Source: Polystyrenella longa (lineage in GTDB: Bacteria; Planctomycetota; Planctomycetia; Planctomycetales; Planctomycetaceae). From it: DNA of 64,000 nt. The notes beneath the pieces were generated by a model. The model saw nothing but the letters and a program-made list of their open reading frames with translations. It searched no databases and was not told where the DNA came from. Position numbers and translations under genes: made by a program. Positions 1 through 64,000 of the stretch are shown piece after piece. How positions within the stretch are numbered: position 1 is the stretch's first letter; each line of letters opens with the position of its first letter. The stretch spans positions 5,169,001 through 5,233,000 of the forward strand of contig NZ_CP036281.1 in the NCBI RefSeq assembly GCF_007750395.1, given 5' to 3'.

Positions 1-384
1 TCGTTGCTGGGCTTCATTCCATCCCAACTTGCTCGCAATTTTCGTGGAGATCAGGGCAACTCGTTGTGAGTGCAAGTAGATGTAAGGATCGTAAGAGCGA
101 AGTGCCGATAAGAGGACACTAAGCAAAGATTTCGATACCTGATTTTCCTGATTACCCTCAGAAGGCTTATTATCATCCCCGATCCCTAATCTACGTCTTT
201 CTTTCTGCTCACTATTTTCGCCGCTAAGTGAGGCGAGGTGAAACAGAGTCACCAGTTCAGAAGAAGTCCCCGATCGACGGACCGCCACATTCGCGTTTGT
301 GCGGTCGATCGCAATTTCCGGCGAGACCATTTGATTAGAATCGGCGGAAGCAACAGATGACGTTTGAGTTTCTTGACTGGTCAT
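1..384 (-). CDS. HD-domain (HD-GYP-like) protein, N-terminal part, runs off the window
   Basis: An open frame of 128 codons starts at the ATG at 384 and continues past the window edge. The first ~85 residues are polar and low in recognisable structure. From about residue 93 the sequence reads ALRSYDPYIYLHSQRVALIS and continues as an amphipathic helix ending KLGW. That matches the opening of an HD-GYP domain, where the His of the LHSQRVA stretch is the first metal ligand. HD-GYP enzymes hydrolyse cyclic-di-GMP; the rest of the active site lies outside the window, so the enzymatic call is inference. No strong Shine-Dalgarno sequence is seen. A 6-bp hairpin with a GAAA loop (404-419) lies in the leader. 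The gene follows the sigma-54 activator on the same strand with a 327-bp gap, so it is probably transcribed separately. Confidence 0.7.
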   Translation of the reverse strand, partial: MTSQETQTSSVASADSNQMVSPEIAIDRTNANVAVRRSGTSSELVTLFHLASLSGENSEQKERRRLGIGDDNKPSEGNQENQVSKSLLSVLLSALRSYDPYIYLHSQRVALISTKIASKLGWNEAQQR

Positions 385-711
385 TGAGGGGAATGTCCTG
401 GCAGCAAGTGAAAACTTGCAGCACTTTCCTGGGAGAGATTAATTAACCGAATTGATTCCCCTGACCCAGAGGTCAACTGAGGTTTCAGTGGAATCGCTGC
501 GAGCATTAGCTATGGAAAGCTAGCTCGCCGCTCGAGTGAGTCAATGTCTCCCACTTCGGTCGGAACAATCTCCCGAGTAAGCATAGATCGGTCACAACGA
601 TTATGACGATCAGATAGCATCCCGGCTACTGCGCATGACTTCTGACCATTGAGCAGAAAGGCCGGAAACGAGTCATTCCCCTCTTTTCTGTGGCCAACCG
701 CCCCACATCGA
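385..711. other. Intergenic region between sigma-54 activator and HD-domain gene
   Basis: This 327-bp stretch has no convincing gene. It holds one small perfect hairpin (404-419, loop GAAA) in the presumed leader of the HD-domain gene. It should carry that gene's promoter, but I do not see a clear one. No clear terminator for the upstream gene is visible. Confidence 0.5.
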
Positions 712-3700
712 TCAGGATTCGTATTTCTTCAACCGACTGTAGAAAGTGCTGCGAGGCATACCGAGTAGGCGAGCCGCCTGCGCTTTATTTCCACCCGTTT
801 GAGCGAGGGCATTCTGAAGCATTTCACGTTCATTCTCATCAGCCATTTCTCGGGCCTGAGGCCACGAGGACCCGCTGGACTGATCCGCAGAGTCGTTTAC
901 AGAAGAGTATTCCAGCTTTCTTGGTGTCGTCCGCATCACATCAATCACATCTCGTGGAGTCTGCACCTGAAGCATACGAGGCAGATCCTTCAGCTGGATT
1001 TTATCGGAATCCGCCATGACCACCGCCCGTTCGACCACGTTCTCCAGTTCACGAATGTTGCCCGGCCACGGATAATTGACCAATTGACCTAACGCCGCTT
1101 CGTCAAAGCCGGTCACTTCCTTGCCTGTTTTGGATCGAGATTTTTCCAGGAAGTGCAGAGCCAACTCGTAAATATCTTCCATCCGTTCCCGCAACGGAGG
1201 AAGCGCAATGCTGATGACATTCAGACGGTAATAGAGGTCCTCGCGGAATTTACCTTCTTCGATCAGTTTTTCAAGGTTTTGATGCGTTGCCGTTACCAGA
1301 CGGACATCAACCTCCACGGTACGTGCTCCGCCAACAGGCTCGAATTTTCGCTCCTGAAGAACACGTAACAATTTAATTTGCACCTCGAGTGAAATATCAC
1401 CTATCTCGTCGAGGAACAATGTCCCCCCATGGGCCGCTTCAAATCGACCAATCTTGTCTTTATGAGCCCCAGTGAAGGCCCCTTTAACATGCCCAAAGAG
1501 TTCGCTCTCCAATAGACCGGCAGACAAGGCGGCACAATGCACACTCACCATCGGTTTTTCGCGACGAGAACTGTTGTCATGAATGACGCGGGCCAGTAGT
1601 TCTTTACCAGTTCCACTTTCCCCCAGGACCAGTACCGACGAATTACTGTCGGCCACTTTCTTAACGGTTTGAAGTACCTGTATCGTAGCAGGGCTATTCC
1701 CGATAATGGAATCTCGCTGTAACGAACTCTCTACCGGTTGCGCTTCCAATGCGGCGATTTTGTGGTCTTCTCGATTAATCGCCAGTTCCGCCTGCATCAT
1801 TGCGATTTGGCGTTCCTGGGAAGAGATCTTCTCTACCTTTAACTTCAGGTCGTCATTCAATCGGCTCAGGTCCTGATGCAGTTTAGCTCCATGGAGTGCG
1901 ATGTTTGAAATCTGCGCCAGGGCTTCAATAAATGTCAGGTCTTCGGCGGTAAACGCACCCGTGTTTTTCTTGTTTCCTAACGCGACAATCGCCTTACCGT
2001 CCCGTCCCAGATCGACCATATGAATCAGGTGTGCATTCAGTTCGCGTAACAGGTTCTGCACCGGCGTCATCTCGCTTCGAGTTCCCGCCATGATACGCTG
2101 GGCACTTCCTTCGCGTTCGAGAGACTCTTCCAGATCTTTATCCAGTGCAAATTGCAGAGCCCTTAACTCGGTGCCTTCTGAACCAATTAATTTGAAAGGG
2201 CTACCTGTATTGTTTCGCAGGTAGAGCGAAGCATCTTTGACGTTAAGTACCTCAACGATTGAGCCTAACATCAATTCCGTCACCGAATGCGGATCGACAA
2301 CACGGTCCATCATCCGGTTCATGCGACGAAGTGCTTTATCAAGCTGATACTTCTCTCGGAAGAATCGTCGGTCGATGATCCGTTGAACACGATCTCGTAG
2401 CAATAACGAAGCGACAATTGGGACTAGCAGGACAGTGGTAAAAGCAAACATCTGATCGGTGCGAATCGAGATACCGAGCAGTTGAATAATCTGTCCCATC
2501 ATCGCGACTAACAATCCAAAACCGACCGTCAGTAGAAAACTCATCAGGTAATAGAGTGCGCTACGGTTGATGACTTCATTAATGACTTTAAGTTTGTACC
2601 GCACAATACTGAGCGAATACGCCACCATGAAGAAGATGCTCGCCACAAAACTGAGTGTTCTAGCCCATCCGTGCGCGAATTTTTCACGATCAAATGTCGC
2701 CAACCACAACGCAATGGCCAGCATGACGGTCGAACAAAGACAGACCATCAGAATGACGCGTACCTGATGTTTCTCAAGAGGGTTTCGCGTGGTCAGAAAG
2801 CTAACAGTGAGCGCGGCCAGAATTCCCAGGAAGTAAAGTGTCGAAATTCCGATGTAGGTATAGATTGTTGTCCGTACCATTCCAAGCACATCAACAACAC
2901 TGACCGCAGTGACAATCTCTTCCGGTTGATAATGAATCCAGAAGCCATATCCCCAAAGCGAAAGCAAAACGGCGGCTGAAACAATGGGAACCGTATAGAT
3001 ACATCCCATCACCAGGACAGGCAATCGACGAATAATCCGTTTGGGATGGGGGTATACCAGGAAAAAATGCAATGCGACTGCGGGCAGTAATGCGGCGCAG
3101 ACAACGAAGGGGACCAGTAGCCAGAGTCGTGTAAATAGTATCCACCAATAAAATGTCCCTACTGACGCCCCCAGCATGCAGATCATCATCGCGTAAAAAA
3201 GATGTGCCGAGCGATCGAACGGTCGATACCAGGAGGCCAAAGCGGCGATGGCAAAGATACCTATCTGAACGAAAATCCATGAAAGCATCGTGAGAAGTTC
3301 GCCGAACGGAACCGAAAGTAACTGGACTTGGCTTTTGAGAATGGTTTTGCGATCCTGATCACGAAAAATCTCAATCTCGACCGTCCGTCGATTAGAGCTA
3401 TCTGCCGCATTCGTTTCTGATTCGAGTGCCGCAGGATAGTGAGACCGTTTTTTCTGCGAGGGAGCTGCATGATATAGTTTTGACATGACATCAGCGTAGT
3501 CATAGAAATTTCGAATACGGTTCCCGTCTACATTCTGTAGCCAGTCTCCCTCTTCCGGTTTGGCACCCCACTTAAGAGAGTTACGTTCCGGAACAGCGTC
3601 ATCCGATTCAAACTGGATGTCCCGAATCTGAATTCCTTCCTGATGAGCGTCATCCAGAAGAAGAAACCGTAGACGCAGATCGGGAGACGTCGCGATATAA

Positions 3701-3795
3701 CCGAGTGCAACGACCACGTACAATAAAACAGCGCCACCAGCGAGAGACATTAATACACGTCTCGTTGAAGACTGATTTGAATCTTGTGGGGACAT
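712..3795 (-). CDS. Membrane-anchored sigma-54-dependent transcriptional activator (PDZ-like, multi-TM, GAF, AAA+, Fis HTH)
   Basis: This 1027-residue protein is a bacterial enhancer-binding protein with an unusual N-terminal half. A first membrane segment (about 13-34) is followed by a soluble stretch (about 40-165) with a PDZ-like run ([18 protein letters not shown]). About nine further hydrophobic segments reach residue ~470. A GAF-like domain follows (about 490-650), then a short coiled coil. The AAA+ domain has Walker A GESGTGKE near 724 and the sigma-54 contact loop GAFTGA near 771. It ends in a Fis-type helix-turn-helix ([18 protein letters not shown], about 995-1015). AAA+ proteins with GAFTGA remodel sigma-54 RNA polymerase. 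The membrane and PDZ parts suggest it senses an envelope or membrane signal directly (inference). No receiver domain or kinase partner is adjacent. The intergenic region upstream has matching candidate targets: repeats at 3865-3992 and a sigma-54 promoter at 4052-4068. Confidence 0.9.
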
Positions 3796-3864
3796 AAATT
3801 CCCTGCTGAAAGTCTAGGTAACATGCACACAAAGGGCAGATCGCCATGTTGTTTAGGAATCAAA

Positions 3865-3992
3865 TAGCGCCGATAGTGTCGAACTTCGAGACTGATTTTA
3901 TACATCAGCGCGCTGACTTTTCAACTTCTGGGCGCCGCTTAGCGCCGAAGATAGCGCCGAAACAGCTAAAAAGGGGTTTAATTTCGGCGCCC
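3865..3992. promoter_or_regulatory. Cluster of repeated sites, possible upstream activating sequences
   Basis: TAGCGCCGA occurs exactly at 3865-3873, 3940-3948 and 3952-3960. A related GGGCGCCG at 3930-3937 is mirrored perfectly by CGGCGCCC at 3985-3992. A perfect 12-bp palindrome, TCAGCGCGCTGA, lies at 3905-3916. The cluster sits about 90-215 bp upstream of the start expected from the sigma-54 promoter at 4052-4068. That is the usual distance for sites bound by enhancer-binding proteins. The nearest copy is 70 bp from the start codon of the sigma-54 activator, so autoregulation is possible. Binding by that protein is inference. Confidence 0.55.
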
Positions 3993-4051
3993 AATCAGTC
4001 GACGAGCCTAATTCACGTCTTTTATCAACAAAAACAATGTTTTATTAAAGT

Positions 4052-4068
4052 CTGGCATGGCACCTGCA
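4052..4068 (+). promoter_or_regulatory. Candidate sigma-54 (-24/-12) promoter
   Basis: The sequence CTGGCATGGCACCTGCA matches the sigma-54 consensus YTGGCACGRNNNTTGCW at all defined positions but two. The invariant GG and GC are exactly ten bases apart. The expected start is near 4079, immediately before a perfect 7-bp hairpin. It points away from the neighbouring sigma-54 activator gene and toward the hairpin-rich stretch and the gene at 4415. Confidence 0.6.
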
Positions 4069-4078
4069 TATTAAGAAA

Positions 4079-4292
4079 CCGTTCTGAGACACAATCAGAA
4101 CAACTAAACTCGAATAAAACTGCCCTAGTGCAGTCAGGATACCCAGCCTAACTCTCAAGAGGTATTATCTAACTAACTTATCATTCGGACTCCTGCTGAA
4201 TTGCAGCCTGACCCATTTGCTGCACAGTTCCCCAACGCTTCACAGCCTATTCCGAATCTAAGTTAGTGGTACCTCTTGAGAGTTATTTTATG
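4079..4292 (+). ncRNA. Candidate sigma-54-dependent small RNA
   Basis: This stretch begins at the start predicted from the sigma-54 promoter. It folds into successive elements: GTTCTGA/TCAGAAC (4081-4101, 7 bp), ACTGC/GCAGT (4119-4134), and a long inverted repeat (4150-4284) followed by TTATTTTA, which could serve as a terminator. Reading frames across it look like no known protein. The arrangement resembles known sigma-54 small-RNA systems such as LuxO-Qrr, but no sequence similarity is claimed. It could instead be a long leader of the gene at 4415. Confidence 0.4.
4150..4284. repeat. 135-bp element bounded by long imperfect inverted repeats
   Basis: The outer 15 bases are a perfect inverted repeat: AACTCTCAAGAGGTA at 4150-4164 and TACCTCTTGAGAGTT at 4270-4284. 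The arms continue inward to about 4189 and 4251 with a few gaps (CTAACTTA/TAAGTTAG, TTCGGA/TCCGAA). The interior of about 60 bases is unpaired. It could be the terminal hairpin of a small RNA or a MITE-like element. I see no second copy in this window and no clear target-site duplication. Confidence 0.6.
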
Positions 4293-4414
4293 CGCTGAGC
4301 GTACCTCCAGCTCCATACACGGGTCTTTCCCCAATACCGCTCTGATGAATGAGTAGATACAATATTTGTCCTCGTATCTTGATTATGAAGACAAACACGT
4401 AGCTACAGGTGATC

Positions 4415-4846
4415 ATGTCCAGGCATTTATCAATCTGCGGAAGCTTGAAGCAGGCGGTCGACCTTTCTGCTGGCGAATTGGATCGACTCCCGGAAGAGGG
4501 ACAAATCCGCGATCTAAACCGACTCTTTCCCAAACGCAATGGGGATGGTATTCGTCTTTCTCTGTTACTGGAGCGTTTCCCACCGTCGGACGACGTGACC
4601 CATCTCACACTTCACGCAAGGCACGACGGATTTTCCGCCAGCCTGCCGTTGAACCTGGTCCGCGAAGTCGGTGTCATTCAATATCAACAGGACGGCCAGC
4701 CGCTCTCAGAAGAACAGGGCGGTCCATTTCGTTTTTTGATCGAACAAGCCGCTCCCTGCAAGACGGATGAACTGGACGCCTGCGCCAACGTAAAGTACCT
4801 CGATGAAATCGAGTACAGTGTCGGTAAAGGAAAAGACACGCGTTAA
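4415..4846 (+). CDS. Small molybdopterin-binding-domain-like protein
   Basis: This is a protein of 143 residues, or 145 if the GTG at 4409 is used. The C-terminal half resembles the end of the sulfite oxidase/YedY molybdopterin-binding fold. It has a beta-rich stretch (THLTLHARHDGFSASLPL), then LSEEQGGPFRFLIE, then a closing ACANVKYLDEIEYS segment, which corresponds to the cANVKWv.rIe end of that family. The protein is much shorter than a full sulfite oxidase. It belongs to small stand-alone proteins of this type, whose cofactor binding is uncertain. The MOSC gene follows 57 bp downstream on the same strand, and MOSC proteins also handle molybdenum cofactor, so a joint role is plausible. The start is uncertain because no well-spaced ribosome binding site is seen. 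Confidence 0.6.
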   Translation: MSRHLSICGSLKQAVDLSAGELDRLPEEGQIRDLNRLFPKRNGDGIRLSLLLERFPPSDDVTHLTLHARHDGFSASLPLNLVREVGVIQYQQDGQPLSEEQGGPFRFLIEQAAPCKTDELDACANVKYLDEIEYSVGKGKDTR

Positions 4847-4903
4847 TACGAGGGAATTAAATGTCTCGCTCCCCTATCTACAGGCTAATTGAAGGCTGAA
4901 TTG

Positions 4904-5722
4904 ATGCCTCGACTACGTCGGATCGCTGTTTATCCCATCAAATCTCTCGATCCTGTATGGAAGGATCAAGTGCAGGTCCTTCCGTCAGGGGCTCTGGAAG
5001 ATGATCGCCGCTGGGCGATTGTGAATGAACAAGGCGAATTCGTGAATGGCAAACGCGAATCCAAAGTTCACCAACTGAGATTGACCCACTTTTCGCATGG
5101 GGAGGTCTCCCTTCAATCCGAAACAGGTCATCTGCAAGCAGATCTTGTTCGAGACAAAAACGAGGTCGAGAACTATCTGTCCCGATACTTTGGTTACCCA
5201 GTCACTTTAGAGGAAGATCCTGAAACAGGATTTCCGGACGATCTCGAACTGGGCGGCCCCACGTTATTAAGCAAATCGTCGGTGGAAGAAGTGTGTCGTT
5301 GGTACGATGGCCTTCCGTATGAAGAGACCTGGCGTCGGTTCCGAGCGAATCTGGAGATCGAAGACGCGCCCCCCTTCTGGGAAGATCAACTGTATTCGGC
5401 ATCCGGGACAGTACCATTTTCGATTGGCGATGTTGTTTTCGCAGGAGCCAATCCGTGTGCTCGATGTATCGTTCCTACGCGCGACCCTCAATCAGGAGTA
5501 CCGATCGCGGGGTTTACGAAAACTTTCATGACCCGCCGGGAACAATCCCTGCCAGACTGGGCGGCAAAGGAGAGATTCGACCACTATTACCGACTCGCTC
5601 TGAATACAATATTAACATCGGAATTATCACCGGACTCGATGAGAGACGGCACTTCAAGGGCCAGCTCCTCGAATCAAAAACAGGTGTTGCATGTCGGCGA
5701 CGAAGTGAAACCCGTTCAGTGA
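4904..5722 (+). CDS. MOSC domain protein (YcbX/mARC-like)
   Basis: The 272-residue protein starts at the ATG at 4904, preceded by GAAGG eight bases upstream. An in-frame TTG at 4889 is less likely. The N-terminus (MPRLRRIAVYPIKSLDP) is the MOSC_N beta barrel seen in YcbX and mARC proteins. The MOSC core includes FRANLEIE and the conserved ANPCARCIVPTRDPQSG, whose cysteine is the expected molybdenum ligand in this family. YcbX and mARC enzymes reduce N-hydroxylated compounds with molybdenum cofactor and an external electron donor. The substrate here cannot be read from sequence. Co-orientation with the small molybdopterin-domain gene suggests a two-gene unit. No reductase partner gene is next to it. 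Confidence 0.85.
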   Translation: MPRLRRIAVYPIKSLDPVWKDQVQVLPSGALEDDRRWAIVNEQGEFVNGKRESKVHQLRLTHFSHGEVSLQSETGHLQADLVRDKNEVENYLSRYFGYPVTLEEDPETGFPDDLELGGPTLLSKSSVEEVCRWYDGLPYEETWRRFRANLEIEDAPPFWEDQLYSASGTVPFSIGDVVFAGANPCARCIVPTRDPQSGVPIAGFTKTFMTRREQSLPDWAAKERFDHYYRLALNTILTSELSPDSMRDGTSRASSSNQKQVLHVGDEVKPVQ

Positions 5723-5937
5723 AGAGTACGCTGGTTTCGTTCGAATGCTGCCTCGGAAAAATCCATACCTCATCCTTATTTGTCATAATCGGAGGCCGTC
5801 CGTTCACACCTGTGCGCTGACGAGCTTGGTCGCCTATTTACCCGACCGTATCAATAGACAGATTCCCTACAGCCGGCCCCCTCAATACGGCTTTCTTTTC
5901 AGTTTAGCGCCACTCCAACTTGATTCCGGTGTAGAGT

Positions 5938-5967
5938 TTGACATCTAACTAAACTCTATTCTCTAAC
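5938..5967 (+). promoter_or_regulatory. Candidate sigma-70 promoter of csrA
   Basis: A perfect TTGACA (5938-5943) is followed after 18 bases by TCTAAC (5962-5967, four of six matches to TATAAT). This would start transcription near 5974, leaving a very short leader before the csrA start at 5989. TCTAACT also occurs twice, 18 bp apart (5944 and 5962). Confidence 0.4.
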
Positions 5968-5988
5968 TGCAAGTGCAAGGACCGGCCA

Positions 5989-6189
5989 ATGCTTGTTCTC
6001 AGCCGTAAAAAGGACGAAAAAATCATCATCGGTGATAAGATCACCTTAATGGTGATTGATATTCGTGGTGACAAAGTCCGATTAGGTATTGATGCTCCCA
6101 AAGACGTCACCGTCCATCGGGAAGAAGTCTACGAAGCGATTCAGCGCGAAACTGACGCTCCACATGATGCTGTAGAACCGACGAACTGA
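5989..6189 (+). CDS. csrA: Carbon storage regulator CsrA
   Basis: This 66-residue protein opens with MLVLSRKKDEKIIIGD, the diagnostic first strand of CsrA. It continues with ITLMVIDIRGDKVRLGIDAP and VHREEVYEAI. The length is typical. CsrA dimers bind GGA motifs in mRNA leaders and alter translation or stability. The RNA-binding arginines of the first strand (SRKK) and of the VHREE segment are present. A good Shine-Dalgarno (AAGGA near 5978) precedes it. CsrA is often next to flagellar genes and fliW in other bacteria; here it stands alone between a MOSC gene and module 1. Targets cannot be inferred. Confidence 0.95.
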   Translation: MLVLSRKKDEKIIIGDKITLMVIDIRGDKVRLGIDAPKDVTVHREEVYEAIQRETDAPHDAVEPTN

Positions 6190-6215
6190 CTGTTTCGTAA
6201 AGAGATGGAGCTGAA

Positions 6216-6253
6216 CAGGGCTGTAGCATGCCCTGCCGTGCAACAGGCACGGC
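6216..6253. terminator. Two tandem hairpins after csrA
   Basis: CAGGGC/GCCCTG (6216-6235, 8-base loop) is directly followed by GCCGTGC/GCACGGC (6235-6253, 5-base loop). They lie 27 bp beyond the csrA stop. There is no clear T-run, so they may be 3'-end stabilisers rather than a classical terminator. Confidence 0.4.
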
Positions 6254-6454
6254 TTCGGCACCAGTCAACTCAACGAATAAAGACGGCCTGCGTTTTGACG
6301 TAGCGGCTCTCCACTCAAGACCCTCGGCTTGTAATGGCGCGATGTATTCATATCGTCAATCAAGCGGATGATCTGGAAGCCATGCGTGCGGACTCCTACT
6401 TTTCTACGACCGGCATTACTGCGTACTCCGCGGTGATGACCAAGGTTTTCGTAC

Positions 6455-7936
6455 TCAGGAAAATAGTCCGTTAACCAAGTTGCCTTCAACGTCGGTGAGT
6501 CGAAAATCACGTCCCTGGAACCGATAGGTCAGGCGTTCGTGATCGATGCCTAACAGATTTAAGATGGTTGCATTCAAATCATGAATGTGAACCGGGTTCT
6601 CGACGACGTTGTAACTGAAATCGTCTGTTTCGCCGTACGTAATTCCACTCTTTACTCCGGCGCCTGCCATCCACATGCTGTAACAGCGTGGATGATGGTC
6701 GCGTCCGTAGTTAGTTTCGGAAAGTGCGCCTTGCGAGTAGACGGTTCGCCCGAATTCGCCCCCCCAGACGACCAGCGTATCATCCAGCATGCCTCGTTGC
6801 TTGAGGTCGTTAATTAACGCTGCGCAAGGTTGGTCGATATCGCCGCACTGCAGGCGGATGTCCCGCGGCAAGCTGCCGTGTTGATCCCACCCGCGAATGA
6901 AAACCTGCGTGAATCTCACATTTCGCTCCGCCATTCTTCGTGCAAGCAGACAGTTGTAGGCGAAGGTTCCTGGTTTATGCACGTCCGGTCCGTACATATC
7001 AAGAATATGTGCTGGTTCATCTTTGATGTCGACCAGCTCCGGAACAGAGCTTTGCATGCGGAACGCCATCTCGTACTGAGAGATACGAGCATTGATTTCC
7101 GGATCGCCGACTTCCTGGAACTTCTTCTCGTTTAAAGCGGCGAGAGAATCGAGCATACGGCGACGAGTCTGACTATTCACCCCTTGGGGATTAGACAGAT
7201 ACAGAACAGGGTCGCCAGTGGAACGAAGAGAGACCCCTTGGTGTTTGGAAGGCAGAAAACCGGCTCCCCACAAACGATTGTACAGCGCCTGAGCGTCTCG
7301 TTTAGCACTCCAGGTTGAATTGAGGACGACGAACTCTGGCAGATCCTGATTCATGCTCCCTAAACCGTAAGAGAGCCACGCTCCCATGCTGGGACGACCA
7401 GGTAGCTGAGAACCTGTTTGAATATAGGTAATCGCGGGGTCGTGGTTGATGGCTTCAGTATGAACAGTTTTCACCAGAGCCAAATCATCCACCACGGACG
7501 CAGTATGTGGTAAGAGTTCGCTGACCCAAGTGCCCGCGTTGCCATGTTGTTTAAATTTAAACATGGAGGGAGCAATGGGCAGACGCGACTGCCCGGAGGT
7601 CATGGTAGTGATTCGCTGACCCTGCCGGATGGAATCGGGCAGGTCTTTGTCGAACATTTTGTGCAGGTCAGGTTTGTAATCCCACATGTCCAACTGCGAC
7701 GGAGCCCCGGACATGAACAGGTAAATCACCCGCTTTGCCTTGGGAGCATGATGAAACCCGGGCATGACTCCCGTTAAACCCGATTGCGAAGAGCTCGATT
7801 GTGAAGAGGAGTCCGTCTCGGCGAAGAGTTCCGGGTTCAGCAGCGAGGCCAATGCGGCCGTTCCAATACCGGTAGCTGATCGACCGATGAATTGACGCCG
7901 CGTTTCGTTTAAAACGTGATCCTGGAATAATTCCAT
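6455..7936 (-). CDS. DUF1501 domain protein, Tat-exported (module 1)
   Basis: The protein is 493 residues from the ATG at 7936, which has AGGTA upstream; an in-frame start at 8017 adds 27 residues that look non-native. The N-terminus carries a twin-arginine signal ([20 protein letters not shown]). The body has DUF1501 hallmarks: [34 protein letters not shown], and [22 protein letters not shown]1501 is a sulfatase/alkaline-phosphatase-like fold common in Planctomycetota; its reaction is not established. It lies 90 bp downstream of the PSCyt gene on the same strand, with no terminator between, so the two are probably one operon. A Tat-exported DUF1501 with a Sec-exported cytochrome-like partner recurs in this window. 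Confidence 0.9.
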
Positions 7937-8026
7937 GGTAAGTACCTGTGTTTCATGCCTGCGTTTCGCAAGAGATTGAATTGGAATTGCTGTATCTGAA
8001 CAACTCGGAAGGTGCAATACGGTTCG

Positions 8027-11000
8027 TTACTCTTTGACGATGGTTTCGTCCATGTTGAGCAGCGTATTGGCGACGATTGTCCAGGCAGCCAATTCCGCCT
8101 GATCGAGACTTTCATCTCGCAGCGAGTCTCCCACCGTTAATAGCTGTTCGGCACTGGTAAGATCGTTCTTGAACTCTTCGAGGTTGGTTTCGTATAGCTC
8201 GGATAAAATCGCAATCTCCCGTTCATCAGGGAATCGCGACGTCGCCCAGCGATATCCAAAGCCGGCCCGGTTGGAAGTAGAGTCCCCGCCTTCGAGTAAA
8301 ATACGTTCCGCGAATTTACGGGCCGCTTCCACAAACTGGGTGTCGTTCAACAGGTTGAGTGCCTGTAGCGGCGTGTTGGTCCGTTCCCGTTTCACCGTAC
8401 AGGTTTCCCGTGATGGTGCATCGAACGTCGTCATGGAAGGGGGAGGTGATGTCCGTTTCCAGAACGTATACATGCTACGACGATAAAGTGCGAGCCCTTC
8501 GTCTTTTGTAAAATTCGATGTATTGCTGGAGGTGTAAGCGACGACTTTCCACAGTCCTGGCGGTTGGTAAGGTTTGACACTCGATCCACCGATTTGCTCG
8601 TTAAGCAGACCACCGATACGGAGGGCGTTATCTCGAATCATTTCGGCATCGAGACGGAAACGAGGTCCTCGGGCCATCAGGCGGTTTTGAGGATCGCGTT
8701 TATGCAATTCGGCAGTGACTTCGGACGACTGCTGATAAGTGGCCGACATGACGACCAATTTTTGGAAGGCTTTGACATCCCAGCCACTCTCGATGAAGTT
8801 CACTGCCAACCAATCGAGCAACTCCGGATGCGAAGGCCATTCCCCCTGTGAGCCGAAGTCTTCTGTCGTTTTGACCAGACCGACACCAAAGTACTGCTGC
8901 CAATACCGGTTCACGGTCACACGAGCGGTAAGCGGATTGTTGGGGTCCACCAACCATTTGGCGAGTGCCAGTCGATTACGAGGCATCCCTTCGGGAAGGG
9001 GTGGTAAGACAGCGGGCACTCCCCGTTCGACTTTGTCGCCCAGCTGATCGTATTCCCCACGAATCAGAATGTGTGCCGGACGTGGTTCTTCCATGTCCTG
9101 CATAATAAGGGTCGAGGGAATGTTGTTTTCGTAGTCTGTTAATGCTTTCGTTTTCTCGGCTATCTTTGCTTTAACAGCTTCAAACTCTGCCCGGGTCGTC
9201 GGGTTGAAGTTTTCGAGGTAGTAATGTGAGATTTTCGTTGCCAGTTCGGGAGTGCGATCTGCAGGAGACGTTTTGATCGCGGCAAGCAGGTCTGCTGGAA
9301 GTGTGCTGGAATCCTGCAACTCCAGTTCAACTTGCTCCCAGACTCGCTGAGAATCGAATCCTTCTTTTTTGAAATCGCCGTAGCTCAGCAGCCCCAGCTT
9401 GTCCCAATAAACGGTCCCGCTGTATTGAGACATTGCGAGTCCATCGACGATGTCCCCTTCTTTGAGGCCAATCTTTCCAGCTGGTACTTCCAACCGGACC
9501 CACTCCCCTTTTGCAGGCAAGTCACCCAGCCGCATCCGTTCGGTGGTTCCTTCTTTACCAAAGTCAATCTTACTCTCTCCCCAGTAGGCGCGTTGTCCCC
9601 AGGTGTTCGTAGTGGTATGAACCTGAAGCATGACTTCTTCGGTGGGGCTTTCCGGGTCGAGGTAAACATGGAAGAAGAATTTATCTCCCTGTCGAATGGT
9701 AAGTGGGCTTTTATCACTTTCGTAGTACTGCTGAGACAGACCACTCCCTGTACGCATTAGCGACTTGGTTCCGCTGTAGACGGGGTGATCTGGTCCTTCG
9801 ACGAAGTGCCATTCTTTTTCAGGGGCGCCGAGCAGAGTAACATCTTCAGGTGCTTCATCGTCGACGACCACGGTTTCCTGCATTTCGGGCAGAGTGGCGA
9901 CGGCGTCGGGAGTGGGGTCGGTGTAGGAAACGTCTTTGTATAGCTGAGCTTTTTCCGTATTTATTTTGTCAATTAATGCTCGTAACTCGGCAACGTGTTT
10001 TTCGTCATCAGCAGAAGGAACACGAATGGCGGGAGGAGGAAGCATCGCGTTTCCGTCCATCGCCTTTTCGGTCAGGCTGTTATAGAACGCAAACAGTTCA
10101 AAGAATTCGGTCTGTGTAATTGGATCGTACTTGTGCTCGTGACAGACGGCGCAGCCGAGAGTCAAACCGAGCCAGACGGTTCCCATTGTTTCCACGCGGT
10201 CAACAGCATAGCGAACGATATATTCTTCGTTGATCGATCCCCCTTCACTGGTAGTAACGTTACAGCGTTGAAAACCAGTAGCCACCTTCTGAGAGAGGGT
10301 TGGTTCAGGCAACAAGTCGCCACCAATCTGTTCGATCGTAAATTGATCGAACGGCATATTATTATTGAACGCATCAATCACCCAGTCGCGATAGGGCCAG
10401 ATGGATCGCTGGTTATCGAGATGCAAACCGTGTGTGTCGCCATAGCGCGCGGCATCAAGCCAATAACGTCCCTGGTGTTCGCCATAATGGGGCGAGTTGA
10501 GCAGGCGGTCGACCACTTTTTCATAGGCGTCCGGAGACTCATCGGCAAGGAATTCGTCAACCTCTGTCAACGTGGGAGGTAAGCCGGTGAGATCGAAAGT
10601 AACGCGGCGAATTAAGGTTTCCTTGTCCGCTTCCGCCGAGGGTGCCAGTCCTTCTTTTTCGAGTCGTCGCAATACGAAATGATCGATATCGTTGCGAGCC
10701 CAGCCTTCCTGTTTATTCTGTGGGATCTCCGGTTTTTTCGGCGTGATGAACGACCAATGGTCTTCCCACTTTGCGCCCTGTTCAATCCATCGTTTCAGAA
10801 GATCAATCTGTTCTGGTTTTAATTGCTTGTGATGATCTGCGGGAGGCATCACCATAAATTCGTCGTCACTGGCGACTCGCTGATACAGTTCGCTCTCTTC
10901 CAGGTTACCGGGAACAATTGCGCGGTTTCCCGATTCAAGTTCGGAAAAGGCGGATTCCTGGTTATCAAAACGCAGACCTGCTTCGACATCTTTATTCGAG

Positions 11001-11179
11001 GGACCATGACAGGTGAAGCAGGTATCCGACAGAATGGGGCGGATATCACGGTTGAACCGCACTTCTTCGGGCGGAGACTCTTCCGCCTGGAGTGGGGTCA
11101 GACCGGCCAGTATTCCCACTGTTAGTAAAACAGTCAGCCTTGGAGAGAAATAGTGAACTAAACGAAGCGCGAAAGACAT
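8027..11179 (-). CDS. PSCyt1-PSCyt2 (DUF1549)-PSD1 (DUF1553) exported cytochrome-like protein (module 1)
   Basis: This 1050-residue protein has a Sec signal peptide (about 1-32) and then a planctomycete cytochrome domain with heme motif CFTCH (54-58). DUF1549 follows with NDIDHFVLRRLEKEGL and WLDAARYGDTHGLHLD, and a second CAVCH near 343-347. The C-terminal DUF1553 contains NRLALAKWLVDPNNPLTARV and RESFR-like elements up to ~1000. Between them, around 430-600, is a beta-rich insertion (KSLMRTGSGLSQQYY, GEWVRLEVPAGKIGL) that looks like a carbohydrate-binding or LamG-type module. Two CxxCH motifs suggest covalent heme in the periplasm. The biological reaction of this family is unknown; a role in polysaccharide breakdown is often assumed. 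AAAGGG precedes the start at a good distance. It is the first gene of the two-gene unit with the DUF1501 gene. Confidence 0.9.
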   Translation of the reverse strand: MSFALRLVHYFSPRLTVLLTVGILAGLTPLQAEESPPEEVRFNRDIRPILSDTCFTCHGPSNKDVEAGLRFDNQESAFSELESGNRAIVPGNLEESELYQRVASDDEFMVMPPADHHKQLKPEQIDLLKRWIEQGAKWEDHWSFITPKKPEIPQNKQEGWARNDIDHFVLRRLEKEGLAPSAEADKETLIRRVTFDLTGLPPTLTEVDEFLADESPDAYEKVVDRLLNSPHYGEHQGRYWLDAARYGDTHGLHLDNQRSIWPYRDWVIDAFNNNMPFDQFTIEQIGGDLLPEPTLSQKVATGFQRCNVTTSEGGSINEEYIVRYAVDRVETMGTVWLGLTLGCAVCHEHKYDPITQTEFFELFAFYNSLTEKAMDGNAMLPPPAIRVPSADDEKHVAELRALIDKINTEKAQLYKDVSYTDPTPDAVATLPEMQETVVVDDEAPEDVTLLGAPEKEWHFVEGPDHPVYSGTKSLMRTGSGLSQQYYESDKSPLTIRQGDKFFFHVYLDPESPTEEVMLQVHTTTNTWGQRAYWGESKIDFGKEGTTERMRLGDLPAKGEWVRLEVPAGKIGLKEGDIVDGLAMSQYSGTVYWDKLGLLSYGDFKKEGFDSQRVWEQVELELQDSSTLPADLLAAIKTSPADRTPELATKISHYYLENFNPTTRAEFEAVKAKIAEKTKALTDYENNIPSTLIMQDMEEPRPAHILIRGEYDQLGDKVERGVPAVLPPLPEGMPRNRLALAKWLVDPNNPLTARVTVNRYWQQYFGVGLVKTTEDFGSQGEWPSHPELLDWLAVNFIESGWDVKAFQKLVVMSATYQQSSEVTAELHKRDPQNRLMARGPRFRLDAEMIRDNALRIGGLLNEQIGGSSVKPYQPPGLWKVVAYTSSNTSNFTKDEGLALYRRSMYTFWKRTSPPPSMTTFDAPSRETCTVKRERTNTPLQALNLLNDTQFVEAARKFAERILLEGGDSTSNRAGFGYRWATSRFPDEREIAILSELYETNLEEFKNDLTSAEQLLTVGDSLRDESLDQAELAAWTIVANTLLNMDETIVKE

Positions 11180-11767
11180 GTAGAATACCCTTTTCTACGA
11201 GGCGATGTTTCAGATATGGCCGATGGGATTTTCTTCTGACTCGAGAAATGGTTCCTCTGCAGATTCTCTTGGAGAGTAGACCAGGCAGGAAATCAGTCAG
11301 GAAGGAAATGCGATGCGAAACAGACTCGCACCGGGAGGTATCGTGCCACCGAAATTCGTATAATCTGGGTGTTCGGTTCGACAAGTTGCCATGAAGGAAC
11401 CCAGTCGAAGTGTTTGTAGAAACGTCCTTTCGACTGAAATCCGCTGCATCGTGAACGTCAATGATCCCGATACATCCAACTTACTATCAGAACAGGCGAC
11501 TTTTCAACCTTTGTTTTACAGGGCAAAACGGGATTCGCTAAGTTACAGCAAGAAAACTGAACAAATAATCCATTAATGCCGAATTTCGTCGAAATTGCGC
11601 CCGTACCTCATAAAAGAACCATACACCCAAGAGGTGATTTGTTAAGCCTCAGTCTTTATTATAGACCGCACACCGGAGTGAGATAACGGGGAATTCGTGA
11701 TTTCACTCGCTGATTCGGTTTGAACGACCTTATTTAACAGCCTTCAGGAATTGGACTTGGAAACAAT
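11180..11767. other. Divergent promoter region between module 1 and SDR gene
   Basis: This 588-bp stretch separates two divergent genes and should hold both promoters. Short reading frames in it lack ribosome binding sites and family resemblance. I see no strong repeat or hairpin. Confidence 0.5.
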
Positions 11768-12550
11768 ATGAAATTGAAAGATCGATCGTATCTGGTTACG
11801 GGAGCCTCTCGCGGAATTGGTCGCGGTTGCGCCATTGAACTGGCTCGGGAAGGGGCCAATGTCGCCATCAACTTTCGGTCGCATCCGGAAGAGGCGGAAG
11901 AAGTTGCTGACCTGGTTCGTAAAGCAGGCGGAAAAGCCCTGCTCGTGCAAGGTGATGTTTCCGACCAGAAAGCGGTAGAAGAGATGGTTGCTAAGACCGC
12001 TGCTGAATTTGGTAAAATCGACGGTTTGGTTTCCAATGCCGCATTCAGCGACCGTCAGAACATTGTCGAAGCCGACATGGACGGATTCCGTCGCACGATT
12101 GATGTCAGTATGTGGGGTGCTTTCTACGCGCTGCGAGCCACAGCTCAACAGCTGATCAAACAGGGAACTCCCGGTTCCATCGTCACTGTCAGTTCTCCTC
12201 ACGCCGTCCTCGCGATTCCGACATCCTGCGCGTACAACATGTCCAAAGCCGCGATTGATCACATGAGCCGTACCGCTGCCTGCGAGTTCGCCAAACATGG
12301 TATTCGCGTCAACATTATTCATCCGGGTTGGACGGATACTCCGGGCGAACGCAAATTCTTTTCCGAAGAGCAACTTGACGAAGGAGCCAAGAAACTTCCT
12401 CTCGGTCGTCTGGGCACCACCGAAGAACTTGGCAAGATGATTACCTACCTGATAAGTGACGATGCTTCCTACATGACGGGCGGCACGCTCACTATGGATG
12501 GGGGCGTCGGACTTCCCTGGTGGTCCAACCGAGCCGAAGGCGAACCCTAA
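11768..12550 (+). CDS. Short-chain dehydrogenase/reductase
   Basis: This 260-residue protein is a classical SDR. The NAD(P)-binding motif TGASRGIG lies at 11-18. GDVSD and the NAA motif (LVSNAAFSD) follow. The catalytic Ser is near 142 (TVSSPHAV), with the YxxxK pair at about Y156 and K160 (CAYNMSKAAIDH). The C-terminal MTGGTLTMDGG is the usual tetramer-interface end. The sequence resembles the FabG and glucose 1-dehydrogenase branch. The substrate cannot be told from sequence, and no pathway genes adjoin it. A basic residue in TGASRGIGRG and NFRSHPE after strand 2 suggest NADPH preference (inference). A small hairpin CCGGCG/CGCCGG lies just after the stop (12554-12567). Confidence 0.9.
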   Translation: MKLKDRSYLVTGASRGIGRGCAIELAREGANVAINFRSHPEEAEEVADLVRKAGGKALLVQGDVSDQKAVEEMVAKTAAEFGKIDGLVSNAAFSDRQNIVEADMDGFRRTIDVSMWGAFYALRATAQQLIKQGTPGSIVTVSSPHAVLAIPTSCAYNMSKAAIDHMSRTAACEFAKHGIRVNIIHPGWTDTPGERKFFSEEQLDEGAKKLPLGRLGTTEELGKMITYLISDDASYMTGGTLTMDGGVGLPWWSNRAEGEP

Positions 12551-13022
12551 CCCCCGGCGTTCGCCGGATTGGGTCCGCGGTGGAGGGGTCATGAGCGAGA
12601 GTGGCCGTGATTGCCGCGAGACAGAGCCCTGAATGAAACTTCATCCCGAAAAAGCCCTTAGCACTGGAACCTGAATCAAAGCAGGTTTTGCCATTGATCG
12701 CTTTAAATCCCGCCTGACCCCTGTTTTATTGTGAGGGTAGGCGGGTGAGGTGGACTTTGCGGCAGCAGGATCTGTCTGAGTCCACAGTTCTGGGGGGGAC
12801 TCGTTTGACAGTCAATACTGTTCAGGTCTAAGATTAGGGCTTCCGATTTTTCAAAGATTATCTCGAATTCTCTCAAATTCTTAATTGATACCGGATGAGG
12901 ATCTGTCCACGACAGGTCTCTCTCCTTCTCTCTCAACATCTGAACTGTGTCTGTCATTCTGCACACAGTTTCCAGAGATGTTGAACTGAAACTTCCGATC
13001 CACAGCAAGAGGAGTCCGTCTC
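12551..13022. other. Intergenic region carrying the acs promoter
   Basis: This 472-bp region has a hairpin just after the SDR gene (12554-12567, no T-run) and a good sigma-70 promoter match at 12805-12834. From there a leader of about 180 bases runs to acs. I see no gene in it. Confidence 0.5.
12805..12834 (+). promoter_or_regulatory. acs: Candidate sigma-70 promoter of acs with an inverted repeat
   Basis: TTGACA (12805-12810) and TAAGAT (12829-12834) are 18 bases apart. An inverted repeat ACAGT-CAAT-ACTGT (12808-12821) overlaps the -35 box and the spacer, so a repressor or activator could act there. The acs start is about 190 bases further on. Confidence 0.5.
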
Positions 13023-14978
13023 ATGAGCTCAGAGACCAGTGAAAATATTGAATCCGTCCTGAAAGAAACCCGCCTGTTCCCACCATCTGCTGAATTCAGT
13101 GAATTGGCAAACATCAGTTCGGAAGAACAGTATCTGGAATTGTGGAACAAAGCCAAAGATCAACCGGCTGAGTTCTGGGGTGAAATGGCGGAGAATCTAC
13201 ACTGGTTCAAAAAGTTCGATACGGTCCTCGAAGGGGACATGCCGAACACGAAATGGTTTTCGGGGGGCAAAATCAACGCTTGTTACAACTGTGTCGATCG
13301 GCATCTGCTGACATGGCGGAAAAATAAAGCGGCCATCATCTGGGAAGGGGAACCGGGCGATACCCGTGTGCTGACCTACCAGGACTTGCATCGCGAAGTC
13401 TGTAAATTCGCAAACGTGCTGAAAAAGTTGGGCGTCACCACCGGTGACCGAGTCACGCTCTACATGCCGATGATTCCCGAACTGGCGATCGCCATGCTTG
13501 CTTGTGCCCGAATTGGCGCAACGCATTCGATCATCTTTGGTGGTTTCAGTGCCGATGCGGTCGCTGATCGTAACAACGACGCAGAAGCGAAAGTCGTTAT
13601 TACAGCCGATGCTGGCTGGCGTCGTGGCAAAGAAGTCCCACTGAAATCCGCAGTGGATGACAGTCTGGAAAAATCACCTACCGTCGAGAAAGTCGTTGTT
13701 GTTCGCCGTACCGGTGCCGACGTGACGATGGTTGATGATCGCGACTACTGGTGGCACGAGCTGATGGAAGATGTATCCGCCGACTGCGAAGCAGTGGAAC
13801 TCGAAAGCGAACATCCACTGTTCATTCTTTATACGTCTGGAAGTACAGGCAAACCCAAGGGAGTTCTGCACACCACTGCCGGTTACATCCTAGGCACGCA
13901 GATGACGTCCCGCTGGGTCTTCGACCTCAAAGAAGAAGACACTTACTGGTGTACCGCCGATATCGGTTGGGTCACCGGCCATAGTTATATTGTGTACGGT
14001 CCGCTTGCTAACGGGGCGACGACTTTGATGTATGAGGGGGCTCCCAACTGGCCGGATGAAGGTCGTTTCTGGGAGATCATCGAGAAGTATCAAGTCAACA
14101 TCTTCTACACGGCCCCTACAGCCATACGTGCGTTTATTAAATGGGGCGACGAGTATCCGAAGAAACACGACCTCAGCAGCCTGCGTCTATTGGGTTCGGT
14201 CGGTGAACCGATTAACTCGGATGCCTGGATGTGGTATCATAAGGTGATCGGGAACGAAAACTGTCCCATCGTCGATACCTGGTGGCAAACGGAAACGGGC
14301 AGCATCATGATGAGCCCCCTTCCCGGTGTCACGGCGACGAAACCAGGAAGTTGCACCAAGCCACTGCCGGGTGTCGTCCCGGATATCGTTTCCGAAGAAG
14401 GCAACAGCCTGGATGATAATCAGGGTGGCTTGTTGGTCATGACGCAACCCTGGCCTTCCATGCTACGCACGCTTTATGGCGACCACGATCGCTTTATTGA
14501 AACTTACTTCAGCAAAATCGAGGGCTGTTACTTTGCCGGTGACGGTGCCCGCCGCGATGAAGATGGGTACTACTGGATTATGGGCCGCGTGGACGACGTC
14601 ATTAACGTCTCCGGCCACCGATTGAGCACGATGGAAGTCGAATCGACACTCGCCTCGCATGAAGCGGTCGCTGAAGCCGCCGTCGTCGGTTACCCCCATG
14701 AACTCAAAGGGGAAGCCATCTGTTGCTTCGTCACTTTGAAGAAAGGTGACGGTTCGGACGAGCTGAAACAGGAGCTGAAAAACCACGTCCGCCATCAAAT
14801 CGGAGCGATTGCCTCACCCGATCAGATCCGTTTCGCCGCCGCTTTACCCAAAACTCGCTCCGGCAAAATCATGCGACGTCTCCTCCGTGACATCGCCGCA
14901 GGCAAAGAACAAGTCGGTGACACGACCACACTAGAAGACTACACCGTCGTTGCGAATCTGAAGGATTCGGAAGGATAG
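13023..14978 (+). CDS. acs: Acetyl-CoA synthetase (AMP-forming)
   Basis: This 651-residue protein matches the usual Acs length. It activates acetate to acetyl-CoA through acetyl-AMP in the cytoplasm. The ACAS_N region (about 20-90) includes [20 protein letters not shown]. The P-loop-like AMP-binding motif [10 protein letters not shown] is near 271-280. The [12 protein letters not shown] active-site signature, [19 protein letters not shown] and the hinge follow. The C-terminal [14 protein letters not shown] (about 611) holds the lysine that is acetylated by Pat-type enzymes in other bacteria. AGAGGAG lies eight bases before the ATG. It is a single-gene unit: a likely promoter lies upstream and a strong bidirectional terminator downstream. 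Confidence 0.96.
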
Positions 14979-15082
14979 GTTTCGACCTGTTTAAAGCCCA
15001 TTTCAAAACTCGGTTGTGGTTGTTCGTGATCTTTCGAATAGAGAGTCATAATTACCCATTAGAGGGTTTATGAATTGCTTGT

Positions 15083-15124
15083 AAAAAAACGCCGTTGAGA
15101 TCGTTTGCTCTCAACGGCGTTTTT
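15083..15124. terminator. Bidirectional rho-independent terminator
   Basis: A perfect 12-bp stem ACGCCGTTGAGA/TCTCAACGGCGT (15089-15100 and 15109-15120) with an 8-base loop is flanked by A7 on the left and T4-5 on the right. It can stop acs from the left and the convergent surface-protein gene from the right. Confidence 0.9.
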
Positions 15125-15156
15125 CATGATTTTACTCTCGTATTAAAAGAAGATCA

Positions 15157-18100
15157 TCACACGAGTTCGAGCAGGTCCTCATCAGAGAAGATGTTATCGC
15201 TGATGGGGGCAGCCGAAGACGATGCCGTTGCAAGGATATCTAACGAAAAGGCCGAACTGTCATCATCATTGTGACGTGCAACACGAATGAAATAGACCCC
15301 AGCCGTGAGTGACTCAGTCATCGATATTTCTTGAGTTGAATTTCTGAACTGGATTCCTTCGCTGTTTTCGAGGATTTCATTTCCGTTGCTATCAGCAAAC
15401 AATTCCATCGTTGAATGCTCACGAAGTCCTGTGAGGTTAAGGGTGACATCGAGGTCACTCAGGATTTCGAACCGGAATAGATCGCTCGGGTCGCCGGCCC
15501 CAATCACCTGACTGGCCGATAGGTTAGACGTGAGCGTACCGAGATCATACGCTGTGGCAATGGTATCTCCGGGGTCGGTGGGAGTCACCGACAATGGAGT
15601 TTGAGACAAATTGAGGGTGTATGCGGTATTACTGTAATCCCATCGAGGCTCCACCAGAATATAATATTCCCCTGCAGGCAAGTCGTCTATCAAAGATGTT
15701 TCCGAACTTATGGAGAGGCGTTCCAAATCTTCAAAACTTTCAAGCAAGCTATTTCCATTCGAGTTATGGTAGAGAGAAAAGTAGACTTGCTCATTAATAC
15801 CGCTCAGATCAATGGCAACTGTAGCATCGGCCAGAATTTCAAATCGGTATAAGTCCTGAGTATCTCTCCCACCGATGACGTCTCTGATTAGTTTATCAGC
15901 GTTCAACACACCGAGGTTTCGAGCAGAAGCCATATCATTCCCCGGATCCACAGGAGAAACCGTCAAGGGATTCTGGGACAGGTTCAATGTGAATGCTGTA
16001 TTGGAATAATCCCATCGAGGCGTTAGCACAATGTAGTACACCCCCTTCGGCAAGTCGGTGACGATTGATGTGGGAGAAGAGGGTGTCAAATATTCCAGAT
16101 CTTCAAAATTCTCAAGTAGAGTATTGCTGTTGGAGTTCTGGTAGAGGTAAAAATTGACCTGTTCGGTAATACCATCAATATCGACCGTTACTGAAGCATC
16201 GTTTGTAATCTCAAAACGATAGACCTCCATTTCGTCACTTCCACCAAGCACATGACTCGCAGATAGTGGTGAATTCAGTATCCCCAAGTTCACGGCAGTC
16301 GCGATATTGTCTCCGGGATCGGTTACTGGAATATCAAGAGGGTTTTGAGAGAATTCGATATTATATAAAGAGTTACTATACTCCCAACGGGGTGCTACTT
16401 CGACGAAATAGGTACCGGATGATAGTGCTTCAGTCATAACCAGTGATGAATCTGAGGACCAGTTTTCGAGCCTTTCAGCGGTCTCCAGCACTCCATTTTG
16501 ATTGATATCTTCATAGAGTTTCAAAGAGAGAGCTTCGTCATGCCCAGACAGATTGACGGTAAGCTGAGAGTGGTTTTGTAGGTCCAATCTGTAAATGTCA
16601 GATATGTCGGATCCGCCCATAATCTGGTATAGCGCTTGAGGAGAGTTCAATACTCCCAGATCAGTCGCTTCTGCTATGGTTTCACCCGGGTCCGGGGCGA
16701 GACCTGGAATCGGAGTATGTGATAAATCGAATGAATAGTCGCGGTCATGTGTGGTATAAACGGAACTAATTCTGATGAAATATTCACCTGCCGGAACATT
16801 TTCCACCATAGTTTCCTGGCCACTAACGATATTGCTCTCCACTCTTTCATTGGAGTCGTATATTCCGTCTCCACTCTTGTCGTGAAACAGAGTGAATGAT
16901 ACCGAATCATTATGGCCGATCATCTTGAGTCGCACGGAAGAGTCCTGATTGATCACGAACCGAAAGACATCTTCAGTGTCATAGTGTCCGTAACCATCAA
17001 CACCGACGGAACCTTGAGTCTGGAACCCACTTGTCAACAGTCCGATATCATATAAAGAATCAAGATCCCCTCCTGGATCCATCGGCATCGGTTTGACTTC
17101 GAAGTTGTCGAATCGTGTTAGTGCGTTCTTCGTCATCAGGCCGGACCTACCTGTGTTCAGGAGTGGTTCAGGGAAGGACGTCTCCAAGATGATTTCTCCG
17201 TCAACGGAAAGATCGACTTCGTTTCCGCTGACGAGCAAGTCCAGATGATAACTCTGCTCGGGATTGATCGTTCGACCTGAATTATCCCAGTCAATTTCAG
17301 TTCGCCGGATCATTATATTTCCCACGACCTCTCCAATGACCCACTGGTTCTGACCTGCAAAGCTTCCGGCAAATTTGAAATCAGTATCACTTTGATAGTC
17401 GAAAATAACAAACCCATCCTGCCAGCTATTCGAAGCCGCCAGTTGAGTCATATCAACCGAAATAATGTATTTCTCTGAGAGAGTTCCATAGACATCCACT
17501 ACCGAAGTCGTCATCCCTTTACCATTACTACTATCGGATTCGTAAACAAAAGTATGACCAAGGTTTTCTACTGTCCAGAGAGGGCCGTTCCCTGTCACGA
17601 AGTCATCCGCACGTCCATCTTCAAAGTTTTCGAACAAGGGCACGAACGAGCGTCCCGCGAGAACTTCTTCCGCGATAATGAAATTATCGAACTTAGTAAC
17701 GGAATTCACTGCCGCCATCCCTAAGGCACCACCGTTTAAGCTTGTATTGTCCTCGTAAGTTGCCGAGGCTATTGCTTCACCATCGACGGATAACTCGACT
17801 TCATTCCCGGTAACTTTCAAGTGCAGAGTGTACGATGTGCCCATATCAATGGTGCGACCTTCAGCGTCCCAGTCGACTTCAGCCAGGCGATCGCCCCAGC
17901 CTCCTTCGTAGTGACCAATAACGAATTCATTTTTACCAGTAAAAAAACCAGCATACTTAAAATCGTTCTCTCCCTGATAGTCGAAAATCAGGAAACCATC
18001 ATGCCAGTCGCCACTGCTCTGGACGGAAGTAATGTCGGCCGCCATTTCGAAGTTCTGAGGCAGGAACCCATGAAAATCGATTGTGGATGTCCCTACGCCT

Positions 18101-18381
18101 TTACCACCAGAAAGATTGACTACATATTCACCGTTGTTGATCGACCAATCGGCAGGAGCATTCTGATCAAAGTCGCTTGCATCGTTATCGTTAAAAGTTT
18201 CCTGATAAGTGGGTGGGTCCACTGGGTTCGTGACGCCTGATAATAAAGTACGGTTTTCCAGGAGATCAAACTGGATATAGGAAGGACTTTTCGTCAGGTA
18301 AGCCGGGCGAATGGGAAGGGGTCGAACAAACCGTGCAAACTGTTTACGAATCATACGTCGCAGAGAGGGAGATTGTGACAT
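15157..18381 (-). CDS. Large exported protein: two beta-sandwich domains plus five PPC-type repeats
   Basis: I place the start at 18381 (MSQSPSLRRMIRK), giving 1074 residues; a frame-extending start at 18546 adds 55 residues. Near residue 45 is FDLLENRTLLSG, the planctomycete LEPR/LExRxLLSG-type motif found at the N-terminus of large surface or exported proteins. Two LamG-like beta-sandwich domains of about 190 residues follow, each with DGFxIFDYQ and KFDNF. Then come five repeats of about 125 residues beginning DPGxxxxxAxxLG and resembling pre-peptidase C-terminal (PPC) domains. Each contains an EF-loop-like Asp/Asn-rich stretch (DKSGDGIYDSNE, DINQNGVLETAE, DSNGNEILENSE), suggesting calcium binding. 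The protein ends DEDLLELV. There is no catalytic domain, so an adhesin or cell-surface role is likely but unproven. Confidence 0.85.
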   Translation of the reverse strand: MSQSPSLRRMIRKQFARFVRPLPIRPAYLTKSPSYIQFDLLENRTLLSGVTNPVDPPTYQETFNDNDASDFDQNAPADWSINNGEYVVNLSGGKGVGTSTIDFHGFLPQNFEMAADITSVQSSGDWHDGFLIFDYQGENDFKYAGFFTGKNEFVIGHYEGGWGDRLAEVDWDAEGRTIDMGTSYTLHLKVTGNEVELSVDGEAIASATYEDNTSLNGGALGMAAVNSVTKFDNFIIAEEVLAGRSFVPLFENFEDGRADDFVTGNGPLWTVENLGHTFVYESDSSNGKGMTTSVVDVYGTLSEKYIISVDMTQLAASNSWQDGFVIFDYQSDTDFKFAGSFAGQNQWVIGEVVGNIMIRRTEIDWDNSGRTINPEQSYHLDLLVSGNEVDLSVDGEIILETSFPEPLLNTGRSGLMTKNALTRFDNFEVKPMPMDPGGDLDSLYDIGLLTSGFQTQGSVGVDGYGHYDTEDVFRFVINQDSSVRLKMIGHNDSVSFTLFHDKSGDGIYDSNERVESNIVSGQETMVENVPAGEYFIRISSVYTTHDRDYSFDLSHTPIPGLAPDPGETIAEATDLGVLNSPQALYQIMGGSDISDIYRLDLQNHSQLTVNLSGHDEALSLKLYEDINQNGVLETAERLENWSSDSSLVMTEALSSGTYFVEVAPRWEYSNSLYNIEFSQNPLDIPVTDPGDNIATAVNLGILNSPLSASHVLGGSDEMEVYRFEITNDASVTVDIDGITEQVNFYLYQNSNSNTLLENFEDLEYLTPSSPTSIVTDLPKGVYYIVLTPRWDYSNTAFTLNLSQNPLTVSPVDPGNDMASARNLGVLNADKLIRDVIGGRDTQDLYRFEILADATVAIDLSGINEQVYFSLYHNSNGNSLLESFEDLERLSISSETSLIDDLPAGEYYILVEPRWDYSNTAYTLNLSQTPLSVTPTDPGDTIATAYDLGTLTSNLSASQVIGAGDPSDLFRFEILSDLDVTLNLTGLREHSTMELFADSNGNEILENSEGIQFRNSTQEISMTESLTAGVYFIRVARHNDDDSSAFSLDILATASSSAAPISDNIFSDEDLLELV

Positions 18382-18950
18382 TGGTAATGGCCCTGTAATG
18401 GTGTGAAGAGAGAGTAAGAATAGGAGCCGTTTTTGTTCGTTTACCCTACGAATGCAGGTGTAAAAGTGCTCCTCAGTAAATGAGTCTATTAAAAACCCTA
18501 CCGCGCCATGTTTTAAATGTCCACCGAAAGGGAGCTTTTTGAACACTAAAGCCGACCCGCAGATCTAATAGTTTTTGACAAGCCAAAATCTCAGTCGTTA
18601 TTATATTTTCTGTAGCTATATACAAATTTCACGATGGATTCGAATATACGCATACAGGGTCAAGAAACGGATTATTGATAGTAGGCGAACTAATTCGTGG
18701 ACAAACCTTGGCGGAATTGTTTAGCATGGAACGTCCCATCTCTGTTTATTGATCTTGTTGATCCATCCTGTTTTCGACCGCTTGTGCGGGAGTGGCACCC
18801 ATCGCGGGTCTGATTCGCTTCTGTTGACGGACAAGTTATGTCGTTCTCTCCCCTTGCAACAACTCAAATCAACTTGCCGGTCTCCGCTCAGCTATTGAGC
18901 GTGTCGCGGCAAGATGACTATCCGATATTACCAGTGAGGAACAGTTCGCC
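18382..18950. other. Divergent promoter region
   Basis: About 570 bp lie between the surface-protein gene and module 2. The part next to the surface protein is AT-rich. I see no gene, strong hairpin or repeat. GAGGAA before 18951 is the ribosome binding site of the DUF1501 gene. Confidence 0.5.
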
Positions 18951-20330
18951 ATGTTTATGATGACTGGCAAAGGCAAAGCACAGACCTGTAACGGAACCAC
19001 ACGTCGTGACTTTCTTCAGGCCGGAGCACTCGGTGCGGTCGGCCTGTCGCTTTCCGACTATCTGCACGCGAAAGAACAGGGTCAGGTTGATCCCGCCAAA
19101 GACAAAAAGTCGGCGATCATGATCTTCAATCTGGGAGCTCCGTCTCAGATTGACACGTTCGACATGAAACCGAATGCCCCCAAAGAAGTCCGCGGTCCGT
19201 TTCAGCCCATCGACACGGCCTCACCTGAGTTTCAAATCTCGGAAATGTTTCCGATGCACGCCAAGGTGGCGGATAAGTTCTCATTGGTCCGTTCCTGCTA
19301 TCACACCTCGGCCGCTGTTCACGATGCGGGTTGGCAGATGCTGCAGACGGGTCGCCAGTTTTCCGGCGGAGTGAATACGCCCCACGTCGGTTCGGTTGTC
19401 AGTTACCTCCGCGGTCGTCGCACTGACTTACCATCGCATGTGGTCCTTCCCGAAAAAATGGGCCGAGGTGGTGGGAACCTGCCGAATGGGCAATCGGGTG
19501 GATTTCTGGGGAAAGCATATGATCCGTTTGAGCTTTCCGCTGACCCTTCCCAGGAAAACTTTCAGGTTCCAGACCTGCTGCCTCCCCAGGAGATTGGCGA
19601 AGTTCGTCTGGATCGACGTCGTAAAATGCGGGAAGTGATTGACCAGACCGTTGCTGACTTCGAAGCGAGCGAAAACGCCAAATTACTGGAAGGTAATTTC
19701 GAATCGGCCTATCGCTTGATGACCAGTACGCAAGCACGCGAGGCTTTTGATCTCACTAAAGAACCCCGGGCCGTCCGTGAGCGGTACGGCATGACCCGTT
19801 TCGGCCAGTGTTGTCTTCTCGCCCGACGATTGGTTGATGCTGGGGTTCGGTTTGTCACGATCAATACGTTCTTGACAGTCTTTGACGAAATCACCTGGGA
19901 CATTCACGGTTCAAAACCATTTACTTCCATCGAAGGAATGAAAAAGAATGTCGCCCCCATGTATGACCAGGCTTACAGTGCCCTTATCGAAGACCTCGCC
20001 GAGCGTGGCATGCTGGACGATACATTGGTCTGCAATGTCGCTGAATTCGGAAGGACTCCCAAAGTAAACCCGGCGGGTGGTCGCGACCACTGGCCGCAAT
20101 GTTTCACCTGTTATTTTGCCGGAGGAGGCGTGAAGGGTGGACGCGTCATTGGCGCCAGCGATCCCATTGGGGCCGTTCCCGCAGAACGTCCAGTCGATCC
20201 GGGACAGATTGCCGCCACGATCTTCCATAGTCTGGGACTGAATTTGGAAACAGAACTTCCTGGTCCAGCGGGACGTCCCTTCATGCTGGTCGATCCGGGT
20301 AAACGTGAGATTCACGAACTGTTTGCCTGA
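18951..20330 (+). CDS. DUF1501 domain protein, Tat-exported (module 2)
   Basis: This 459-residue protein has a twin-arginine signal with RR at 18-19 (TRRDFLQAGALGAVGL). DUF1501 motifs follow: KSAIMIFNLGAPSQIDTFDM, NVAEFGRTPKVNPAGGRDHW and CYFAGGGVKGGRVIGASD. In this fold, related to sulfatases and alkaline phosphatases, the GRDHW segment lies where metal ligands are expected, but no reaction is known. It is first in a three-gene unit: the PSCyt2 gene starts 81 bp later and the cytochrome-WD40 gene 89 bp after that. This order is the reverse of modules 1 and 3. GAGGAA sits nine bases before the ATG. Confidence 0.9.
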   Translation: MFMMTGKGKAQTCNGTTRRDFLQAGALGAVGLSLSDYLHAKEQGQVDPAKDKKSAIMIFNLGAPSQIDTFDMKPNAPKEVRGPFQPIDTASPEFQISEMFPMHAKVADKFSLVRSCYHTSAAVHDAGWQMLQTGRQFSGGVNTPHVGSVVSYLRGRRTDLPSHVVLPEKMGRGGGNLPNGQSGGFLGKAYDPFELSADPSQENFQVPDLLPPQEIGEVRLDRRRKMREVIDQTVADFEASENAKLLEGNFESAYRLMTSTQAREAFDLTKEPRAVRERYGMTRFGQCCLLARRLVDAGVRFVTINTFLTVFDEITWDIHGSKPFTSIEGMKKNVAPMYDQAYSALIEDLAERGMLDDTLVCNVAEFGRTPKVNPAGGRDHWPQCFTCYFAGGGVKGGRVIGASDPIGAVPAERPVDPGQIAATIFHSLGLNLETELPGPAGRPFMLVDPGKREIHELFA

Positions 20331-20411
20331 CCTCGAACCAACGGGCTGGCGACCGACCGCTTTTCACTAACGACGATTACTGCATATTAAATATCATAAG
20401 GGGAACGTCGA

Positions 20412-22970
20412 ATGATTATTCGGCTTGTTCAACATCATCAATACCAATCCACCCAACGAGCGCGGACTACTAGACGTCTTCTCTGCATGGGCGTGTTCGT
20501 TCTTCTGGCCGTTGCGTTCACTACGAAAAACATCGTAGCGGAAGAAACGGGGATTACCGTCTTGCCCGAAACGGTGACCTTACATGGACAGGAAGCACGC
20601 CATTCCTTTCTGGTGCAGAAACGGACGGGTGTCGACCTTAATGAACAGATTCAGTCTGGCTTGGATTTTAAGATCTCGGATGAGCAGATTGCCAAAATTG
20701 TGGACGGGATGATTGTACCTGTCAGCAATGGGGAGGCGGTGATTCAGATTTCTTCATCCGATGACGAAAGCCAAACGGCAGAAATGAAAGTTGTCGTCAC
20801 AGGTGCCGACCAACAGGAACCGTGGATGTTCGAACGGCATGTTCAGTCGGTGCTGACCAAGGCAGGTTGCAACGGCGGTGCCTGCCATGGTGCACTCGCA
20901 GGCAAAGGGGGCTTTCGATTGTCGTTACGGGGTTACGATTCCGCGACCGATTTTCACACAATTGTCAAACAGGCACGCGGAAGGCGAGTCGAGCTGTCCG
21001 ATCCTGGACGAAGCCTCATCCTCGCAAAACCATCGGGCGGAATTCCTCATAAGGGGGGGCTACGTTTTAATACCGATTCTCGTGAATATCAAATCCTCTC
21101 GGAATGGGTCGCGGCGGGAGCAACCTATAAGCGCGATACAGAAGCGACGATGGACAGGTTGGAGATTCTGCCGGAACGGGTGACACTCAAAGCCGATACC
21201 ACTCAGCAATTACTGGTGAGAGCTTACTACTCTGACGGTACGATTGATGATGTCACTCAGTGGACCAAGTTCATCTCTGCGAATGATGCCGTGGCCCAAG
21301 TAGATGAAGACGGAGTGGTGACGGTCGTCGGCGCGGGCGAAGGAGCCATCACGGCTCTGTTTCGATCGCAGCCCGCCATTGCCCGTGTCACTTCTCCTTA
21401 TGAAAATGAAGTGCCCGAAGAAATCTATGCCGAGTCTCCCCGACAGAACTTTGTTGATGAACTCGTTCTTAAACAACTTCAACGGCTGAATCTCCCTCCG
21501 TCACCCAGAGCCAATGACGAAGTCTTTTTAAGACGAGTTTATGTCGACACCATTGGAACCTTGCCGACGCAGGAAGAAGTGGTCGTCTTTCTCAACGACC
21601 CGGCTCCCGATAAACGAGTGCGAGCTGTTGATTCTTTGCTCTCTCGTCCGGAGTTCATTGACTACTGGACGTACAAGTGGGCCGATATTTTGCTGCTAAA
21701 CGGAACCAAGCTGCGACCGAAAGCACTTAAAACATATTACACCTGGTTAAGAGATCATGTCGAACAGAATACTCCGTGGGACGAATTGGTTCGCGAGATT
21801 CTGGTCGCCCAGGGAAGCAGCGTGGAAAACGGGGCAACGAACTTCTACGCCCTGCATCAGGAACCCGAGTTGATGGCCGAAAACGCCAGTCAGGCGTTTC
21901 TGGGACTCTCCATCGGTTGCGCCAAATGCCATAACCATCCGCTCGAAAAATGGACCAACGATCAATACTACGCGATGGCAAACATGTTCGCCCGCGTGCG
22001 GGCAAAAGGCTGGGGTGGGGAAGGTCGAAATGGCGATGGACTCCGAACACTCTATGTCTCGACTAAGGGAGACTTGATTCAACCCTTAACTGGCGAACCC
22101 CAACCTCCTTCACCACTGGATGGAGAAGCACTTGAGTTTGATGATCCGAGCGATCGGCGTATTCATCTCGCCAAGTGGTTAACCGCCCCTGAGAATCCTT
22201 ACTTCGCTCGCTCGATTACGAATCGTGTCTGGGCGAACTTTATGGGGGTTGGACTGGTCGAACAAATTGATGACATGCGGGTGACGAATCCGGCCAGTAA
22301 TGAAGAACTTCTCTCTAAGTTGTCCGACCATCTCGTCGCGAACGAGTTCAACGTTAAAGAACTGATTCGTGTAGTCCTGCAGTCCGAAGCTTATCAACGA
22401 AGCAGCGAGCCTTTGCCGGGCAACGAAGAAGAAACCCGGTTCTACTCACGCTATTATCCCCGCCGAATGATGGCCGAGGTGTTGCTGGATGCGATTTCGC
22501 AAGTCACGAATGTCACGGACCAGTTTAATGAAATCGAATTCCCGGGCGCCGACATGATGGATACCGATTTCTATCCCGATGGCACCCGGGCGATTCAGCT
22601 TTATGACTCTGCCGTTAAATCCTACTTCCTGAAAACTTTTGGTCGGAACCAGCGATTGATTACCTGCGAATGTGAACGATCGGATGAACCCACGATGGTA
22701 CAGGTTCTGCACCTATCCAATGGAGATACGATCAACAAAAAGTTGCAGAGTGACAAGAGTATCATTCAGCTGTTGCTGCAAGCGGAAATGTCCAATGAAG
22801 AGATTATTGAACAGGCATTCCTGAAAACTCTTTGCCGATACCCTACAGAGGAGGAGCAGCAAAAACTGGCGTCGTATCTGGCAGAAGCAACCGGAGATCA
22901 ACGTCGCCTGGCGCTCGAAGATTTACACTGGAGCCTGATGACGAGCCGAGAGTTCCTGTTCAACCATTAA
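20412..22970 (+). CDS. PSCyt2 (DUF1549)-PSD1 (DUF1553) protein with two Ig-like domains (module 2)
   Basis: This is an 852-residue protein with an N-terminal signal or anchor (about 22-45). A Big_2-like Ig domain (about 48-130) is followed by a cytochrome-like site whose cysteines are spaced C-x4-CH (AGCNGGACHGALAGKGGFRL, C153/C158/H159) instead of CxxCH. A second Ig-like domain (about 255-335, VTLKADTTQQLLVRAYYSDG) precedes DUF1549 (NFVDELVLKQLQRLNLPPSP). That domain carries a regular CAKCH at about 503-507. DUF1553 closes the protein (RRIHLAKWLTAPENPYFARS, EVLLDAISQVTNV). This GCNxGACHG version is a recognised branch of the planctomycete family. AAGGGGAA lies six bases before the start. It is the middle gene of module 2 and is probably exported with its neighbours. 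Confidence 0.9.
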   Translation: MIIRLVQHHQYQSTQRARTTRRLLCMGVFVLLAVAFTTKNIVAEETGITVLPETVTLHGQEARHSFLVQKRTGVDLNEQIQSGLDFKISDEQIAKIVDGMIVPVSNGEAVIQISSSDDESQTAEMKVVVTGADQQEPWMFERHVQSVLTKAGCNGGACHGALAGKGGFRLSLRGYDSATDFHTIVKQARGRRVELSDPGRSLILAKPSGGIPHKGGLRFNTDSREYQILSEWVAAGATYKRDTEATMDRLEILPERVTLKADTTQQLLVRAYYSDGTIDDVTQWTKFISANDAVAQVDEDGVVTVVGAGEGAITALFRSQPAIARVTSPYENEVPEEIYAESPRQNFVDELVLKQLQRLNLPPSPRANDEVFLRRVYVDTIGTLPTQEEVVVFLNDPAPDKRVRAVDSLLSRPEFIDYWTYKWADILLLNGTKLRPKALKTYYTWLRDHVEQNTPWDELVREILVAQGSSVENGATNFYALHQEPELMAENASQAFLGLSIGCAKCHNHPLEKWTNDQYYAMANMFARVRAKGWGGEGRNGDGLRTLYVSTKGDLIQPLTGEPQPPSPLDGEALEFDDPSDRRIHLAKWLTAPENPYFARSITNRVWANFMGVGLVEQIDDMRVTNPASNEELLSKLSDHLVANEFNVKELIRVVLQSEAYQRSSEPLPGNEEETRFYSRYYPRRMMAEVLLDAISQVTNVTDQFNEIEFPGADMMDTDFYPDGTRAIQLYDSAVKSYFLKTFGRNQRLITCECERSDEPTMVQVLHLSNGDTINKKLQSDKSIIQLLLQAEMSNEEIIEQAFLKTLCRYPTEEEQQKLASYLAEATGDQRRLALEDLHWSLMTSREFLFNH

Positions 22971-23059
22971 TAAACGCCGACATTTATTGTTCATCGATTT
23001 TAGTCCAACTCATTTTTCTGAATGCGGTCCTCGTACTGCTGATTTCAGGTATGTGATCC

Positions 23060-25867
23060 ATGCAACGATTTCTATTCTGTCTCACATCGCTGTTATTCAT
23101 TCTTCCCGTTAATCTGACTGCTGCGGAGATTGATTACCAGAAACAGGTTGCCCCTATCCTGCAGAAGTACTGTGTCGGTTGCCACAACGCCGAGGACATG
23201 GAAGGGGACCTGGAGCTGCATACGTTCGCCGCGATGCAAAAGGGAGGAACCAACGGTCCGGTGCTTGTCGCTGGCAAAGGGAACGAGTCTTTGCTCGTCC
23301 AGGTTTTGACTGGCAACGCCGATTCTGTCATGCCTCCAGAAGGGAGTGAAGCGCCGACCGAAAAAGAGATCGCGCTCTTAACCGCCTGGATTGACGCGGG
23401 AGCTAAAGGTCCTGCGCCCGGTACGGAAACAATCATGTTGAACGTTCCCCAGATCCAACCAACTCATAGTTATGATGACCCGATCACATCACTCGATTGG
23501 TCCGATGATGGAAAATGGGTCGCCGTCTCTTCGTATCAGCATGTCGATCTGCTCGACGCGTCCAGCCTGAAACCAGTGAAAAGCCTGTCCGATTTCCCAG
23601 GAAAAGTGAACTCCGTTTCATTCTCCAACGACAACCGCTTCCTGGTTACCGGTTCAGGAATCACCGGTTTACAGGGAGAAGCTGCCCTTTGGGATATTGC
23701 GACCGGCGAGCAGGTTCAGAGTTTCACTGGGCATCAGGACATTATCTACACAGCACGATTGAATCCGACGGGCGATCTTCTGGCCACGGGAAGTTATGAC
23801 CGTCAGGTTATCCTCTGGGATGTGAAGACGGGCGAACAACTCCGCACCCTGTCAGGTCATAACGATGCGATATATGATCTCGAATTCAGTCCTGATGGTT
23901 CCCTGCTGGTGACAGCCAGTGGCGACACGACTGCGAAAGTCTGGAACGTCGCGACGGGAGAGCGATTCGACACATTGGGTCAACCTCTGAAAGAGGTTTA
24001 CTCGGTCCTGTTCAGCCCCGATGGAAAAACCGTACTCGCCGCTGGAGTCGACAACCGCATTCGTATCTGGGAACTAGTCTCGAAAGACAAAGTGGCCATC
24101 AACCCGCTGCTGCATGCTCGCTTCGCCCACCTTGGACCGATTCTTTCGTTAGCCTACACACCCGATCAGACATCACTGGTGACGATCAGCGAAGACCTCT
24201 CTATCAAACAGTGGAACGCAAAGACGCTCGACCAGATTCAGGCGTTTGAACAACAACCTTCTATCTGTACGACGGTCACCATTTCGCCCGATAGCCAGAC
24301 CTTTATTGTCGGAAGAATCGACGGTACCTTCCAGCAGTATTCGCTCCAGCAGGTTAAGGACTCCCAAGCAGAGGGTACAGCAAAAGACATAGAGAGCCTT
24401 GTCCGCAGAGAAGTGGGGGAGATGCACGAATTAACGGATCTTGAACCCAACGATACCCCCGATCAGGCAGCCACCATTGAATTACCTGCTAAGATCGCCG
24501 GAACGATCTATCATGAGGGCACAACCGACGAAGTCGATTTCGACCTGTATCGCTTTACGGCGAAAAAGGGAGAACAATGGATTACGGAAATCAAAGCTTC
24601 TCGGGAGGAGTCACCGCTCGACTCTAAAGTTGAAGTCCTCGACAGCGAAGGAAAACCAATTGTTCGCACTCAATTAAAAGCGGTACGCGACTCGTGGTTT
24701 ACTTTTCGTGGGAAAGATTCTTTTACCAGTAATGACTTCCGAATTCAAAACTGGGAAGAGATGGAGCTGAACGAATACCTGTATGCGAATGGCGAAATTG
24801 TCAAACTGTGGTTATATCCACGCGGCCCCGACTCCGGGTTCCGGGTCTATCCAGGTGATGGTAACCGGTTTGGATATTTCGACACCACTCCCCTCGCCCA
24901 TGCATTGCAAGAGCCATGTTATGTCGTCGAACCTTACCCGGCCGATGTAGAAGTTGTCCCGAATGGTTTACCAATTTTCAAACTCTACTATGAGAACGAC
25001 GATGAAAGCCGTCGTCAGTGGGGGTCGGATTCCAAACTAACATTCACTGCCCCTGCGGATGGAGACTATCTCGTCCGCGTCAGTGACGTGCGGCAGTTTC
25101 AGGGTAGCGACTTCAAATATGAACTGACCGTCCGGCAACCTGAACCCGATTTCAAGGTTACCTTGAAGGGCGAAAACCCGACGCTCAAGCGAGGCACCGG
25201 CAGGGAACTTGTCTTCTCTGTTGATCGAGAGGACAACTTCGAAGGACCGATCGAGATCCAGATCACCGATCTGCCTCCCGGATTTATCTCGTCGAGCCCC
25301 ATTGTCATTCAGGAAGGGCAGTTGCAAGCGTTGGGGACCATCTACGCTCCTGCGGATGTGGTGGCACCGACTCCTGAAAACGCCAAACTGGCCAAGGTAA
25401 CGGCAACCGCCCTCATTAATGGAGAGTCGGTTAAGCATGAAGTGAATTCGATCGGTGAAATCAAACTTGATGAGGCAACACCCAAAGTAACGATGGAGAT
25501 CATTCCCCACGCGGGCGAATCTGCCATCAATCCGGAAGACGGATTACTGGAGTTAACGATTCATCCAGGGGAAATGGTTTCGGCGTATGTCCGTATTACG
25601 AGAAACGAACACGAAGATCGCGTTCGTTTCGGTTCAGACGACTGCGGGCGAAATCTTCCCCACGGAGTGATTGTGGATAACATTGGACTGAATGGTCTGA
25701 TGATACCCGAAGGAGAGACCGAGCAGATCTTCACTTTGGCAGCATCGAAATGGCTACCCGAGCAGGATCGACTCTTTCACCTGAAAGCCGATGCTGATGA
25801 TGGCCTGACGACCTTGCCCATCCGACTGAAAGTGCGCCGCAACAGCAATCTGGCAAAGAACGACTGA
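23060..25867 (+). CDS. Exported cytochrome c (PSCyt1)-WD40 repeat-PPC-like fusion (module 2)
   Basis: This 935-residue protein has a signal peptide ending LTAAE (about 1-22), then a planctomycete cytochrome domain with CVGCH at 38-42 and MPPEG, a possible axial Met. About seven WD40 blades follow (about 125-460), for example LSGHNDAIYDLEFSPDGSLL and FTGHQDIIYTARLNPTGDLL. A stretch with LEPNDTPDQAATIELPAKIA (about 465-590) looks like a PPC domain, and two or more beta-sandwich domains reach the end. WD40 propellers usually form protein-binding platforms. The fusion with a heme domain suggests an exported redox scaffold for the module (inference). It has no catalytic domain that I recognise. 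It is last in the DUF1501-PSCyt2-WD40 unit. Confidence 0.9.
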   Translation: MQRFLFCLTSLLFILPVNLTAAEIDYQKQVAPILQKYCVGCHNAEDMEGDLELHTFAAMQKGGTNGPVLVAGKGNESLLVQVLTGNADSVMPPEGSEAPTEKEIALLTAWIDAGAKGPAPGTETIMLNVPQIQPTHSYDDPITSLDWSDDGKWVAVSSYQHVDLLDASSLKPVKSLSDFPGKVNSVSFSNDNRFLVTGSGITGLQGEAALWDIATGEQVQSFTGHQDIIYTARLNPTGDLLATGSYDRQVILWDVKTGEQLRTLSGHNDAIYDLEFSPDGSLLVTASGDTTAKVWNVATGERFDTLGQPLKEVYSVLFSPDGKTVLAAGVDNRIRIWELVSKDKVAINPLLHARFAHLGPILSLAYTPDQTSLVTISEDLSIKQWNAKTLDQIQAFEQQPSICTTVTISPDSQTFIVGRIDGTFQQYSLQQVKDSQAEGTAKDIESLVRREVGEMHELTDLEPNDTPDQAATIELPAKIAGTIYHEGTTDEVDFDLYRFTAKKGEQWITEIKASREESPLDSKVEVLDSEGKPIVRTQLKAVRDSWFTFRGKDSFTSNDFRIQNWEEMELNEYLYANGEIVKLWLYPRGPDSGFRVYPGDGNRFGYFDTTPLAHALQEPCYVVEPYPADVEVVPNGLPIFKLYYENDDESRRQWGSDSKLTFTAPADGDYLVRVSDVRQFQGSDFKYELTVRQPEPDFKVTLKGENPTLKRGTGRELVFSVDREDNFEGPIEIQITDLPPGFISSSPIVIQEGQLQALGTIYAPADVVAPTPENAKLAKVTATALINGESVKHEVNSIGEIKLDEATPKVTMEIIPHAGESAINPEDGLLELTIHPGEMVSAYVRITRNEHEDRVRFGSDDCGRNLPHGVIVDNIGLNGLMIPEGETEQIFTLAASKWLPEQDRLFHLKADADDGLTTLPIRLKVRRNSNLAKND

Positions 25868-25918
25868 AGAAGACCAGTTAGAATCTATTGCTGCCTAAAC
25901 AGGCACGATCGGTCTGTT

Positions 25919-26197
25919 CTATTCGCGCACATCGTCTAATTTCGAAATACTGATCGCCTCTTCCCGGCGGATGAATACGCGTTCCCGATTCCAGGGGTAA
26001 CCGTGCCTTTTGGCTTCCAGCACGTACATCTCACGCGTCGTCGATGAGTCGCGCATGTCATGGACGTCGGCCTGCTTCAAAACGAGATAATGCTCGTCGT
26101 AAGCCATCATCCGTCCAATGAATACATATTCACTTCGCGCATCGATCACGACTTCTTCATTGATCAGTGTTTCCAGCAGGTTTTTCTCTTCCGTCAT
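25919..26197 (-). CDS. Small LSm-like protein
   Basis: The ATG at 26197 gives 92 residues; the extended TTG start at 26251 is less likely. The segment LLETLINEEVVIDARSEYVF, followed by IGRMMAYDEHYLVLKQADV, has the pattern of Sm motif 1: a helix, bent strands and a G..x..D..yl.L core. The second half (ERVFIRREEAISISKLDDV) could be Sm motif 2. Conserved hypothetical proteins of this kind occur in Planctomycetota. No function is known to me. LSm folds often bind RNA, but they also occur in unrelated roles. The gene converges with the WD40 gene and is divergent from the porin. The ribosome binding site is weak. It is called by pattern only. Confidence 0.5.
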   Translation of the reverse strand: MTEEKNLLETLINEEVVIDARSEYVFIGRMMAYDEHYLVLKQADVHDMRDSSTTREMYVLEAKRHGYPWNRERVFIRREEAISISKLDDVRE

Positions 26198-26506
26198 GGC
26201 TGTCGTTCTTTTTAGACCTGTCGGTAATATTTCTGGGAACAACTCCTTCAAGCAGAATACGCTCTCGGCATACGTAGTGCCAGCTCAACCTTGCCTCTCG
26301 CGTAAATGCAATTAATTGCATTCGTTCTCTGCAAGCAGCTGCATTGTTTCTTGAGTCGAAACCAGGGAAAACTTGAGAACCGTCGAAAATAAAATGGTCT
26401 GATTCCGATTATAACGCCGATTGAACAAACAGAGCCTGACTGTTCGGCAAAGTGGGCCAAATAAACGCAATCCCCCCATCCTCTGTATTATTAAATATGA
26501 AATCCA
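26198..26506. other. Divergent promoter region between LSm-like and porin genes
   Basis: This 309-bp region has no supported gene. It is AT-rich in the half next to the porin. I see no strong hairpin or repeat. Confidence 0.4.
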
Positions 26507-27994
26507 ATGCTTCTCATTTTTTGCCTATACAAAACAGTCAAATTGGTTCGAAATCAGTCTCAGGAATCTGGCGCAACTCACTCTGGTTGGAAAACCGTAA
26601 GCATCGCCATGATGCTCGTTCTAGCACTCTCGACAAGCCCCGCGTGGACCGCACCTCCGACCTCGGATGTGAACAGCCAGATTGATGATCTCCAACAGCA
26701 AATCGATCAGCTTAAGGCTTCCTACGGCACACTTGGTGAACCTACTGGTAATTCCATCCAGCAAACCAATGGAGAGATACTCTACACGCCTCCCCAATTA
26801 AACACCGTTTTTCCACCTTGCCCTCCGGCAAAGAATCCTGATTTCCCGACTGCCCAACTTACTGGTTTTATGCAAATCGACACGGGTTGGTTCGAACAGG
26901 ATGATGCGAATAAGGCGGTACTAGGTGACATTCAGAACGGAGCCGACTTCCGGCGTGCGCGGCTGGCTGCTGTTGGTGAGGTGTGGGAAAATGTTGGATA
27001 CATGCTGGAAATGGATTTTGCTGCGGGCGGTCGTCCCAGTTTTATGGATGTCTGGTTTGAAATCAAAAACGACGAAGCGGGTAATGTACGCATCGGACAG
27101 TTTCGACAACCATTTGGAATGGATGGCCAGACCAGCATAAAAGATATATCCTTCCTCGAACGGGGACTTCCATTTGCCTTTCTTCCTTTTCGTCAGATCG
27201 GCATGATGTACTACGGCAATAGCGAAGTTGAAGATACGACCTGGGCGGTCTCCGGCTTCCGTTTCCCCACCGATCCTTTCGGCGGAAACATCGGAGATAG
27301 TGGTGGATATGGTGGTGCTGCTCGCCTTACCCGACTTCTGATTGACCATGGGGACGATGGCGTTGTGCATGTTGGAGCCGGTTATGTTTATATCGATCCA
27401 GCTAACGACTTCGTTCAGTACCAGAATCAACCCGAATTCTTTGTTTCCGAAACAGGCGGATCAGGGCTTGTTCCTCAAGGCGTACCTAATAATGTTCCCC
27501 CATTTGTCGATACGGGCGCAATGCCAACTGAGCATGTCAATTTGATCAATGCGGAATTCGGAGCCTCGGCCGGTCCACTGCATACCCAGGCAGAAGTTTT
27601 TTACTCGATGCTCAGTCGACTGAATGGCTCTTCCGTCACCTTCAACGGTGCCTATGCCCAAGCAGGGTACGTGCTCACAGGCGAAAGTCGAGCGTACAAC
27701 CGCAAAGCGGGTGTTTTTGGACGCGTTGTTCCTGATAACCCTTTCGGACGAAGTGGCATCGGAGCATGGGAAGTGGCGGCTCGCTGGTCTTACATCGACC
27801 TGAACGATGAAGACATCCAGGGAGGGAGACTAAACGACACCACTCTGGGACTTAACTGGTATCTTAACAAGTTCACTAAAGTCCAATTCAATTACATCCA
27901 CGCTTTTCTAAATTCCAGTTCAGCCACCTATGGCCCAATCGTCAAAGATTCCGACGCCGACATCATCGCTATACGAGGCCAGGTCGATTTTTAG
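26507..27994 (+). CDS. Phosphate-selective porin O/P-like outer-membrane porin
   Basis: This is a 495-residue protein. A long basic N-region leads to a signal peptide (TVSIAMMLVLALSTSPAWTA, about 30-47). A short coiled-coil stretch (SQIDDLQQQIDQLKASYG) follows, typical of planctomycete porins of this type. The rest is alternating beta strands with the OprP-like sequence RRARLAAVGEVWENVGYMLE and WFEIKNDEAGNVRIGQFRQP. The C-terminus AIRGQVDF ends in Phe, as expected for BAM-dependent outer-membrane barrels. The family forms anion-selective or phosphate-selective channels in Proteobacteria. The true substrate here is unknown. The start is uncertain because a long n-region precedes the hydrophobic core. 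No pho genes adjoin it. Confidence 0.85.
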   Translation: MLLIFCLYKTVKLVRNQSQESGATHSGWKTVSIAMMLVLALSTSPAWTAPPTSDVNSQIDDLQQQIDQLKASYGTLGEPTGNSIQQTNGEILYTPPQLNTVFPPCPPAKNPDFPTAQLTGFMQIDTGWFEQDDANKAVLGDIQNGADFRRARLAAVGEVWENVGYMLEMDFAAGGRPSFMDVWFEIKNDEAGNVRIGQFRQPFGMDGQTSIKDISFLERGLPFAFLPFRQIGMMYYGNSEVEDTTWAVSGFRFPTDPFGGNIGDSGGYGGAARLTRLLIDHGDDGVVHVGAGYVYIDPANDFVQYQNQPEFFVSETGGSGLVPQGVPNNVPPFVDTGAMPTEHVNLINAEFGASAGPLHTQAEVFYSMLSRLNGSSVTFNGAYAQAGYVLTGESRAYNRKAGVFGRVVPDNPFGRSGIGAWEVAARWSYIDLNDEDIQGGRLNDTTLGLNWYLNKFTKVQFNYIHAFLNSSSATYGPIVKDSDADIIAIRGQVDF

Positions 27995-28049
27995 AAGCGG
28001 AATTAGAATTCGACCATCTTGCTCCAATGGAATTTGGATGTCATCGCTC

Positions 28050-29234
28050 TTAACGATAAAACTGATCGACATCGAAGATCCGCAAAGTCACCTCGCTGTC
28101 TCGCTTCCATTTTGTGGAACGGGTGTAATAAGTGACCAGCGCCTCATTCCCATGAAAGGTGACAGAAGGATATGCGGCATCGAAGTCAGAGCGATTGTCG
28201 ATATCGCAGAAGTTCGACCAGGTCTGTCCTTCATCTCGAGAGATCGCCGCAGTTAATGGCGTGCGGGGCCAGTTACTTTTAGAGGCGACCTGGTTCCAGA
28301 GAACAAGGAGATCACCCGTTGTGGGAATCCGTTTCACTATGGCGGGCGATTCGGGCGAGACCAACGCTGTGGGTTCCGGCTTCGACCAGTGATCGCCACC
28401 ATCCTCGGAAATACTGAAGTATTGTTTCTGATTCGTATTTCGCAGCAGGCAATGGAGGCGTCCATCATTCAATTCCACGATGGTCGGTTCGTGGCAACCT
28501 CGTCCTTTTGCCGTCATGCTGTCACTGCTTCGTTTCCATTGATGGCCGCCATCGTCGGAATACCAAACAAAGGAATGCAGATCGCCTCCCTTATAAGGAG
28601 TACCGCCGATGTATTTTTCATCGAATGGACCATGCGCCGGAAGAATGACGCGGCCCGTACTAAGTCGGATCGCTCGGTCCGCGTTGTTGCAGTACCAGCC
28701 CGGTTCAGAGATCTGCTGCTGCTCTCCAAACGATTGGCAATTATCGGTTGACCGTCGCATATAGACGTTTCGATTTTCAGGAGAATCCCAGCCGACGTAA
28801 GTGAAGAGTATTTCTTCAGGGGAGATCCGAATCAGGTTGGGATGTTTGACATTGTGCTTCCAGATATTCTCCTGAATGACCTTACGATTTCCCCAGGTAC
28901 AACCGACATCGGTGGACGTCATCGAAGTGATCTGGCACGACACTTCGTCGCCGATGCCCCCCTGCCCCTTCTTCTTTGATTTGGGTTCTCCCTTGGTGTA
29001 ATACTCGCACCAGACCAACATTAGTTCTGCATCGCTCAGTGGGAAAATAAGTTGATGATCGTGTCTGGGATGGCGCGGTGTCCAGAGGCAGATGACTTCG
29101 TCGTGTTTCGGTATAAGCAACGGCTTACCCCCCTTACCCGATTCGGCCAATGACTGCGACAAGGATGTGCTTCGCAGCAAGATACCCGCTGAAGTTACCA
29201 GAAATTCACGACGAGAATGAGCATGTGATCGCAT
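28050..29234 (-). CDS. BNR-repeat sialidase-like protein, Tat-exported
   Basis: This 394-residue protein has a twin-arginine signal at the N-terminus (SRREFLVTSAGILL). The body is a six-bladed propeller of the BNR/sialidase type, with Asp-box-like motifs such as SISEDGGDHWSKPEP, VWYSDDGGHQWKRSS and SRDEGQTWSN. It lacks an obvious complete sialidase arginine triad that I can place with certainty, so substrate and activity are open. Such proteins in Planctomycetota are annotated as exo-alpha-sialidases and are usually secreted. AGGGGG lies five bases before the start. It is divergent from the glycoside-hydrolase-like gene at 29457, which shares its promoter region, and it converges with the porin. 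Confidence 0.85.
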   Translation of the reverse strand: MRSHAHSRREFLVTSAGILLRSTSLSQSLAESGKGGKPLLIPKHDEVICLWTPRHPRHDHQLIFPLSDAELMLVWCEYYTKGEPKSKKKGQGGIGDEVSCQITSMTSTDVGCTWGNRKVIQENIWKHNVKHPNLIRISPEEILFTYVGWDSPENRNVYMRRSTDNCQSFGEQQQISEPGWYCNNADRAIRLSTGRVILPAHGPFDEKYIGGTPYKGGDLHSFVWYSDDGGHQWKRSSDSMTAKGRGCHEPTIVELNDGRLHCLLRNTNQKQYFSISEDGGDHWSKPEPTALVSPESPAIVKRIPTTGDLLVLWNQVASKSNWPRTPLTAAISRDEGQTWSNFCDIDNRSDFDAAYPSVTFHGNEALVTYYTRSTKWKRDSEVTLRIFDVDQFYR

Positions 29235-29456
29235 GAAGCCCCCTGCCTGTAGAAATCATTATAAATTGAAACGGACTATTCACCCTACAGAGAGAAGTGA
29301 CGTGATGCAACGAAGGTGGGTGATAAGATCGCAGCAACAAAGCCGGGATGTAGTTGACCTGGAATTAAACGGGCAGGTATCCTTAAGGGATATCCAACTC
29401 GCGATCGTTCACGATCCTCGTTCGACCTGTACTCGAAAAAACGAATTGATTTTTCC

Positions 29457-31559
29457 ATGTCGCGACGTTCACTTTTCTATTCTATTTCCTCTCTCGTTGT
29501 CTTACTAACATCCATTCTGAGCGTCGATCTTTACGCACAGGAAGAAACAGCATTAAGGCCACATGAACGATGGATCTGGACCGAGTTGATTGCGTTCGAC
29601 AATCAACAACCTGATTCAGGAGTGGGGGAGTATCTGGAAAAGACGGGATTCGCTCCGAAAGTAATCTGCCTGATGATCAGCTCGCCCGATATCATCCTGT
29701 CTCATGGGGGAATGGAAACGGAAGAGCAACTGGCGAAAGAATATACTTCGAGAGACGGGCACGACTTCAATCCAGAGCGGCAACGGCAGGACTGGACGAA
29801 CTATCAACTCCGGTTCCTCATCGAACAACTTCATGAACGAAAGATTGAAGTCTATCTCAGTGTTTTCGCGAAGTACTACCGCACTCGGGAACATCGGGAA
29901 TGGATCGCCGACCATCACGAAGTCCTGCATGTTCGCCAAAAGAGTGGATACGCGTGGGCTCTCAACTGCCTGGCACGTCTGGACGACGGCTCTTATTTCG
30001 AAGATTACTTTATTAAGAAGTTGGTCGAAACGCTCAATGACTACGGCTTTGATGGCTGGCATGGAGCAGATGGTTGGGGCCCTTTGTCCGGTCCGATTCA
30101 TGAAGTCTCTTTTTCAGACGACATGATTGCTCAATTCGCTGAATACTCAGAGTACAATCTTCCCCAGGTGGTTACTCAGGAGTGCGTCTATGATGTTTCC
30201 AAACTGATAGCCCGTGCCGAATGGATTCTTAAAAATCGACGAGCAGAATGGAGTGAATTTTACGCCGACCGCTGGACGACGTTCTGGGGGAAAGTCGTCA
30301 CAGCCTTACACGCCACTGACAAGAAGGCCGCAATCAACTCGGCATGGGGACGGGCCCCGTTTGAAGCGCTTTATCGATATGGAATCGATTATCAGAAAAT
30401 AGCCGCCACGGGTGTGGATGCCATCATCGTCGAGACGGTCGCCGTCGGGCTGGCGACCGATCCACGTACGGTGGATTCGGATCGGCACGATGATTTCCTG
30501 GCGATGCTGATGTTAATGCGGGCCTGTCTACCGGAAACCAAACTCATCTTCCTGCATGGCGTTCACGATGTTGTCGAGGAGTGGGACGCGATTCATCACG
30601 CACCAATGGTTTTGGAACGGGAAATCTACTCGCTGGCGAATGTATTCCACAACCGATCTGATGGAAGTTTGGCTCCCAGCGCCGATGGTTTTTTAGTCTG
30701 CCTGGGTGATGGTCTCAAAAAGAATGAGTGGAACTGGTTGGAAGAACGATGGCAACTCGCCTTTCAAGAGCCGCCCCAAAGCACTGGAGGCGCGACGGTT
30801 GTCTGGTCGGACTCCGTCTTTCGAGCCGAACTCGAAGACTATATTAAAAATCGCACATGGAACACGCATCGCATTCTCTTTCACCTCATGCAGGCAGGTG
30901 TCACGATTCAATCGACTATTCACGTGGACGATATCGTCCAAGCCACAGGGACGTTGATTGTTCCGAATGCCCACCTGATGCCGCGGTCGGAACTGGAACG
31001 CCTCGGAGGTTACAAGAATGGCCCTCTGGTTCTCATTGGACGTCCTCCTGAAAACATCCTCAAGCTCATTTCGATTCCCGGTGCTCAATTCAAGGATCAT
31101 TACAGTCCGTTAGAAATGTGGTGCGGTGTATTTCATGCCAGCCCGCAAGTTATTCCGTTTGAGAAAGGGGAAGACGAACCCCCTGTCGCGGAGATTCTGA
31201 AACAGGAACTCCCCAAAGGATATTGGAACCACCTTCCGTACCGACATGTTTCCGATGGTTTTATAGATGTGTGCGCCAAAGTCATTCAACAAATTGCGAC
31301 ACCGATTAAAGTGGTCGAAGAAGCGGAGTCGGTGGCGATAATGCCTGTGACTCTACAAGACGGAACTATTCGGATCGCGATCAAGAACCGGACATACGCT
31401 TATGCCCGACCATTAATTGACATGGGGCGGCCCGTCGCCTCTGCCGAAGTTCTCTCTAGTTTTCCCTCGATCACCATCAAGCCTAAAGAGAATCGGTTTT
31501 CGATCCGCGTACCCGGCAGAGGTATCACCGTCGTTGATGTTAAGTTTCAACCAGAGTGA
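29457..31559 (+). CDS. Exported glycoside-hydrolase-like protein
   Basis: This 700-residue protein has a signal peptide (about 1-27, ending VDLYAQ). The middle looks like a TIM barrel. KIEVYLSVFAKYYRTREHRE, YGFDGWHGADGWGP (about 200), AAINSAWGRAPFEALYRYG and VDAIIVETVAVG fit strands and loops of a glycosidase barrel. GFDGWHGADGWG carries a likely acidic residue at a barrel strand end. The C-terminal ~200 residues are a beta-rich domain. I do not recognise the exact family; GH66-like or another clan is possible, so no substrate is named. Its stop overlaps the convergent gene at 31547 by 13 bp, which is unusual and suggests transcriptional interference or coupling. Confidence 0.6.
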   Translation: MSRRSLFYSISSLVVLLTSILSVDLYAQEETALRPHERWIWTELIAFDNQQPDSGVGEYLEKTGFAPKVICLMISSPDIILSHGGMETEEQLAKEYTSRDGHDFNPERQRQDWTNYQLRFLIEQLHERKIEVYLSVFAKYYRTREHREWIADHHEVLHVRQKSGYAWALNCLARLDDGSYFEDYFIKKLVETLNDYGFDGWHGADGWGPLSGPIHEVSFSDDMIAQFAEYSEYNLPQVVTQECVYDVSKLIARAEWILKNRRAEWSEFYADRWTTFWGKVVTALHATDKKAAINSAWGRAPFEALYRYGIDYQKIAATGVDAIIVETVAVGLATDPRTVDSDRHDDFLAMLMLMRACLPETKLIFLHGVHDVVEEWDAIHHAPMVLEREIYSLANVFHNRSDGSLAPSADGFLVCLGDGLKKNEWNWLEERWQLAFQEPPQSTGGATVVWSDSVFRAELEDYIKNRTWNTHRILFHLMQAGVTIQSTIHVDDIVQATGTLIVPNAHLMPRSELERLGGYKNGPLVLIGRPPENILKLISIPGAQFKDHYSPLEMWCGVFHASPQVIPFEKGEDEPPVAEILKQELPKGYWNHLPYRHVSDGFIDVCAKVIQQIATPIKVVEEAESVAIMPVTLQDGTIRIAIKNRTYAYARPLIDMGRPVASAEVLSSFPSITIKPKENRFSIRVPGRGITVVDVKFQPE

Positions 31560-32524
31560 TTAGTTCGCGATTCGATTTCGGCCAACTCTAAATCGTGCTG
31601 CGTCATCTGATGTGCCAGTTCGGTAAAGCTCACCTGGGGCTGCCAACCGAGCTGCGTCTGGGCTCTGGTGATGTCCCCGCAGAGAACGGGGGCGTCGTGA
31701 GGACGAAAGAACTCCGGATCGATCTCGACATACTGTTGATAGTCGAGATCAAGGCACTGGAAAACGACATCGACGAATTCTCGAACGGAGTGCGTTTTTG
31801 TTGTCGAGATTACGAAGTCGTCTGGTTCATCCAGTTGCAGCATCAACCACATCGCTTGAACGAAGTCTCCCGCATAACCCCAGCTTCGCTCCGCATCGAG
31901 ATTGCCGAGAATTAACTTCTGCTGTAAACCGAGTTTGATTCGAGTCGCCGCACGCGTGATTTTGCGAGTGACGAAACTTTCATCCCGCAGAGGGGACTCG
32001 TGATTAAACAGAATCCCATTACACGCAAACATACCATGGGCTTCGCGGTAGTTTTGCACTTGAAGATGAGCATACGCTTTTGCACAGGCGTAGGGACTGC
32101 GAGGATGGATGGGAGATTGCTCGTTTAATACAGGTCCGGCCTGGTCATCTAAGATGGCAGAAGAGGAAGCTTGAAAGAAACGGACCTGACGGGAGCACTC
32201 TATCTCATACTGGCGAACCGCTTCAAGCATACGAAGGGCTCCCATCCCAGTGATTTCGGCGGTTTCCAGTGGTTGCTGGTAAGAGAGAGGGACATGGCTC
32301 TGCGCTGCCATATGATAGACTTCACAAGGCTGAATTTGCTTCAACAGGTCGTGCAGATTTTCGGTTACCTTCAGGTCAACCCGATGCAGGAAAACTTGCT
32401 CATGTGGAAAATTCGTCGCGGCCTGCGTGAACCCATGAACGTGATAGCCCTTCTCCAGTAGAAGACGAGCTAGATACTGTCCGTCCTGGCCAGTGATACC
32501 AGTGATGAGGGCAACGGGTTCCAA
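31547..32524 (-). CDS. GDP-mannose 4,6-dehydratase family protein
   Basis: This 325-residue protein is an extended SDR. It opens ALITGITGQDGQYLARLLLE, the GDP-mannose dehydratase signature (GxxGxxG at 9-15). The catalytic YxxxK is Y145/K149 (SPYACAKAYAH), and FNHESPLRDESFVTRKITRA is the family motif just after it. The serine-rich stretch before it (ASSSAILDD) differs from the usual SSSEMYG. The family converts GDP-mannose to GDP-4-keto-6-deoxymannose, the first step to GDP-fucose or GDP-rhamnose. No fucose synthase (Fcl) gene is adjacent, so the end product is not shown. The 3' end overlaps the upstream convergent gene by 13 bp. Confidence 0.85.
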   Translation of the reverse strand: MEPVALITGITGQDGQYLARLLLEKGYHVHGFTQAATNFPHEQVFLHRVDLKVTENLHDLLKQIQPCEVYHMAAQSHVPLSYQQPLETAEITGMGALRMLEAVRQYEIECSRQVRFFQASSSAILDDQAGPVLNEQSPIHPRSPYACAKAYAHLQVQNYREAHGMFACNGILFNHESPLRDESFVTRKITRAATRIKLGLQQKLILGNLDAERSWGYAGDFVQAMWLMLQLDEPDDFVISTTKTHSVREFVDVVFQCLDLDYQQYVEIDPEFFRPHDAPVLCGDITRAQTQLGWQPQVSFTELAHQMTQHDLELAEIESRTNHSG

Positions 32525-32736
32525 AGGATCGCTTTCGTAGGGGAGAGATCTTATGATAGGAGGGCCGTGCCTGCATGAGCCATTCGATCTCTGTCGTGAG
32601 ATTTTTATCGTGGGGCATGCAGGCCGAGCTGATTTATGTGATAATAACGCCCTGCTACAGCCCTGTCACGGTGCTGCGTGCAAGAGGCAGACGAAGACGA
32701 AAGTTCAAGCTGTTCTACTGGATGAATTGACTTGCC

Positions 32737-33618
32737 ATGGTAATGAAACCGACCCCCGATTCTGAAACCCACCCTAAAACTCGCTTGTGGAGTTTTGGCG
32801 GACACACTCATACGCTAGGGCGATTTACGCTGGTGATGGGGATCGTCAATGTGACACCGGACAGTTTTTCCGACGGGGGCGAGTATGCGACGAGCGAGTC
32901 TGCGATTGCTCATGCGCTTCAACTTGTCGAAGAAGGTGCCGACATTCTCGACATCGGTGGAGAGTCGACTCGTCCTAAAGCAGCCGAAGTCACTTTGGAA
33001 GAGGAACTGGCACGGGTCATACCGGTCATTGAAGCCTTGTCCGATAAAACGAACGTTCCCATTTCTATCGACACGACCAAAGCAGAAGTGGCGCGTCAGG
33101 CAATTCAAGCGGGGGCCATTATTGTCAACGATATCTCCGGTCTACGGCTTGATCCGGAAATGATTCCATTGTGCGCAGCGCATCAGGAGGTCGGTGTCAT
33201 TTGCATGCATATGCAGGGAACACCACGAACGATGCAAGAGAATCCCCACTACGAAAATGTAGTTCAGGAAATCTGTGACTTTTTCAAGGAACGCGTGGCA
33301 ACGTTAAATTCGGCTGGAATTGCACCGGAGCGGATCGTACTTGATCCCGGTATCGGATTTGGAAAGTCGGCAGCCCATAACCTGGAAATCCTGAAAGGGG
33401 TCTCTGTTCTACAGCAGGCTGGACGCCCCGTGCTGATCGGCCATTCCCGGAAACGCTTTATTGGCAAATTACTGGAACGTCAGGTGAACGAACGGATATG
33501 GGGAACCGTGGGTATTTCCATCGGACTCGCCCAATTGGGAGTCGACATCTTGCGTGTTCATGACGTCCGGGCGACTGTAGATTCACTCGATGCCTGGCGC
33601 GCTGTCGCCGAGGACTAG
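32737..33618 (+). CDS. folP: Dihydropteroate synthase
   Basis: This 293-residue protein joins p-aminobenzoate to 6-hydroxymethyl-dihydropterin pyrophosphate in folate synthesis. The family motifs are MGIVNVTPDSFSDGG (about 34-48), DIGGESTRPKA, IVNDISGLR and HSRKRFIGKLL. The C-terminal region has IGLAQLGVDILRVHDV, with the last conserved His-Asp. The N-terminal 25 residues are non-conserved, and a later ATG would also fit; no strong ribosome binding site is visible. It is divergent from the GDP-mannose dehydratase gene across about 210 bp. No other fol gene is adjacent except folD, which lies 6.5 kb away. Confidence 0.92.
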   Translation: MVMKPTPDSETHPKTRLWSFGGHTHTLGRFTLVMGIVNVTPDSFSDGGEYATSESAIAHALQLVEEGADILDIGGESTRPKAAEVTLEEELARVIPVIEALSDKTNVPISIDTTKAEVARQAIQAGAIIVNDISGLRLDPEMIPLCAAHQEVGVICMHMQGTPRTMQENPHYENVVQEICDFFKERVATLNSAGIAPERIVLDPGIGFGKSAAHNLEILKGVSVLQQAGRPVLIGHSRKRFIGKLLERQVNERIWGTVGISIGLAQLGVDILRVHDVRATVDSLDAWRAVAED

Positions 33619-33815
33619 ATTTTGTCCTGAAATCCGCTCAATAGGATCTCCATGGCAGATCTTCAACAGATGATTGTGAGACGTTCTTTCTTCGGGTACG
33701 CTATAGAATCTCTCGATGAAGTAATCCCGCCATAAGGCACTTCCTGATCTGAGAAACACTCAATCAGTGACATCCCTGTTTCCTACCGCTTTTCAACGTT
33801 GAGTCTATCGACACG

Positions 33816-35093
33816 ATGCACGCTCTTTCGTTTTCGACATTGACCACCTGTTGCCTGCTGAATCTGCTTTTCTGGTCCGCCAGTTCCGCCCTTCCCGGTG
33901 CGGAATTGATCGCAACCGAATGGAACCAACTTCGCGGTCCGAATGGACAGGGACACCCGACGCAGGAGTCGAATGTTCCTCTCGAATGGAGCGAAACGGA
34001 AAACGTCGCCTGGAAAGTTCCTGTACCAGGTCTGGGGTGGTCTTCGCCTGTGCTCTCGGATGGTAAAATCTGGTTGACGAGCGCCGTCGAAGAGGGACAG
34101 GTCCTGAAAGCGTACTCGTTCGACGTGGAATCGGGCGATTTGCTCCAGGAGATTGACGTTTTTCGCCCTGAAGAACCTGTCACCGTGAATGACCAGAACA
34201 GCCACGCCTCTCCCACGCCTGTCGTGGAACCCGGATTTGTTTACGTTCACTTCGGTACAATGGGAACGGCCTGTGTGAACAGCGACAACGGAGAGATTGT
34301 CTGGAAGCATGAGAAACTGAAATTGGAACACAAGGAAGGCCCGGGTAGCTCGCCGGTCTTGTTTGATAATCTGCTGTTGATTAATTGCGATGGCATGGAC
34401 GTGCAATACGTCGTGGCCCTCGATAAACAGACGGGCGATATTGTCTGGAAGACAGAACGATCCGGTCCGTTTCGAGATCGTCCCGACTTTAAAAAAGCCT
34501 ACTCCACTCCGACGGTGCATCAGGTAAACGATCGCTGGCAGGTGATCAGCACGGGGGCCGATCAGATTGAAGCGTATGACGCCTACACCGGCGAAGAAAT
34601 CTGGCGGGTAATATACAACGGTTTTTCGAACGTTCCTCTGGTCCTCGTCGATGGCACTACGGCTTACGTCTGCACCGGATTTACGAAGTCGGAACTCTGG
34701 GCGATCGATCTAACGGGAGAAGGGGATGTAACCGAATCCCATGTGCGCTGGAAATTCAAACGACAGGTACCGCAGATCAGTTCGCCGATTCTGGTCGATG
34801 GTCGATTGTATTTCTGCAGTGACAAAGGCGTTGGATGCTGTATCGATGCAAGTACGGGAGAAGCAATCTGGCAGGATCGGTTGGGAGGCAATTTCTCCTC
34901 TTCACCGATATACGTAAACAGCCACCTTCTGTTCAACAATCATGAAGGCAAAACTCTCGTGGTCGCTCCCGCCGATGAACTGAACATCGTTCGAACCAAT
35001 TCGCTGGATGGCATTATCAAAGCGACGCCTGCCCCCATTCCGGGTGGCTTGATCATACGAACCAATAGTCACCTCTATCGAATATCGAAGTAG
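33816..35093 (+). CDS. Exported PQQ-like beta-propeller protein
   Basis: This 425-residue protein has a signal peptide (about 1-30, ALPGAELIA at its end). The remainder is a seven- or eight-bladed PQQ-like propeller of the type seen across Planctomycetota. Repeated blades contain GEIVWKHEKLKLEHK, TGDIVWKTERSG, TGEEIWRVIY and TGEAIWQDRLGG. It has no full quinoprotein dehydrogenase domain, so whether it binds PQQ is uncertain. Such proteins usually act as binding platforms, like BamB. Its neighbours are unrelated to its fold: folP upstream and the CCAPEP gene downstream on the other strand. It resembles the gene at 38559. Confidence 0.85.
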   Translation: MHALSFSTLTTCCLLNLLFWSASSALPGAELIATEWNQLRGPNGQGHPTQESNVPLEWSETENVAWKVPVPGLGWSSPVLSDGKIWLTSAVEEGQVLKAYSFDVESGDLLQEIDVFRPEEPVTVNDQNSHASPTPVVEPGFVYVHFGTMGTACVNSDNGEIVWKHEKLKLEHKEGPGSSPVLFDNLLLINCDGMDVQYVVALDKQTGDIVWKTERSGPFRDRPDFKKAYSTPTVHQVNDRWQVISTGADQIEAYDAYTGEEIWRVIYNGFSNVPLVLVDGTTAYVCTGFTKSELWAIDLTGEGDVTESHVRWKFKRQVPQISSPILVDGRLYFCSDKGVGCCIDASTGEAIWQDRLGGNFSSSPIYVNSHLLFNNHEGKTLVVAPADELNIVRTNSLDGIIKATPAPIPGGLIIRTNSHLYRISK

Positions 35094-35131
35094 TGGTCGC
35101 CCTGTCTTCCCTTAGATGACGTTTCGATAGA

Positions 35132-35184
35132 CACAAAAAAAATCAGGGTGATGCCTCCCTTGGAACGGGAACATCACCCTGATT
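35132..35184 (-). terminator. Rho-independent terminator (best on the minus strand)
   Basis: A perfect 13-bp stem AATCAGGGTGATG/CATCACCCTGATT (35141-35153, 35172-35184) has an 18-base loop. On the minus strand it is followed by a run of eight or nine T, so it best ends leftward transcripts, from the CCAPEP gene or the short frame at 35207. It may also stop the PQQ gene on the plus strand. Confidence 0.75.
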
Positions 35185-35206
35185 AATGTAAGTCGACTCG
35201 TTGTTC

Positions 35207-35347
35207 TTATGCGGCGATCATTCTCTCGTGAGCAGACGGTTCATTTTCCTGTTCTTGAAATGAACTGTATTTCAAGTAAGCGGAAGCGATTAAGTATCGT
35301 CGATCTGCTATTACGATCAATGGCCCGTCAGTCAGGTAGTCAATCAT
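35207..35347 (-). CDS. Possible very small protein (46 residues), uncertain
   Basis: An ATG at 35347 opens a frame of 46 residues (MIDYLTDGPLIVIADRRYLI and onward). A longer form uses TTG at 35440. The only support is its place 23 bp before a good minus-strand terminator. No ribosome binding site or family resemblance is seen. It may be chance. Confidence 0.2.
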   Translation of the reverse strand: MIDYLTDGPLIVIADRRYLIASAYLKYSSFQEQENEPSAHERMIAA

Positions 35348-35476
35348 TGCCGGTTTAAAAGGCCAGATTACGGAAGACTCGAATAGCACAGTTGAGCATT
35401 CAAGGATGTCGGTAGTGAATCTGTTCCGTAATCTGATCAACCATTATGAACAGCGAGAACCTAAATCAGTCGTGTT

Positions 35477-35971
35477 TTAGTGAAACATACGACCGAAGAA
35501 GGAAGATTTGTGTCCGCATGATCCGCAGCCACAAGAAGAAGCTGGTGCACAGCAGCTGGGCTCAGGAGCACAGCAAGAAGGTGCAGCAGGAGCACAGCAG
35601 GGCTCAGGAGCACAGCAGCTTGGCTCGGGAGCACAGCAAGTTGGCTCAGGTGAGCAGCAACGGTTTTTCTTTTTGAAGCAGCTGAACAGTTTGTCGAACA
35701 TGCAAGATTTTTTGGCTTTGCAGCAAGAAACTGGAGCACAGCAGGTGGGCTCAGGAGCACAGCAAGAAGGAGCTGGTGCACAGCAAACTGGTTCAGGTGC
35801 ACAGCAAGAAGGAGCTGGTGCACAGCAGCTTGGCTCTGGAGCACAGCAAGAAGGTTCAACTGAAGCACAACAGCTATTGTTGTTGTGTCCGAACAAGTTG
35901 AACAGGCCAGCTTCTGCCTGAGTGCTCAAGCTACAAAGGGCCAACGCAGCGGTCAAAGTAATCCAACGCAT
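35477..35971 (-). CDS. Secreted Cys-rich CCAPEP tandem-repeat protein
   Basis: This 164-residue protein has a clear Sec signal peptide (about 1-21, ending AEAG). The mature part is built almost entirely of the heptad-like repeat SCCAPEP, with AP, EP and VP variants. I count 14 Cys-Cys pairs in two blocks separated by a basic linker (CFKKKNRCC), and an end [12 protein letters not shown]. That is over 30 cysteines in about 140 mature residues. AGGAG (35981-35985) lies well placed before the ATG. No function is recognised. A disulfide-cross-linked structural or metal-binding surface role is the natural guess, and the protein would need a disulfide-forming periplasm or oxidising outside. It is followed by a minus-strand terminator. 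Its antisense frame is a shadow of the repeat. Confidence 0.85.
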
Positions 35972-35985
35972 TTTAGTAATCTCCT

Positions 35986-35997
35986 GAAAACGTTTTC
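35986..35997. promoter_or_regulatory. 12-bp palindrome upstream of the CCAPEP gene (LacI-type operator-like)
   Basis: GAAAACGTTTTC is a perfect palindrome centred on CG, just upstream of the ribosome binding site of the CCAPEP gene. The extended TGAAAACGTTTTCG is close to LacI/CcpA-type operators (TGWAARCGYTWNCW). It could alternatively form a short RNA hairpin in the leader. Confidence 0.45.
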
Positions 35998-36042
35998 GAG
36001 AATCTTTTAGATCTTGTAAATTTCAATCATGGCGGTCACGTG

Positions 36043-36054
36043 CGTGACGTCACG
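36043..36054. promoter_or_regulatory. 12-bp palindrome in the CCAPEP promoter region
   Basis: CGTGACGTCACG is a perfect palindrome about 72 bp upstream of the CCAPEP start. Next to it TCACGTGCGTGA (36036-36047) overlaps as a further inverted repeat. Such a symmetric site suggests a dimeric regulator; the regulator is unknown. Confidence 0.4.
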
Positions 36055-36260
36055 TATAGACACATGGCTTCGTGCAATGTGTTGATGTCATTGTTATTCG
36101 ACAAGGCGTAAGATTTACTGTTACGTAAACAAGGTGATTTGCAGAGACAGCGAAAGCCAAGGGTGACTGTAACGATTGCGACGATTTTAACCCCCAAAAC
36201 TGTACAACGGGGGCTTGTCTAGTTCGCGTACGAAGAATTCTGAGCTTAGCTCGGCTTCAA

Positions 36261-38486
36261 TTATTCTGCTGCGTCCAACTGAGCATCCACGGTTCCCACT
36301 TCTTTTAGCAATGGACCGTAACCGTATTCGTTGAGCAGAACGATTGTCCCCAGATCACTGGGGTTGCGGGCGACATCATTCAGCGTGTCGATCGCGTCGT
36401 AGAGTGACTCCAGTGCAGTGTAAAGATGCTCGGAAGCGGTTTCGAGATCGTCTTCTTCTCTGGCGGCAGCCGCTGCGTGCAGTTCTTCAACGGCGGTCAG
36501 ATACGTCAGAACAGCTTCGCTCCGCTTCGCGTAATAATAAAGTTCCTTGCGGCCCGCAGTTTTGACGGCGTCATGGCTACGGTAAAGCTCGATCATGTTC
36601 TGAGTGAAATGTTCTTTGATCTCTTCCCAGTTCTCGGGGAGAGGTTTTTCAGCGTTGTAATGCTTCATTAACATTTTATCTCCTTCATACGGAGAGACAA
36701 AATGAATATCAGCATCGTCCAGCATGCGAGACCCCGCTTCCATATTCTCGAAAGCGAGCCACATACGACCAGTGGCAGACTCGTCCCGGGTGATCGTCTC
36801 GAAGTATTGATCGTGGGCCTGCCGGGGAGTGATAGAACTGTTGAAGGTGACACGGGAAAGAAAATGGAGTGTCGGATCCTGTTCGGCCGGTGTCCAGAAG
36901 TGAACCGAGACCCCCTCCCATTCGTTCGTCTGTAGTTGTTGAATCCGCTCCGCCAACCACTGGGTTGTCGATTGAGCCATGACGCTGAGATTTTGATTGT
37001 GCAAGTAACAATCGAGAACAGCGGGAACCAGTTGTGCCGGAACCTGATCAAACTGGTGAACGCCGTGCCCCGCCGTGACACTGACAGCCAGGGAAGAATT
37101 TTCACCGGGAAGAATTTCTGGTAGGTAAGGGTAAAGCACGGGAGTGACGTCGCTGAACTGAAGCTGGGGCAGTTCTTTTCTTTCGGCCAGGGCACCACTA
37201 CGAAACAATCGGTTGTAGAAAGCGAGTGACGCAATGCATCGGCTGGCGGCCGTCTGCCCTGAATCTCTTAAAGCGGAGATGGAATTGCTTTTCGATTTTT
37301 CGAGGACATCTTCTAATGTTGATTCCTTTAACTTGGATGAATAAGACTGCAACTGAGCAAAGCCTTCTTCGACTTCTTCATCAGTTGCCGAACCTTGGAA
37401 AAGCGAGATGCTCATTTCATCCAGTTCAGGATAGGTATCCAACCATGCTTCAATCTGAGTTTTTGCCAGTTGTTCAAATTTAGGACCGCTGTATGGATTG
37501 TTGGCACCAAGATGCAAATTGTGGTGGTCCGTCCGCACAAAACTGGAAGGCAATACCTGTTTGAATTCGGGCGTGAACGCGAGAGGATCGAGGCTGACGC
37601 CGACGGTCATTCCCTGATCGTGTGCCGACTTTAAAATCGATTGAATATATCGTTTTCCTGCCTCGTTACGCTCTTTGTAAGTTTCCATTCCGGCGAAATC
37701 GGAGTTCTCGAACTGATCCTGACCACCGAAAGCAGTACTTCCGGGATAGTCGGGATTGATGAGGAATTGCTTACCGTAGTGCATGACCCCGGTCTCTTTA
37801 GCGACCCCATCCAGTTCATAGTGAATAAAAGGGTGCCAGGGAGACACATTCAGATCGATGTGATTAAACTTCAGTTTCCCAAGTTGTTTGATCAGCAGGT
37901 CACATTCTGCGGCGTTCCAGGATTCAAAGCTGTTCGGAAATTGATCGACTAACCGAAATGTTCTTTTCTTCAGATTCGGTTCAAGGGTGATATCATACCC
38001 GCTCAGTTTGAGTTCTCTGGGCGTCGCCGGATAGACGTCGGACTGCATTAAGTAACGAATACCATTCTGATATCCGAATTCATATACGGCCCACAATGTC
38101 GCCACAGGACTGCCACCGGCAATCGTCAAACCTGTGTTGCTATCTTGTTCGAGACTTTTCAAGGCATGCCCTTGAGGACTTAGTTTGGGCAGAGAATAAT
38201 CGGAGTCCGTTCCAAACAGCGACTTATTCGTTGCAGATCCCAAAATAATGAACGGTTCTGTATCACTACTGAGTACCTCTTCCTGTGTGACTTCGACGTT
38301 GAAGAGTTCCTTGAGTTGCGATTCCAATTCCATCGCGGCCATTTTTTCCATCGGTTTCGTCGCTTCGGTGCCAGTCACCAGATGGACGGTTACCTTTTCG
38401 GTCGCCCCTTTTTCTACAGCATAGAGCGATCCCGGAATCAGAAGTACCAGCAACATGGCAACAAAACGGCGAGAAAGAAGGGTCAT
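36261..38486 (-). CDS. Exported glycosidase-like protein (GH20/GH67-type N-domain)
   Basis: This 741-residue protein has a signal peptide (about 1-23). Residues ~30-145 look like the non-catalytic domain before GH20 and alpha-glucuronidase barrels, with the sequence PFIILGSATNKSLFG and ATLWAVYEFGYQNGIRYLMQ. A barrel-like section follows: FNHIDLNVSPWHPFIHYE, DQGMTVGVSLDPLAFTPEF and VRTDHHNLHLGANNPYSG. The C-terminal ~150 residues are helical. The N-domain pattern fits a glycosyl hydrolase of the hexosaminidase or glucuronidase kind. I do not recognise the catalytic acid motif, so substrate is not named. AGGAT lies eight bases before the start. It is transcribed toward the CCAPEP gene with a 290-bp gap. 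Confidence 0.6.
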   Translation of the reverse strand: MTLLSRRFVAMLLVLLIPGSLYAVEKGATEKVTVHLVTGTEATKPMEKMAAMELESQLKELFNVEVTQEEVLSSDTEPFIILGSATNKSLFGTDSDYSLPKLSPQGHALKSLEQDSNTGLTIAGGSPVATLWAVYEFGYQNGIRYLMQSDVYPATPRELKLSGYDITLEPNLKKRTFRLVDQFPNSFESWNAAECDLLIKQLGKLKFNHIDLNVSPWHPFIHYELDGVAKETGVMHYGKQFLINPDYPGSTAFGGQDQFENSDFAGMETYKERNEAGKRYIQSILKSAHDQGMTVGVSLDPLAFTPEFKQVLPSSFVRTDHHNLHLGANNPYSGPKFEQLAKTQIEAWLDTYPELDEMSISLFQGSATDEEVEEGFAQLQSYSSKLKESTLEDVLEKSKSNSISALRDSGQTAASRCIASLAFYNRLFRSGALAERKELPQLQFSDVTPVLYPYLPEILPGENSSLAVSVTAGHGVHQFDQVPAQLVPAVLDCYLHNQNLSVMAQSTTQWLAERIQQLQTNEWEGVSVHFWTPAEQDPTLHFLSRVTFNSSITPRQAHDQYFETITRDESATGRMWLAFENMEAGSRMLDDADIHFVSPYEGDKMLMKHYNAEKPLPENWEEIKEHFTQNMIELYRSHDAVKTAGRKELYYYAKRSEAVLTYLTAVEELHAAAAAREEDDLETASEHLYTALESLYDAIDTLNDVARNPSDLGTIVLLNEYGYGPLLKEVGTVDAQLDAAE

Positions 38487-38558
38487 CGTGCGATCCTGAT
38501 ATTGTAGGTCGATGCTGTTGGTCTTTGAGAAAGACTGGGAAGAAAACTCTAACGAACT

Positions 38559-40004
38559 CTATTTCGCAGCCTCGTTGGAGAAGCAGTAGAGTTTAGTCAG
38601 CGTGCGAACGTAGATACGATTGTTCGCGATGGCGGGGGTAGAGATACAGCTTTCTCCCATGAAGTTTTTGGCGAGAACCTTTCCTTTTTTGCTGTCCTGA
38701 TCAATCACGACCAGATATCCATTTTCACCCTGCACATAAATTTTGCCGTCCCCTGCGATGGGGGAGGCGTAATAGTTACCGAAGTTGCGGAGTCGCATTC
38801 GCTTCCAGACGGGCTCGCCTTTTTCAATCTCGAACGACGCGGCGATGCCTCCTTTTTTCACCAGGAAGATCATGTCCTCAATCACCAGCGGTGAAGCGAT
38901 GTTGGAAGGAGAGCTATCGTCCAGGTTCCAGATGAGATGCGTATCCGTAACATTCCCCTCACCACCCACTTTAATTTTCTGAATGATATTACCCCCACCG
39001 ACCCTATTTTCCGCAGCTTGAAAAGCGTCATCGATTTCGTCGTCGACAAGAAATCCATCCTTATCCTTATCTCCTTTATCGAACTTTTCCCAGAAGGCTT
39101 CTTCGAGTTCTGATTTTTCGAGTTTCTCATCCTGGTTCGTATCTTTCCACTGCAACAAGGCATACTTCAGGACTCGATTTGTATCGCCATAACTTTGCAC
39201 AGAGACATAGACATGCTCGTCCTTAACCACCGGTGTCGTCATGATGGTTCGCAGAAGTGAGTTACAAGTCCATAGCTCTTTGCCATCGGTGATGTCATAC
39301 CCTTTGAGTTTTCCTGAACCGGCAACAATAACTTCCGTACGACCGTTGGTTTCGCAAATGACGGGTACGGAATAACCACCTAGCATCTCGGGGCGTTCGG
39401 TCCTCCAGACTGGCGAACCCGTGTTTTTATCAACCGCCATCAGGAAGGGAGCTAAGTCGTCATCCTGATTGAAGATCACCAAGTCACCATGAACGATGGG
39501 GGAATGGGCTGCTCCCCAACCCATCAGGTAATAAGGCATTTGAATTGGAAGCTGCCAGGAATCTTCCCCACTATCAGCATTCAGCGCGAACATGCCAAGC
39601 GTACTGAAATAGACATAGACGCGTTCACCATCACAAACAGGGGTGGAAGAGGCCGGTTTATTCGGTGCCATGATGGGAGGCAATTCGCCTGTTTCAAAAT
39701 CGCGTCGCCAGATTTCAGCACCAGTAGTCGCGTCGAAACAGAATACGCTGAAGATTTCTTCGTCCGTCATCGCCGTCGTGTACGCCAGATTGTTCACGAT
39801 GATTGGGCAGGCGATCCCTTCTCCCACTTCTGCAGACCAGAGAACTTTATCGTCAATAGAAAATTCAACCGGCAGGTCGGTACTTTCCGTCGAGACACCA
39901 GAAGCGTTATGGCCACGGAACTGCGCCCAGTCTTCTGCCTGAGAAGACGCGGTGAACAGAATTGGGAAAATGAGAGCGAGAGCCAGAGAACCTGGGCGGG
40001 ACAT
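38559..40004 (-). CDS. Exported PQQ-like propeller with EF-hand insertion
   Basis: The ATG at 40004 gives 481 residues and is preceded by GGAGGT at a good distance; a longer start at 40049 is less likely. A signal peptide ends near residue 24. The sequence is a PQQ-like propeller with blades such as TGAEIWRRDFETG, TGSPVWRTERPEM and DGKELWTCNS. Unlike the gene at 33816, two EF-hand loops are inserted between blades at about 300-345. They are DTNQDEKLEKSELEE and DKDKDGFLVDDEIDD, each with the Asp-x-Asn/Asp-x-Asp pattern. This suggests calcium control of stability or binding. No catalytic part is seen. It lies 73 bp upstream of the GH-like gene on the same strand and may be co-transcribed with it. 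Confidence 0.85.
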   Translation of the reverse strand: MSRPGSLALALIFPILFTASSQAEDWAQFRGHNASGVSTESTDLPVEFSIDDKVLWSAEVGEGIACPIIVNNLAYTTAMTDEEIFSVFCFDATTGAEIWRRDFETGELPPIMAPNKPASSTPVCDGERVYVYFSTLGMFALNADSGEDSWQLPIQMPYYLMGWGAAHSPIVHGDLVIFNQDDDLAPFLMAVDKNTGSPVWRTERPEMLGGYSVPVICETNGRTEVIVAGSGKLKGYDITDGKELWTCNSLLRTIMTTPVVKDEHVYVSVQSYGDTNRVLKYALLQWKDTNQDEKLEKSELEEAFWEKFDKGDKDKDGFLVDDEIDDAFQAAENRVGGGNIIQKIKVGGEGNVTDTHLIWNLDDSSPSNIASPLVIEDMIFLVKKGGIAASFEIEKGEPVWKRMRLRNFGNYYASPIAGDGKIYVQGENGYLVVIDQDSKKGKVLAKNFMGESCISTPAIANNRIYVRTLTKLYCFSNEAAK

Positions 40005-40163
40005 GCAGCACCTCCGGGCGAATGGTTGGATGGATTGAGCGCCGGACAAAATAATCGTTCTGGACAGAACGGGCTCATTCCACGATACCCAGTCTCACAA
40101 CTCAAGACAATCACCAGACCGGTTATGCATCATTTTCGTACGTGAACCGGAAAGCTGCTTTTT

Positions 40164-41030
40164 TCAGCCTTTGGCCGCGATTCGGGCAGCAGTTAGCGTA
40201 TTGTCCAGAAGCATGGCGATCGTCATTGGACCAACGCCACCCGGTACGGGAGTGATTGATGAAGCGATGGGGGCGACCTGATCGAAATCAACATCGCCGA
40301 CTAATTTGCCATCGACGCTGTTAATTCCGACATCCATTACGACGGCTCCCGGTTTAACCATCTCCGCCGTCACAAAGTTCGGTTTGCCAATCGCGGCAAC
40401 AAGAATGTCTGCCTGCCGAGTGACTTCCTTCAGGTTGGCCGTGCGACTGTGACAGATCGTGACCGTCGCATTCGCCACGGGTCCTTTCTGAACGAGTAGC
40501 ATCGCCATGGGCTTTCCGACGATTTCACTCCGTCCCAGCACCACCGCATGTTTACCAGAGACATCGATTCCCGACTTCTCCAGCAGGACCTGCACGCCTC
40601 GAGGAGTACAGGGTTGAAAGCGAGGGCGTCCCTGAGCAAGTAATCCCACATTTTCCGGATGAAAACAATCAACATCTTTGAGCGGTGTGACCGCGTCCAA
40701 AACTCTTTGTTCCTCAATGTGGCCCGGTAACGGTAATTGCACAAGGATACCGTGTACCGAAGAATCGTCGTTGAATTGTTCGATCATCTCCAGCAGTTCC
40801 GCCTCTGTCGTTTCGGAAGGCAGTTTGTGGAGGGTACTTTTCATACCGGCTTTCGCGCAGGCACGCTCTTTATTACGAACATACACAGCGCTGGCCGGGT
40901 CTTCACCAACAAGAATGGCGGCGAGGTGCGGCGTAATGCCGGTCTCGTTATGGAACAGGGCCACTTCTTTAGCCAGTAGTTCTCTCGTTTCCGCTGCGAT
41001 CTTTTTACCGTCGATGATTTGTGCCGTCAC
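40164..41030 (-). CDS. folD: Bifunctional methylenetetrahydrofolate dehydrogenase/cyclohydrolase
   Basis: This 288-residue protein starts with GTG at 41030, and AGGAA lies nine bases upstream. It interconverts 5,10-methylene- and 10-formyl-tetrahydrofolate. The motifs are SAVYVRNKERACAKAGM, with the catalytic Lys of the Y-x-x-x-K pair, HGILVQLPLPGHI, HAVVLGRSEIVGKPMAMLL for nucleotide binding, and PGGVGPMTIAMLLDNT at the end. The length is normal. The minus-strand pgpA gene lies just upstream. Its stop at 41139 leaves about 108 bp. Confidence 0.95.
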   Translation of the reverse strand: MTAQIIDGKKIAAETRELLAKEVALFHNETGITPHLAAILVGEDPASAVYVRNKERACAKAGMKSTLHKLPSETTEAELLEMIEQFNDDSSVHGILVQLPLPGHIEEQRVLDAVTPLKDVDCFHPENVGLLAQGRPRFQPCTPRGVQVLLEKSGIDVSGKHAVVLGRSEIVGKPMAMLLVQKGPVANATVTICHSRTANLKEVTRQADILVAAIGKPNFVTAEMVKPGAVVMDVGINSVDGKLVGDVDFDQVAPIASSITPVPGGVGPMTIAMLLDNTLTAARIAAKG

Positions 41031-41138
41031 TGAATCGATTCCTGACTTTGTCGTATTGCGTGGAACTCACCATAAGTATCGAGATTCGATTTTAATCAAT
41101 TTTGATAGACTCTGCATGGGGCCTGTTGGGCTTCGATA

Positions 41139-41681
41139 TCAAAAGTGCGAAAAGCGATCAAAAATCTCCGGACCAATAAATCGCTGTGTCAGCCAGATAC
41201 ACCCAGCCGTATACAATGCAGCCAGAACATCATCCAGCATAATTCCGAAGGGGTCCTTACGTCGGTCGGCCCAGGAGACGGGCCACGGTTTTTTGACGTC
41301 GAACAAACGAAAGAAAACAAAACCGGTCACGATGTTCAACCGGTCCAGATCAAGAGGACCGAATAGCAGCAGCATAGCGGCAATTTCATCGATGACGATT
41401 TCGCCAGGGTCTTCTTTGCCCAGAAGTTGCTCGCAGCGGCGGCAGATTGGGATCCCTATGAGAAAGTAGAAAGTGGCCACCGCGTAATAGATCGAAAGCG
41501 AATAGCTTCCCTCGCCCACAGCCAGTTTGAGCAGCCAGATCAGCGGGAACGCGGCAAGCGTTCCAAAGGTGCCGGGAGCAACCCAGACTTGGCCGGAACC
41601 GAATCCTCGTCCGAACCAGAGGACCAGTTTGTCACTCCAGAGAAGTGGCGGAGGGTTTAATGGAGAGCCGCTCATAAACAT
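41139..41681 (-). CDS. pgpA: Phosphatidylglycerophosphatase A
   Basis: This 180-residue membrane protein matches PgpA, which removes phosphate from phosphatidylglycerophosphate. The family motifs are present: APGTFGTLAAFPLIWLL, LGKEDPGEIVIDEIAAMLLL (with the conserved acidic DPxxIVIDE core), FFRLFDVKKPWPVSWADRR and GIMLDDVLAALYT. Three or four hydrophobic segments are visible. Two in-frame ATGs at 41681 and 41675 are both possible. It sits upstream of folD on the same strand. Confidence 0.93.
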   Translation of the reverse strand: MFMSGSPLNPPPLLWSDKLVLWFGRGFGSGQVWVAPGTFGTLAAFPLIWLLKLAVGEGSYSLSIYYAVATFYFLIGIPICRRCEQLLGKEDPGEIVIDEIAAMLLLFGPLDLDRLNIVTGFVFFRLFDVKKPWPVSWADRRKDPFGIMLDDVLAALYTAGCIWLTQRFIGPEIFDRFSHF

Positions 41682-42123
41682 CGTGATCCGGAATTGCGGT
41701 CATGTTTGTACAGATAACCCCGCCAATACTAAGCCCCTGAACCTGAGGTTGAGAGGGTAGCGGGCATCCATGCTCCTCTTTTTTGTGGGAACAGATTTGT
41801 CAAAATAGGGAATTCTTCATTCGAAATGAACTCAAATGACCGAATTTCGTCCCATTACCTATATGATTTGGGAAAAGCAGCCCTCCCAAGTGGTCTAGAG
41901 CCGCATGTCGGGCTGGACTCAGATACCTGTTTTTCAATAAATTTAACAGTCTAGGGTTTTGCCATCTTTAGGGAAGACCTCCGCTGTTCGAATGTCCGCC
42001 GTCTCACCCGTCTTCCATCCGTTCTCCCGGCGCTGATGGAGCGAAAACCGTCTTCTCTTCGAACCAGGCGAACTGAAACACCAGCAACCATTTATCGATT
42101 TTGCTCATAAAAGAGGTCTTTTA
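41682..42123. other. Intergenic region upstream of the sulfite/nitrite reductase gene
   Basis: This 442-bp divergent region includes an inverted repeat TTCATT-CGA-AATGAA (41816-41830), a possible operator. AAGAGG seven bases before 42124 is the ribosome binding site of the downstream gene. I see no gene or riboswitch. Confidence 0.45.
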
Positions 42124-43845
42124 ATGTCGGAAGAAGTGAAGCTAAGTAAACTAGAACAACTGAAGTTGGATAGCCGTCAACTTCGTGGAACGATTGCTGA
42201 AGAGTTGGCCAACGATGAGCTCGCCTTTTCTGCGGATGCATCTCAGTTGCTCAAGCATCACGGAAGCTATCAACAGGACAACCGAGACGAGCGAAATAAA
42301 AAGCTGCCCGATGGTACCAAGCAAGGGAAGGTTTACAGCATGATGCTTCGCACCCGTATGCCGGGTGGGAAGGTCACGGCGAAGCAATTCCTGACCGAAC
42401 TTGACCTCTGTGATCAATACGGAAACGGTACATTACGAGTGACGACTCGCCAGGCGTTTCAGCTTCATGAGATTCCCAAGAAACATATGAAGACCGTCGT
42501 CCGGGCCATTAACGATTCGGAGTTGTCCACCATCTCCGCCTGTGGTGACGTAAACAGAAACGTCATCGCTTGTCCTGCTCCATTCAAAAACAACTCACTC
42601 TTCGACGACATGCAGAAGATGGCCGATCAACTGGCCGACCATTTCCGCCCTCACTCGACAGCCTATTGCGAAATCTGGCTCGAAGATGACGAAGGTGGAA
42701 AAACAAAAATCGAAGAGTTCAAACCGGTCGAAGAGCCGATCTACGGCGAACGCTACCTCCCCCGTAAATTCAAGATGGGAGTCGCTCTTCCGGACGATAA
42801 CTGTATCGACCTGCACGCCAACGATCTTGGTTTCCTGGCGATTGTAGAAGACGAAAAGATCGTCGGCTACAACTTACTCGCAGGTGGCGGAATGGGCACG
42901 ACCCCCTCGCTGAAAGGCAAAACCTTTCCAGCACTGGCTGTCCCCCTCTGCTACGCAACAGTCGATGAAACGATCGCTGTGGCCGAAGCCGTCGTCAAAG
43001 TCCAACGCGACTTCGGAAACCGGGAAGATCGTAAGATCGCCCGCATGAAGTATGTCATCGCAGACTGGGGTATTGAAAAGTTCCGGGAAAAAGTAGGTGA
43101 ATACTACGGTAAAGAGCTCACGCTACCTCTGGATGTTTTCGTCACTGACGCAGATGACCATATCGGTTGGTACGAACAGGGGGACGGTAAATGGTTCCTC
43201 GGTGTGAATATCGAAAACGGTCGTATCCAGGACGAAGGCGATTTACGAATTAAAACAGGTCTGCGAACTATCCTCGAAAAGTATAGGATGGATGTCCGAT
43301 TGACGGCGTTGCAAGCCGTTCTGCTCTGTAACATCGAAGAACAGGACAAAGCCGACATCGAACAGACATTGCGCGATCATGGCATTAAAATGGCTGAAGA
43401 GCTTTCGCTGCTGCGACGATATTCGATCGCCTGCCCTGCTCTACCAACGTGTGGTTTGGCTGTGACCGAGTCGGAACGAATTCTGCCTGCTCTGATCGAT
43501 TCCCTTGAAGCCGAACTGGAACGGGTTGGACTTGCCGATGAGAAAATTGCACTCCACATGACCGGTTGCCCGAACGGTTGTGCCCGACCTTACCATCCGG
43601 ACATCGGTTTGGTAGGTAAAGCGAAAGGGAAATACACTCTGTTTCTTGGCGGGAATGTGATCGGAACCCGGTTGGCTTTCATCTACAAAGACATGGTACC
43701 TCTCGAAGAGATCGTCCCTCTCTGCGTACCTTTGTTCGAATATTACGCTAAGGATCGAACCGGTGCGGAAAGCTTCGGTGACTTCTGTAACCGTAAGGGA
43801 GCCGAAGATCTGGAAGCCTACGCTGAAAAAGCGATGGCCAGTTAA
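42124..43845 (+). CDS. Siroheme/4Fe-4S sulfite (or nitrite) reductase hemoprotein
   Basis: This 573-residue protein has the two-repeat architecture of CysI/NirA hemoproteins. The ferredoxin-like half-domains are at about 70-130 and 340-400. The siroheme/4Fe-4S cysteines are C-x5-C (ACPALPTCGLAV) and C-x3-C (MTGCPNGCARPY), near residues 437-490. Sulfite reductase takes six electrons from NADPH or ferredoxin to make sulfide for cysteine. Nitrite reductase is closely related and cannot be excluded by eye. The sequence RNVIACPAPFKNN and TLRVTTRQAFQLHE is of CysI type. No flavoprotein partner or sulfate-assimilation gene is next to it, so it is a stand-alone unit closed by a terminator at 43898-43938. 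Confidence 0.9.
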   Translation: MSEEVKLSKLEQLKLDSRQLRGTIAEELANDELAFSADASQLLKHHGSYQQDNRDERNKKLPDGTKQGKVYSMMLRTRMPGGKVTAKQFLTELDLCDQYGNGTLRVTTRQAFQLHEIPKKHMKTVVRAINDSELSTISACGDVNRNVIACPAPFKNNSLFDDMQKMADQLADHFRPHSTAYCEIWLEDDEGGKTKIEEFKPVEEPIYGERYLPRKFKMGVALPDDNCIDLHANDLGFLAIVEDEKIVGYNLLAGGGMGTTPSLKGKTFPALAVPLCYATVDETIAVAEAVVKVQRDFGNREDRKIARMKYVIADWGIEKFREKVGEYYGKELTLPLDVFVTDADDHIGWYEQGDGKWFLGVNIENGRIQDEGDLRIKTGLRTILEKYRMDVRLTALQAVLLCNIEEQDKADIEQTLRDHGIKMAEELSLLRRYSIACPALPTCGLAVTESERILPALIDSLEAELERVGLADEKIALHMTGCPNGCARPYHPDIGLVGKAKGKYTLFLGGNVIGTRLAFIYKDMVPLEEIVPLCVPLFEYYAKDRTGAESFGDFCNRKGAEDLEAYAEKAMAS

Positions 43846-43897
43846 TGATGCCCTTGAACAGAGTTTGAAAGGCTATAACCATTTAAGCAATACAAAT

Positions 43898-43938
43898 AAA
43901 AAGGACCCAAATCCAAGGGGGATTCGGGTCCTTTTTTA
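43898..43938 (+). terminator. Rho-independent terminator of the reductase gene
   Basis: The stem GGACCCAAATCC/GGATTCGGGTCC (43903-43914, 43920-43931; one mismatch) has a short loop and is followed by TTTTTT. The left side is flanked by A-rich sequence, so it may also act on the convergent HtrA gene. Confidence 0.85.
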
Positions 43939-44065
43939 TTCCACTCGCTTTCCTAAAGAGCAGGAAAACGTTTCACTCTTTAAAACACCAAAAGCAGCTT
44001 AAGTCACCCACATCGAATAAGGGGAATTGACGACCTTCCCCTTGGGAACAGTCCAATTCAAACCT

Positions 44066-45484
44066 CTAACGAATATTCGTCTGAGTTGCCACATGGGCGG
44101 AAACATTCGCTCCCGGGCTGGCCGGAGAAAGTTGCAGGTTTCCATATCGAGTCTCTTGTCCACGGAGAATAAAGAATCTCAGCGGAGCAAAGCTCTGCAA
44201 TTGCGGATGCTCCAGGACATAAGAGATGTTGTCATAGTTGACCGTTTCCCATTTGTGCAATCCGACCAGTACGTCACCCGACCGAATACCATTCCGGCTG
44301 GCGGTGCTGTCTTTTCGCACATCGAGGACTTTCATACCACCACGGTAACGATCAGAAGTCACAGCGGTTGGAATCAACCGGAGTCCAAGCGTCATCCAGA
44401 TCGGATCGTCATCGACGGCGGGTGTCTGGAAGACGACATTATGATCAGCAGATTGATGACCAGAATCTTCCTTTCGACTCGACGAGTCTGCCAGGTGCAA
44501 TTTCAGTTCCTGTTTCTCATTGTTACGTCGAACAACAACAGTAAACGCCTCTTCGATCGATTTACCCAGAAGCAGTCGTTCAAAGTCAGCCGCATCAAGA
44601 ACGGTCTGATTGTTAACGGCCACGATCACGTCGCCCGTTTGTAGACCCGCTTTCAGAGCAGGGCCGCGGGAGGCTTCGACGATCATCTCTTTTTGTTTTC
44701 CGGTTTTGTGATCACGACTGATCAAACCGTGAGCATGATGATCCAGTCTCTCGATGCTGAGTAACTTACGGATAACCACGCGGGCGTCGTCGATGGGAAT
44801 GGCGAAACCGATACGCTGGGCACCAGCCCGGATCGCCACATTGATTCCGATCACTTCCCCGAGCATATTGACGAGCGGTCCGCCACTGTTTCCCGGGTTG
44901 ATGCTGGTGTCGGTCTGAATCAGGTTTTCATAAGTCTGATGCTCGTTGACTTCGACATCTCGGGAGAGGGAACTAACGATCCCTGCTGTAACCGTATGCT
45001 TGTAGCCATACGGATTCCCTAAAGCAATGACAGACTCCCCCAGTCGCAGATCGGAAGATGTTCCGAGCGGCATGACTTCCAGGGAATTAGAGGCAGAGAT
45101 CTTTAATACTGCCAGGTCATGTTTGCTGTCGTAAGATACGATCTCAGCGTGGTACATACTGCCATCGTGCAAAGTGACCTGCAAAGAGTCGAGGTCTACT
45201 CCGTTGATGACATGATGGTTTGTCACTAAATAGCCGCGGGGATCAATAATAATCCCACTTCCCATTCCGCTGACTTTACGCGGTTTGTCGCCCGCAAAAA
45301 GTGCTTCGTCCGGATAGGTTGTTTTTTCTGTATGGATATTGACAACGGAGGTTTGCACGCGTTGCACAGCTCTCACTAATGGCGTCATACGAGGATCCGT
45401 TTCCTCTGCCATCAGGGGAGCAGCAATCACGAACAAAACCATGCCGATACAGAACGCGATCAAAGTTTGGCACTTGGTCGTCAT
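44066..45484 (-). CDS. HtrA/DegP-type serine protease with two PDZ domains
   Basis: This 472-residue protein has a signal peptide (about 1-26). The protease part has the His-Asp-Ser triad at about H91 (TNHHV), D123 (SKHDLAVLK) and S200 (NPGNSGGPL). Two PDZ domains follow, near 245-335 and 365-450, with GLQTGDVIVAVN and GIRSGDVLVGLHKWE. HtrA proteases degrade or refold misfolded periplasmic proteins, consistent with the many exported proteins here. The glycine-rich loop GSGIIIDPRGYLV is typical. No strong ribosome binding site precedes the start. It is divergent from the acyl-CoA dehydrogenase gene across a 700-bp region. Confidence 0.94.
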   Translation of the reverse strand: MTTKCQTLIAFCIGMVLFVIAAPLMAEETDPRMTPLVRAVQRVQTSVVNIHTEKTTYPDEALFAGDKPRKVSGMGSGIIIDPRGYLVTNHHVINGVDLDSLQVTLHDGSMYHAEIVSYDSKHDLAVLKISASNSLEVMPLGTSSDLRLGESVIALGNPYGYKHTVTAGIVSSLSRDVEVNEHQTYENLIQTDTSINPGNSGGPLVNMLGEVIGINVAIRAGAQRIGFAIPIDDARVVIRKLLSIERLDHHAHGLISRDHKTGKQKEMIVEASRGPALKAGLQTGDVIVAVNNQTVLDAADFERLLLGKSIEEAFTVVVRRNNEKQELKLHLADSSSRKEDSGHQSADHNVVFQTPAVDDDPIWMTLGLRLIPTAVTSDRYRGGMKVLDVRKDSTASRNGIRSGDVLVGLHKWETVNYDNISYVLEHPQLQSFAPLRFFILRGQETRYGNLQLSPASPGANVSAHVATQTNIR

Positions 45485-46183
45485 AAGTAGTCGCTATTCT
45501 TTTGTCGATGTGGATTGGTGATGTAGCAAGACATCCGTGGGCTGGTTCTAAAGCCGACCGGAGATCGCTCCATCTGTTCTCCGCACACTCCACCATCGGA
45601 ATACCGCATTTCGTGACTTGAAGCTCCCGAGGACAAACGGCATAACTTACCTATCCATAACCGGGTTACGGTCGCGAAAGTTATGACGGCAATGACGAAT
45701 CGTTATTCCCTTTTTTGGCAAAAAAGGGGCACTTTCTCTGAAGCGAACTTGTCTTCAAATCCTTTCTTCTTTGCTCTAAAAACCGAATAGACTGTCAACA
45801 ATTCTCATCTCGACGATTTCTTGATCGAATCCAATCGATTTTTGCGACTTCCTGATATTCAAACTCAGGATTACCGGTTTTGGCTTTGCCCCAAGAGGGA
45901 ATCGACCCCTAGGACAAAAAACGCCAGTCAGGAAGAATTTTGGCAGTGATCTCGTCTCCTGTTCAGGTTGCAACGATTTTTAATTTGTACGAACGGTTAT
46001 TCTGCGGATCGCTTCTTGTTGGCTACCAGTGACCTCCCCTAAAATGAAGAACAGCTCTACTCATCTAAGGGACCCCTTGTTCTATAAGTTTGGCGCGCGA
46101 AGTAGCCTGTCACGCTTTCTCACAGGGCCTCAGCATGCCCGACCTCACTTTGTCACGAAACTCAACTATCACGAAACTCCCCT
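45485..46183. other. Long intergenic region between HtrA and acyl-CoA dehydrogenase genes
   Basis: This 699-bp region has no supported gene. It contains one notable hairpin, CCCTTTTTT-GGC-AAAAAAGGG (45708-45728), a perfect 9-bp stem. Several short frames lack ribosome binding sites. It should hold both promoters, but I cannot place them. Confidence 0.5.
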
Positions 46184-47290
46184 ATGTCGTCTTCCTTTGC
46201 CGAATCGGAACTCAGTTTTGAGTCTCCCGCCTATCTGTCGTTGCTCACACGCTTGCGCGATGCGACAGGTGAATTGAACAGCGGGACGATTTCCTGGCCT
46301 GAACAACAATTCGCATGGCTGGGCGAAGCTGATGTACTGGGATGGGTCATTCCGGAAGAATATGACGGTTCCGCACTCTCTTCAGCGGAACTCAATCTGG
46401 GGTACGAACAACTGGCGTCCGCCTGTTTATGCACTACGTTCGTACTGACTCAACGGAACGGGGCCTGCCAACGGATTGCTGGTTGCGACAATGAAGGGCT
46501 TAAACAGCGTCTGCTTCGCGATCTCTGCTCAGGAAAACTTTACGCCACTGTCGGAATCTCACATCTCACGACGTCGCGACAACATCTGAAAAAGCCAGCC
46601 GTCTCTGCCGAACCATGTGGATCGGGTTATCGACTGAACGGAACCATCCCCTGGGTTACAGGTGCCGTTGCGGCGGATTACATCGTCACTGGGGCAACCT
46701 GCGAAGATGGCCGCCAGCTATTATTGGCACTGAATACGAAGCTGCCCGGCGTCCAATGCGATGCTCCTGAACAACTACTCTCGCTCACGGCTTCGCAAAC
46801 TGGTCTCGTTCAATTAAAAGACGTCGAACTCCCCGAAGAAGATGTCATCGCTGGACCAGTTCATGAAGTGATGAAGCTGGGAATCGGCGGCGGAACAGGT
46901 TCACTCACCACGTCGGCACTCGCTGTGGGCTTATCTCGTACTGCGTTAGATTTAATTCGTATAGAAGCCGAAAGACGCCCCGATTTGGAAGAAATTTTGC
47001 ATTCGCTGGATGGAACGCGACGCTCCTTGACGGAAAAGATGTGGTTGTCAAATTCTGGGCAAGTTGACCCGGACGATCCGGATTACAGCAGTGGTGTCAT
47101 TCGTCAACAGGCCAACTCGCTTGCCCTGCGTTCAACCCAGGCAGCACTGACGGCGACCAAAGGACGCGGTTTCGTTCAAGGTCACCCCGCAGAACGGATG
47201 GTGCGCGAGGCAATGTTCTTTCTGGTTTGGTCGTGCCCCCAACCAGTGGCTCAGGCCGCACTCCGCGAATTCGCCTGCATCACCGAGTGA
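46184..47290 (+). CDS. Acyl-CoA dehydrogenase-like protein
   Basis: This 368-residue protein resembles the acyl-CoA dehydrogenase fold. EADVLGWVIPEEYDGSALSS and LNLGYEQLASACLCTTFVLTQ fit the N-terminal helical domain. GSGYRLNGTIPWVTGAVAADYIVTG fits the middle beta domain around FAD, with the W-V-T-G element. The C-terminal helices (KGRGFVQGHPAERMVREAMFFLVW) carry the GxxxxxHPAERMVRE ending seen in this family. The usual catalytic Glu of medium-chain enzymes is not clearly at its position, so the reaction (dehydrogenase, oxidase or other) is uncertain. It precedes bioA on the same strand by 91-100 bp and may share a transcript. Confidence 0.8.
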   Translation: MSSSFAESELSFESPAYLSLLTRLRDATGELNSGTISWPEQQFAWLGEADVLGWVIPEEYDGSALSSAELNLGYEQLASACLCTTFVLTQRNGACQRIAGCDNEGLKQRLLRDLCSGKLYATVGISHLTTSRQHLKKPAVSAEPCGSGYRLNGTIPWVTGAVAADYIVTGATCEDGRQLLLALNTKLPGVQCDAPEQLLSLTASQTGLVQLKDVELPEEDVIAGPVHEVMKLGIGGGTGSLTTSALAVGLSRTALDLIRIEAERRPDLEEILHSLDGTRRSLTEKMWLSNSGQVDPDDPDYSSGVIRQQANSLALRSTQAALTATKGRGFVQGHPAERMVREAMFFLVWSCPQPVAQAALREFACITE

Positions 47291-47390
47291 ATGCTCTCTC
47301 CTAGATAAACACTTAATAAACACGTTTTCTTGAACATCCGCCCGCGATGTCGTTTTAAACCCAGATAGTTATAGACCTAGTTTGACTCCC

Positions 47391-48800
47391 ATGAAATCCC
47401 CCACGCCTGATCAACCTGAATCAACCCTGCTCTCTTTCTCCGATATTACTCTGCTACGCAAGTGGGATAACGATCACGTCTGGCACCCCTTTGCCCCCAT
47501 GCAGGCATTCCGGGAAGAGAAAGTGCCAATCATTGAACGGGGCGAAGGCTTCGAACTAATCGACATTGAAGGGAATCGCTATATCGACGGGATATCTTCG
47601 CTCTGGTGCAACGTGCATGGGCATCAGGTTCCCGAGGTAGATGAGGCAATCAAGGAACAACTCGCGAAAATTGGGCACACAACTTTGCTCGGTCTGTCGA
47701 GTCCACCTTCCATCCAACTGGCTAAAGCGCTGGTGGATCGTGCTCCTGGCGATTTATCGAAAGTCTTTTATTCAGACAGTGGGTCAACCGCCGTTGAAGT
47801 GGCCATCAAGCTGGCTTTTCAATATCACCAGCAAAAAGCGGGAGGGCCTGAAAAAAGGACTCGTTTTGTCTGCATGAGTAACGCTTACCATGGTGACACG
47901 GTCGGGTCTGTCAGCGTCGGTGGAATCTCGCTGTTCCATCGCATCTATGGAAACCTGCTGTTTGAAACCATTCAAGTTCCGACACCCGTCGCTCTTCGCA
48001 CTCCGGAAGGTTATACGCGGGTAGGTTATCTCGAACATTGCGTGGCCGAGATGGAACGACTGATCCGGGAAAACCATGAGGACATCGCCGGATTTGTGAT
48101 TGAACCCCTGGTACAGGGGGCCGCAGGCATGCAAATTCACCCCACCGGCTATCTGAAACGAGTCCGCGAACTAACGCGCGAATATGATATCCCCCTGATC
48201 TGCGACGAAGTCGCCGTCGGATTTGGTCGAACGGGTACGTTCTTCGCGTGTGAGCAGGAAGAAGTCGAACCTGATTTTCTCTGTCTGGCCAAGGGAATCA
48301 GCGCTGGATACTTACCGCTCGCCGCGACGATGACGACAGATAAAGTCTTCAACGCCTTCCTCGGTGAACCCCAAGAAGGAAAAACATTTTACCACGGCCA
48401 CACCTATACCGGTAACCCACTTGCCTGTGCCGCTGCCCTCGCATCGTTGGAACTGTTCGAGCAGCAGAACCTGTTGGAACACATTGGTAAACAGACCGCA
48501 TTAATCGCCGAGAAACTGTCGCCACTCGCCGAGCATCCACACGTCGGAGAGATTCGCCAGAAAGGGATCATGGTTGGCATTGAACTTGTCGGTAGCCGCG
48601 AAGGAATGCTGGCCTTCCCGACAACGGCTCGGATGGGACATCAGGTAACTCTCGAAGCCAGAAAACGCGGACTCATGATCCGACCACTGGGCGATGTCAT
48701 CATCCTGATGCCAGCCCCGGCAATGCCTCTGGATCTGTTGGGCGAAGTCTGTGACATTACCATCGAGGCCATTCAAGCTGCATTAGAATTTCACGCTTGA
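47391..48800 (+). CDS. bioA: Adenosylmethionine-8-amino-7-oxononanoate aminotransferase
   Basis: The ATG at 47391 gives 469 residues; the in-frame TTG at 47382 is less likely. It is a class III PLP aminotransferase. The N-terminus [20 protein letters not shown] is typical of Bio[41 protein letters not shown] and [17 protein letters not shown] (with the PLP-binding Lys) follow. BioA makes 7,8-diaminopelargonate in biotin synthesis. No bioB, bioD or bioF gene is adjacent. The gene follows the acyl-CoA dehydrogenase gene. Confidence 0.93.
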
Positions 48801-48892
48801 TTTCCCAAATGGACTGGCAGGAAACACTTCTCCCTCTGATTGAGAAGCGTTTGAGGGTAAGAGCGTATTCACACTGGCTTTTCACTTCGCGA

Positions 48893-48920
48893 CCCGGACA
48901 ACACCTCGTGATTGTCCGGG
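48893..48920. terminator. Hairpin after bioA
   Basis: CCCGGACAA/TTGTCCGGG (48893-48901, 48912-48920) forms a perfect 9-bp stem about 90 bp after the bioA stop. No T-run follows, so it may be an intergenic repeat or weak terminator. Confidence 0.4.
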
Positions 48921-49023
48921 CTACCCTACCCACTGATACTCAATGCTACCCCCATAATCAGTCATCTATTCACTCACTATGTGAGAGGAATAGATGGGGA
49001 GGGTGGGGACAATCGACAACCGC

Positions 49024-50109
49024 TTAAGGTGCGACTTTGTAGGTGTCGTTCAACACTGCGGACTCGTCAAAGACGAGATGATTGATCTGCGTCCTTCTCC
49101 GTGACGTGTAGACGATGTGTATCTTGCCATCCTTCGTCTGAATCGCGGTTGGGTAAGCGGCGCTGTCGCCTGGGATGTTGACGATGTGGCGACGATATGG
49201 GTACGACTTGTCGTTGTCGGTTGAGATTGCGATCGTCAACGGCATGCGATGCCCTTCATTGTTGTCGTTAAAGACGAGCATCAAGTGACCGTTTTTCAAC
49301 TTGATAAAGTCGACTGCCGAGTTTGGATTTTTGAACTCGGTCCGTTTCGCGGGCGACCAGGTATATCCTCCATCGCGAGATTCTGACCGGAAGGTAACTC
49401 CTTCTTTCCACGGATCGAATGTGCCACCGCGACGAATGTAGGTAATGAGATAATCGTCATCAATCTGTACTGGCTGCGCCTGTAGATTGCCGATCCCTTT
49501 GGAGCGTATTCGGTTACTGTCGGTCCATTCTTGCGTCTTTGGGTTGTACCGCATGAAGTAGCTGCTCGTGTCCTCTGCTGTTCCATCCCGGTCTTCACCT
49601 GTTTCGTGATAGACGGGCAGAAGGTAATCGCCATTGTTCAACACAATGGGAGCAGTGCGAACCATCGTCCCCTGTTCGAACTTGAGCATATAAGGATCCG
49701 ACCACGTATAAGCCCCGTCACGAGAGACTTTGTACTTGATGCGAGCCGACGACCATGTGGGTCCATAGTTGGTAATGTAAAACAACCAGACCATGCCATC
49801 GGGTGCCTGCCAGACGGCGGCGTTCCCTTCCGAGCGATTCGGTGTGTCGGCGATCACTTCCAGATTCGTCCACTGATCGCTGTCCTTCTTCTTCCGCAGG
49901 CCATAGACCTTCGTGTCACCGTCGTACTCGCCATCGCCACCGTAGTAGGCAATATAAAGATCGCCGTTGCGAAGTTCCGTAATTGTTGCCGGATGTTTAT
50001 AACCTGCGGGCGCTTCGAGTCCGATGACTTTTTCGACTTTGATGTCATCGTCAGCCAGTACGGAGTGAATCATGAGAAGAGCGAGTATGCTGGTCAGATA
50101 GAATCGCAT
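49024..50109 (-). CDS. Exported BNR-repeat sialidase-like protein
   Basis: The start at 50109 gives a signal peptide (MRFYLTSILALLMIHSVLA) and 361 residues; an upstream start at 50130 adds seven residues. The body is a propeller with Asp-box-type repeats: KVSRDGAYTWSDPYML, SESRDGGYTWSPAKR and ISTDNDKSYPYRRH. Sequence resemblance to sialidases lies mainly in the propeller. The catalytic Arg triad is not obvious to me. Unlike the BNR gene at 28050 it uses a Sec signal. It is convergent with bioA and lies downstream of module 3 on the same strand. Confidence 0.85.
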   Translation of the reverse strand: MRFYLTSILALLMIHSVLADDDIKVEKVIGLEAPAGYKHPATITELRNGDLYIAYYGGDGEYDGDTKVYGLRKKKDSDQWTNLEVIADTPNRSEGNAAVWQAPDGMVWLFYITNYGPTWSSARIKYKVSRDGAYTWSDPYMLKFEQGTMVRTAPIVLNNGDYLLPVYHETGEDRDGTAEDTSSYFMRYNPKTQEWTDSNRIRSKGIGNLQAQPVQIDDDYLITYIRRGGTFDPWKEGVTFRSESRDGGYTWSPAKRTEFKNPNSAVDFIKLKNGHLMLVFNDNNEGHRMPLTIAISTDNDKSYPYRRHIVNIPGDSAAYPTAIQTKDGKIHIVYTSRRRTQINHLVFDESAVLNDTYKVAP

Positions 50110-50300
50110 CGGTGATGAGCCTTTCCCCATTCAGTGAGAACTGAACTGGAAATATGGAACTTGCATTACTGAAGTGTGAGTACCGGTCACTCAAATTTAG
50201 CAGTTCTAAACCACCATAAGCCAATTCAATCTGCTACAGACACGAAAGAACTCCGGATCCGGTATAAAGAAAAGGCAACAACCAGGTTTTGGGTTCTCTC

Positions 50301-51725
50301 TTAAGCCAGAAGGTCATGCACTACACGCCCCGCCACATCAGTAAGACGGAAGTCGCGCCCGGCGTGGCGATAGGTCAGTTTTTCGTGATCGAGCCCGAGG
50401 AGATGCAGAATCGTCGCATGCAGGTCATGCATATGGACTTTATTATCAACGGCGACATGACCAATTTCATCGGTCGCTCCGTAGGCAAAACCGGGACGAG
50501 TTCCTCCTCCCGCCAACCAGACTGTGAAACCGCGAGGATTGTGGTCGCGACCGTTATTACTTTGAGAGAAGGGAGTTCGACCGAACTCTCCTCCCCACCA
50601 GATGAGAGTATCCTCCAGCATACCTCGTTGTTCGAGATCCTCCAGTAACGCGGCGACAGGTTGATCGATCGCTTTCGCGTGTTGAGCATGTTTGGGCATA
50701 TCGGAATGCTGGTCCCATTTTGGATTTCCCGAGGCATCCGAATAACAGACCTGGATGTAACGGACATCGGCTTCCGCCAATCGGCGAGCCATCAAGCATT
50801 GCCGTCCAAAGTCTTCGGTCTCTTTGTTATTAATTCCATAGGCTTCGAATGTTGCCGCTGTTTCCGTGGAAAGATTCATGATCTCCGGCGCGTGCAATTG
50901 CATTCGATAAGCCAGCTCAAATGAATCAATCGTCGCTTCCAGCCGGTCGTTGTTTAAATCATTTTTTTGCTGAGCACGATTGAGCGCTTGTAGAAAATCA
51001 AACTGTTTTTCTTGAAGCAGAGGACTTGTGTGATGATTTTCGATATTGCGGATTTTTGAATCGACCGCCTTCATTCCAGACCGGCCAATGGCCGTCCCCT
51101 GATAGATCGTAGGCAGGAAGGCGTTGGCATAGTTACGCGGCCCTCCCTGATTCGGAGACGGATTTAACGTCACGAACCCGGGTACGTTCTTGTTGAGACT
51201 TCCGAGGCCATAAGTCACCCAACTCCCCATCGAAGGCCGCACCAGACTGGTTGCACCCGTGTGCAGAAACAACGTGGAAGGACCGTGAGCCACTCCCTCA
51301 GTTTGCATCGAATGGATCATGCAAAGCTTGTCGACATGTTTCGCCATTTCGGGAAAGAGTTCCGACACCTGCTGGCCACATTCGCCATGCTGCTGGAACT
51401 TCCAGAGCGGTTGCATCAGTTTACGTTTGCTTTTCTTTCCAAACGTATCAAACCGCACGCCCGTAAAGTCGATATCCTGTCCGTTATGTTTGAATAATTC
51501 CGGTTTGTAGTCGAAGGTATCAACATGACTCGGACCTCCCCCCATAAACAGGAAGATCACTCGTTTCGCACGGGGCGGAAACATTGGTTGCCGTGCCGAG
51601 AGCGGATTCTCACTCGCGCAAGCGGTCTGGCTATGCAGCAAACTACTTAGCGCAAGACTACCGAATCCGCAGGCTGCCTGCGAAAGCCATTCTCGGCGAG
51701 TGTTTTTGTATTCGGATTGAGACAT
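50301..51725 (-). CDS. DUF1501 domain protein, Tat-exported (module 3)
   Basis: This 474-residue protein starts with a twin-arginine signal (NTRREWLSQAACGFGSL). DUF1501 motifs follow: [40 protein letters not shown] and HNPRGFTVWLAGGGTRPG. TGGTGA lies six bases before the ATG. It is the second gene of a two-gene unit whose first gene is the PSCyt1-PSCyt2-PSD1 gene, as in module 1. The gap is 80 bp with no terminator. The family fold is alkaline-phosphatase-like; the reaction is unknown. Confidence 0.9.
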   Translation of the reverse strand: MSQSEYKNTRREWLSQAACGFGSLALSSLLHSQTACASENPLSARQPMFPPRAKRVIFLFMGGGPSHVDTFDYKPELFKHNGQDIDFTGVRFDTFGKKSKRKLMQPLWKFQQHGECGQQVSELFPEMAKHVDKLCMIHSMQTEGVAHGPSTLFLHTGATSLVRPSMGSWVTYGLGSLNKNVPGFVTLNPSPNQGGPRNYANAFLPTIYQGTAIGRSGMKAVDSKIRNIENHHTSPLLQEKQFDFLQALNRAQQKNDLNNDRLEATIDSFELAYRMQLHAPEIMNLSTETAATFEAYGINNKETEDFGRQCLMARRLAEADVRYIQVCYSDASGNPKWDQHSDMPKHAQHAKAIDQPVAALLEDLEQRGMLEDTLIWWGGEFGRTPFSQSNNGRDHNPRGFTVWLAGGGTRPGFAYGATDEIGHVAVDNKVHMHDLHATILHLLGLDHEKLTYRHAGRDFRLTDVAGRVVHDLLA

Positions 51726-51805
51726 TATATTTCACCAGAGCAAATTACGCCAAAGTCGTTAGATCGCTATTAACCCTAAACTGGAAACCGGATATTGGAA
51801 AACAA

Positions 51806-54220
51806 TCAATTCAGAAACAGGAAATCGAGAGAGCAAAAGAGAGAGTGACATAGCGAAGTCCATCCTTCGACGTCGTCATCTATGTTCTCTTCCGTACCCT
51901 GAAACTGTCGCAGATATTCAAGTGCCAATTGTCTTTCATTCTCTGTCGGCATCCGCCCGAGTGCCTGCAAGTAGATATCTTCCAAGCGAGTTTCATCATT
52001 GGGAAGTTCTTGAGACAAAAGTCGTTTGGCCGTCAGTTCCGCTTGTTCCCGCATGAATGGACTGTTCATCAGATAAAGGGACTGCGTCGGTAAAGTGCTT
52101 GAAGAACGACGACCCACTACCAAGTTAGGATTGGCCACATCGAACGCTTCAAACAGGTCGAGCATCGCATTCCGAAAGACAGGCACGTAAACTGAGCGGC
52201 GGACGGTGTCGAACTCGTAACCGTAATCGTAGGTCGTAAAATGGCGGATCGTAAAACCACCCGGTTTCAGATCCAGCTCTCCCGAAAGAAAGAGCAACGT
52301 ATCGCGAATCGCTTCTGCATCGAGTCGTTTTTTATGCGCCCGCCAGAGCAGTCGGTTCTCGCTATCCACTTGTGCGGGATGAGGATCGTGCTCTGTCGCG
52401 ATTCGATAAACGTGTGACAACATGATCTCGCGAACAAGCTGTTTGGTGGACCACCCTTCCTGCATAAAGCGGGACGCTAGATAATCGAGTAATTCAGGAT
52501 GAGAGGGAATCTGTCCCGTCAGTCCGAAGTTATCCGGCGTACGGACAAGCCCTTCGCCCAACAGATGCTGCCAGATGCGATTCACATACACTCGCGCGGT
52601 TAGCGGGTTCTGTTCATCGACGATCCAATCGGCCAGTTCAAGACGTCCGCTCTGCTGATCATTGATACGTGCCCGGTATTCTTCTGAACTCGGAATTACT
52701 GACAAAAAGCCGCGTTCCACAACCGGGCCAACATTGTGTGCCGATCCGCGAATATGCAGATGACCGTCTCGAGGCTCGGCAACTTCATTCACACTCATGG
52801 CATAGGCCAGTATCGGACGAAGTTGGTTCGTTACCTGGCGATCGACTTTTTTCAGCCGTTCCACCTCGGCATTCAATTCTGCCAGATTTGACTGGGACGA
52901 AGGATCGTTTTTTGCCTGTTTGAGTGCCGATTCTGCCTGTTTCAGTTGCTGGCGGGTTTCCTCACGCCGCATTTTCAACTCATCGATTTCTACCTGCTGT
53001 TCCGGCAAGACTGGCAACTGACGGGTCACGAATCCAGAGACGTTCGCGAAGGTCAAGACCTCCGTGCTACCGAAGATTCCGGCGAGGGCGTAATAGTCTT
53101 TTGTCGGAATCGGATCAAACTTGTGATCGTGACAGCGGGCACAGTTCAACGTCATTCCCATAAAGGCACGACCGGTAGTGTCGATCTGTTCGTCGATCAA
53201 GTCCATCCGCAGCAGCGTTTTATCCTGTTGCTCATAATTGGTTGGACCAAGCGTCATAAAGCCAGTGGCAATTAACTGATCCGCTGCCTGTTCAACATTA
53301 TCTGCCGGCAACAAGTCGCCTGCAATATGTTCTCGGATCAGGTGATTAATGGGTTTGTCATTATTAAACGACTCAATCACATAATCTCGAAATCGCCACG
53401 CTTCTTTGAACATCAAACTGCGACCACCACCACTCGACTCGGCAAACCGGACGACATCCAACCAGTGGCGACCCCACCGTTCTCCAAAGTGGGAGGACGC
53501 CAGTCCGATATCGATCCGTTCTGCCAACGCTTCTGGTGTTGGTCGAGGATCCTCTAAAAAAGAAAGCACCTCTTCCGCTGTGGGGGGGAGACCTGTTAAG
53601 GCATAGCTGACTCGTCGAATAAGACTGGCTCGCGAGGCATCTCCGACTGGTTCAATATCGGCAGACTGTAACTGGGCAAGAATAAACAGATCGATTTTCG
53701 ATTCCGCCCAGTCATCGTTCTCCAACTGCGGAACAGCTGACTCTATGATTGGCTGGAATGACCAGAACTCTCGCCCCTGCTCCAAATCGATTGATGGCTG
53801 TACTGTCGCGGGCTTTCCATCTCGCGGGTCGGGTGCTCCCATTTTAATCCAGGCTTCGAAGTCGGCGATGACGTTCTCTGGAAGTTTCTCCGTTGGCGGC
53901 ATTTCAAAATTCTCGTGCCGCAGGGCGCCCAGAATCAGACTTTCGTCAGTATCACCTGGAATCACCGCAGGGCCGGAATCCCCCCCCATTTGCATCGCTT
54001 CTCGGGAATCGAGCAGCAGGCCACCGAGTACTTTTTCGGAATCAGCGGCGTGGCATTCATAGCAATGTTTGCTGAGCACGGGACGAATACGAGATTCAAA
54101 AAAATCAATGCCCTTTTGCTCATCCGGAGTGCGCACCGGTAGCTCATCGGCGATGGCAGCCGGTATCGCAGCGAGTAGAAAACCGCCCAGTAGGAAGAGC
54201 GTTTTGAATAACAGGTGCAT
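51806..54220 (-). CDS. PSCyt1-PSCyt2 (DUF1549)-PSD1 (DUF1553) exported protein (module 3)
   Basis: This 804-residue protein has a signal peptide (about 1-25). The PSCyt1 domain has CYECH (about 53-57) and MPPTE. DUF1549 contains WAESKIDLFILAQLQSADIE and a second heme-type motif CARCHDH near 365. A coiled-coil stretch (about 400-450, rich in Gln and Lys) follows. DUF1553 ends the protein (GRLELADWIVDEQNPLTARV, VREIMLSHVYR). The architecture is that of the gene at 8027, without the beta-rich insertion. AGGTGA lies four bases from the start. It is the first gene of the module. Confidence 0.9.
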   Translation of the reverse strand: MHLLFKTLFLLGGFLLAAIPAAIADELPVRTPDEQKGIDFFESRIRPVLSKHCYECHAADSEKVLGGLLLDSREAMQMGGDSGPAVIPGDTDESLILGALRHENFEMPPTEKLPENVIADFEAWIKMGAPDPRDGKPATVQPSIDLEQGREFWSFQPIIESAVPQLENDDWAESKIDLFILAQLQSADIEPVGDASRASLIRRVSYALTGLPPTAEEVLSFLEDPRPTPEALAERIDIGLASSHFGERWGRHWLDVVRFAESSGGGRSLMFKEAWRFRDYVIESFNNDKPINHLIREHIAGDLLPADNVEQAADQLIATGFMTLGPTNYEQQDKTLLRMDLIDEQIDTTGRAFMGMTLNCARCHDHKFDPIPTKDYYALAGIFGSTEVLTFANVSGFVTRQLPVLPEQQVEIDELKMRREETRQQLKQAESALKQAKNDPSSQSNLAELNAEVERLKKVDRQVTNQLRPILAYAMSVNEVAEPRDGHLHIRGSAHNVGPVVERGFLSVIPSSEEYRARINDQQSGRLELADWIVDEQNPLTARVYVNRIWQHLLGEGLVRTPDNFGLTGQIPSHPELLDYLASRFMQEGWSTKQLVREIMLSHVYRIATEHDPHPAQVDSENRLLWRAHKKRLDAEAIRDTLLFLSGELDLKPGGFTIRHFTTYDYGYEFDTVRRSVYVPVFRNAMLDLFEAFDVANPNLVVGRRSSSTLPTQSLYLMNSPFMREQAELTAKRLLSQELPNDETRLEDIYLQALGRMPTENERQLALEYLRQFQGTEENIDDDVEGWTSLCHSLFCSLDFLFLN

Positions 54221-54575
54221 TGTTCACCTGACTCGTGGAATTGATCAAATAACCGGTAGAGGAGCTTATTGATGGTGACATTCTACAGGCGATCCAGAAA
54301 CCCTCGGATGGGTCCATTTCTCTATTGGCGTTTCGGCCTTTAATACAGCCACCATCAAGTTTCTGGATGATTTCTATCTTAACGAATTATTCACCTGTTC
54401 CCATACCCATTTGAGCACTTTCGCACCTGATTCGATTGATCTTGAATCAGTGTAATTCCTGTCGATTCTTTCTTTGGGCAGCTACCCAACAAAAACAGGC
54501 CTGACTCTCCACAAGTGAGAAAGTCAGGCCTGTCTGATTTATTCAGTGATATTCATTTTGACGAAGTCAGCGAAC
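54221..54575. other. Intergenic region between module 3 and the Tad genes
   Basis: A 355-bp region that carries the promoter of module 3 and the terminator of cpaE (54491-54533). I see no gene in it. Confidence 0.5.
54491..54533 (-). terminator. Rho-independent terminator of cpaE
   Basis: ACAGGCCTGACT/AGTCAGGCCTGT (54495-54506, 54522-54533) is a perfect 12-bp stem. Read on the minus strand it is followed by TTTTTG, the right direction to end the cpaE transcript. Confidence 0.85.
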
Positions 54576-55781
54576 TTACTTCGATTTAAAGAGGCTGAAG
54601 ATGCTCTTCCCTTTTTTGTTCAGATCGTCTTCGGTCTTCTCAGCCGGCGCACCGCTGAAGCTTTGAGCCATCTGCTGAAAGACTTTGGTCAGTTTGGCTC
54701 TGGGAGCTTGCTCAACAAGAGGAATCCCATTGTTACGGGACTCAATCATGGTGGCGTAATCATTTGGGAATTGCCAACCGATATCTCGGCCAATCGTTTC
54801 CAACGCTTTGTTCAAGCTGATCTGGCTGTCAGAAAGACCAATTCGGTTCACCACAACCTGAACTTTGTCAGCAATGTTATCGTACTGATCAAAGAATTGG
54901 AGAACACGCACGATATTTCTCAGTGAAGGAAGATCGAGCTGTGTCAAAGCCAGTACCGTATTCGATTGAGACAACGCCATCATGTCGATGGGAGTGAACG
55001 ACTTGCTGACATCGATAATGAGGTGGGTGAAGGTCGCCTTTAATAGCGCGATCACTCGTTTCAATTCTTCAGAGGTCAACACGGAGTTTTCTTCCATCTG
55101 CACCGGTCGGGGCAACAGAAAGGCACCGCAATTGTGTTTGGTAAGAGATCGTTTCAACAACGAGAAGTCGAGGCGAGAGATATTCTCCGCGACGTCCTGA
55201 ATGGTGTAGTCGGGAATGATATCCAACCAGACGTCGGCATCGCCCAGGGCCATGTCGAGGTCCATGATGGCCACCGAATTCCGTTCATCCTGCGCCAGAG
55301 CACAACCGAGGTTAACGGCGAGCGATGTACATCCAATTCCACCGGACACTCCAACAACGGAGATAATCTGACTGGATCGCGCGGGAGATCCCTGCTCACT
55401 GGTCTGTTTAGTCTGTTTGATCCGCCCCAGGGCGGTCATGAAGTCTTCCAGATTGAGAGGCAGCGCGAGAAACTCTTTCGCCCCGTTTCGCATTGCTCGG
55501 AGAATCAGTCGTCCTTCCTGAGAACTACTGACGACGAGTACGCTGCAGTTTGGGACTTCCTGTCCAAGTTTCAGGACGAGATCCAATCCTTTCTCGGGAT
55601 CGGTATCGAGCGAAACAAGTGCTATTTCTGGCGTGGTTTGCTTAGCGACATCGATGAAGAATTCATATCGAGCGCATTCTGCTTCCAGCCAAAGAGTATC
55701 GATTCCGAGCAGCATGTTCTTCAAATTGCTACGGCTGGAATCATCAGGGTCTACTATTGCTAAACGAACGACACCGCTCAT
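54576..55781 (-). CDS. cpaE: Tad pilus assembly ATPase CpaE/TadZ
   Basis: This 401-residue protein has an N-terminal receiver-like domain (about 1-125) with LAIVDPDD and a VLVVSSS strand but without a full phosphorylation site pattern. A MinD/ParA-type ATPase follows. The Walker A region is GVSGGIGCTSLA (144-155), lacking both signature lysines of the usual KGGxGKT. VAIMDLDMALGDADVWLDI is the Walker B/switch region. CpaE/TadZ localises the Tad pilus machine to the cell pole in other bacteria. The altered P-loop is known in some TadZ proteins and may lower ATPase activity. AGGTGA lies five bases before the ATG. A terminator follows the gene. Confidence 0.9.
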   Translation of the reverse strand: MSGVVRLAIVDPDDSSRSNLKNMLLGIDTLWLEAECARYEFFIDVAKQTTPEIALVSLDTDPEKGLDLVLKLGQEVPNCSVLVVSSSQEGRLILRAMRNGAKEFLALPLNLEDFMTALGRIKQTKQTSEQGSPARSSQIISVVGVSGGIGCTSLAVNLGCALAQDERNSVAIMDLDMALGDADVWLDIIPDYTIQDVAENISRLDFSLLKRSLTKHNCGAFLLPRPVQMEENSVLTSEELKRVIALLKATFTHLIIDVSKSFTPIDMMALSQSNTVLALTQLDLPSLRNIVRVLQFFDQYDNIADKVQVVVNRIGLSDSQISLNKALETIGRDIGWQFPNDYATMIESRNNGIPLVEQAPRAKLTKVFQQMAQSFSGAPAEKTEDDLNKKGKSIFSLFKSK

Positions 55782-56015
55782 TGTTTCACCTAATCACTTG
55801 TTGTCACTGTTTCCCTGTTGGCAGATGCTAAAGCCAGGATCGTTTATCGAAACGACCCTTGACTATCTGCAAACAACTTGGACATCGGTTTAAATACGAC
55901 CTGCGAGTTACAAAACAATTCTTAAGCACTCTTGTGTGTGTAACTGTATGCTTCGTTTCGAAAGCTGTCCGGGTATTTAAACCCGGACAGCTTTCTATTC
56001 GGTTAATAATTCAAA
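55782..56015. other. Intergenic region between cpaE and cpaC
   Basis: A 234-bp region that holds the strong hairpin ending cpaC (55961-55994) and the likely promoter of cpaE. Nothing else is seen. Confidence 0.5.
55961..55994 (-). terminator. Terminator hairpin after cpaC
   Basis: AAAGCTGTCCGGGT/ACCCGGACAGCTTT (55961-55974, 55981-55994) is a perfect 14-bp stem with a 6-base loop, about 20 bp after the cpaC stop. The T-run after it is only three bases long on the minus strand. Confidence 0.75.
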
Positions 56016-57932
56016 TCAATTCCCTCCGGGAGCGATCAAACCGTTTGCCGTGCGCGGACGGCGGGGTGCAGGTGTCGAGCGGGGCGGCACTGTCCCTGAG
56101 ACGGGTTGAATCATTCCGGACGAAGGCTGAATCAATGAGTTGCTTGGAGCCATCATTTGCGACCGACTTGTCTGGTCTGGAATTCTGGGAGCCGCTGGCG
56201 GAGCAACCGGAGGTAACTCGTTCGGAACGGGCTGTTGATAGGTCCGTGAAGGCAGCATCTGAACTGGTTCTGGTCCTGGTCCTGGCATTACCGTACCATT
56301 CTGAATTGGAGAATGCTCGATGACTGTTCCTTCTGAAATTACTCTGTAGTCCTGATCAGGTCCACCAGAAGAGATCACTCGACCGGAAACACCTGCCTGA
56401 CAGCTGACACATCCCGCTTCGCAGCCGGAACACATGTCGCCATAATTGGGAACTTCCAACATGCCATCCATATAAAGTTCGCGGTCGGTCGGAGTAGTTG
56501 TAAATCGTCCAGGTCCCCCCGGTGGTACTTCTTCGCTGGAGAGTGGTCCGACGACTTCCGGAGTCACCATGATGATGACCTCAGTTTCGCCTTCATCGTA
56601 TTGCTCACGTCGGAATGCGGCACCAATGTAGGGCAACTCTCCGAGGAATGGAACCTTATGAGTTTCTGCTTTATCCCGGTTCGACAACAGACCGGCGATA
56701 ACCAAAGTCTGTCCAAAGTTCATTTCAACCTGAGTATTCACGCGACGAGTGGTGATCGCCGGCACAGTAGTACCAGAGAGGGTCACCGCATTCGCGAAGT
56801 CCGTTTCAGAAACTTCAGGTTGCAGTTCTAACCGAAGTCGACCATTACCCAACAGAATGGGAACCGCTTCGAGGCTCGTTCCGAAAGGCCGGTATTCAAC
56901 GGAGACAGTACCCAGACTCTGAGGAACAAGAATCGGAAATTCCCCCCCCGCCAGCAGGCTGGCAGGACGACCATTCGAGGCTACCAACTCGGTGTTTGAA
57001 TAAATCTTCAGGAGAGATTCTTTTTTCAGAGCTTCAAGGAAACCATTGAAGATGGTATCTGGTCGAACCACACCGAAGGTTAATGTCGAATCAGCCAACG
57101 CACTGGTACGGACAGCAGCAGCAGGAGCGGATCCTGCGGCACTCGTCAGACTCGCCAATGGAGTCAGCTGTCCCGGAGTACTGGCGAAGTAACCGTTTTC
57201 TCCAAGCAGGAGGAAGTTGAAACCAAACTTCCTTAGTTTGGCCCGCTGGACTTCCATGACAATAATCTTCAGTTTGATCTGCTGTTCGCCACCGAAGTCC
57301 ATCTGATTGATAACAATAGGAAAGAACTGCTCAGCCACGTCGACAATACGTGTGATTTGCTCGGGTTTAGCGACAAAACCTCGTAAAACGATCGATTCGG
57401 GAGAGACTTTAATCGCTCGCACGGCCGAGTCGGGGAACAAGTCGTTGATCATGGCCTGCAGATAACGAACGTCTCCTTCGACATAAATTTCGAGGTTATA
57501 GACCTTCTCGTTTTCGTCGGTCAAAGTTACCTGGGTAACTCCCTGTGACATCGCCTGCAGACGAATTTGATTCGGGGTGATCGCCGTGACTTGAAGTACG
57601 TTCGGGTCAAAGCCATCCACTCGCAGGATCTGCTGTTTGAGCTCGACGACCTTCGTGAACGTCTCAATCATGTTGATACGCACAGTCGGTTTATCCAGCT
57701 TGATGATAGGTTCGCTCGAAGTAGGTGCTTCGGAACCAACCATCTCCGGCCCCTGGGCCCATAGACTGGAAGCCGTCAGACAGAGAGCGACGCAACAGAA
57801 CATGATGTTCTTCACCGCAGACATTAGTCGGCGGGAGCGTGACCAATCTGACTTCTGAAAAGTCGAACAGGACGAGTTCCGGTCAGAAATACCGTGGCTG
57901 AGGCAATTAATATGGCAGAATCGAGTTTGCAT
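56016..57932 (-). CDS. cpaC: Tad pilus secretin CpaC/RcpA
   Basis: I place the start at 57932, which has AAGGAGAAGG upstream, giving 638 residues; a longer frame begins at 58067. The signal peptide core is MFCCVALCLTASSLWA (about 43-59), after a long N-region. The N-domain (about 75-240) is the pilus-secretin N-terminal/BON-like type (EPIIKLDKPTVRINMIETF). The secretin barrel is about 270-500 with VNTQVEMNFGQTLVIAGLLS and VPFLGELPYIGAAFR. The tail has a Cys-rich SGCEAGCVSCQAG stretch and a Pro/Gln-rich region. The secretin forms the outer-membrane exit pore for the Flp pilus. It lies between cpaB and cpaE, each with its own hairpin. Confidence 0.93.
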   Translation of the reverse strand: MQTRFCHINCLSHGISDRNSSCSTFQKSDWSRSRRLMSAVKNIMFCCVALCLTASSLWAQGPEMVGSEAPTSSEPIIKLDKPTVRINMIETFTKVVELKQQILRVDGFDPNVLQVTAITPNQIRLQAMSQGVTQVTLTDENEKVYNLEIYVEGDVRYLQAMINDLFPDSAVRAIKVSPESIVLRGFVAKPEQITRIVDVAEQFFPIVINQMDFGGEQQIKLKIIVMEVQRAKLRKFGFNFLLLGENGYFASTPGQLTPLASLTSAAGSAPAAAVRTSALADSTLTFGVVRPDTIFNGFLEALKKESLLKIYSNTELVASNGRPASLLAGGEFPILVPQSLGTVSVEYRPFGTSLEAVPILLGNGRLRLELQPEVSETDFANAVTLSGTTVPAITTRRVNTQVEMNFGQTLVIAGLLSNRDKAETHKVPFLGELPYIGAAFRREQYDEGETEVIIMVTPEVVGPLSSEEVPPGGPGRFTTTPTDRELYMDGMLEVPNYGDMCSGCEAGCVSCQAGVSGRVISSGGPDQDYRVISEGTVIEHSPIQNGTVMPGPGPEPVQMLPSRTYQQPVPNELPPVAPPAAPRIPDQTSRSQMMAPSNSLIQPSSGMIQPVSGTVPPRSTPAPRRPRTANGLIAPGGN

Positions 57933-58134
57933 CCCTGCACCTTCTCCTTTGAAGGAGTTGTTGATCCGAACTAACTTCGCCGATTGAGTAAAACTCATTC
58001 GATTGAAATCAGTCCCTTCCCTGTCATGTACTGTAAGTACTGCTAACCGCGGCGATCCTGCCGACAAAATCAGTCAGTCCAAAAGCCTTCTACCCGCACG
58101 CGGCCAGAAGACAGTCCGTATCAATCAGGCGTCC

Positions 58135-58162
58135 CCTGCCACTGATGTTTAGTCAGGGCAGG
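58135..58162. terminator. Hairpin between cpaB and cpaC
   Basis: CCTGCC-ACTGA/TCAG-GGCAGG with one bulge (58135-58162) lies about 75 bp after the cpaB stop. No T-run follows, so it may be a weak terminator or a processing signal. Confidence 0.4.
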
Positions 58163-58237
58163 AGCTTTCTGATTACTTCATAATTTCGTTTTACTTCAAC
58201 GCATCTGATTCATGTCGAATAATTCGTATCGAACGAT

Positions 58238-59320
58238 TTAAAACTGAAATCCGTTGTTATCTGGATCAGGTAGCGATGTCTGCTGAGCCGCGTTTGAATT
58301 GATACTGGCCCTTTGATATTTGGAACCACTATCTTCAACCCGAATTGCTTTGCCATCTTCGGTGTATTCGAAGTCGACTTGTTCGCTTTCCTGTCCAGAG
58401 AAAATCGTCATTTGCCATTTAGGTCGTTCTGGTTCTGGTTCCAAAGCGACCGTGTCAGCAGGAGGATTTTCCGGCTTGGCCTCGTTCGCAAGGAATTTGC
58501 GAATGTCGTTAGTATCGTTGTTGTCTTCGTCGATCTGAACACCTTCGAGGTTGTTCTGATAATCGGTTGGATTTTCATCGGCAACACCGAAACTCGATTT
58601 ACCATCATCGAAGATGGACTCATCAATCATGGCAACATGGGCTTCGGTATCATCAGTAGGTGATCGAAGAGCGAGGGTCAAATCCCCTTTGCTTTCGGCC
58701 AGCTTTAAGTAATTGACTTGTTCAGGCGTGACCAGCAGCGAGACATTCTTCGCCTGGACTTCCGAGGAATCGGCAGCCCGGTCCCGCATGGAGTCTGTCG
58801 CGAAGACCTTAATGAACTCAAGTACAGTCATCGTCTTCCGCCGCATCTCAGAACGACCGCCTGACGTTTCTCGAGACTGGAAAGTCACGAGTACGTCTAC
58901 CCGGTCGCCTGGCAGCATTAATCCACTGTGACTTGTTGTTTGATTTACCTTAACGGTAACCACTCGCATTCCGTTGGGAATTTCCGTTGCGGCACCGGAG
59001 ACTCCACGAGCACCTAATTTGGCGAGCATAATTGGCTCACCGGGAACAGCGCGTGTGAGAATCGCCCGCTCCTGGAATTCTTCGCTTTTCGTAACCGCCC
59101 CTATCGGAATGGCCTCGAGCGGCAATTCTTTGAAGGCGGAGTTCGTCTCACTCAACATGGTACCCGGTCCAATATCTTCAATTGCAACCAGCACTGGCCC
59201 ATACGCAATCGTTTGAGCCGCTTCAGCCGGTTCGCGATCCATGACCTGTCGCACTCCGAGCATGGCCACCAGACCACAGGTTAGCGCGACTAACCATAAC
59301 ATCATCGATTTCGATTTCAT
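58238..59320 (-). CDS. cpaB: Tad pilus assembly protein CpaB/RcpC
   Basis: This 360-residue protein starts with one membrane segment (about 7-25, MMLWLVALTCGLVAMLGVRQ). A SAF-like domain follows (about 40-110, VLVAIEDIGPGTMLSE), then the CpaB beta region (GMRVVTVKVNQTTSHSGLML and GDRVDVLVTFQSRETSG). The C-terminal ~90 residues are acidic and low-complexity. CpaB/RcpC is a periplasmic or inner-membrane partner of the Tad secretin. GAAGGGA lies seven bases before the ATG. A 170-300 bp gap separates it from cpaC. Its own promoter probably lies upstream. Confidence 0.92.
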   Translation of the reverse strand: MKSKSMMLWLVALTCGLVAMLGVRQVMDREPAEAAQTIAYGPVLVAIEDIGPGTMLSETNSAFKELPLEAIPIGAVTKSEEFQERAILTRAVPGEPIMLAKLGARGVSGAATEIPNGMRVVTVKVNQTTSHSGLMLPGDRVDVLVTFQSRETSGGRSEMRRKTMTVLEFIKVFATDSMRDRAADSSEVQAKNVSLLVTPEQVNYLKLAESKGDLTLALRSPTDDTEAHVAMIDESIFDDGKSSFGVADENPTDYQNNLEGVQIDEDNNDTNDIRKFLANEAKPENPPADTVALEPEPERPKWQMTIFSGQESEQVDFEYTEDGKAIRVEDSGSKYQRASINSNAAQQTSLPDPDNNGFQF

Positions 59321-59680
59321 TTGAGTTCCCTTCGAGGCAGTCCACCCAGGTTTCTGGAACCATGTTCGTGAAACTTAACGCCTTTGACAGTAGCTAGTTA
59401 AACGAAGCAAGCTGTCGTTATTCGAAGGTCACCATCTTTTGCCGGTTCTCAAGATGCGCAACATCGGAGAGACCAGTTAGAAACAACATCGGCAGGGAGA
59501 TGGTAAAAGCTTCAGTTTATAACGGTTTTATCACTTGGTTTCGTTATAGGGGATGTAAGGAAAGCCCGGTTGCCCACTCTGAGCAATTTCAGAAGGAAGG
59601 CGCCCCGGGCGTTTGTCCTGTATTCATTCAAAATTCTGCCGGACCCGGTTGCAGGTCCGGCAGTTGTACTTATTACAAAA
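59321..59680. other. Intergenic region between cpaA and cpaB
   Basis: A 360-bp region that carries the terminator of cpaA (59636-59663) and probably the promoter of cpaB. No gene is seen. Confidence 0.5.
59636..59663 (-). terminator. Terminator of cpaA
   Basis: CTGCCGGACC/GGTCCGGCAG (59636-59645, 59654-59663) is a perfect 10-bp stem with an 8-base loop. It lies 18 bp after the cpaA stop and is followed on the minus strand by AATTTT. Confidence 0.75.
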
Positions 59681-60232
59681 TCAGATCAGGTTGGCGTAGC
59701 AGAAGTAAGCGATCGATCCGATGCAAATCGGAATTCCGTATGGAAGCAGAAACATCTGCGGTTTCCGGCGAGCGGCAATCTCGGAAAGTTGCCGCGGATC
59801 TTTGACCGCCATCCATTCCATCAGGATCATCATGAAGTTCTCATAATGTTTCCGGAAACTCTTCCGGTACAACACCATGCAGATTGCCATCAGGGCCCCT
59901 ACGATTGTGGAAAGGCAGAAGGCATAGAAGGTAATCGTCGCTCCGACCCAAGCTCCCATTCCGGCCATCAGCTTGACGTCCCCCGCCCCCATCCCGCCAA
60001 CGGCGTATAAAGGAAGCAGACAGAGCAAGCCGACGCACATACCTAAGAGACTGAAACCCAGTCCTTCCAGCCCGCCTGTCCATGTGCAATAGACAATGCC
60101 GGAGAGAACCATAGGAAAGGTAATCCAGTTGGGAACGCGGAGTTCCTTGCCGTCAATCCACGCTGCAACGATCAATACAATCGAAACGAATTTGATATCC
60201 CAGTGCTGGGTCAGGAATTCATGCCAATCCAT
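59681..60232 (-). CDS. cpaA: Tad prepilin peptidase CpaA/TadV
   Basis: This 183-residue A24-family aspartic prepilin peptidase is short, as in Tad systems, without the methylase-type Cys domain of PilD. The two catalytic Asp residues are D27 (AWIDGKELRVPNW) and D85 in the GGMGAGDVKL (GxGD) motif. About five or six membrane segments are visible. It would cleave the Flp prepilin at 60838-61011, which has the right G-x4-E-Y site. AAGGA lies about 10 bases before the ATG. A terminator follows at 59636-59663. Confidence 0.92.
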   Translation of the reverse strand: MDWHEFLTQHWDIKFVSIVLIVAAWIDGKELRVPNWITFPMVLSGIVYCTWTGGLEGLGFSLLGMCVGLLCLLPLYAVGGMGAGDVKLMAGMGAWVGATITFYAFCLSTIVGALMAICMVLYRKSFRKHYENFMMILMEWMAVKDPRQLSEIAARRKPQMFLLPYGIPICIGSIAYFCYANLI

Positions 60233-60528
60233 AATGATGGGTCCTTTATCTTCAGGTATCCCGTAATGGGAGTGAGTCGTAGTTTTAAGAATGGTGTGTG
60301 GTGATAATTCTCTGAACTCGGACCTGATTTATTCGGACATCAAAGTCACTTGTGAAAGGTGACGTCTGCTGGAGTTTCGAGAATCGCGTCTATCTTGTCC
60401 GGTCGCGGACAACGATATCGCATCGTTGCCCGCAGGTATTTGTTGTTTGCATTTAATATTGTTGAACGAGTTGCCTGGCCAGTAAGAGGCGACCCTGTCG
60501 CCAGAACTCAACTGATTCGGCGCAGCAG
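60233..60528. other. Intergenic region upstream of cpaA
   Basis: Nearly 300 bp with several small hairpins: TTGTCCG/CGGACAA (60395-60412), GGCGA/TCGCC near 60488 and GTCAC/GTGAC near 60347. These could end the short frame at 60529-60642 or shape the cpaA leader. No gene is seen. Confidence 0.4.
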
Positions 60529-60642
60529 CTAGGCACTGCGAAAACAGCACAAGGTGGAAAACACGATTGCGACACCGGCGATGAATAGACCGGACATTTC
60601 TGCAAATGAGTTCTCAGTCATTTCAAATACGAATGGAAGCAT
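60529..60642 (-). CDS. Possible small membrane protein between flp and cpaA
   Basis: The ATG at 60642 opens 37 residues, with a membrane-like stretch MSGLFIAGVAIVFSTLCCF. A longer form starts at TTG 60711. It lies between the flp terminator and cpaA, so it could be a small Tad-associated protein. It lacks the G-x4-E-Y pilin site, and the purine-rich AAGAAAC before it is a weak ribosome binding site. Support is position and hydrophobicity only. Confidence 0.3.
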   Translation of the reverse strand: MLPFVFEMTENSFAEMSGLFIAGVAIVFSTLCCFRSA

Positions 60643-60754
60643 GTTTCTTGCTTTCTGCTGACTGCCAATAGGATAGGGAGAAGAGAATTGGGAGTAACAA
60701 GTGGTTTCCAATTGAGAATCTGTTGAATGTATCTCAAAGAGAAACAGGTCAGGG

Positions 60755-60800
60755 TGAAAAGAGTCGTCCAGCCGGACAGAGCGTCCGGCTGAACGACCGA
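60755..60800 (-). terminator. Terminator of flp
   Basis: AGCCGGAC/GTCCGGCT (60770-60777, 60783-60790) with a short loop, extended by GTCGT/ACGAC outside, is followed on the minus strand by CTCTTTTC. It lies about 50 bp after the flp stop. Confidence 0.8.
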
Positions 60801-60837
60801 CTCACACCATTTCGCAGATTGACTTGAGGTCAATCGA

Positions 60838-61011
60838 TTAAGTCAGGGCGTCACGAACGGCTTCGAACTTGACGTTGGCGTTCGTTCCGATCGCGGAGAT
60901 CGCGGTCAGACAGACGATGACGATCAGGGCTAACATGACTGCGTACTCAACTGCAGTTGGGCCGTCTTCTGAAATCAGGAATTGTTTTACACTGTTGGCG
61001 AAGTTTTTCAT
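60838..61011 (-). CDS. flp: Flp/Fap type IVb pilin
   Basis: This 57-residue frame starts at ATG 61011 with AGAGAGGA about six bases upstream. The leader is MKNFANSVKQFLISEDG, and the mature part begins PTAVEYAVMLALIVIVCLTA. The G|PTAVEY site matches Flp prepilins: cleavage after Gly, Glu at +5, Tyr at +6. The hydrophobic stretch is the pilus-forming helix, and the end is NVKFEAVRDALT. CpaA (59681) would process it and CpaC would export it. The gene has its own terminator and a structured leader, fitting a strongly expressed pilin transcript. Confidence 0.93.
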   Translation of the reverse strand: MKNFANSVKQFLISEDGPTAVEYAVMLALIVIVCLTAISAIGTNANVKFEAVRDALT

Positions 61012-61667
61012 TTGGAGTCCTCTCTGAAATTTTTCGAATTCTGCTCACCGTTCATGGTGAACTCACTTAACTTTTTGAGACGTTTCGTCAGTACACCTGA
61101 GGAACTATCTCTGCACCCATTTCGCCTCATACACATGAGGAAAAACTCAAATCTCAACTTTCGAAGTTCGAAAGACCAGTTTGCGAATCAGTCGGCTGTA
61201 AAGCCGGTTGTTCCTGTCAGTGGCGACGGCCGTTGTATGTGGGAGAGAGGTTTCTCTTCCGGGGAGTTGCTTACCTGACTGGCTGGCACTGCAAACTTAT
61301 TACATGGGGCTCGAGAGTCAAATTGGATTTGTCCGCGCCAAATCAGATTTTGGCCTGTTGCGAATGGTAAACAGCACATCAGTCGCAAACCAAAGAGTGA
61401 GGCCAAGTTACGTGATGTTTACCAATGTCATCACGGAAATATTTCAAACAATTTCTCTGGCCGTTACATTTTTCCACGCCAGCCCAGTCTTAATGAGTCT
61501 GAAACGGCTGTAGCAATTCAGACGAGCGCATGTCACGCACGATGTGCAGCGTTTTCTCAATCGGGCAACGAGGAAAGCACAGCCCGAACGAATCGAGAGG
61601 GAGAACCGTTCAGGTCTAACATCGAGAGGCGGATTTCTAGAGCGCGAAAACTAAGTCGTCAAAAATT
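61012..61667. other. Long region upstream of flp with several hairpins
   Basis: This 656-bp region has no supported gene. Close to flp it contains perfect small hairpins: GTTCA/TGAAC (61050-61062), CCTCAT-ACAC-ATGAGG (61125-61140), CTTTCG/CGAAAG (61158-61174) and CGGCT/AGCCG (61191-61204). They may belong to the flp leader. The left half is part of the 3' region of the TMTC-like gene. Confidence 0.5.
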
Positions 61668-63182
61668 TTAATTTTTTTGCCAGTCACTCAGTTTTTGTTC
61701 GATCCGTTGGCGATCAAGTTGGTCTGGAGAGCAGTTCGCCAGGGCATATTCCAGATGAGAAATTGCCGCCTGGGTTTCTCCTTCCGCGTGCAAAGTGTTC
61801 GCCATTTGAATCTGAACGACCGCCAACTGCGGAACTTGCTCAATAGTATAGGTCCAGAGCGACATTCCGTTTCGCCAGACAGGCATATAAGCCGCCGTCT
61901 TGCTGGTATAAGTGACCACGAGCAACAAACCGGTCATCAAAAACGCCCAGCGAACACGGTTGGGGTCGGAAAGTGCCGAATCCAGCAATGCTCGGCGAGA
62001 CTCTATTGCCTCCCCCAATCGCTGTCCTATCCAGCCTACGCATTGCGACAACGCAGCTGCCAGCAGTGCAAAGAATGGAATCGAAGGCAGATAAAGGTAT
62101 CGGTCGTTCATTAATGTGGTAATGGGGAACAGATTCAGCACCGGCAATAGACAGAGCAGCATAATCGCCAGGGCCCATCCGAACTGAGGCAGGCGATTTC
62201 TCAAACACCAGGCGCCAGAGGCGACCAATCCCCACCCTGCGATCGCCAGCCAGACCATCCCTCCCAGGCCGCTGGTCGCTGGATCATATAAGACAGAGAG
62301 ATTTTGCGGCCACAGCAGCATTCCCACATAATGCCAAAGGATCACGGCGTCGATCTGCAGGATTTCCAGACGCGATAAATCAAGATGCCCCCGCACGCCT
62401 CCCAGTTCACTGTTCTGGGCGGACATATTAATAATCAATAACCAGGCAGCCAATAACCCCGGAATAAACTGTCTAGCGACGGACTCCGACTTCGTCTTTT
62501 TCACTATGAAGACGTCGTACAGCAGCACGATAGGTGGAACCATTACGGCAATGATCTTGGTCAGCAACGCCAGAACCAGAAAACTCAGGCCCCAGATTTC
62601 CTGTCGGGTGGTGCGTTCGGGTCGTAGCCAGCAGAGCAGAGAAGCCAACATGAAGGTCGCTGAAAGCAGTCCCTTACGAGAGGAAATCCAAACAACGGAT
62701 TCAACATGAACAGGATGAACGGCAAATAACGCCGCTGCAACGAAGGCAACCGTTCGGTTCGGAACGAAACGAAGCAACAGCACATAGACCAAGGCTGCAT
62801 TCATTGCATGCAGTAGAATATTGGTCAGGTGATATCCTCCTGGCCATAACCCCCACAAAGTATGGTCAACGAGATAAGAGTATAAATTCAACGGGGCATA
62901 GTTCCGGATCGCGATCTCGGTCGCAATCTGGTACAGGTTTCCCGGTGCCCAGGATTTGATCATCTCGTTATCGACGACATACCAGGGATCATCCCAGTTG
63001 ACGAAATCATAAGTAATCGCCGGACCGAAGCAGGCAATCGTCAACAGAATCAGGCAACAGGCGGGAGAGACAACACGCAGCCCTCCCAGTCTTTCCACCA
63101 GCGCCCCCCACAGACGGCCAGGGTTTACGTCAGGTTTTTCAGACTGAGTGGAATCGGTTTCGGGACGTGTGGCGATGCTCAT
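61668..63182 (-). CDS. TMTC/PMT-like integral membrane protein with C-terminal TPR-like tail
   Basis: This 504-residue protein has about ten or more membrane segments. Motifs include YDFVNWDDPWYVVDNEMI (about 60) and AVHPVHVESVVWISSRKGLL (about 155-180). These match the first loops of TMTC-type and related protein O-mannosyl or glycosyltransferases, where NWDD and HPxHVESVxWIS are hallmark. The C-terminal ~50 residues (AVVQIQMANTLHAEGETQAA) look like a single TPR motif. Its likely role is a polyprenyl-phosphate-sugar-dependent glycosyl transfer on the periplasmic side, but the donor and target are unknown. It has no visible ribosome binding site. The neighbouring family 2 glycosyltransferase is divergent. 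Confidence 0.75.
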   Translation of the reverse strand: MSIATRPETDSTQSEKPDVNPGRLWGALVERLGGLRVVSPACCLILLTIACFGPAITYDFVNWDDPWYVVDNEMIKSWAPGNLYQIATEIAIRNYAPLNLYSYLVDHTLWGLWPGGYHLTNILLHAMNAALVYVLLLRFVPNRTVAFVAAALFAVHPVHVESVVWISSRKGLLSATFMLASLLCWLRPERTTRQEIWGLSFLVLALLTKIIAVMVPPIVLLYDVFIVKKTKSESVARQFIPGLLAAWLLIINMSAQNSELGGVRGHLDLSRLEILQIDAVILWHYVGMLLWPQNLSVLYDPATSGLGGMVWLAIAGWGLVASGAWCLRNRLPQFGWALAIMLLCLLPVLNLFPITTLMNDRYLYLPSIPFFALLAAALSQCVGWIGQRLGEAIESRRALLDSALSDPNRVRWAFLMTGLLLVVTYTSKTAAYMPVWRNGMSLWTYTIEQVPQLAVVQIQMANTLHAEGETQAAISHLEYALANCSPDQLDRQRIEQKLSDWQKN

Positions 63183-63639
63183 GCGTATGATCTTCTGTTT
63201 TCAGCTCGACTCATGCGTTTGGGGCCAGTTTGGAATTACCTCACTGTTACTATCGGTTCCCCAGCTGCGAAATCCGGCATGAGTTCCCAAAACATAGCTC
63301 ACTCTGCCAGGAGGAATCAGACCGCGGCGAGAATTCATAGAGATGTGAACTGCGTTGGACTCTCTCAATGCTGGCAATTGGGAGCATCGCTATTACATAT
63401 CAACGTCTCTGGTGGCTGCGTAATCGATATAACCGTTAATCCTTACGTTTCCTGCCCGACATGAACCTCGATTCAGGGATTACCATTAAAGAGAACCGTG
63501 TCGGTCGGGGTACTGTGAGCTATCTCTTTATTGTTAAGAAATCCCACGCATCCAAAGCACCTACGCTTTCCGCATACATCTCTGCCCGCCCGGATTCGGG
63601 GCCAGCCGTTCTTTTTCGTCGTTCTGGATACTTCGTTTC
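63183..63639. other. Divergent promoter region between TMTC-like and GT2 genes
   Basis: A 457-bp region with no supported gene, repeat or strong hairpin. It should contain both promoters, which I cannot place confidently. Confidence 0.4.
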
Positions 63640-64000
63640 ATGAAACCAATAACCCTGAACAATACCCTGAGTAACCAGACGAAAACGATTACTTCGATCA
63701 CCTCTGAAGTACTGGACGAGACGCCCGTTGCAGAAGACGAATCCCATCCGTTGATGAAAATTGAACGTATTCTGCAAGAGGCCGCCAGGCCGGATGCGCA
63801 TGCCAGAAGAACAGTCGTCGTCCTGCCTGCTTTCAACGTCGAAGCAACTCTGGAACGCACAGTCCATCAATTGCCCGGTAGCGTAATTGACGAAATCATT
63901 TTGGTTGACGATGGAAGCACAGACCAAACCGTCCGTATCGCCCGGGGGCTCGGTCTGCGCATCTATCGTCAACCGAAAAGTCGCGGGTATGGTGCCAATC
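63640..64000 (+). CDS. Family 2 glycosyltransferase, N-terminal part
   Basis: The frame starts at ATG 63640 and runs past the window end (120 codons shown). Residues ~1-55 are a polar leader. From ~58 the sequence is RTVVVLPAFNVEATLERTV, then IDEIILVDDGSTDQTVRIA and GLRIYRQPKSRGYGAN. That is the GT2 nucleotide-sugar-binding half: strand, PAFN, and the VDDGSTD motif that holds the first metal-binding Asp residues. GT2 enzymes such as dolichyl-phosphate or polyprenyl-phosphate glycosyltransferases start like this. The divergent TMTC-like gene could use a lipid-linked sugar made by such an enzyme, which is inference. The product cannot be determined from this part. Confidence 0.9.
   Translation, partial: MKPITLNNTLSNQTKTITSITSEVLDETPVAEDESHPLMKIERILQEAARPDAHARRTVVVLPAFNVEATLERTVHQLPGSVIDEIILVDDGSTDQTVRIARGLGLRIYRQPKSRGYGAN

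Follow-up and report, generated by a model that had tools for sequence, protein, structure and literature searches.

A cysteine- and proline-rich repeat protein family of planctomycetes with elements that recur on some YTV wall proteins

Introduction

What kind of protein is encoded by a small planctomycete gene that specifies Cys-Cys pairs at regular intervals, and what might such a protein do in the cell envelope? The question arises from an open reading frame (ORF) in the window, by which we mean the whole 64,000-nucleotide stretch of Polystyrenella longa DNA analyzed here. Chemical measurements made in the 1980s are reported to have found the envelope of Planctomyces rich in proline and cysteine, stabilized by disulfides and resistant to SDS. 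A planctomycete protein sacculus with disulfide bonds has been described (PMC2754498), as has a proteinaceous wall that stays intact after boiling in SDS (PMC3422733). The YTV proteins are reported as major wall constituents present in wall preparations (PMC5287468, PMC8567305); one of them has been placed in a group of essential genes limited almost entirely to planctomycetes, and suggested as a regulator of wall rigidity (PMC10632474). Because later work reported peptidoglycan in these bacteria too (PMC10632474, PMC5287468), the protein wall is to be seen as one component and not as the sole wall.

Architecture of the CCAPEP protein

The ORF starts with ATG, and its ends fall exactly at 35477 and 35971 on the minus strand, giving a protein of 164 residues (Table 1). 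It contains 34 cysteines, 33 of which belong to the predicted mature chain of 143 residues, where Cys makes up 23.1% and Pro 16.1%. By comparison, the 31 window ORFs of at least 200 residues, which are mechanical calls unchecked as genes, average 1.07% Cys and have at most 2 CC pairs per ORF. The initial annotation had proposed about 14 regularly spaced Cys-Cys pairs, and we indeed counted 14, with 8 of the 13 CC-to-CC spacings being exactly 7; 10,000 shufflings of the mature sequence never reached 14 CC pairs (mean 6.0) or eight spacings of 7 (mean 0.19). Its description of the mature protein as almost wholly repetitive has to be amended, as a basic module of 20 residues separates the two arrays, and an 11-residue N-terminus and a 19-residue C-terminus are likewise non-repeat. 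Neither array has a Lys or Arg residue, so that a tryptic digest would miss them. At the DNA level, Tandem Repeats Finder places arrays with periods of 21 and 42 bp within 35532-35650 and 35731-35854, and the alternative reading frames across this repeat DNA are also open. The predicted signal ends in AEA, is kept in the same-genus orthologue and has similar counterparts in other family members, which suggests that the earlier reading of the protein as secreted is right.

An AlphaFold model built on alignment A1 has low confidence (mean pLDDT 52.5, pTM 0.16); the signal helix (residues 2-14) is its sole fairly confident part. An amphipathic helix was considered for the basic module, and hydrophobic moments were no better than those of shuffled sequences in four of the five modules tried; we therefore call the module basic and hydrophobic only.

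The window protein matched no family in Pfam (hmmscan, up to E 10, with HMMER filters losing most weak matches) or NCBIfam (up to E 10), and no entry among PDB or phage sequences. These results bear out the statement that no described family was recognizable. Two paralogues are encoded in the same genome (Table 1). The larger, P0002, shares with the window protein a signal-like N-terminus, CCAPEAS/T arrays and LF motifs, and differs from it in its length, its HEAT_2 domain and a Pro-rich C-terminus. The smaller appears to lie upstream of a kinase-like ORF.

Table 1. Location of the CCAPEP gene, its parts and related genes. Coordinates without a prefix are window positions.
Feature	Position	Strand	Basis or source
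CCAPEP repeat protein gene, 164 aa	35477..35971, stop codon included	minus	ORF call; purifying selection against same-genus orthologue
Predicted Sec-type signal peptide, 21 residues, cut before GLFNLF	35909..35971	minus	read from sequence
First CC-A-P-E/A-P-S/T array, residues 34-84, 8 CC pairs	35720..35872	minus	Tandem Repeats Finder and CC count
Basic, hydrophobic module, 20 residues (85-104), net charge +7	35660..35719	minus	charge count
Second CC array, residues 105-141, 6 CC pairs	35549..35659	minus	Tandem Repeats Finder and CC count
Conserved C-terminal tail, 23 residues (142-164)	35480..35548	minus	two same-genus homologues near-identical
Shine-Dalgarno-like AGGAGA, 8 nt before ATG	35980..35985	minus	read from sequence
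Perfect palindrome GAAAACGTTTTC, immediately upstream of ribosome-binding site	35986..35997	minus	kept in same-genus orthologue
Paralogue P0002, 429 aa, HEAT_2 domain (9.4e-7)	L006:2142-3428; G000:C1 about 876.6-877.9 kb	minus	same genome
Second paralogue, 177 aa, RR-containing (Tat-like) leader, repeats	L007:2356-2889		same genome
YTV protein with C-terminal CCAPEP-type array and basic module, one ORF	L121:2509-4386; G015:C1 about 5143.5-5145.4 kb		genome G015

Evolution of the gene and its surroundings

The window ORF evolves as a real gene under purifying selection. Its orthologue in the same-genus genome G002 is 84% identical and syntenic, being flanked by the same neighbours. Over 163 codons, the base differences at codon positions 1, 2 and 3 number 27, 19 and 76, and it is because they pile up at third positions (76/122) that we judge the ORF to be a real gene; NG86 estimates are 0.13 for dN and 2.26 for dS, the latter saturated. 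The signal peptide and the C-terminus are almost identical between the two proteins, and the C-terminus is also kept in the homologue of a further same-genus genome, G001.

Upstream of the gene, the Shine-Dalgarno-like site has GGAG-type counterparts before many homologues (uncounted). The adjoining palindrome was seen, among the upstream regions examined, elsewhere only in the same-genus orthologue, and 28 of 100 window shuffles contain one or more sites with no more than one mismatch. A hairpin at the ribosome-binding site was rejected as a candidate, given that 199 of 200 shuffles fold as well or better (z +1.93), and a promoter and terminator scan gave about the number of sites expected by chance. 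The 8-mer GAGTTCCT is common to the upstream regions of the L013, L015 and L019 genes (3 of 12 regions) and was also found by eye upstream of L029; CACG follows it in L015, L019 and L029. The 8-mer precedes the start codon by some tens of bases; the pattern is weak and possibly marks a promoter.

The seven neighbours scanned against Pfam comprise a GH67-N-like protein, two BamB/PQQ-type propellers, a pterin-binding enzyme, a GDP-mannose dehydratase/epimerase-like protein, a tetrahydrofolate dehydrogenase/cyclohydrolase and a nitrite/sulfite reductase, the gene for the last lying at 42124-43842, some 6 kb away from the CCAPEP gene. In a comparison with 15 loci, each about 20 kb long and drawn from other genera, whose crude ORF calls overlooked the CC gene three times, no gene adjoining the window gene recurs beside its homologues, so that a conserved operon is not supported and the CCAPEP gene probably stands alone. 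Farther out in the window, two ORF clusters are each matched by a far-off relative at a single locus, L130 having a PQQ-type ORF and L128 a different one. Three of the 15 loci, from another family of the class, have genes in common with each other; in L131 and L133 (genomes G037 and G341), likewise from another family of the class, two CCAPEP genes lie about 10 kb apart inside a conserved gene cluster.

A common repeat grammar

A spacing of exactly 7 accounts for 189 of the 444 CC-CC intervals in 40 family members, whereas shuffled sequences give 3.6% on average and 7.7% at most; this heptad grammar is common to several genera. The consensus is CC-A-P-E-P-T/S: of 190 clean heptads, 147 have Ala at position 3, 169 Pro at position 4, 127 Glu at position 5, 164 Pro at position 6 and 125 Thr or Ser at position 7. 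In 32 members the arrays are acidic on balance, in one they are neutral and in the other seven they are basic. Thirty of the 40 have a non-array segment with a charge of at least +3 and Leu, Phe or Met, which interrupts or precedes the arrays. Array length varies between homologues, with 4 to 24 CC pairs per member. The number of cysteines after residue 22 is even in 22 members and odd in 18; this mixed parity argues against purely intramolecular pairing and suits intermolecular bonds or free thiols.

The 40 members are proteins from the first-fetched loci, with L080-L087 and later loci left out. Duplicates (L002, L044, L045), a sequence cut by a contig end (L029), a YTV fragment (L035) and a representative of another subfamily (L030) were dropped, together with pieces of the same gene (L003-L005, L026, L032) and copies of the window (L001, L036-L043), the window protein being counted once. 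L021, L034, L063 and L065 failed the automatic filter, and L024 and L025, which have no ORF with three CC pairs, were also left out and may be false matches of the search of 40 relatives described below. L009 and L017 were kept as fragments missing the N-terminus. The members are not all independent, as L047/L049, L048/L050 and L051/L052/L053/L057 form near-identical sets.

Distribution of the family

Homologues are not confined to the genus but extend to further genera and to other families within the phylum. A protein search of close relatives matched 19 of 40 genomes, and a 21-row profile search matched 63 of 393 planctomycete genomes, the own genome being counted in both; the latter count has no per-family denominators, as the genomes without a match are mostly unlisted. 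Of the 63, 37 belong to the family of the window and 25 to other families of its class, so that 62 are members of the Planctomycetia. The sole match outside the class, in genome G063, is weak (E 3.1e-6) and contains one stop. As the profile is itself Cys- and Pro-rich and was searched in whole genomes of this phylum only, some of its weak matches may be other Cys-rich ORFs. In a collection of 84,980 species, a scan for short peptide patterns, which misses distant members, gave 23 confirmed loci, all 23 titled as planctomycetes or planctomycete genera. Within the searches made, the family thus appears, as found so far, to be restricted to Planctomycetota.

Searches with 21 family members returned only marginal results, namely four NCBIfam families with one member each (best E 0.042) and a weak unnamed PHROGs family for 2 of the 21 (best 0.012); the family profile gave one chance-level PDB match (E 0.096). 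In the literature, CCAPEP-type strings retrieved only unrelated papers among the matches listed, and a search on Cys-rich proteins or the protein wall of planctomycetes retrieved YTV papers, none of them concerned with the CCAPEP family by its title or the start of its abstract. CCAPEP is a real, conserved planctomycete family, undescribed in the libraries and literature searched.

Relationship to YTV wall proteins

The YTV proteins (PF07639) resemble the CCAPEP family in being Cys-rich, in their signal-like N-termini, in their distribution mainly within one planctomycete class and in their presence in the same genomes. The genome of the window contains 21 YTV domain matches; YTV is present in all 29 tested genomes with a CCAPEP match and in none of 14 control genomes. 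It is also present in all 13 class genomes in which the search of 40 relatives found no CCAPEP match, and the CCAPEP family is thus not needed for having YTV. Outside the class, YTV is marginal in 1 of 10 genomes, and G063 has none. The CCAPEP family therefore looks nested within YTV-bearing bacteria, G063 excepted.

A link to the wall is provided by YTV proteins that carry CCAPEP-like elements at an end. In genome G015, a 625-residue ORF, first found by the CCAPEP search of relatives, joins YTV domains (PF07639, 1.9e-28, 8 stretches) to CCSPAPTCCEPAPTCCAPKKSKCGLF, and its C-terminal end, CCSPAPTCCEPAPTCCAPKKSKCGLFGMLGL, is close to GCCAPKKCGLFSKLFGC of the same-genus orthologue of the window protein. 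Similar C-terminal ends are found in YTV-type proteins of G009 (APTCCAPAPVCCEEKKSCFLGRLFGH), G287 (CCEQKSHCFLDPFGLFN) and G420 (CCAPINTCCKPVCCDD); a YTV-type protein of G444 has a CCAPEP-like element at its N-terminus (AGLFGLCKKSQCCEPAPVCCAP), and one of G408 a basic LF/CC module (GLLKKLFGGCKKSCC).

Such ends characterize a minority of YTV-type proteins. With motifs composed after seeing the YTV sequences, CC-x-P-x(2-4)-CC occurs in the terminal 80 residues of 7 of 55 YTV-type proteins (shuffle mean 0.32, maximum 3 in 200 rounds) and the basic motif in those of 5 of 55 (shuffle mean 0.06, maximum 1); the remaining 48 have no array motif at their ends. The 55 were picked by regular expression and not by Pfam, many of them from a search with the G015 fusion as query, and they include that fusion, without which the counts are 6/54 and 4/54. 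Four of the seven array-positive proteins (L121, L149, L160, L162) resemble CCAPEP heptads, and the other three (L089, L090, L094), with CCEPVSYECC or CCEPATYECC, bear a looser likeness. The A1 profile gave three weak matches to YTV-type proteins (full-sequence E 4.4e-6 to 3e-5; for reversed sequences, best domain 3.3e-4 and full E 1). Convergence of low-complexity ends is possible.

The YTV profile (PF07639) did not match the window protein (hmmscan up to E 10), which is much smaller than YTV proteins and richer in Cys and Pro. The same holds for composition at the family level, with medians of 20.4% Cys and 15.9% Pro in the CCAPEP family versus 8.7% and 6.9% in the 55 YTV-type proteins. The best reading is that the CCAPEP family is associated with YTV proteins and not a member of them.

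Comparison with keratin-associated proteins

High- and ultra-high-sulfur keratin-associated proteins carry Cys-Cys-x-Pro repeats with a five-residue CC-x-P-x period. They belong to the keratin-associated proteins of mammalian hair, which are described as Cys-rich, disulfide cross-linking matrix proteins (PMC2528016). In contrast, the commonest CC spacing in the CCAPEP family is 7, spacing 5 accounting for 30 of the 444, and the CCAPEP protein is bacterial, with a signal and a basic module. The Keratin_B2 profiles did not match the window protein (Pfam up to E 10), and Keratin_B2_2 matched 1 of 21 alignment members (L054), whose 27 bits just reach the cut-off of 27; taken singly, none of its stretches passes. 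We read the likeness as convergent: the proteins would work alike without kinship.

A possible role in the protein wall

We consider the chances slightly better than even that the window protein is a secreted structural protein, or disulfide cross-linker, of the planctomycete protein wall. With its Cys and Pro content, the mature part matches the richness in these residues of the Planctomyces wall. The protein would be exported by Sec, as its signal-like N-terminus implies, and the mature chain may be extended, without a globular fold, given that proline occupies two of every seven positions and that AlphaFold gave no confident fold. If such a chain is polyproline-II-like, the seven-residue period would rotate each CC pair some 120 degrees from the one before, and cross-links would point in three directions. 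The Pro-rich acidic arrays would display a Cys-Cys pair about every seven residues, and these pairs could bond with one another inside a chain or link it by disulfides to further copies and to Cys-rich YTV proteins. The protein would thereby cross-link or fill the SDS-resistant wall while staying flexible. Docking on the envelope, or on the acidic arrays of neighbouring chains, may fall to the basic, hydrophobic module and to the LF motifs related to it that lie close to the termini. Export, wall location, disulfide state and docking are thus steps that we infer.

Of the fibre, coat or metal-binding roles suggested by the initial annotation, that of a coat or wall component is favoured by the elements that recur on some YTV wall proteins; nothing specific to a fibre was found, nor any positive sign of metal binding. 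A structural role in general is probable, judging from the YTV-shared elements; the basic module and the YTV link had escaped the annotation.

We regard it as unlikely that the protein is a metallothionein-like binder in the periplasm or at the surface, whose paired thiols would chelate soft metals (copper, zinc, cadmium) and buffer them outside the cytoplasm. Its small size and very high Cys content recall metallothioneins, and the thiols might stay reduced, as the disulfide-forming enzymes tested were not found in the genome (see below). However, the protein has no metallothionein match in Pfam or NCBIfam (up to E 10), a signal peptide and Pro-bearing CC pairs about 7 apart, and no metal-resistance or transport family occurs among the seven scanned neighbours, the nitrite/sulfite reductase 6 kb away being a metalloenzyme. 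Nor would metal binding account for the spacing of the CC-x-P units or for the resemblance at the ends of some YTV proteins.

Just as improbable, in our view, is a surface appendage or a holdfast or stalk fibre, in which the repeat chains would polymerize outside the wall into an extracellular disulfide-linked fibre. The signal-bearing repeat architecture with its variable number of arrays would suit such a polymer, and fibril bundles are reported on stalked planctomycetes (PMC3035269), but the YTV fusions point towards the wall, and no appendage family was found among the seven window neighbours scanned, those of the homologues having been compared mutually and unannotated. Still less credible is a periplasmic redox buffer, a thiol-rich scavenger of oxidants with no structural role: a signal-bearing protein with many vicinal Cys pairs might serve in this way, but the seven neighbours include no thiol-redox family, and the basic module and YTV fusions would be unaccounted for. 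Finally, that the protein is a neutral by-product of slippage in repeat DNA, as the tandem DNA repeats, variable array lengths and further open frames might suggest, is very improbable in view of the excess of third-position differences, the non-repeat ends kept within the genus and the heptad grammar common to several genera.

Disulfide formation and wall composition

None of VKOR, DsbB, Thioredoxin_4 or a signal-bearing DsbA was identified in the genome of the window, which counts against the cross-linker reading. Profile searches for the first three gave no match in this genome, which is 99.95% complete, and were positive in 3 (VKOR), 6 (DsbB) and 9 (Thioredoxin_4) of the 14 control genomes. 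If the cysteines of the CCAPEP protein are oxidized, the genome, in which the tested standard oxidases were not found, would point to a novel route of disulfide formation.

The wall cross-linker reading can be taken a step further, to a more specific and only tentative proposal: CCAPEP proteins may be an overlooked Pro/Cys-rich matrix component of the wall, a bacterial counterpart of keratin-associated proteins that uses acidic Cys-Pro heptads and basic docking modules, cross-links YTV proteins and is oxidized although no standard disulfide-forming enzyme was found in the cells. Decades-old chemistry reported the planctomycete envelope as rich in Pro and Cys and stabilized by disulfides, yet the named YTV wall proteins are only moderately Pro-rich (the median of 6.9% given above). 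With a small family of matching composition, parts of which resemble the ends of some YTV proteins, what cross-links the wall becomes a question open to direct test. The sole DSBA match in the genome (L079:1492-2463) is without a signal-like N-terminus and seems to be fused to a low-molecular-weight phosphatase-like domain.
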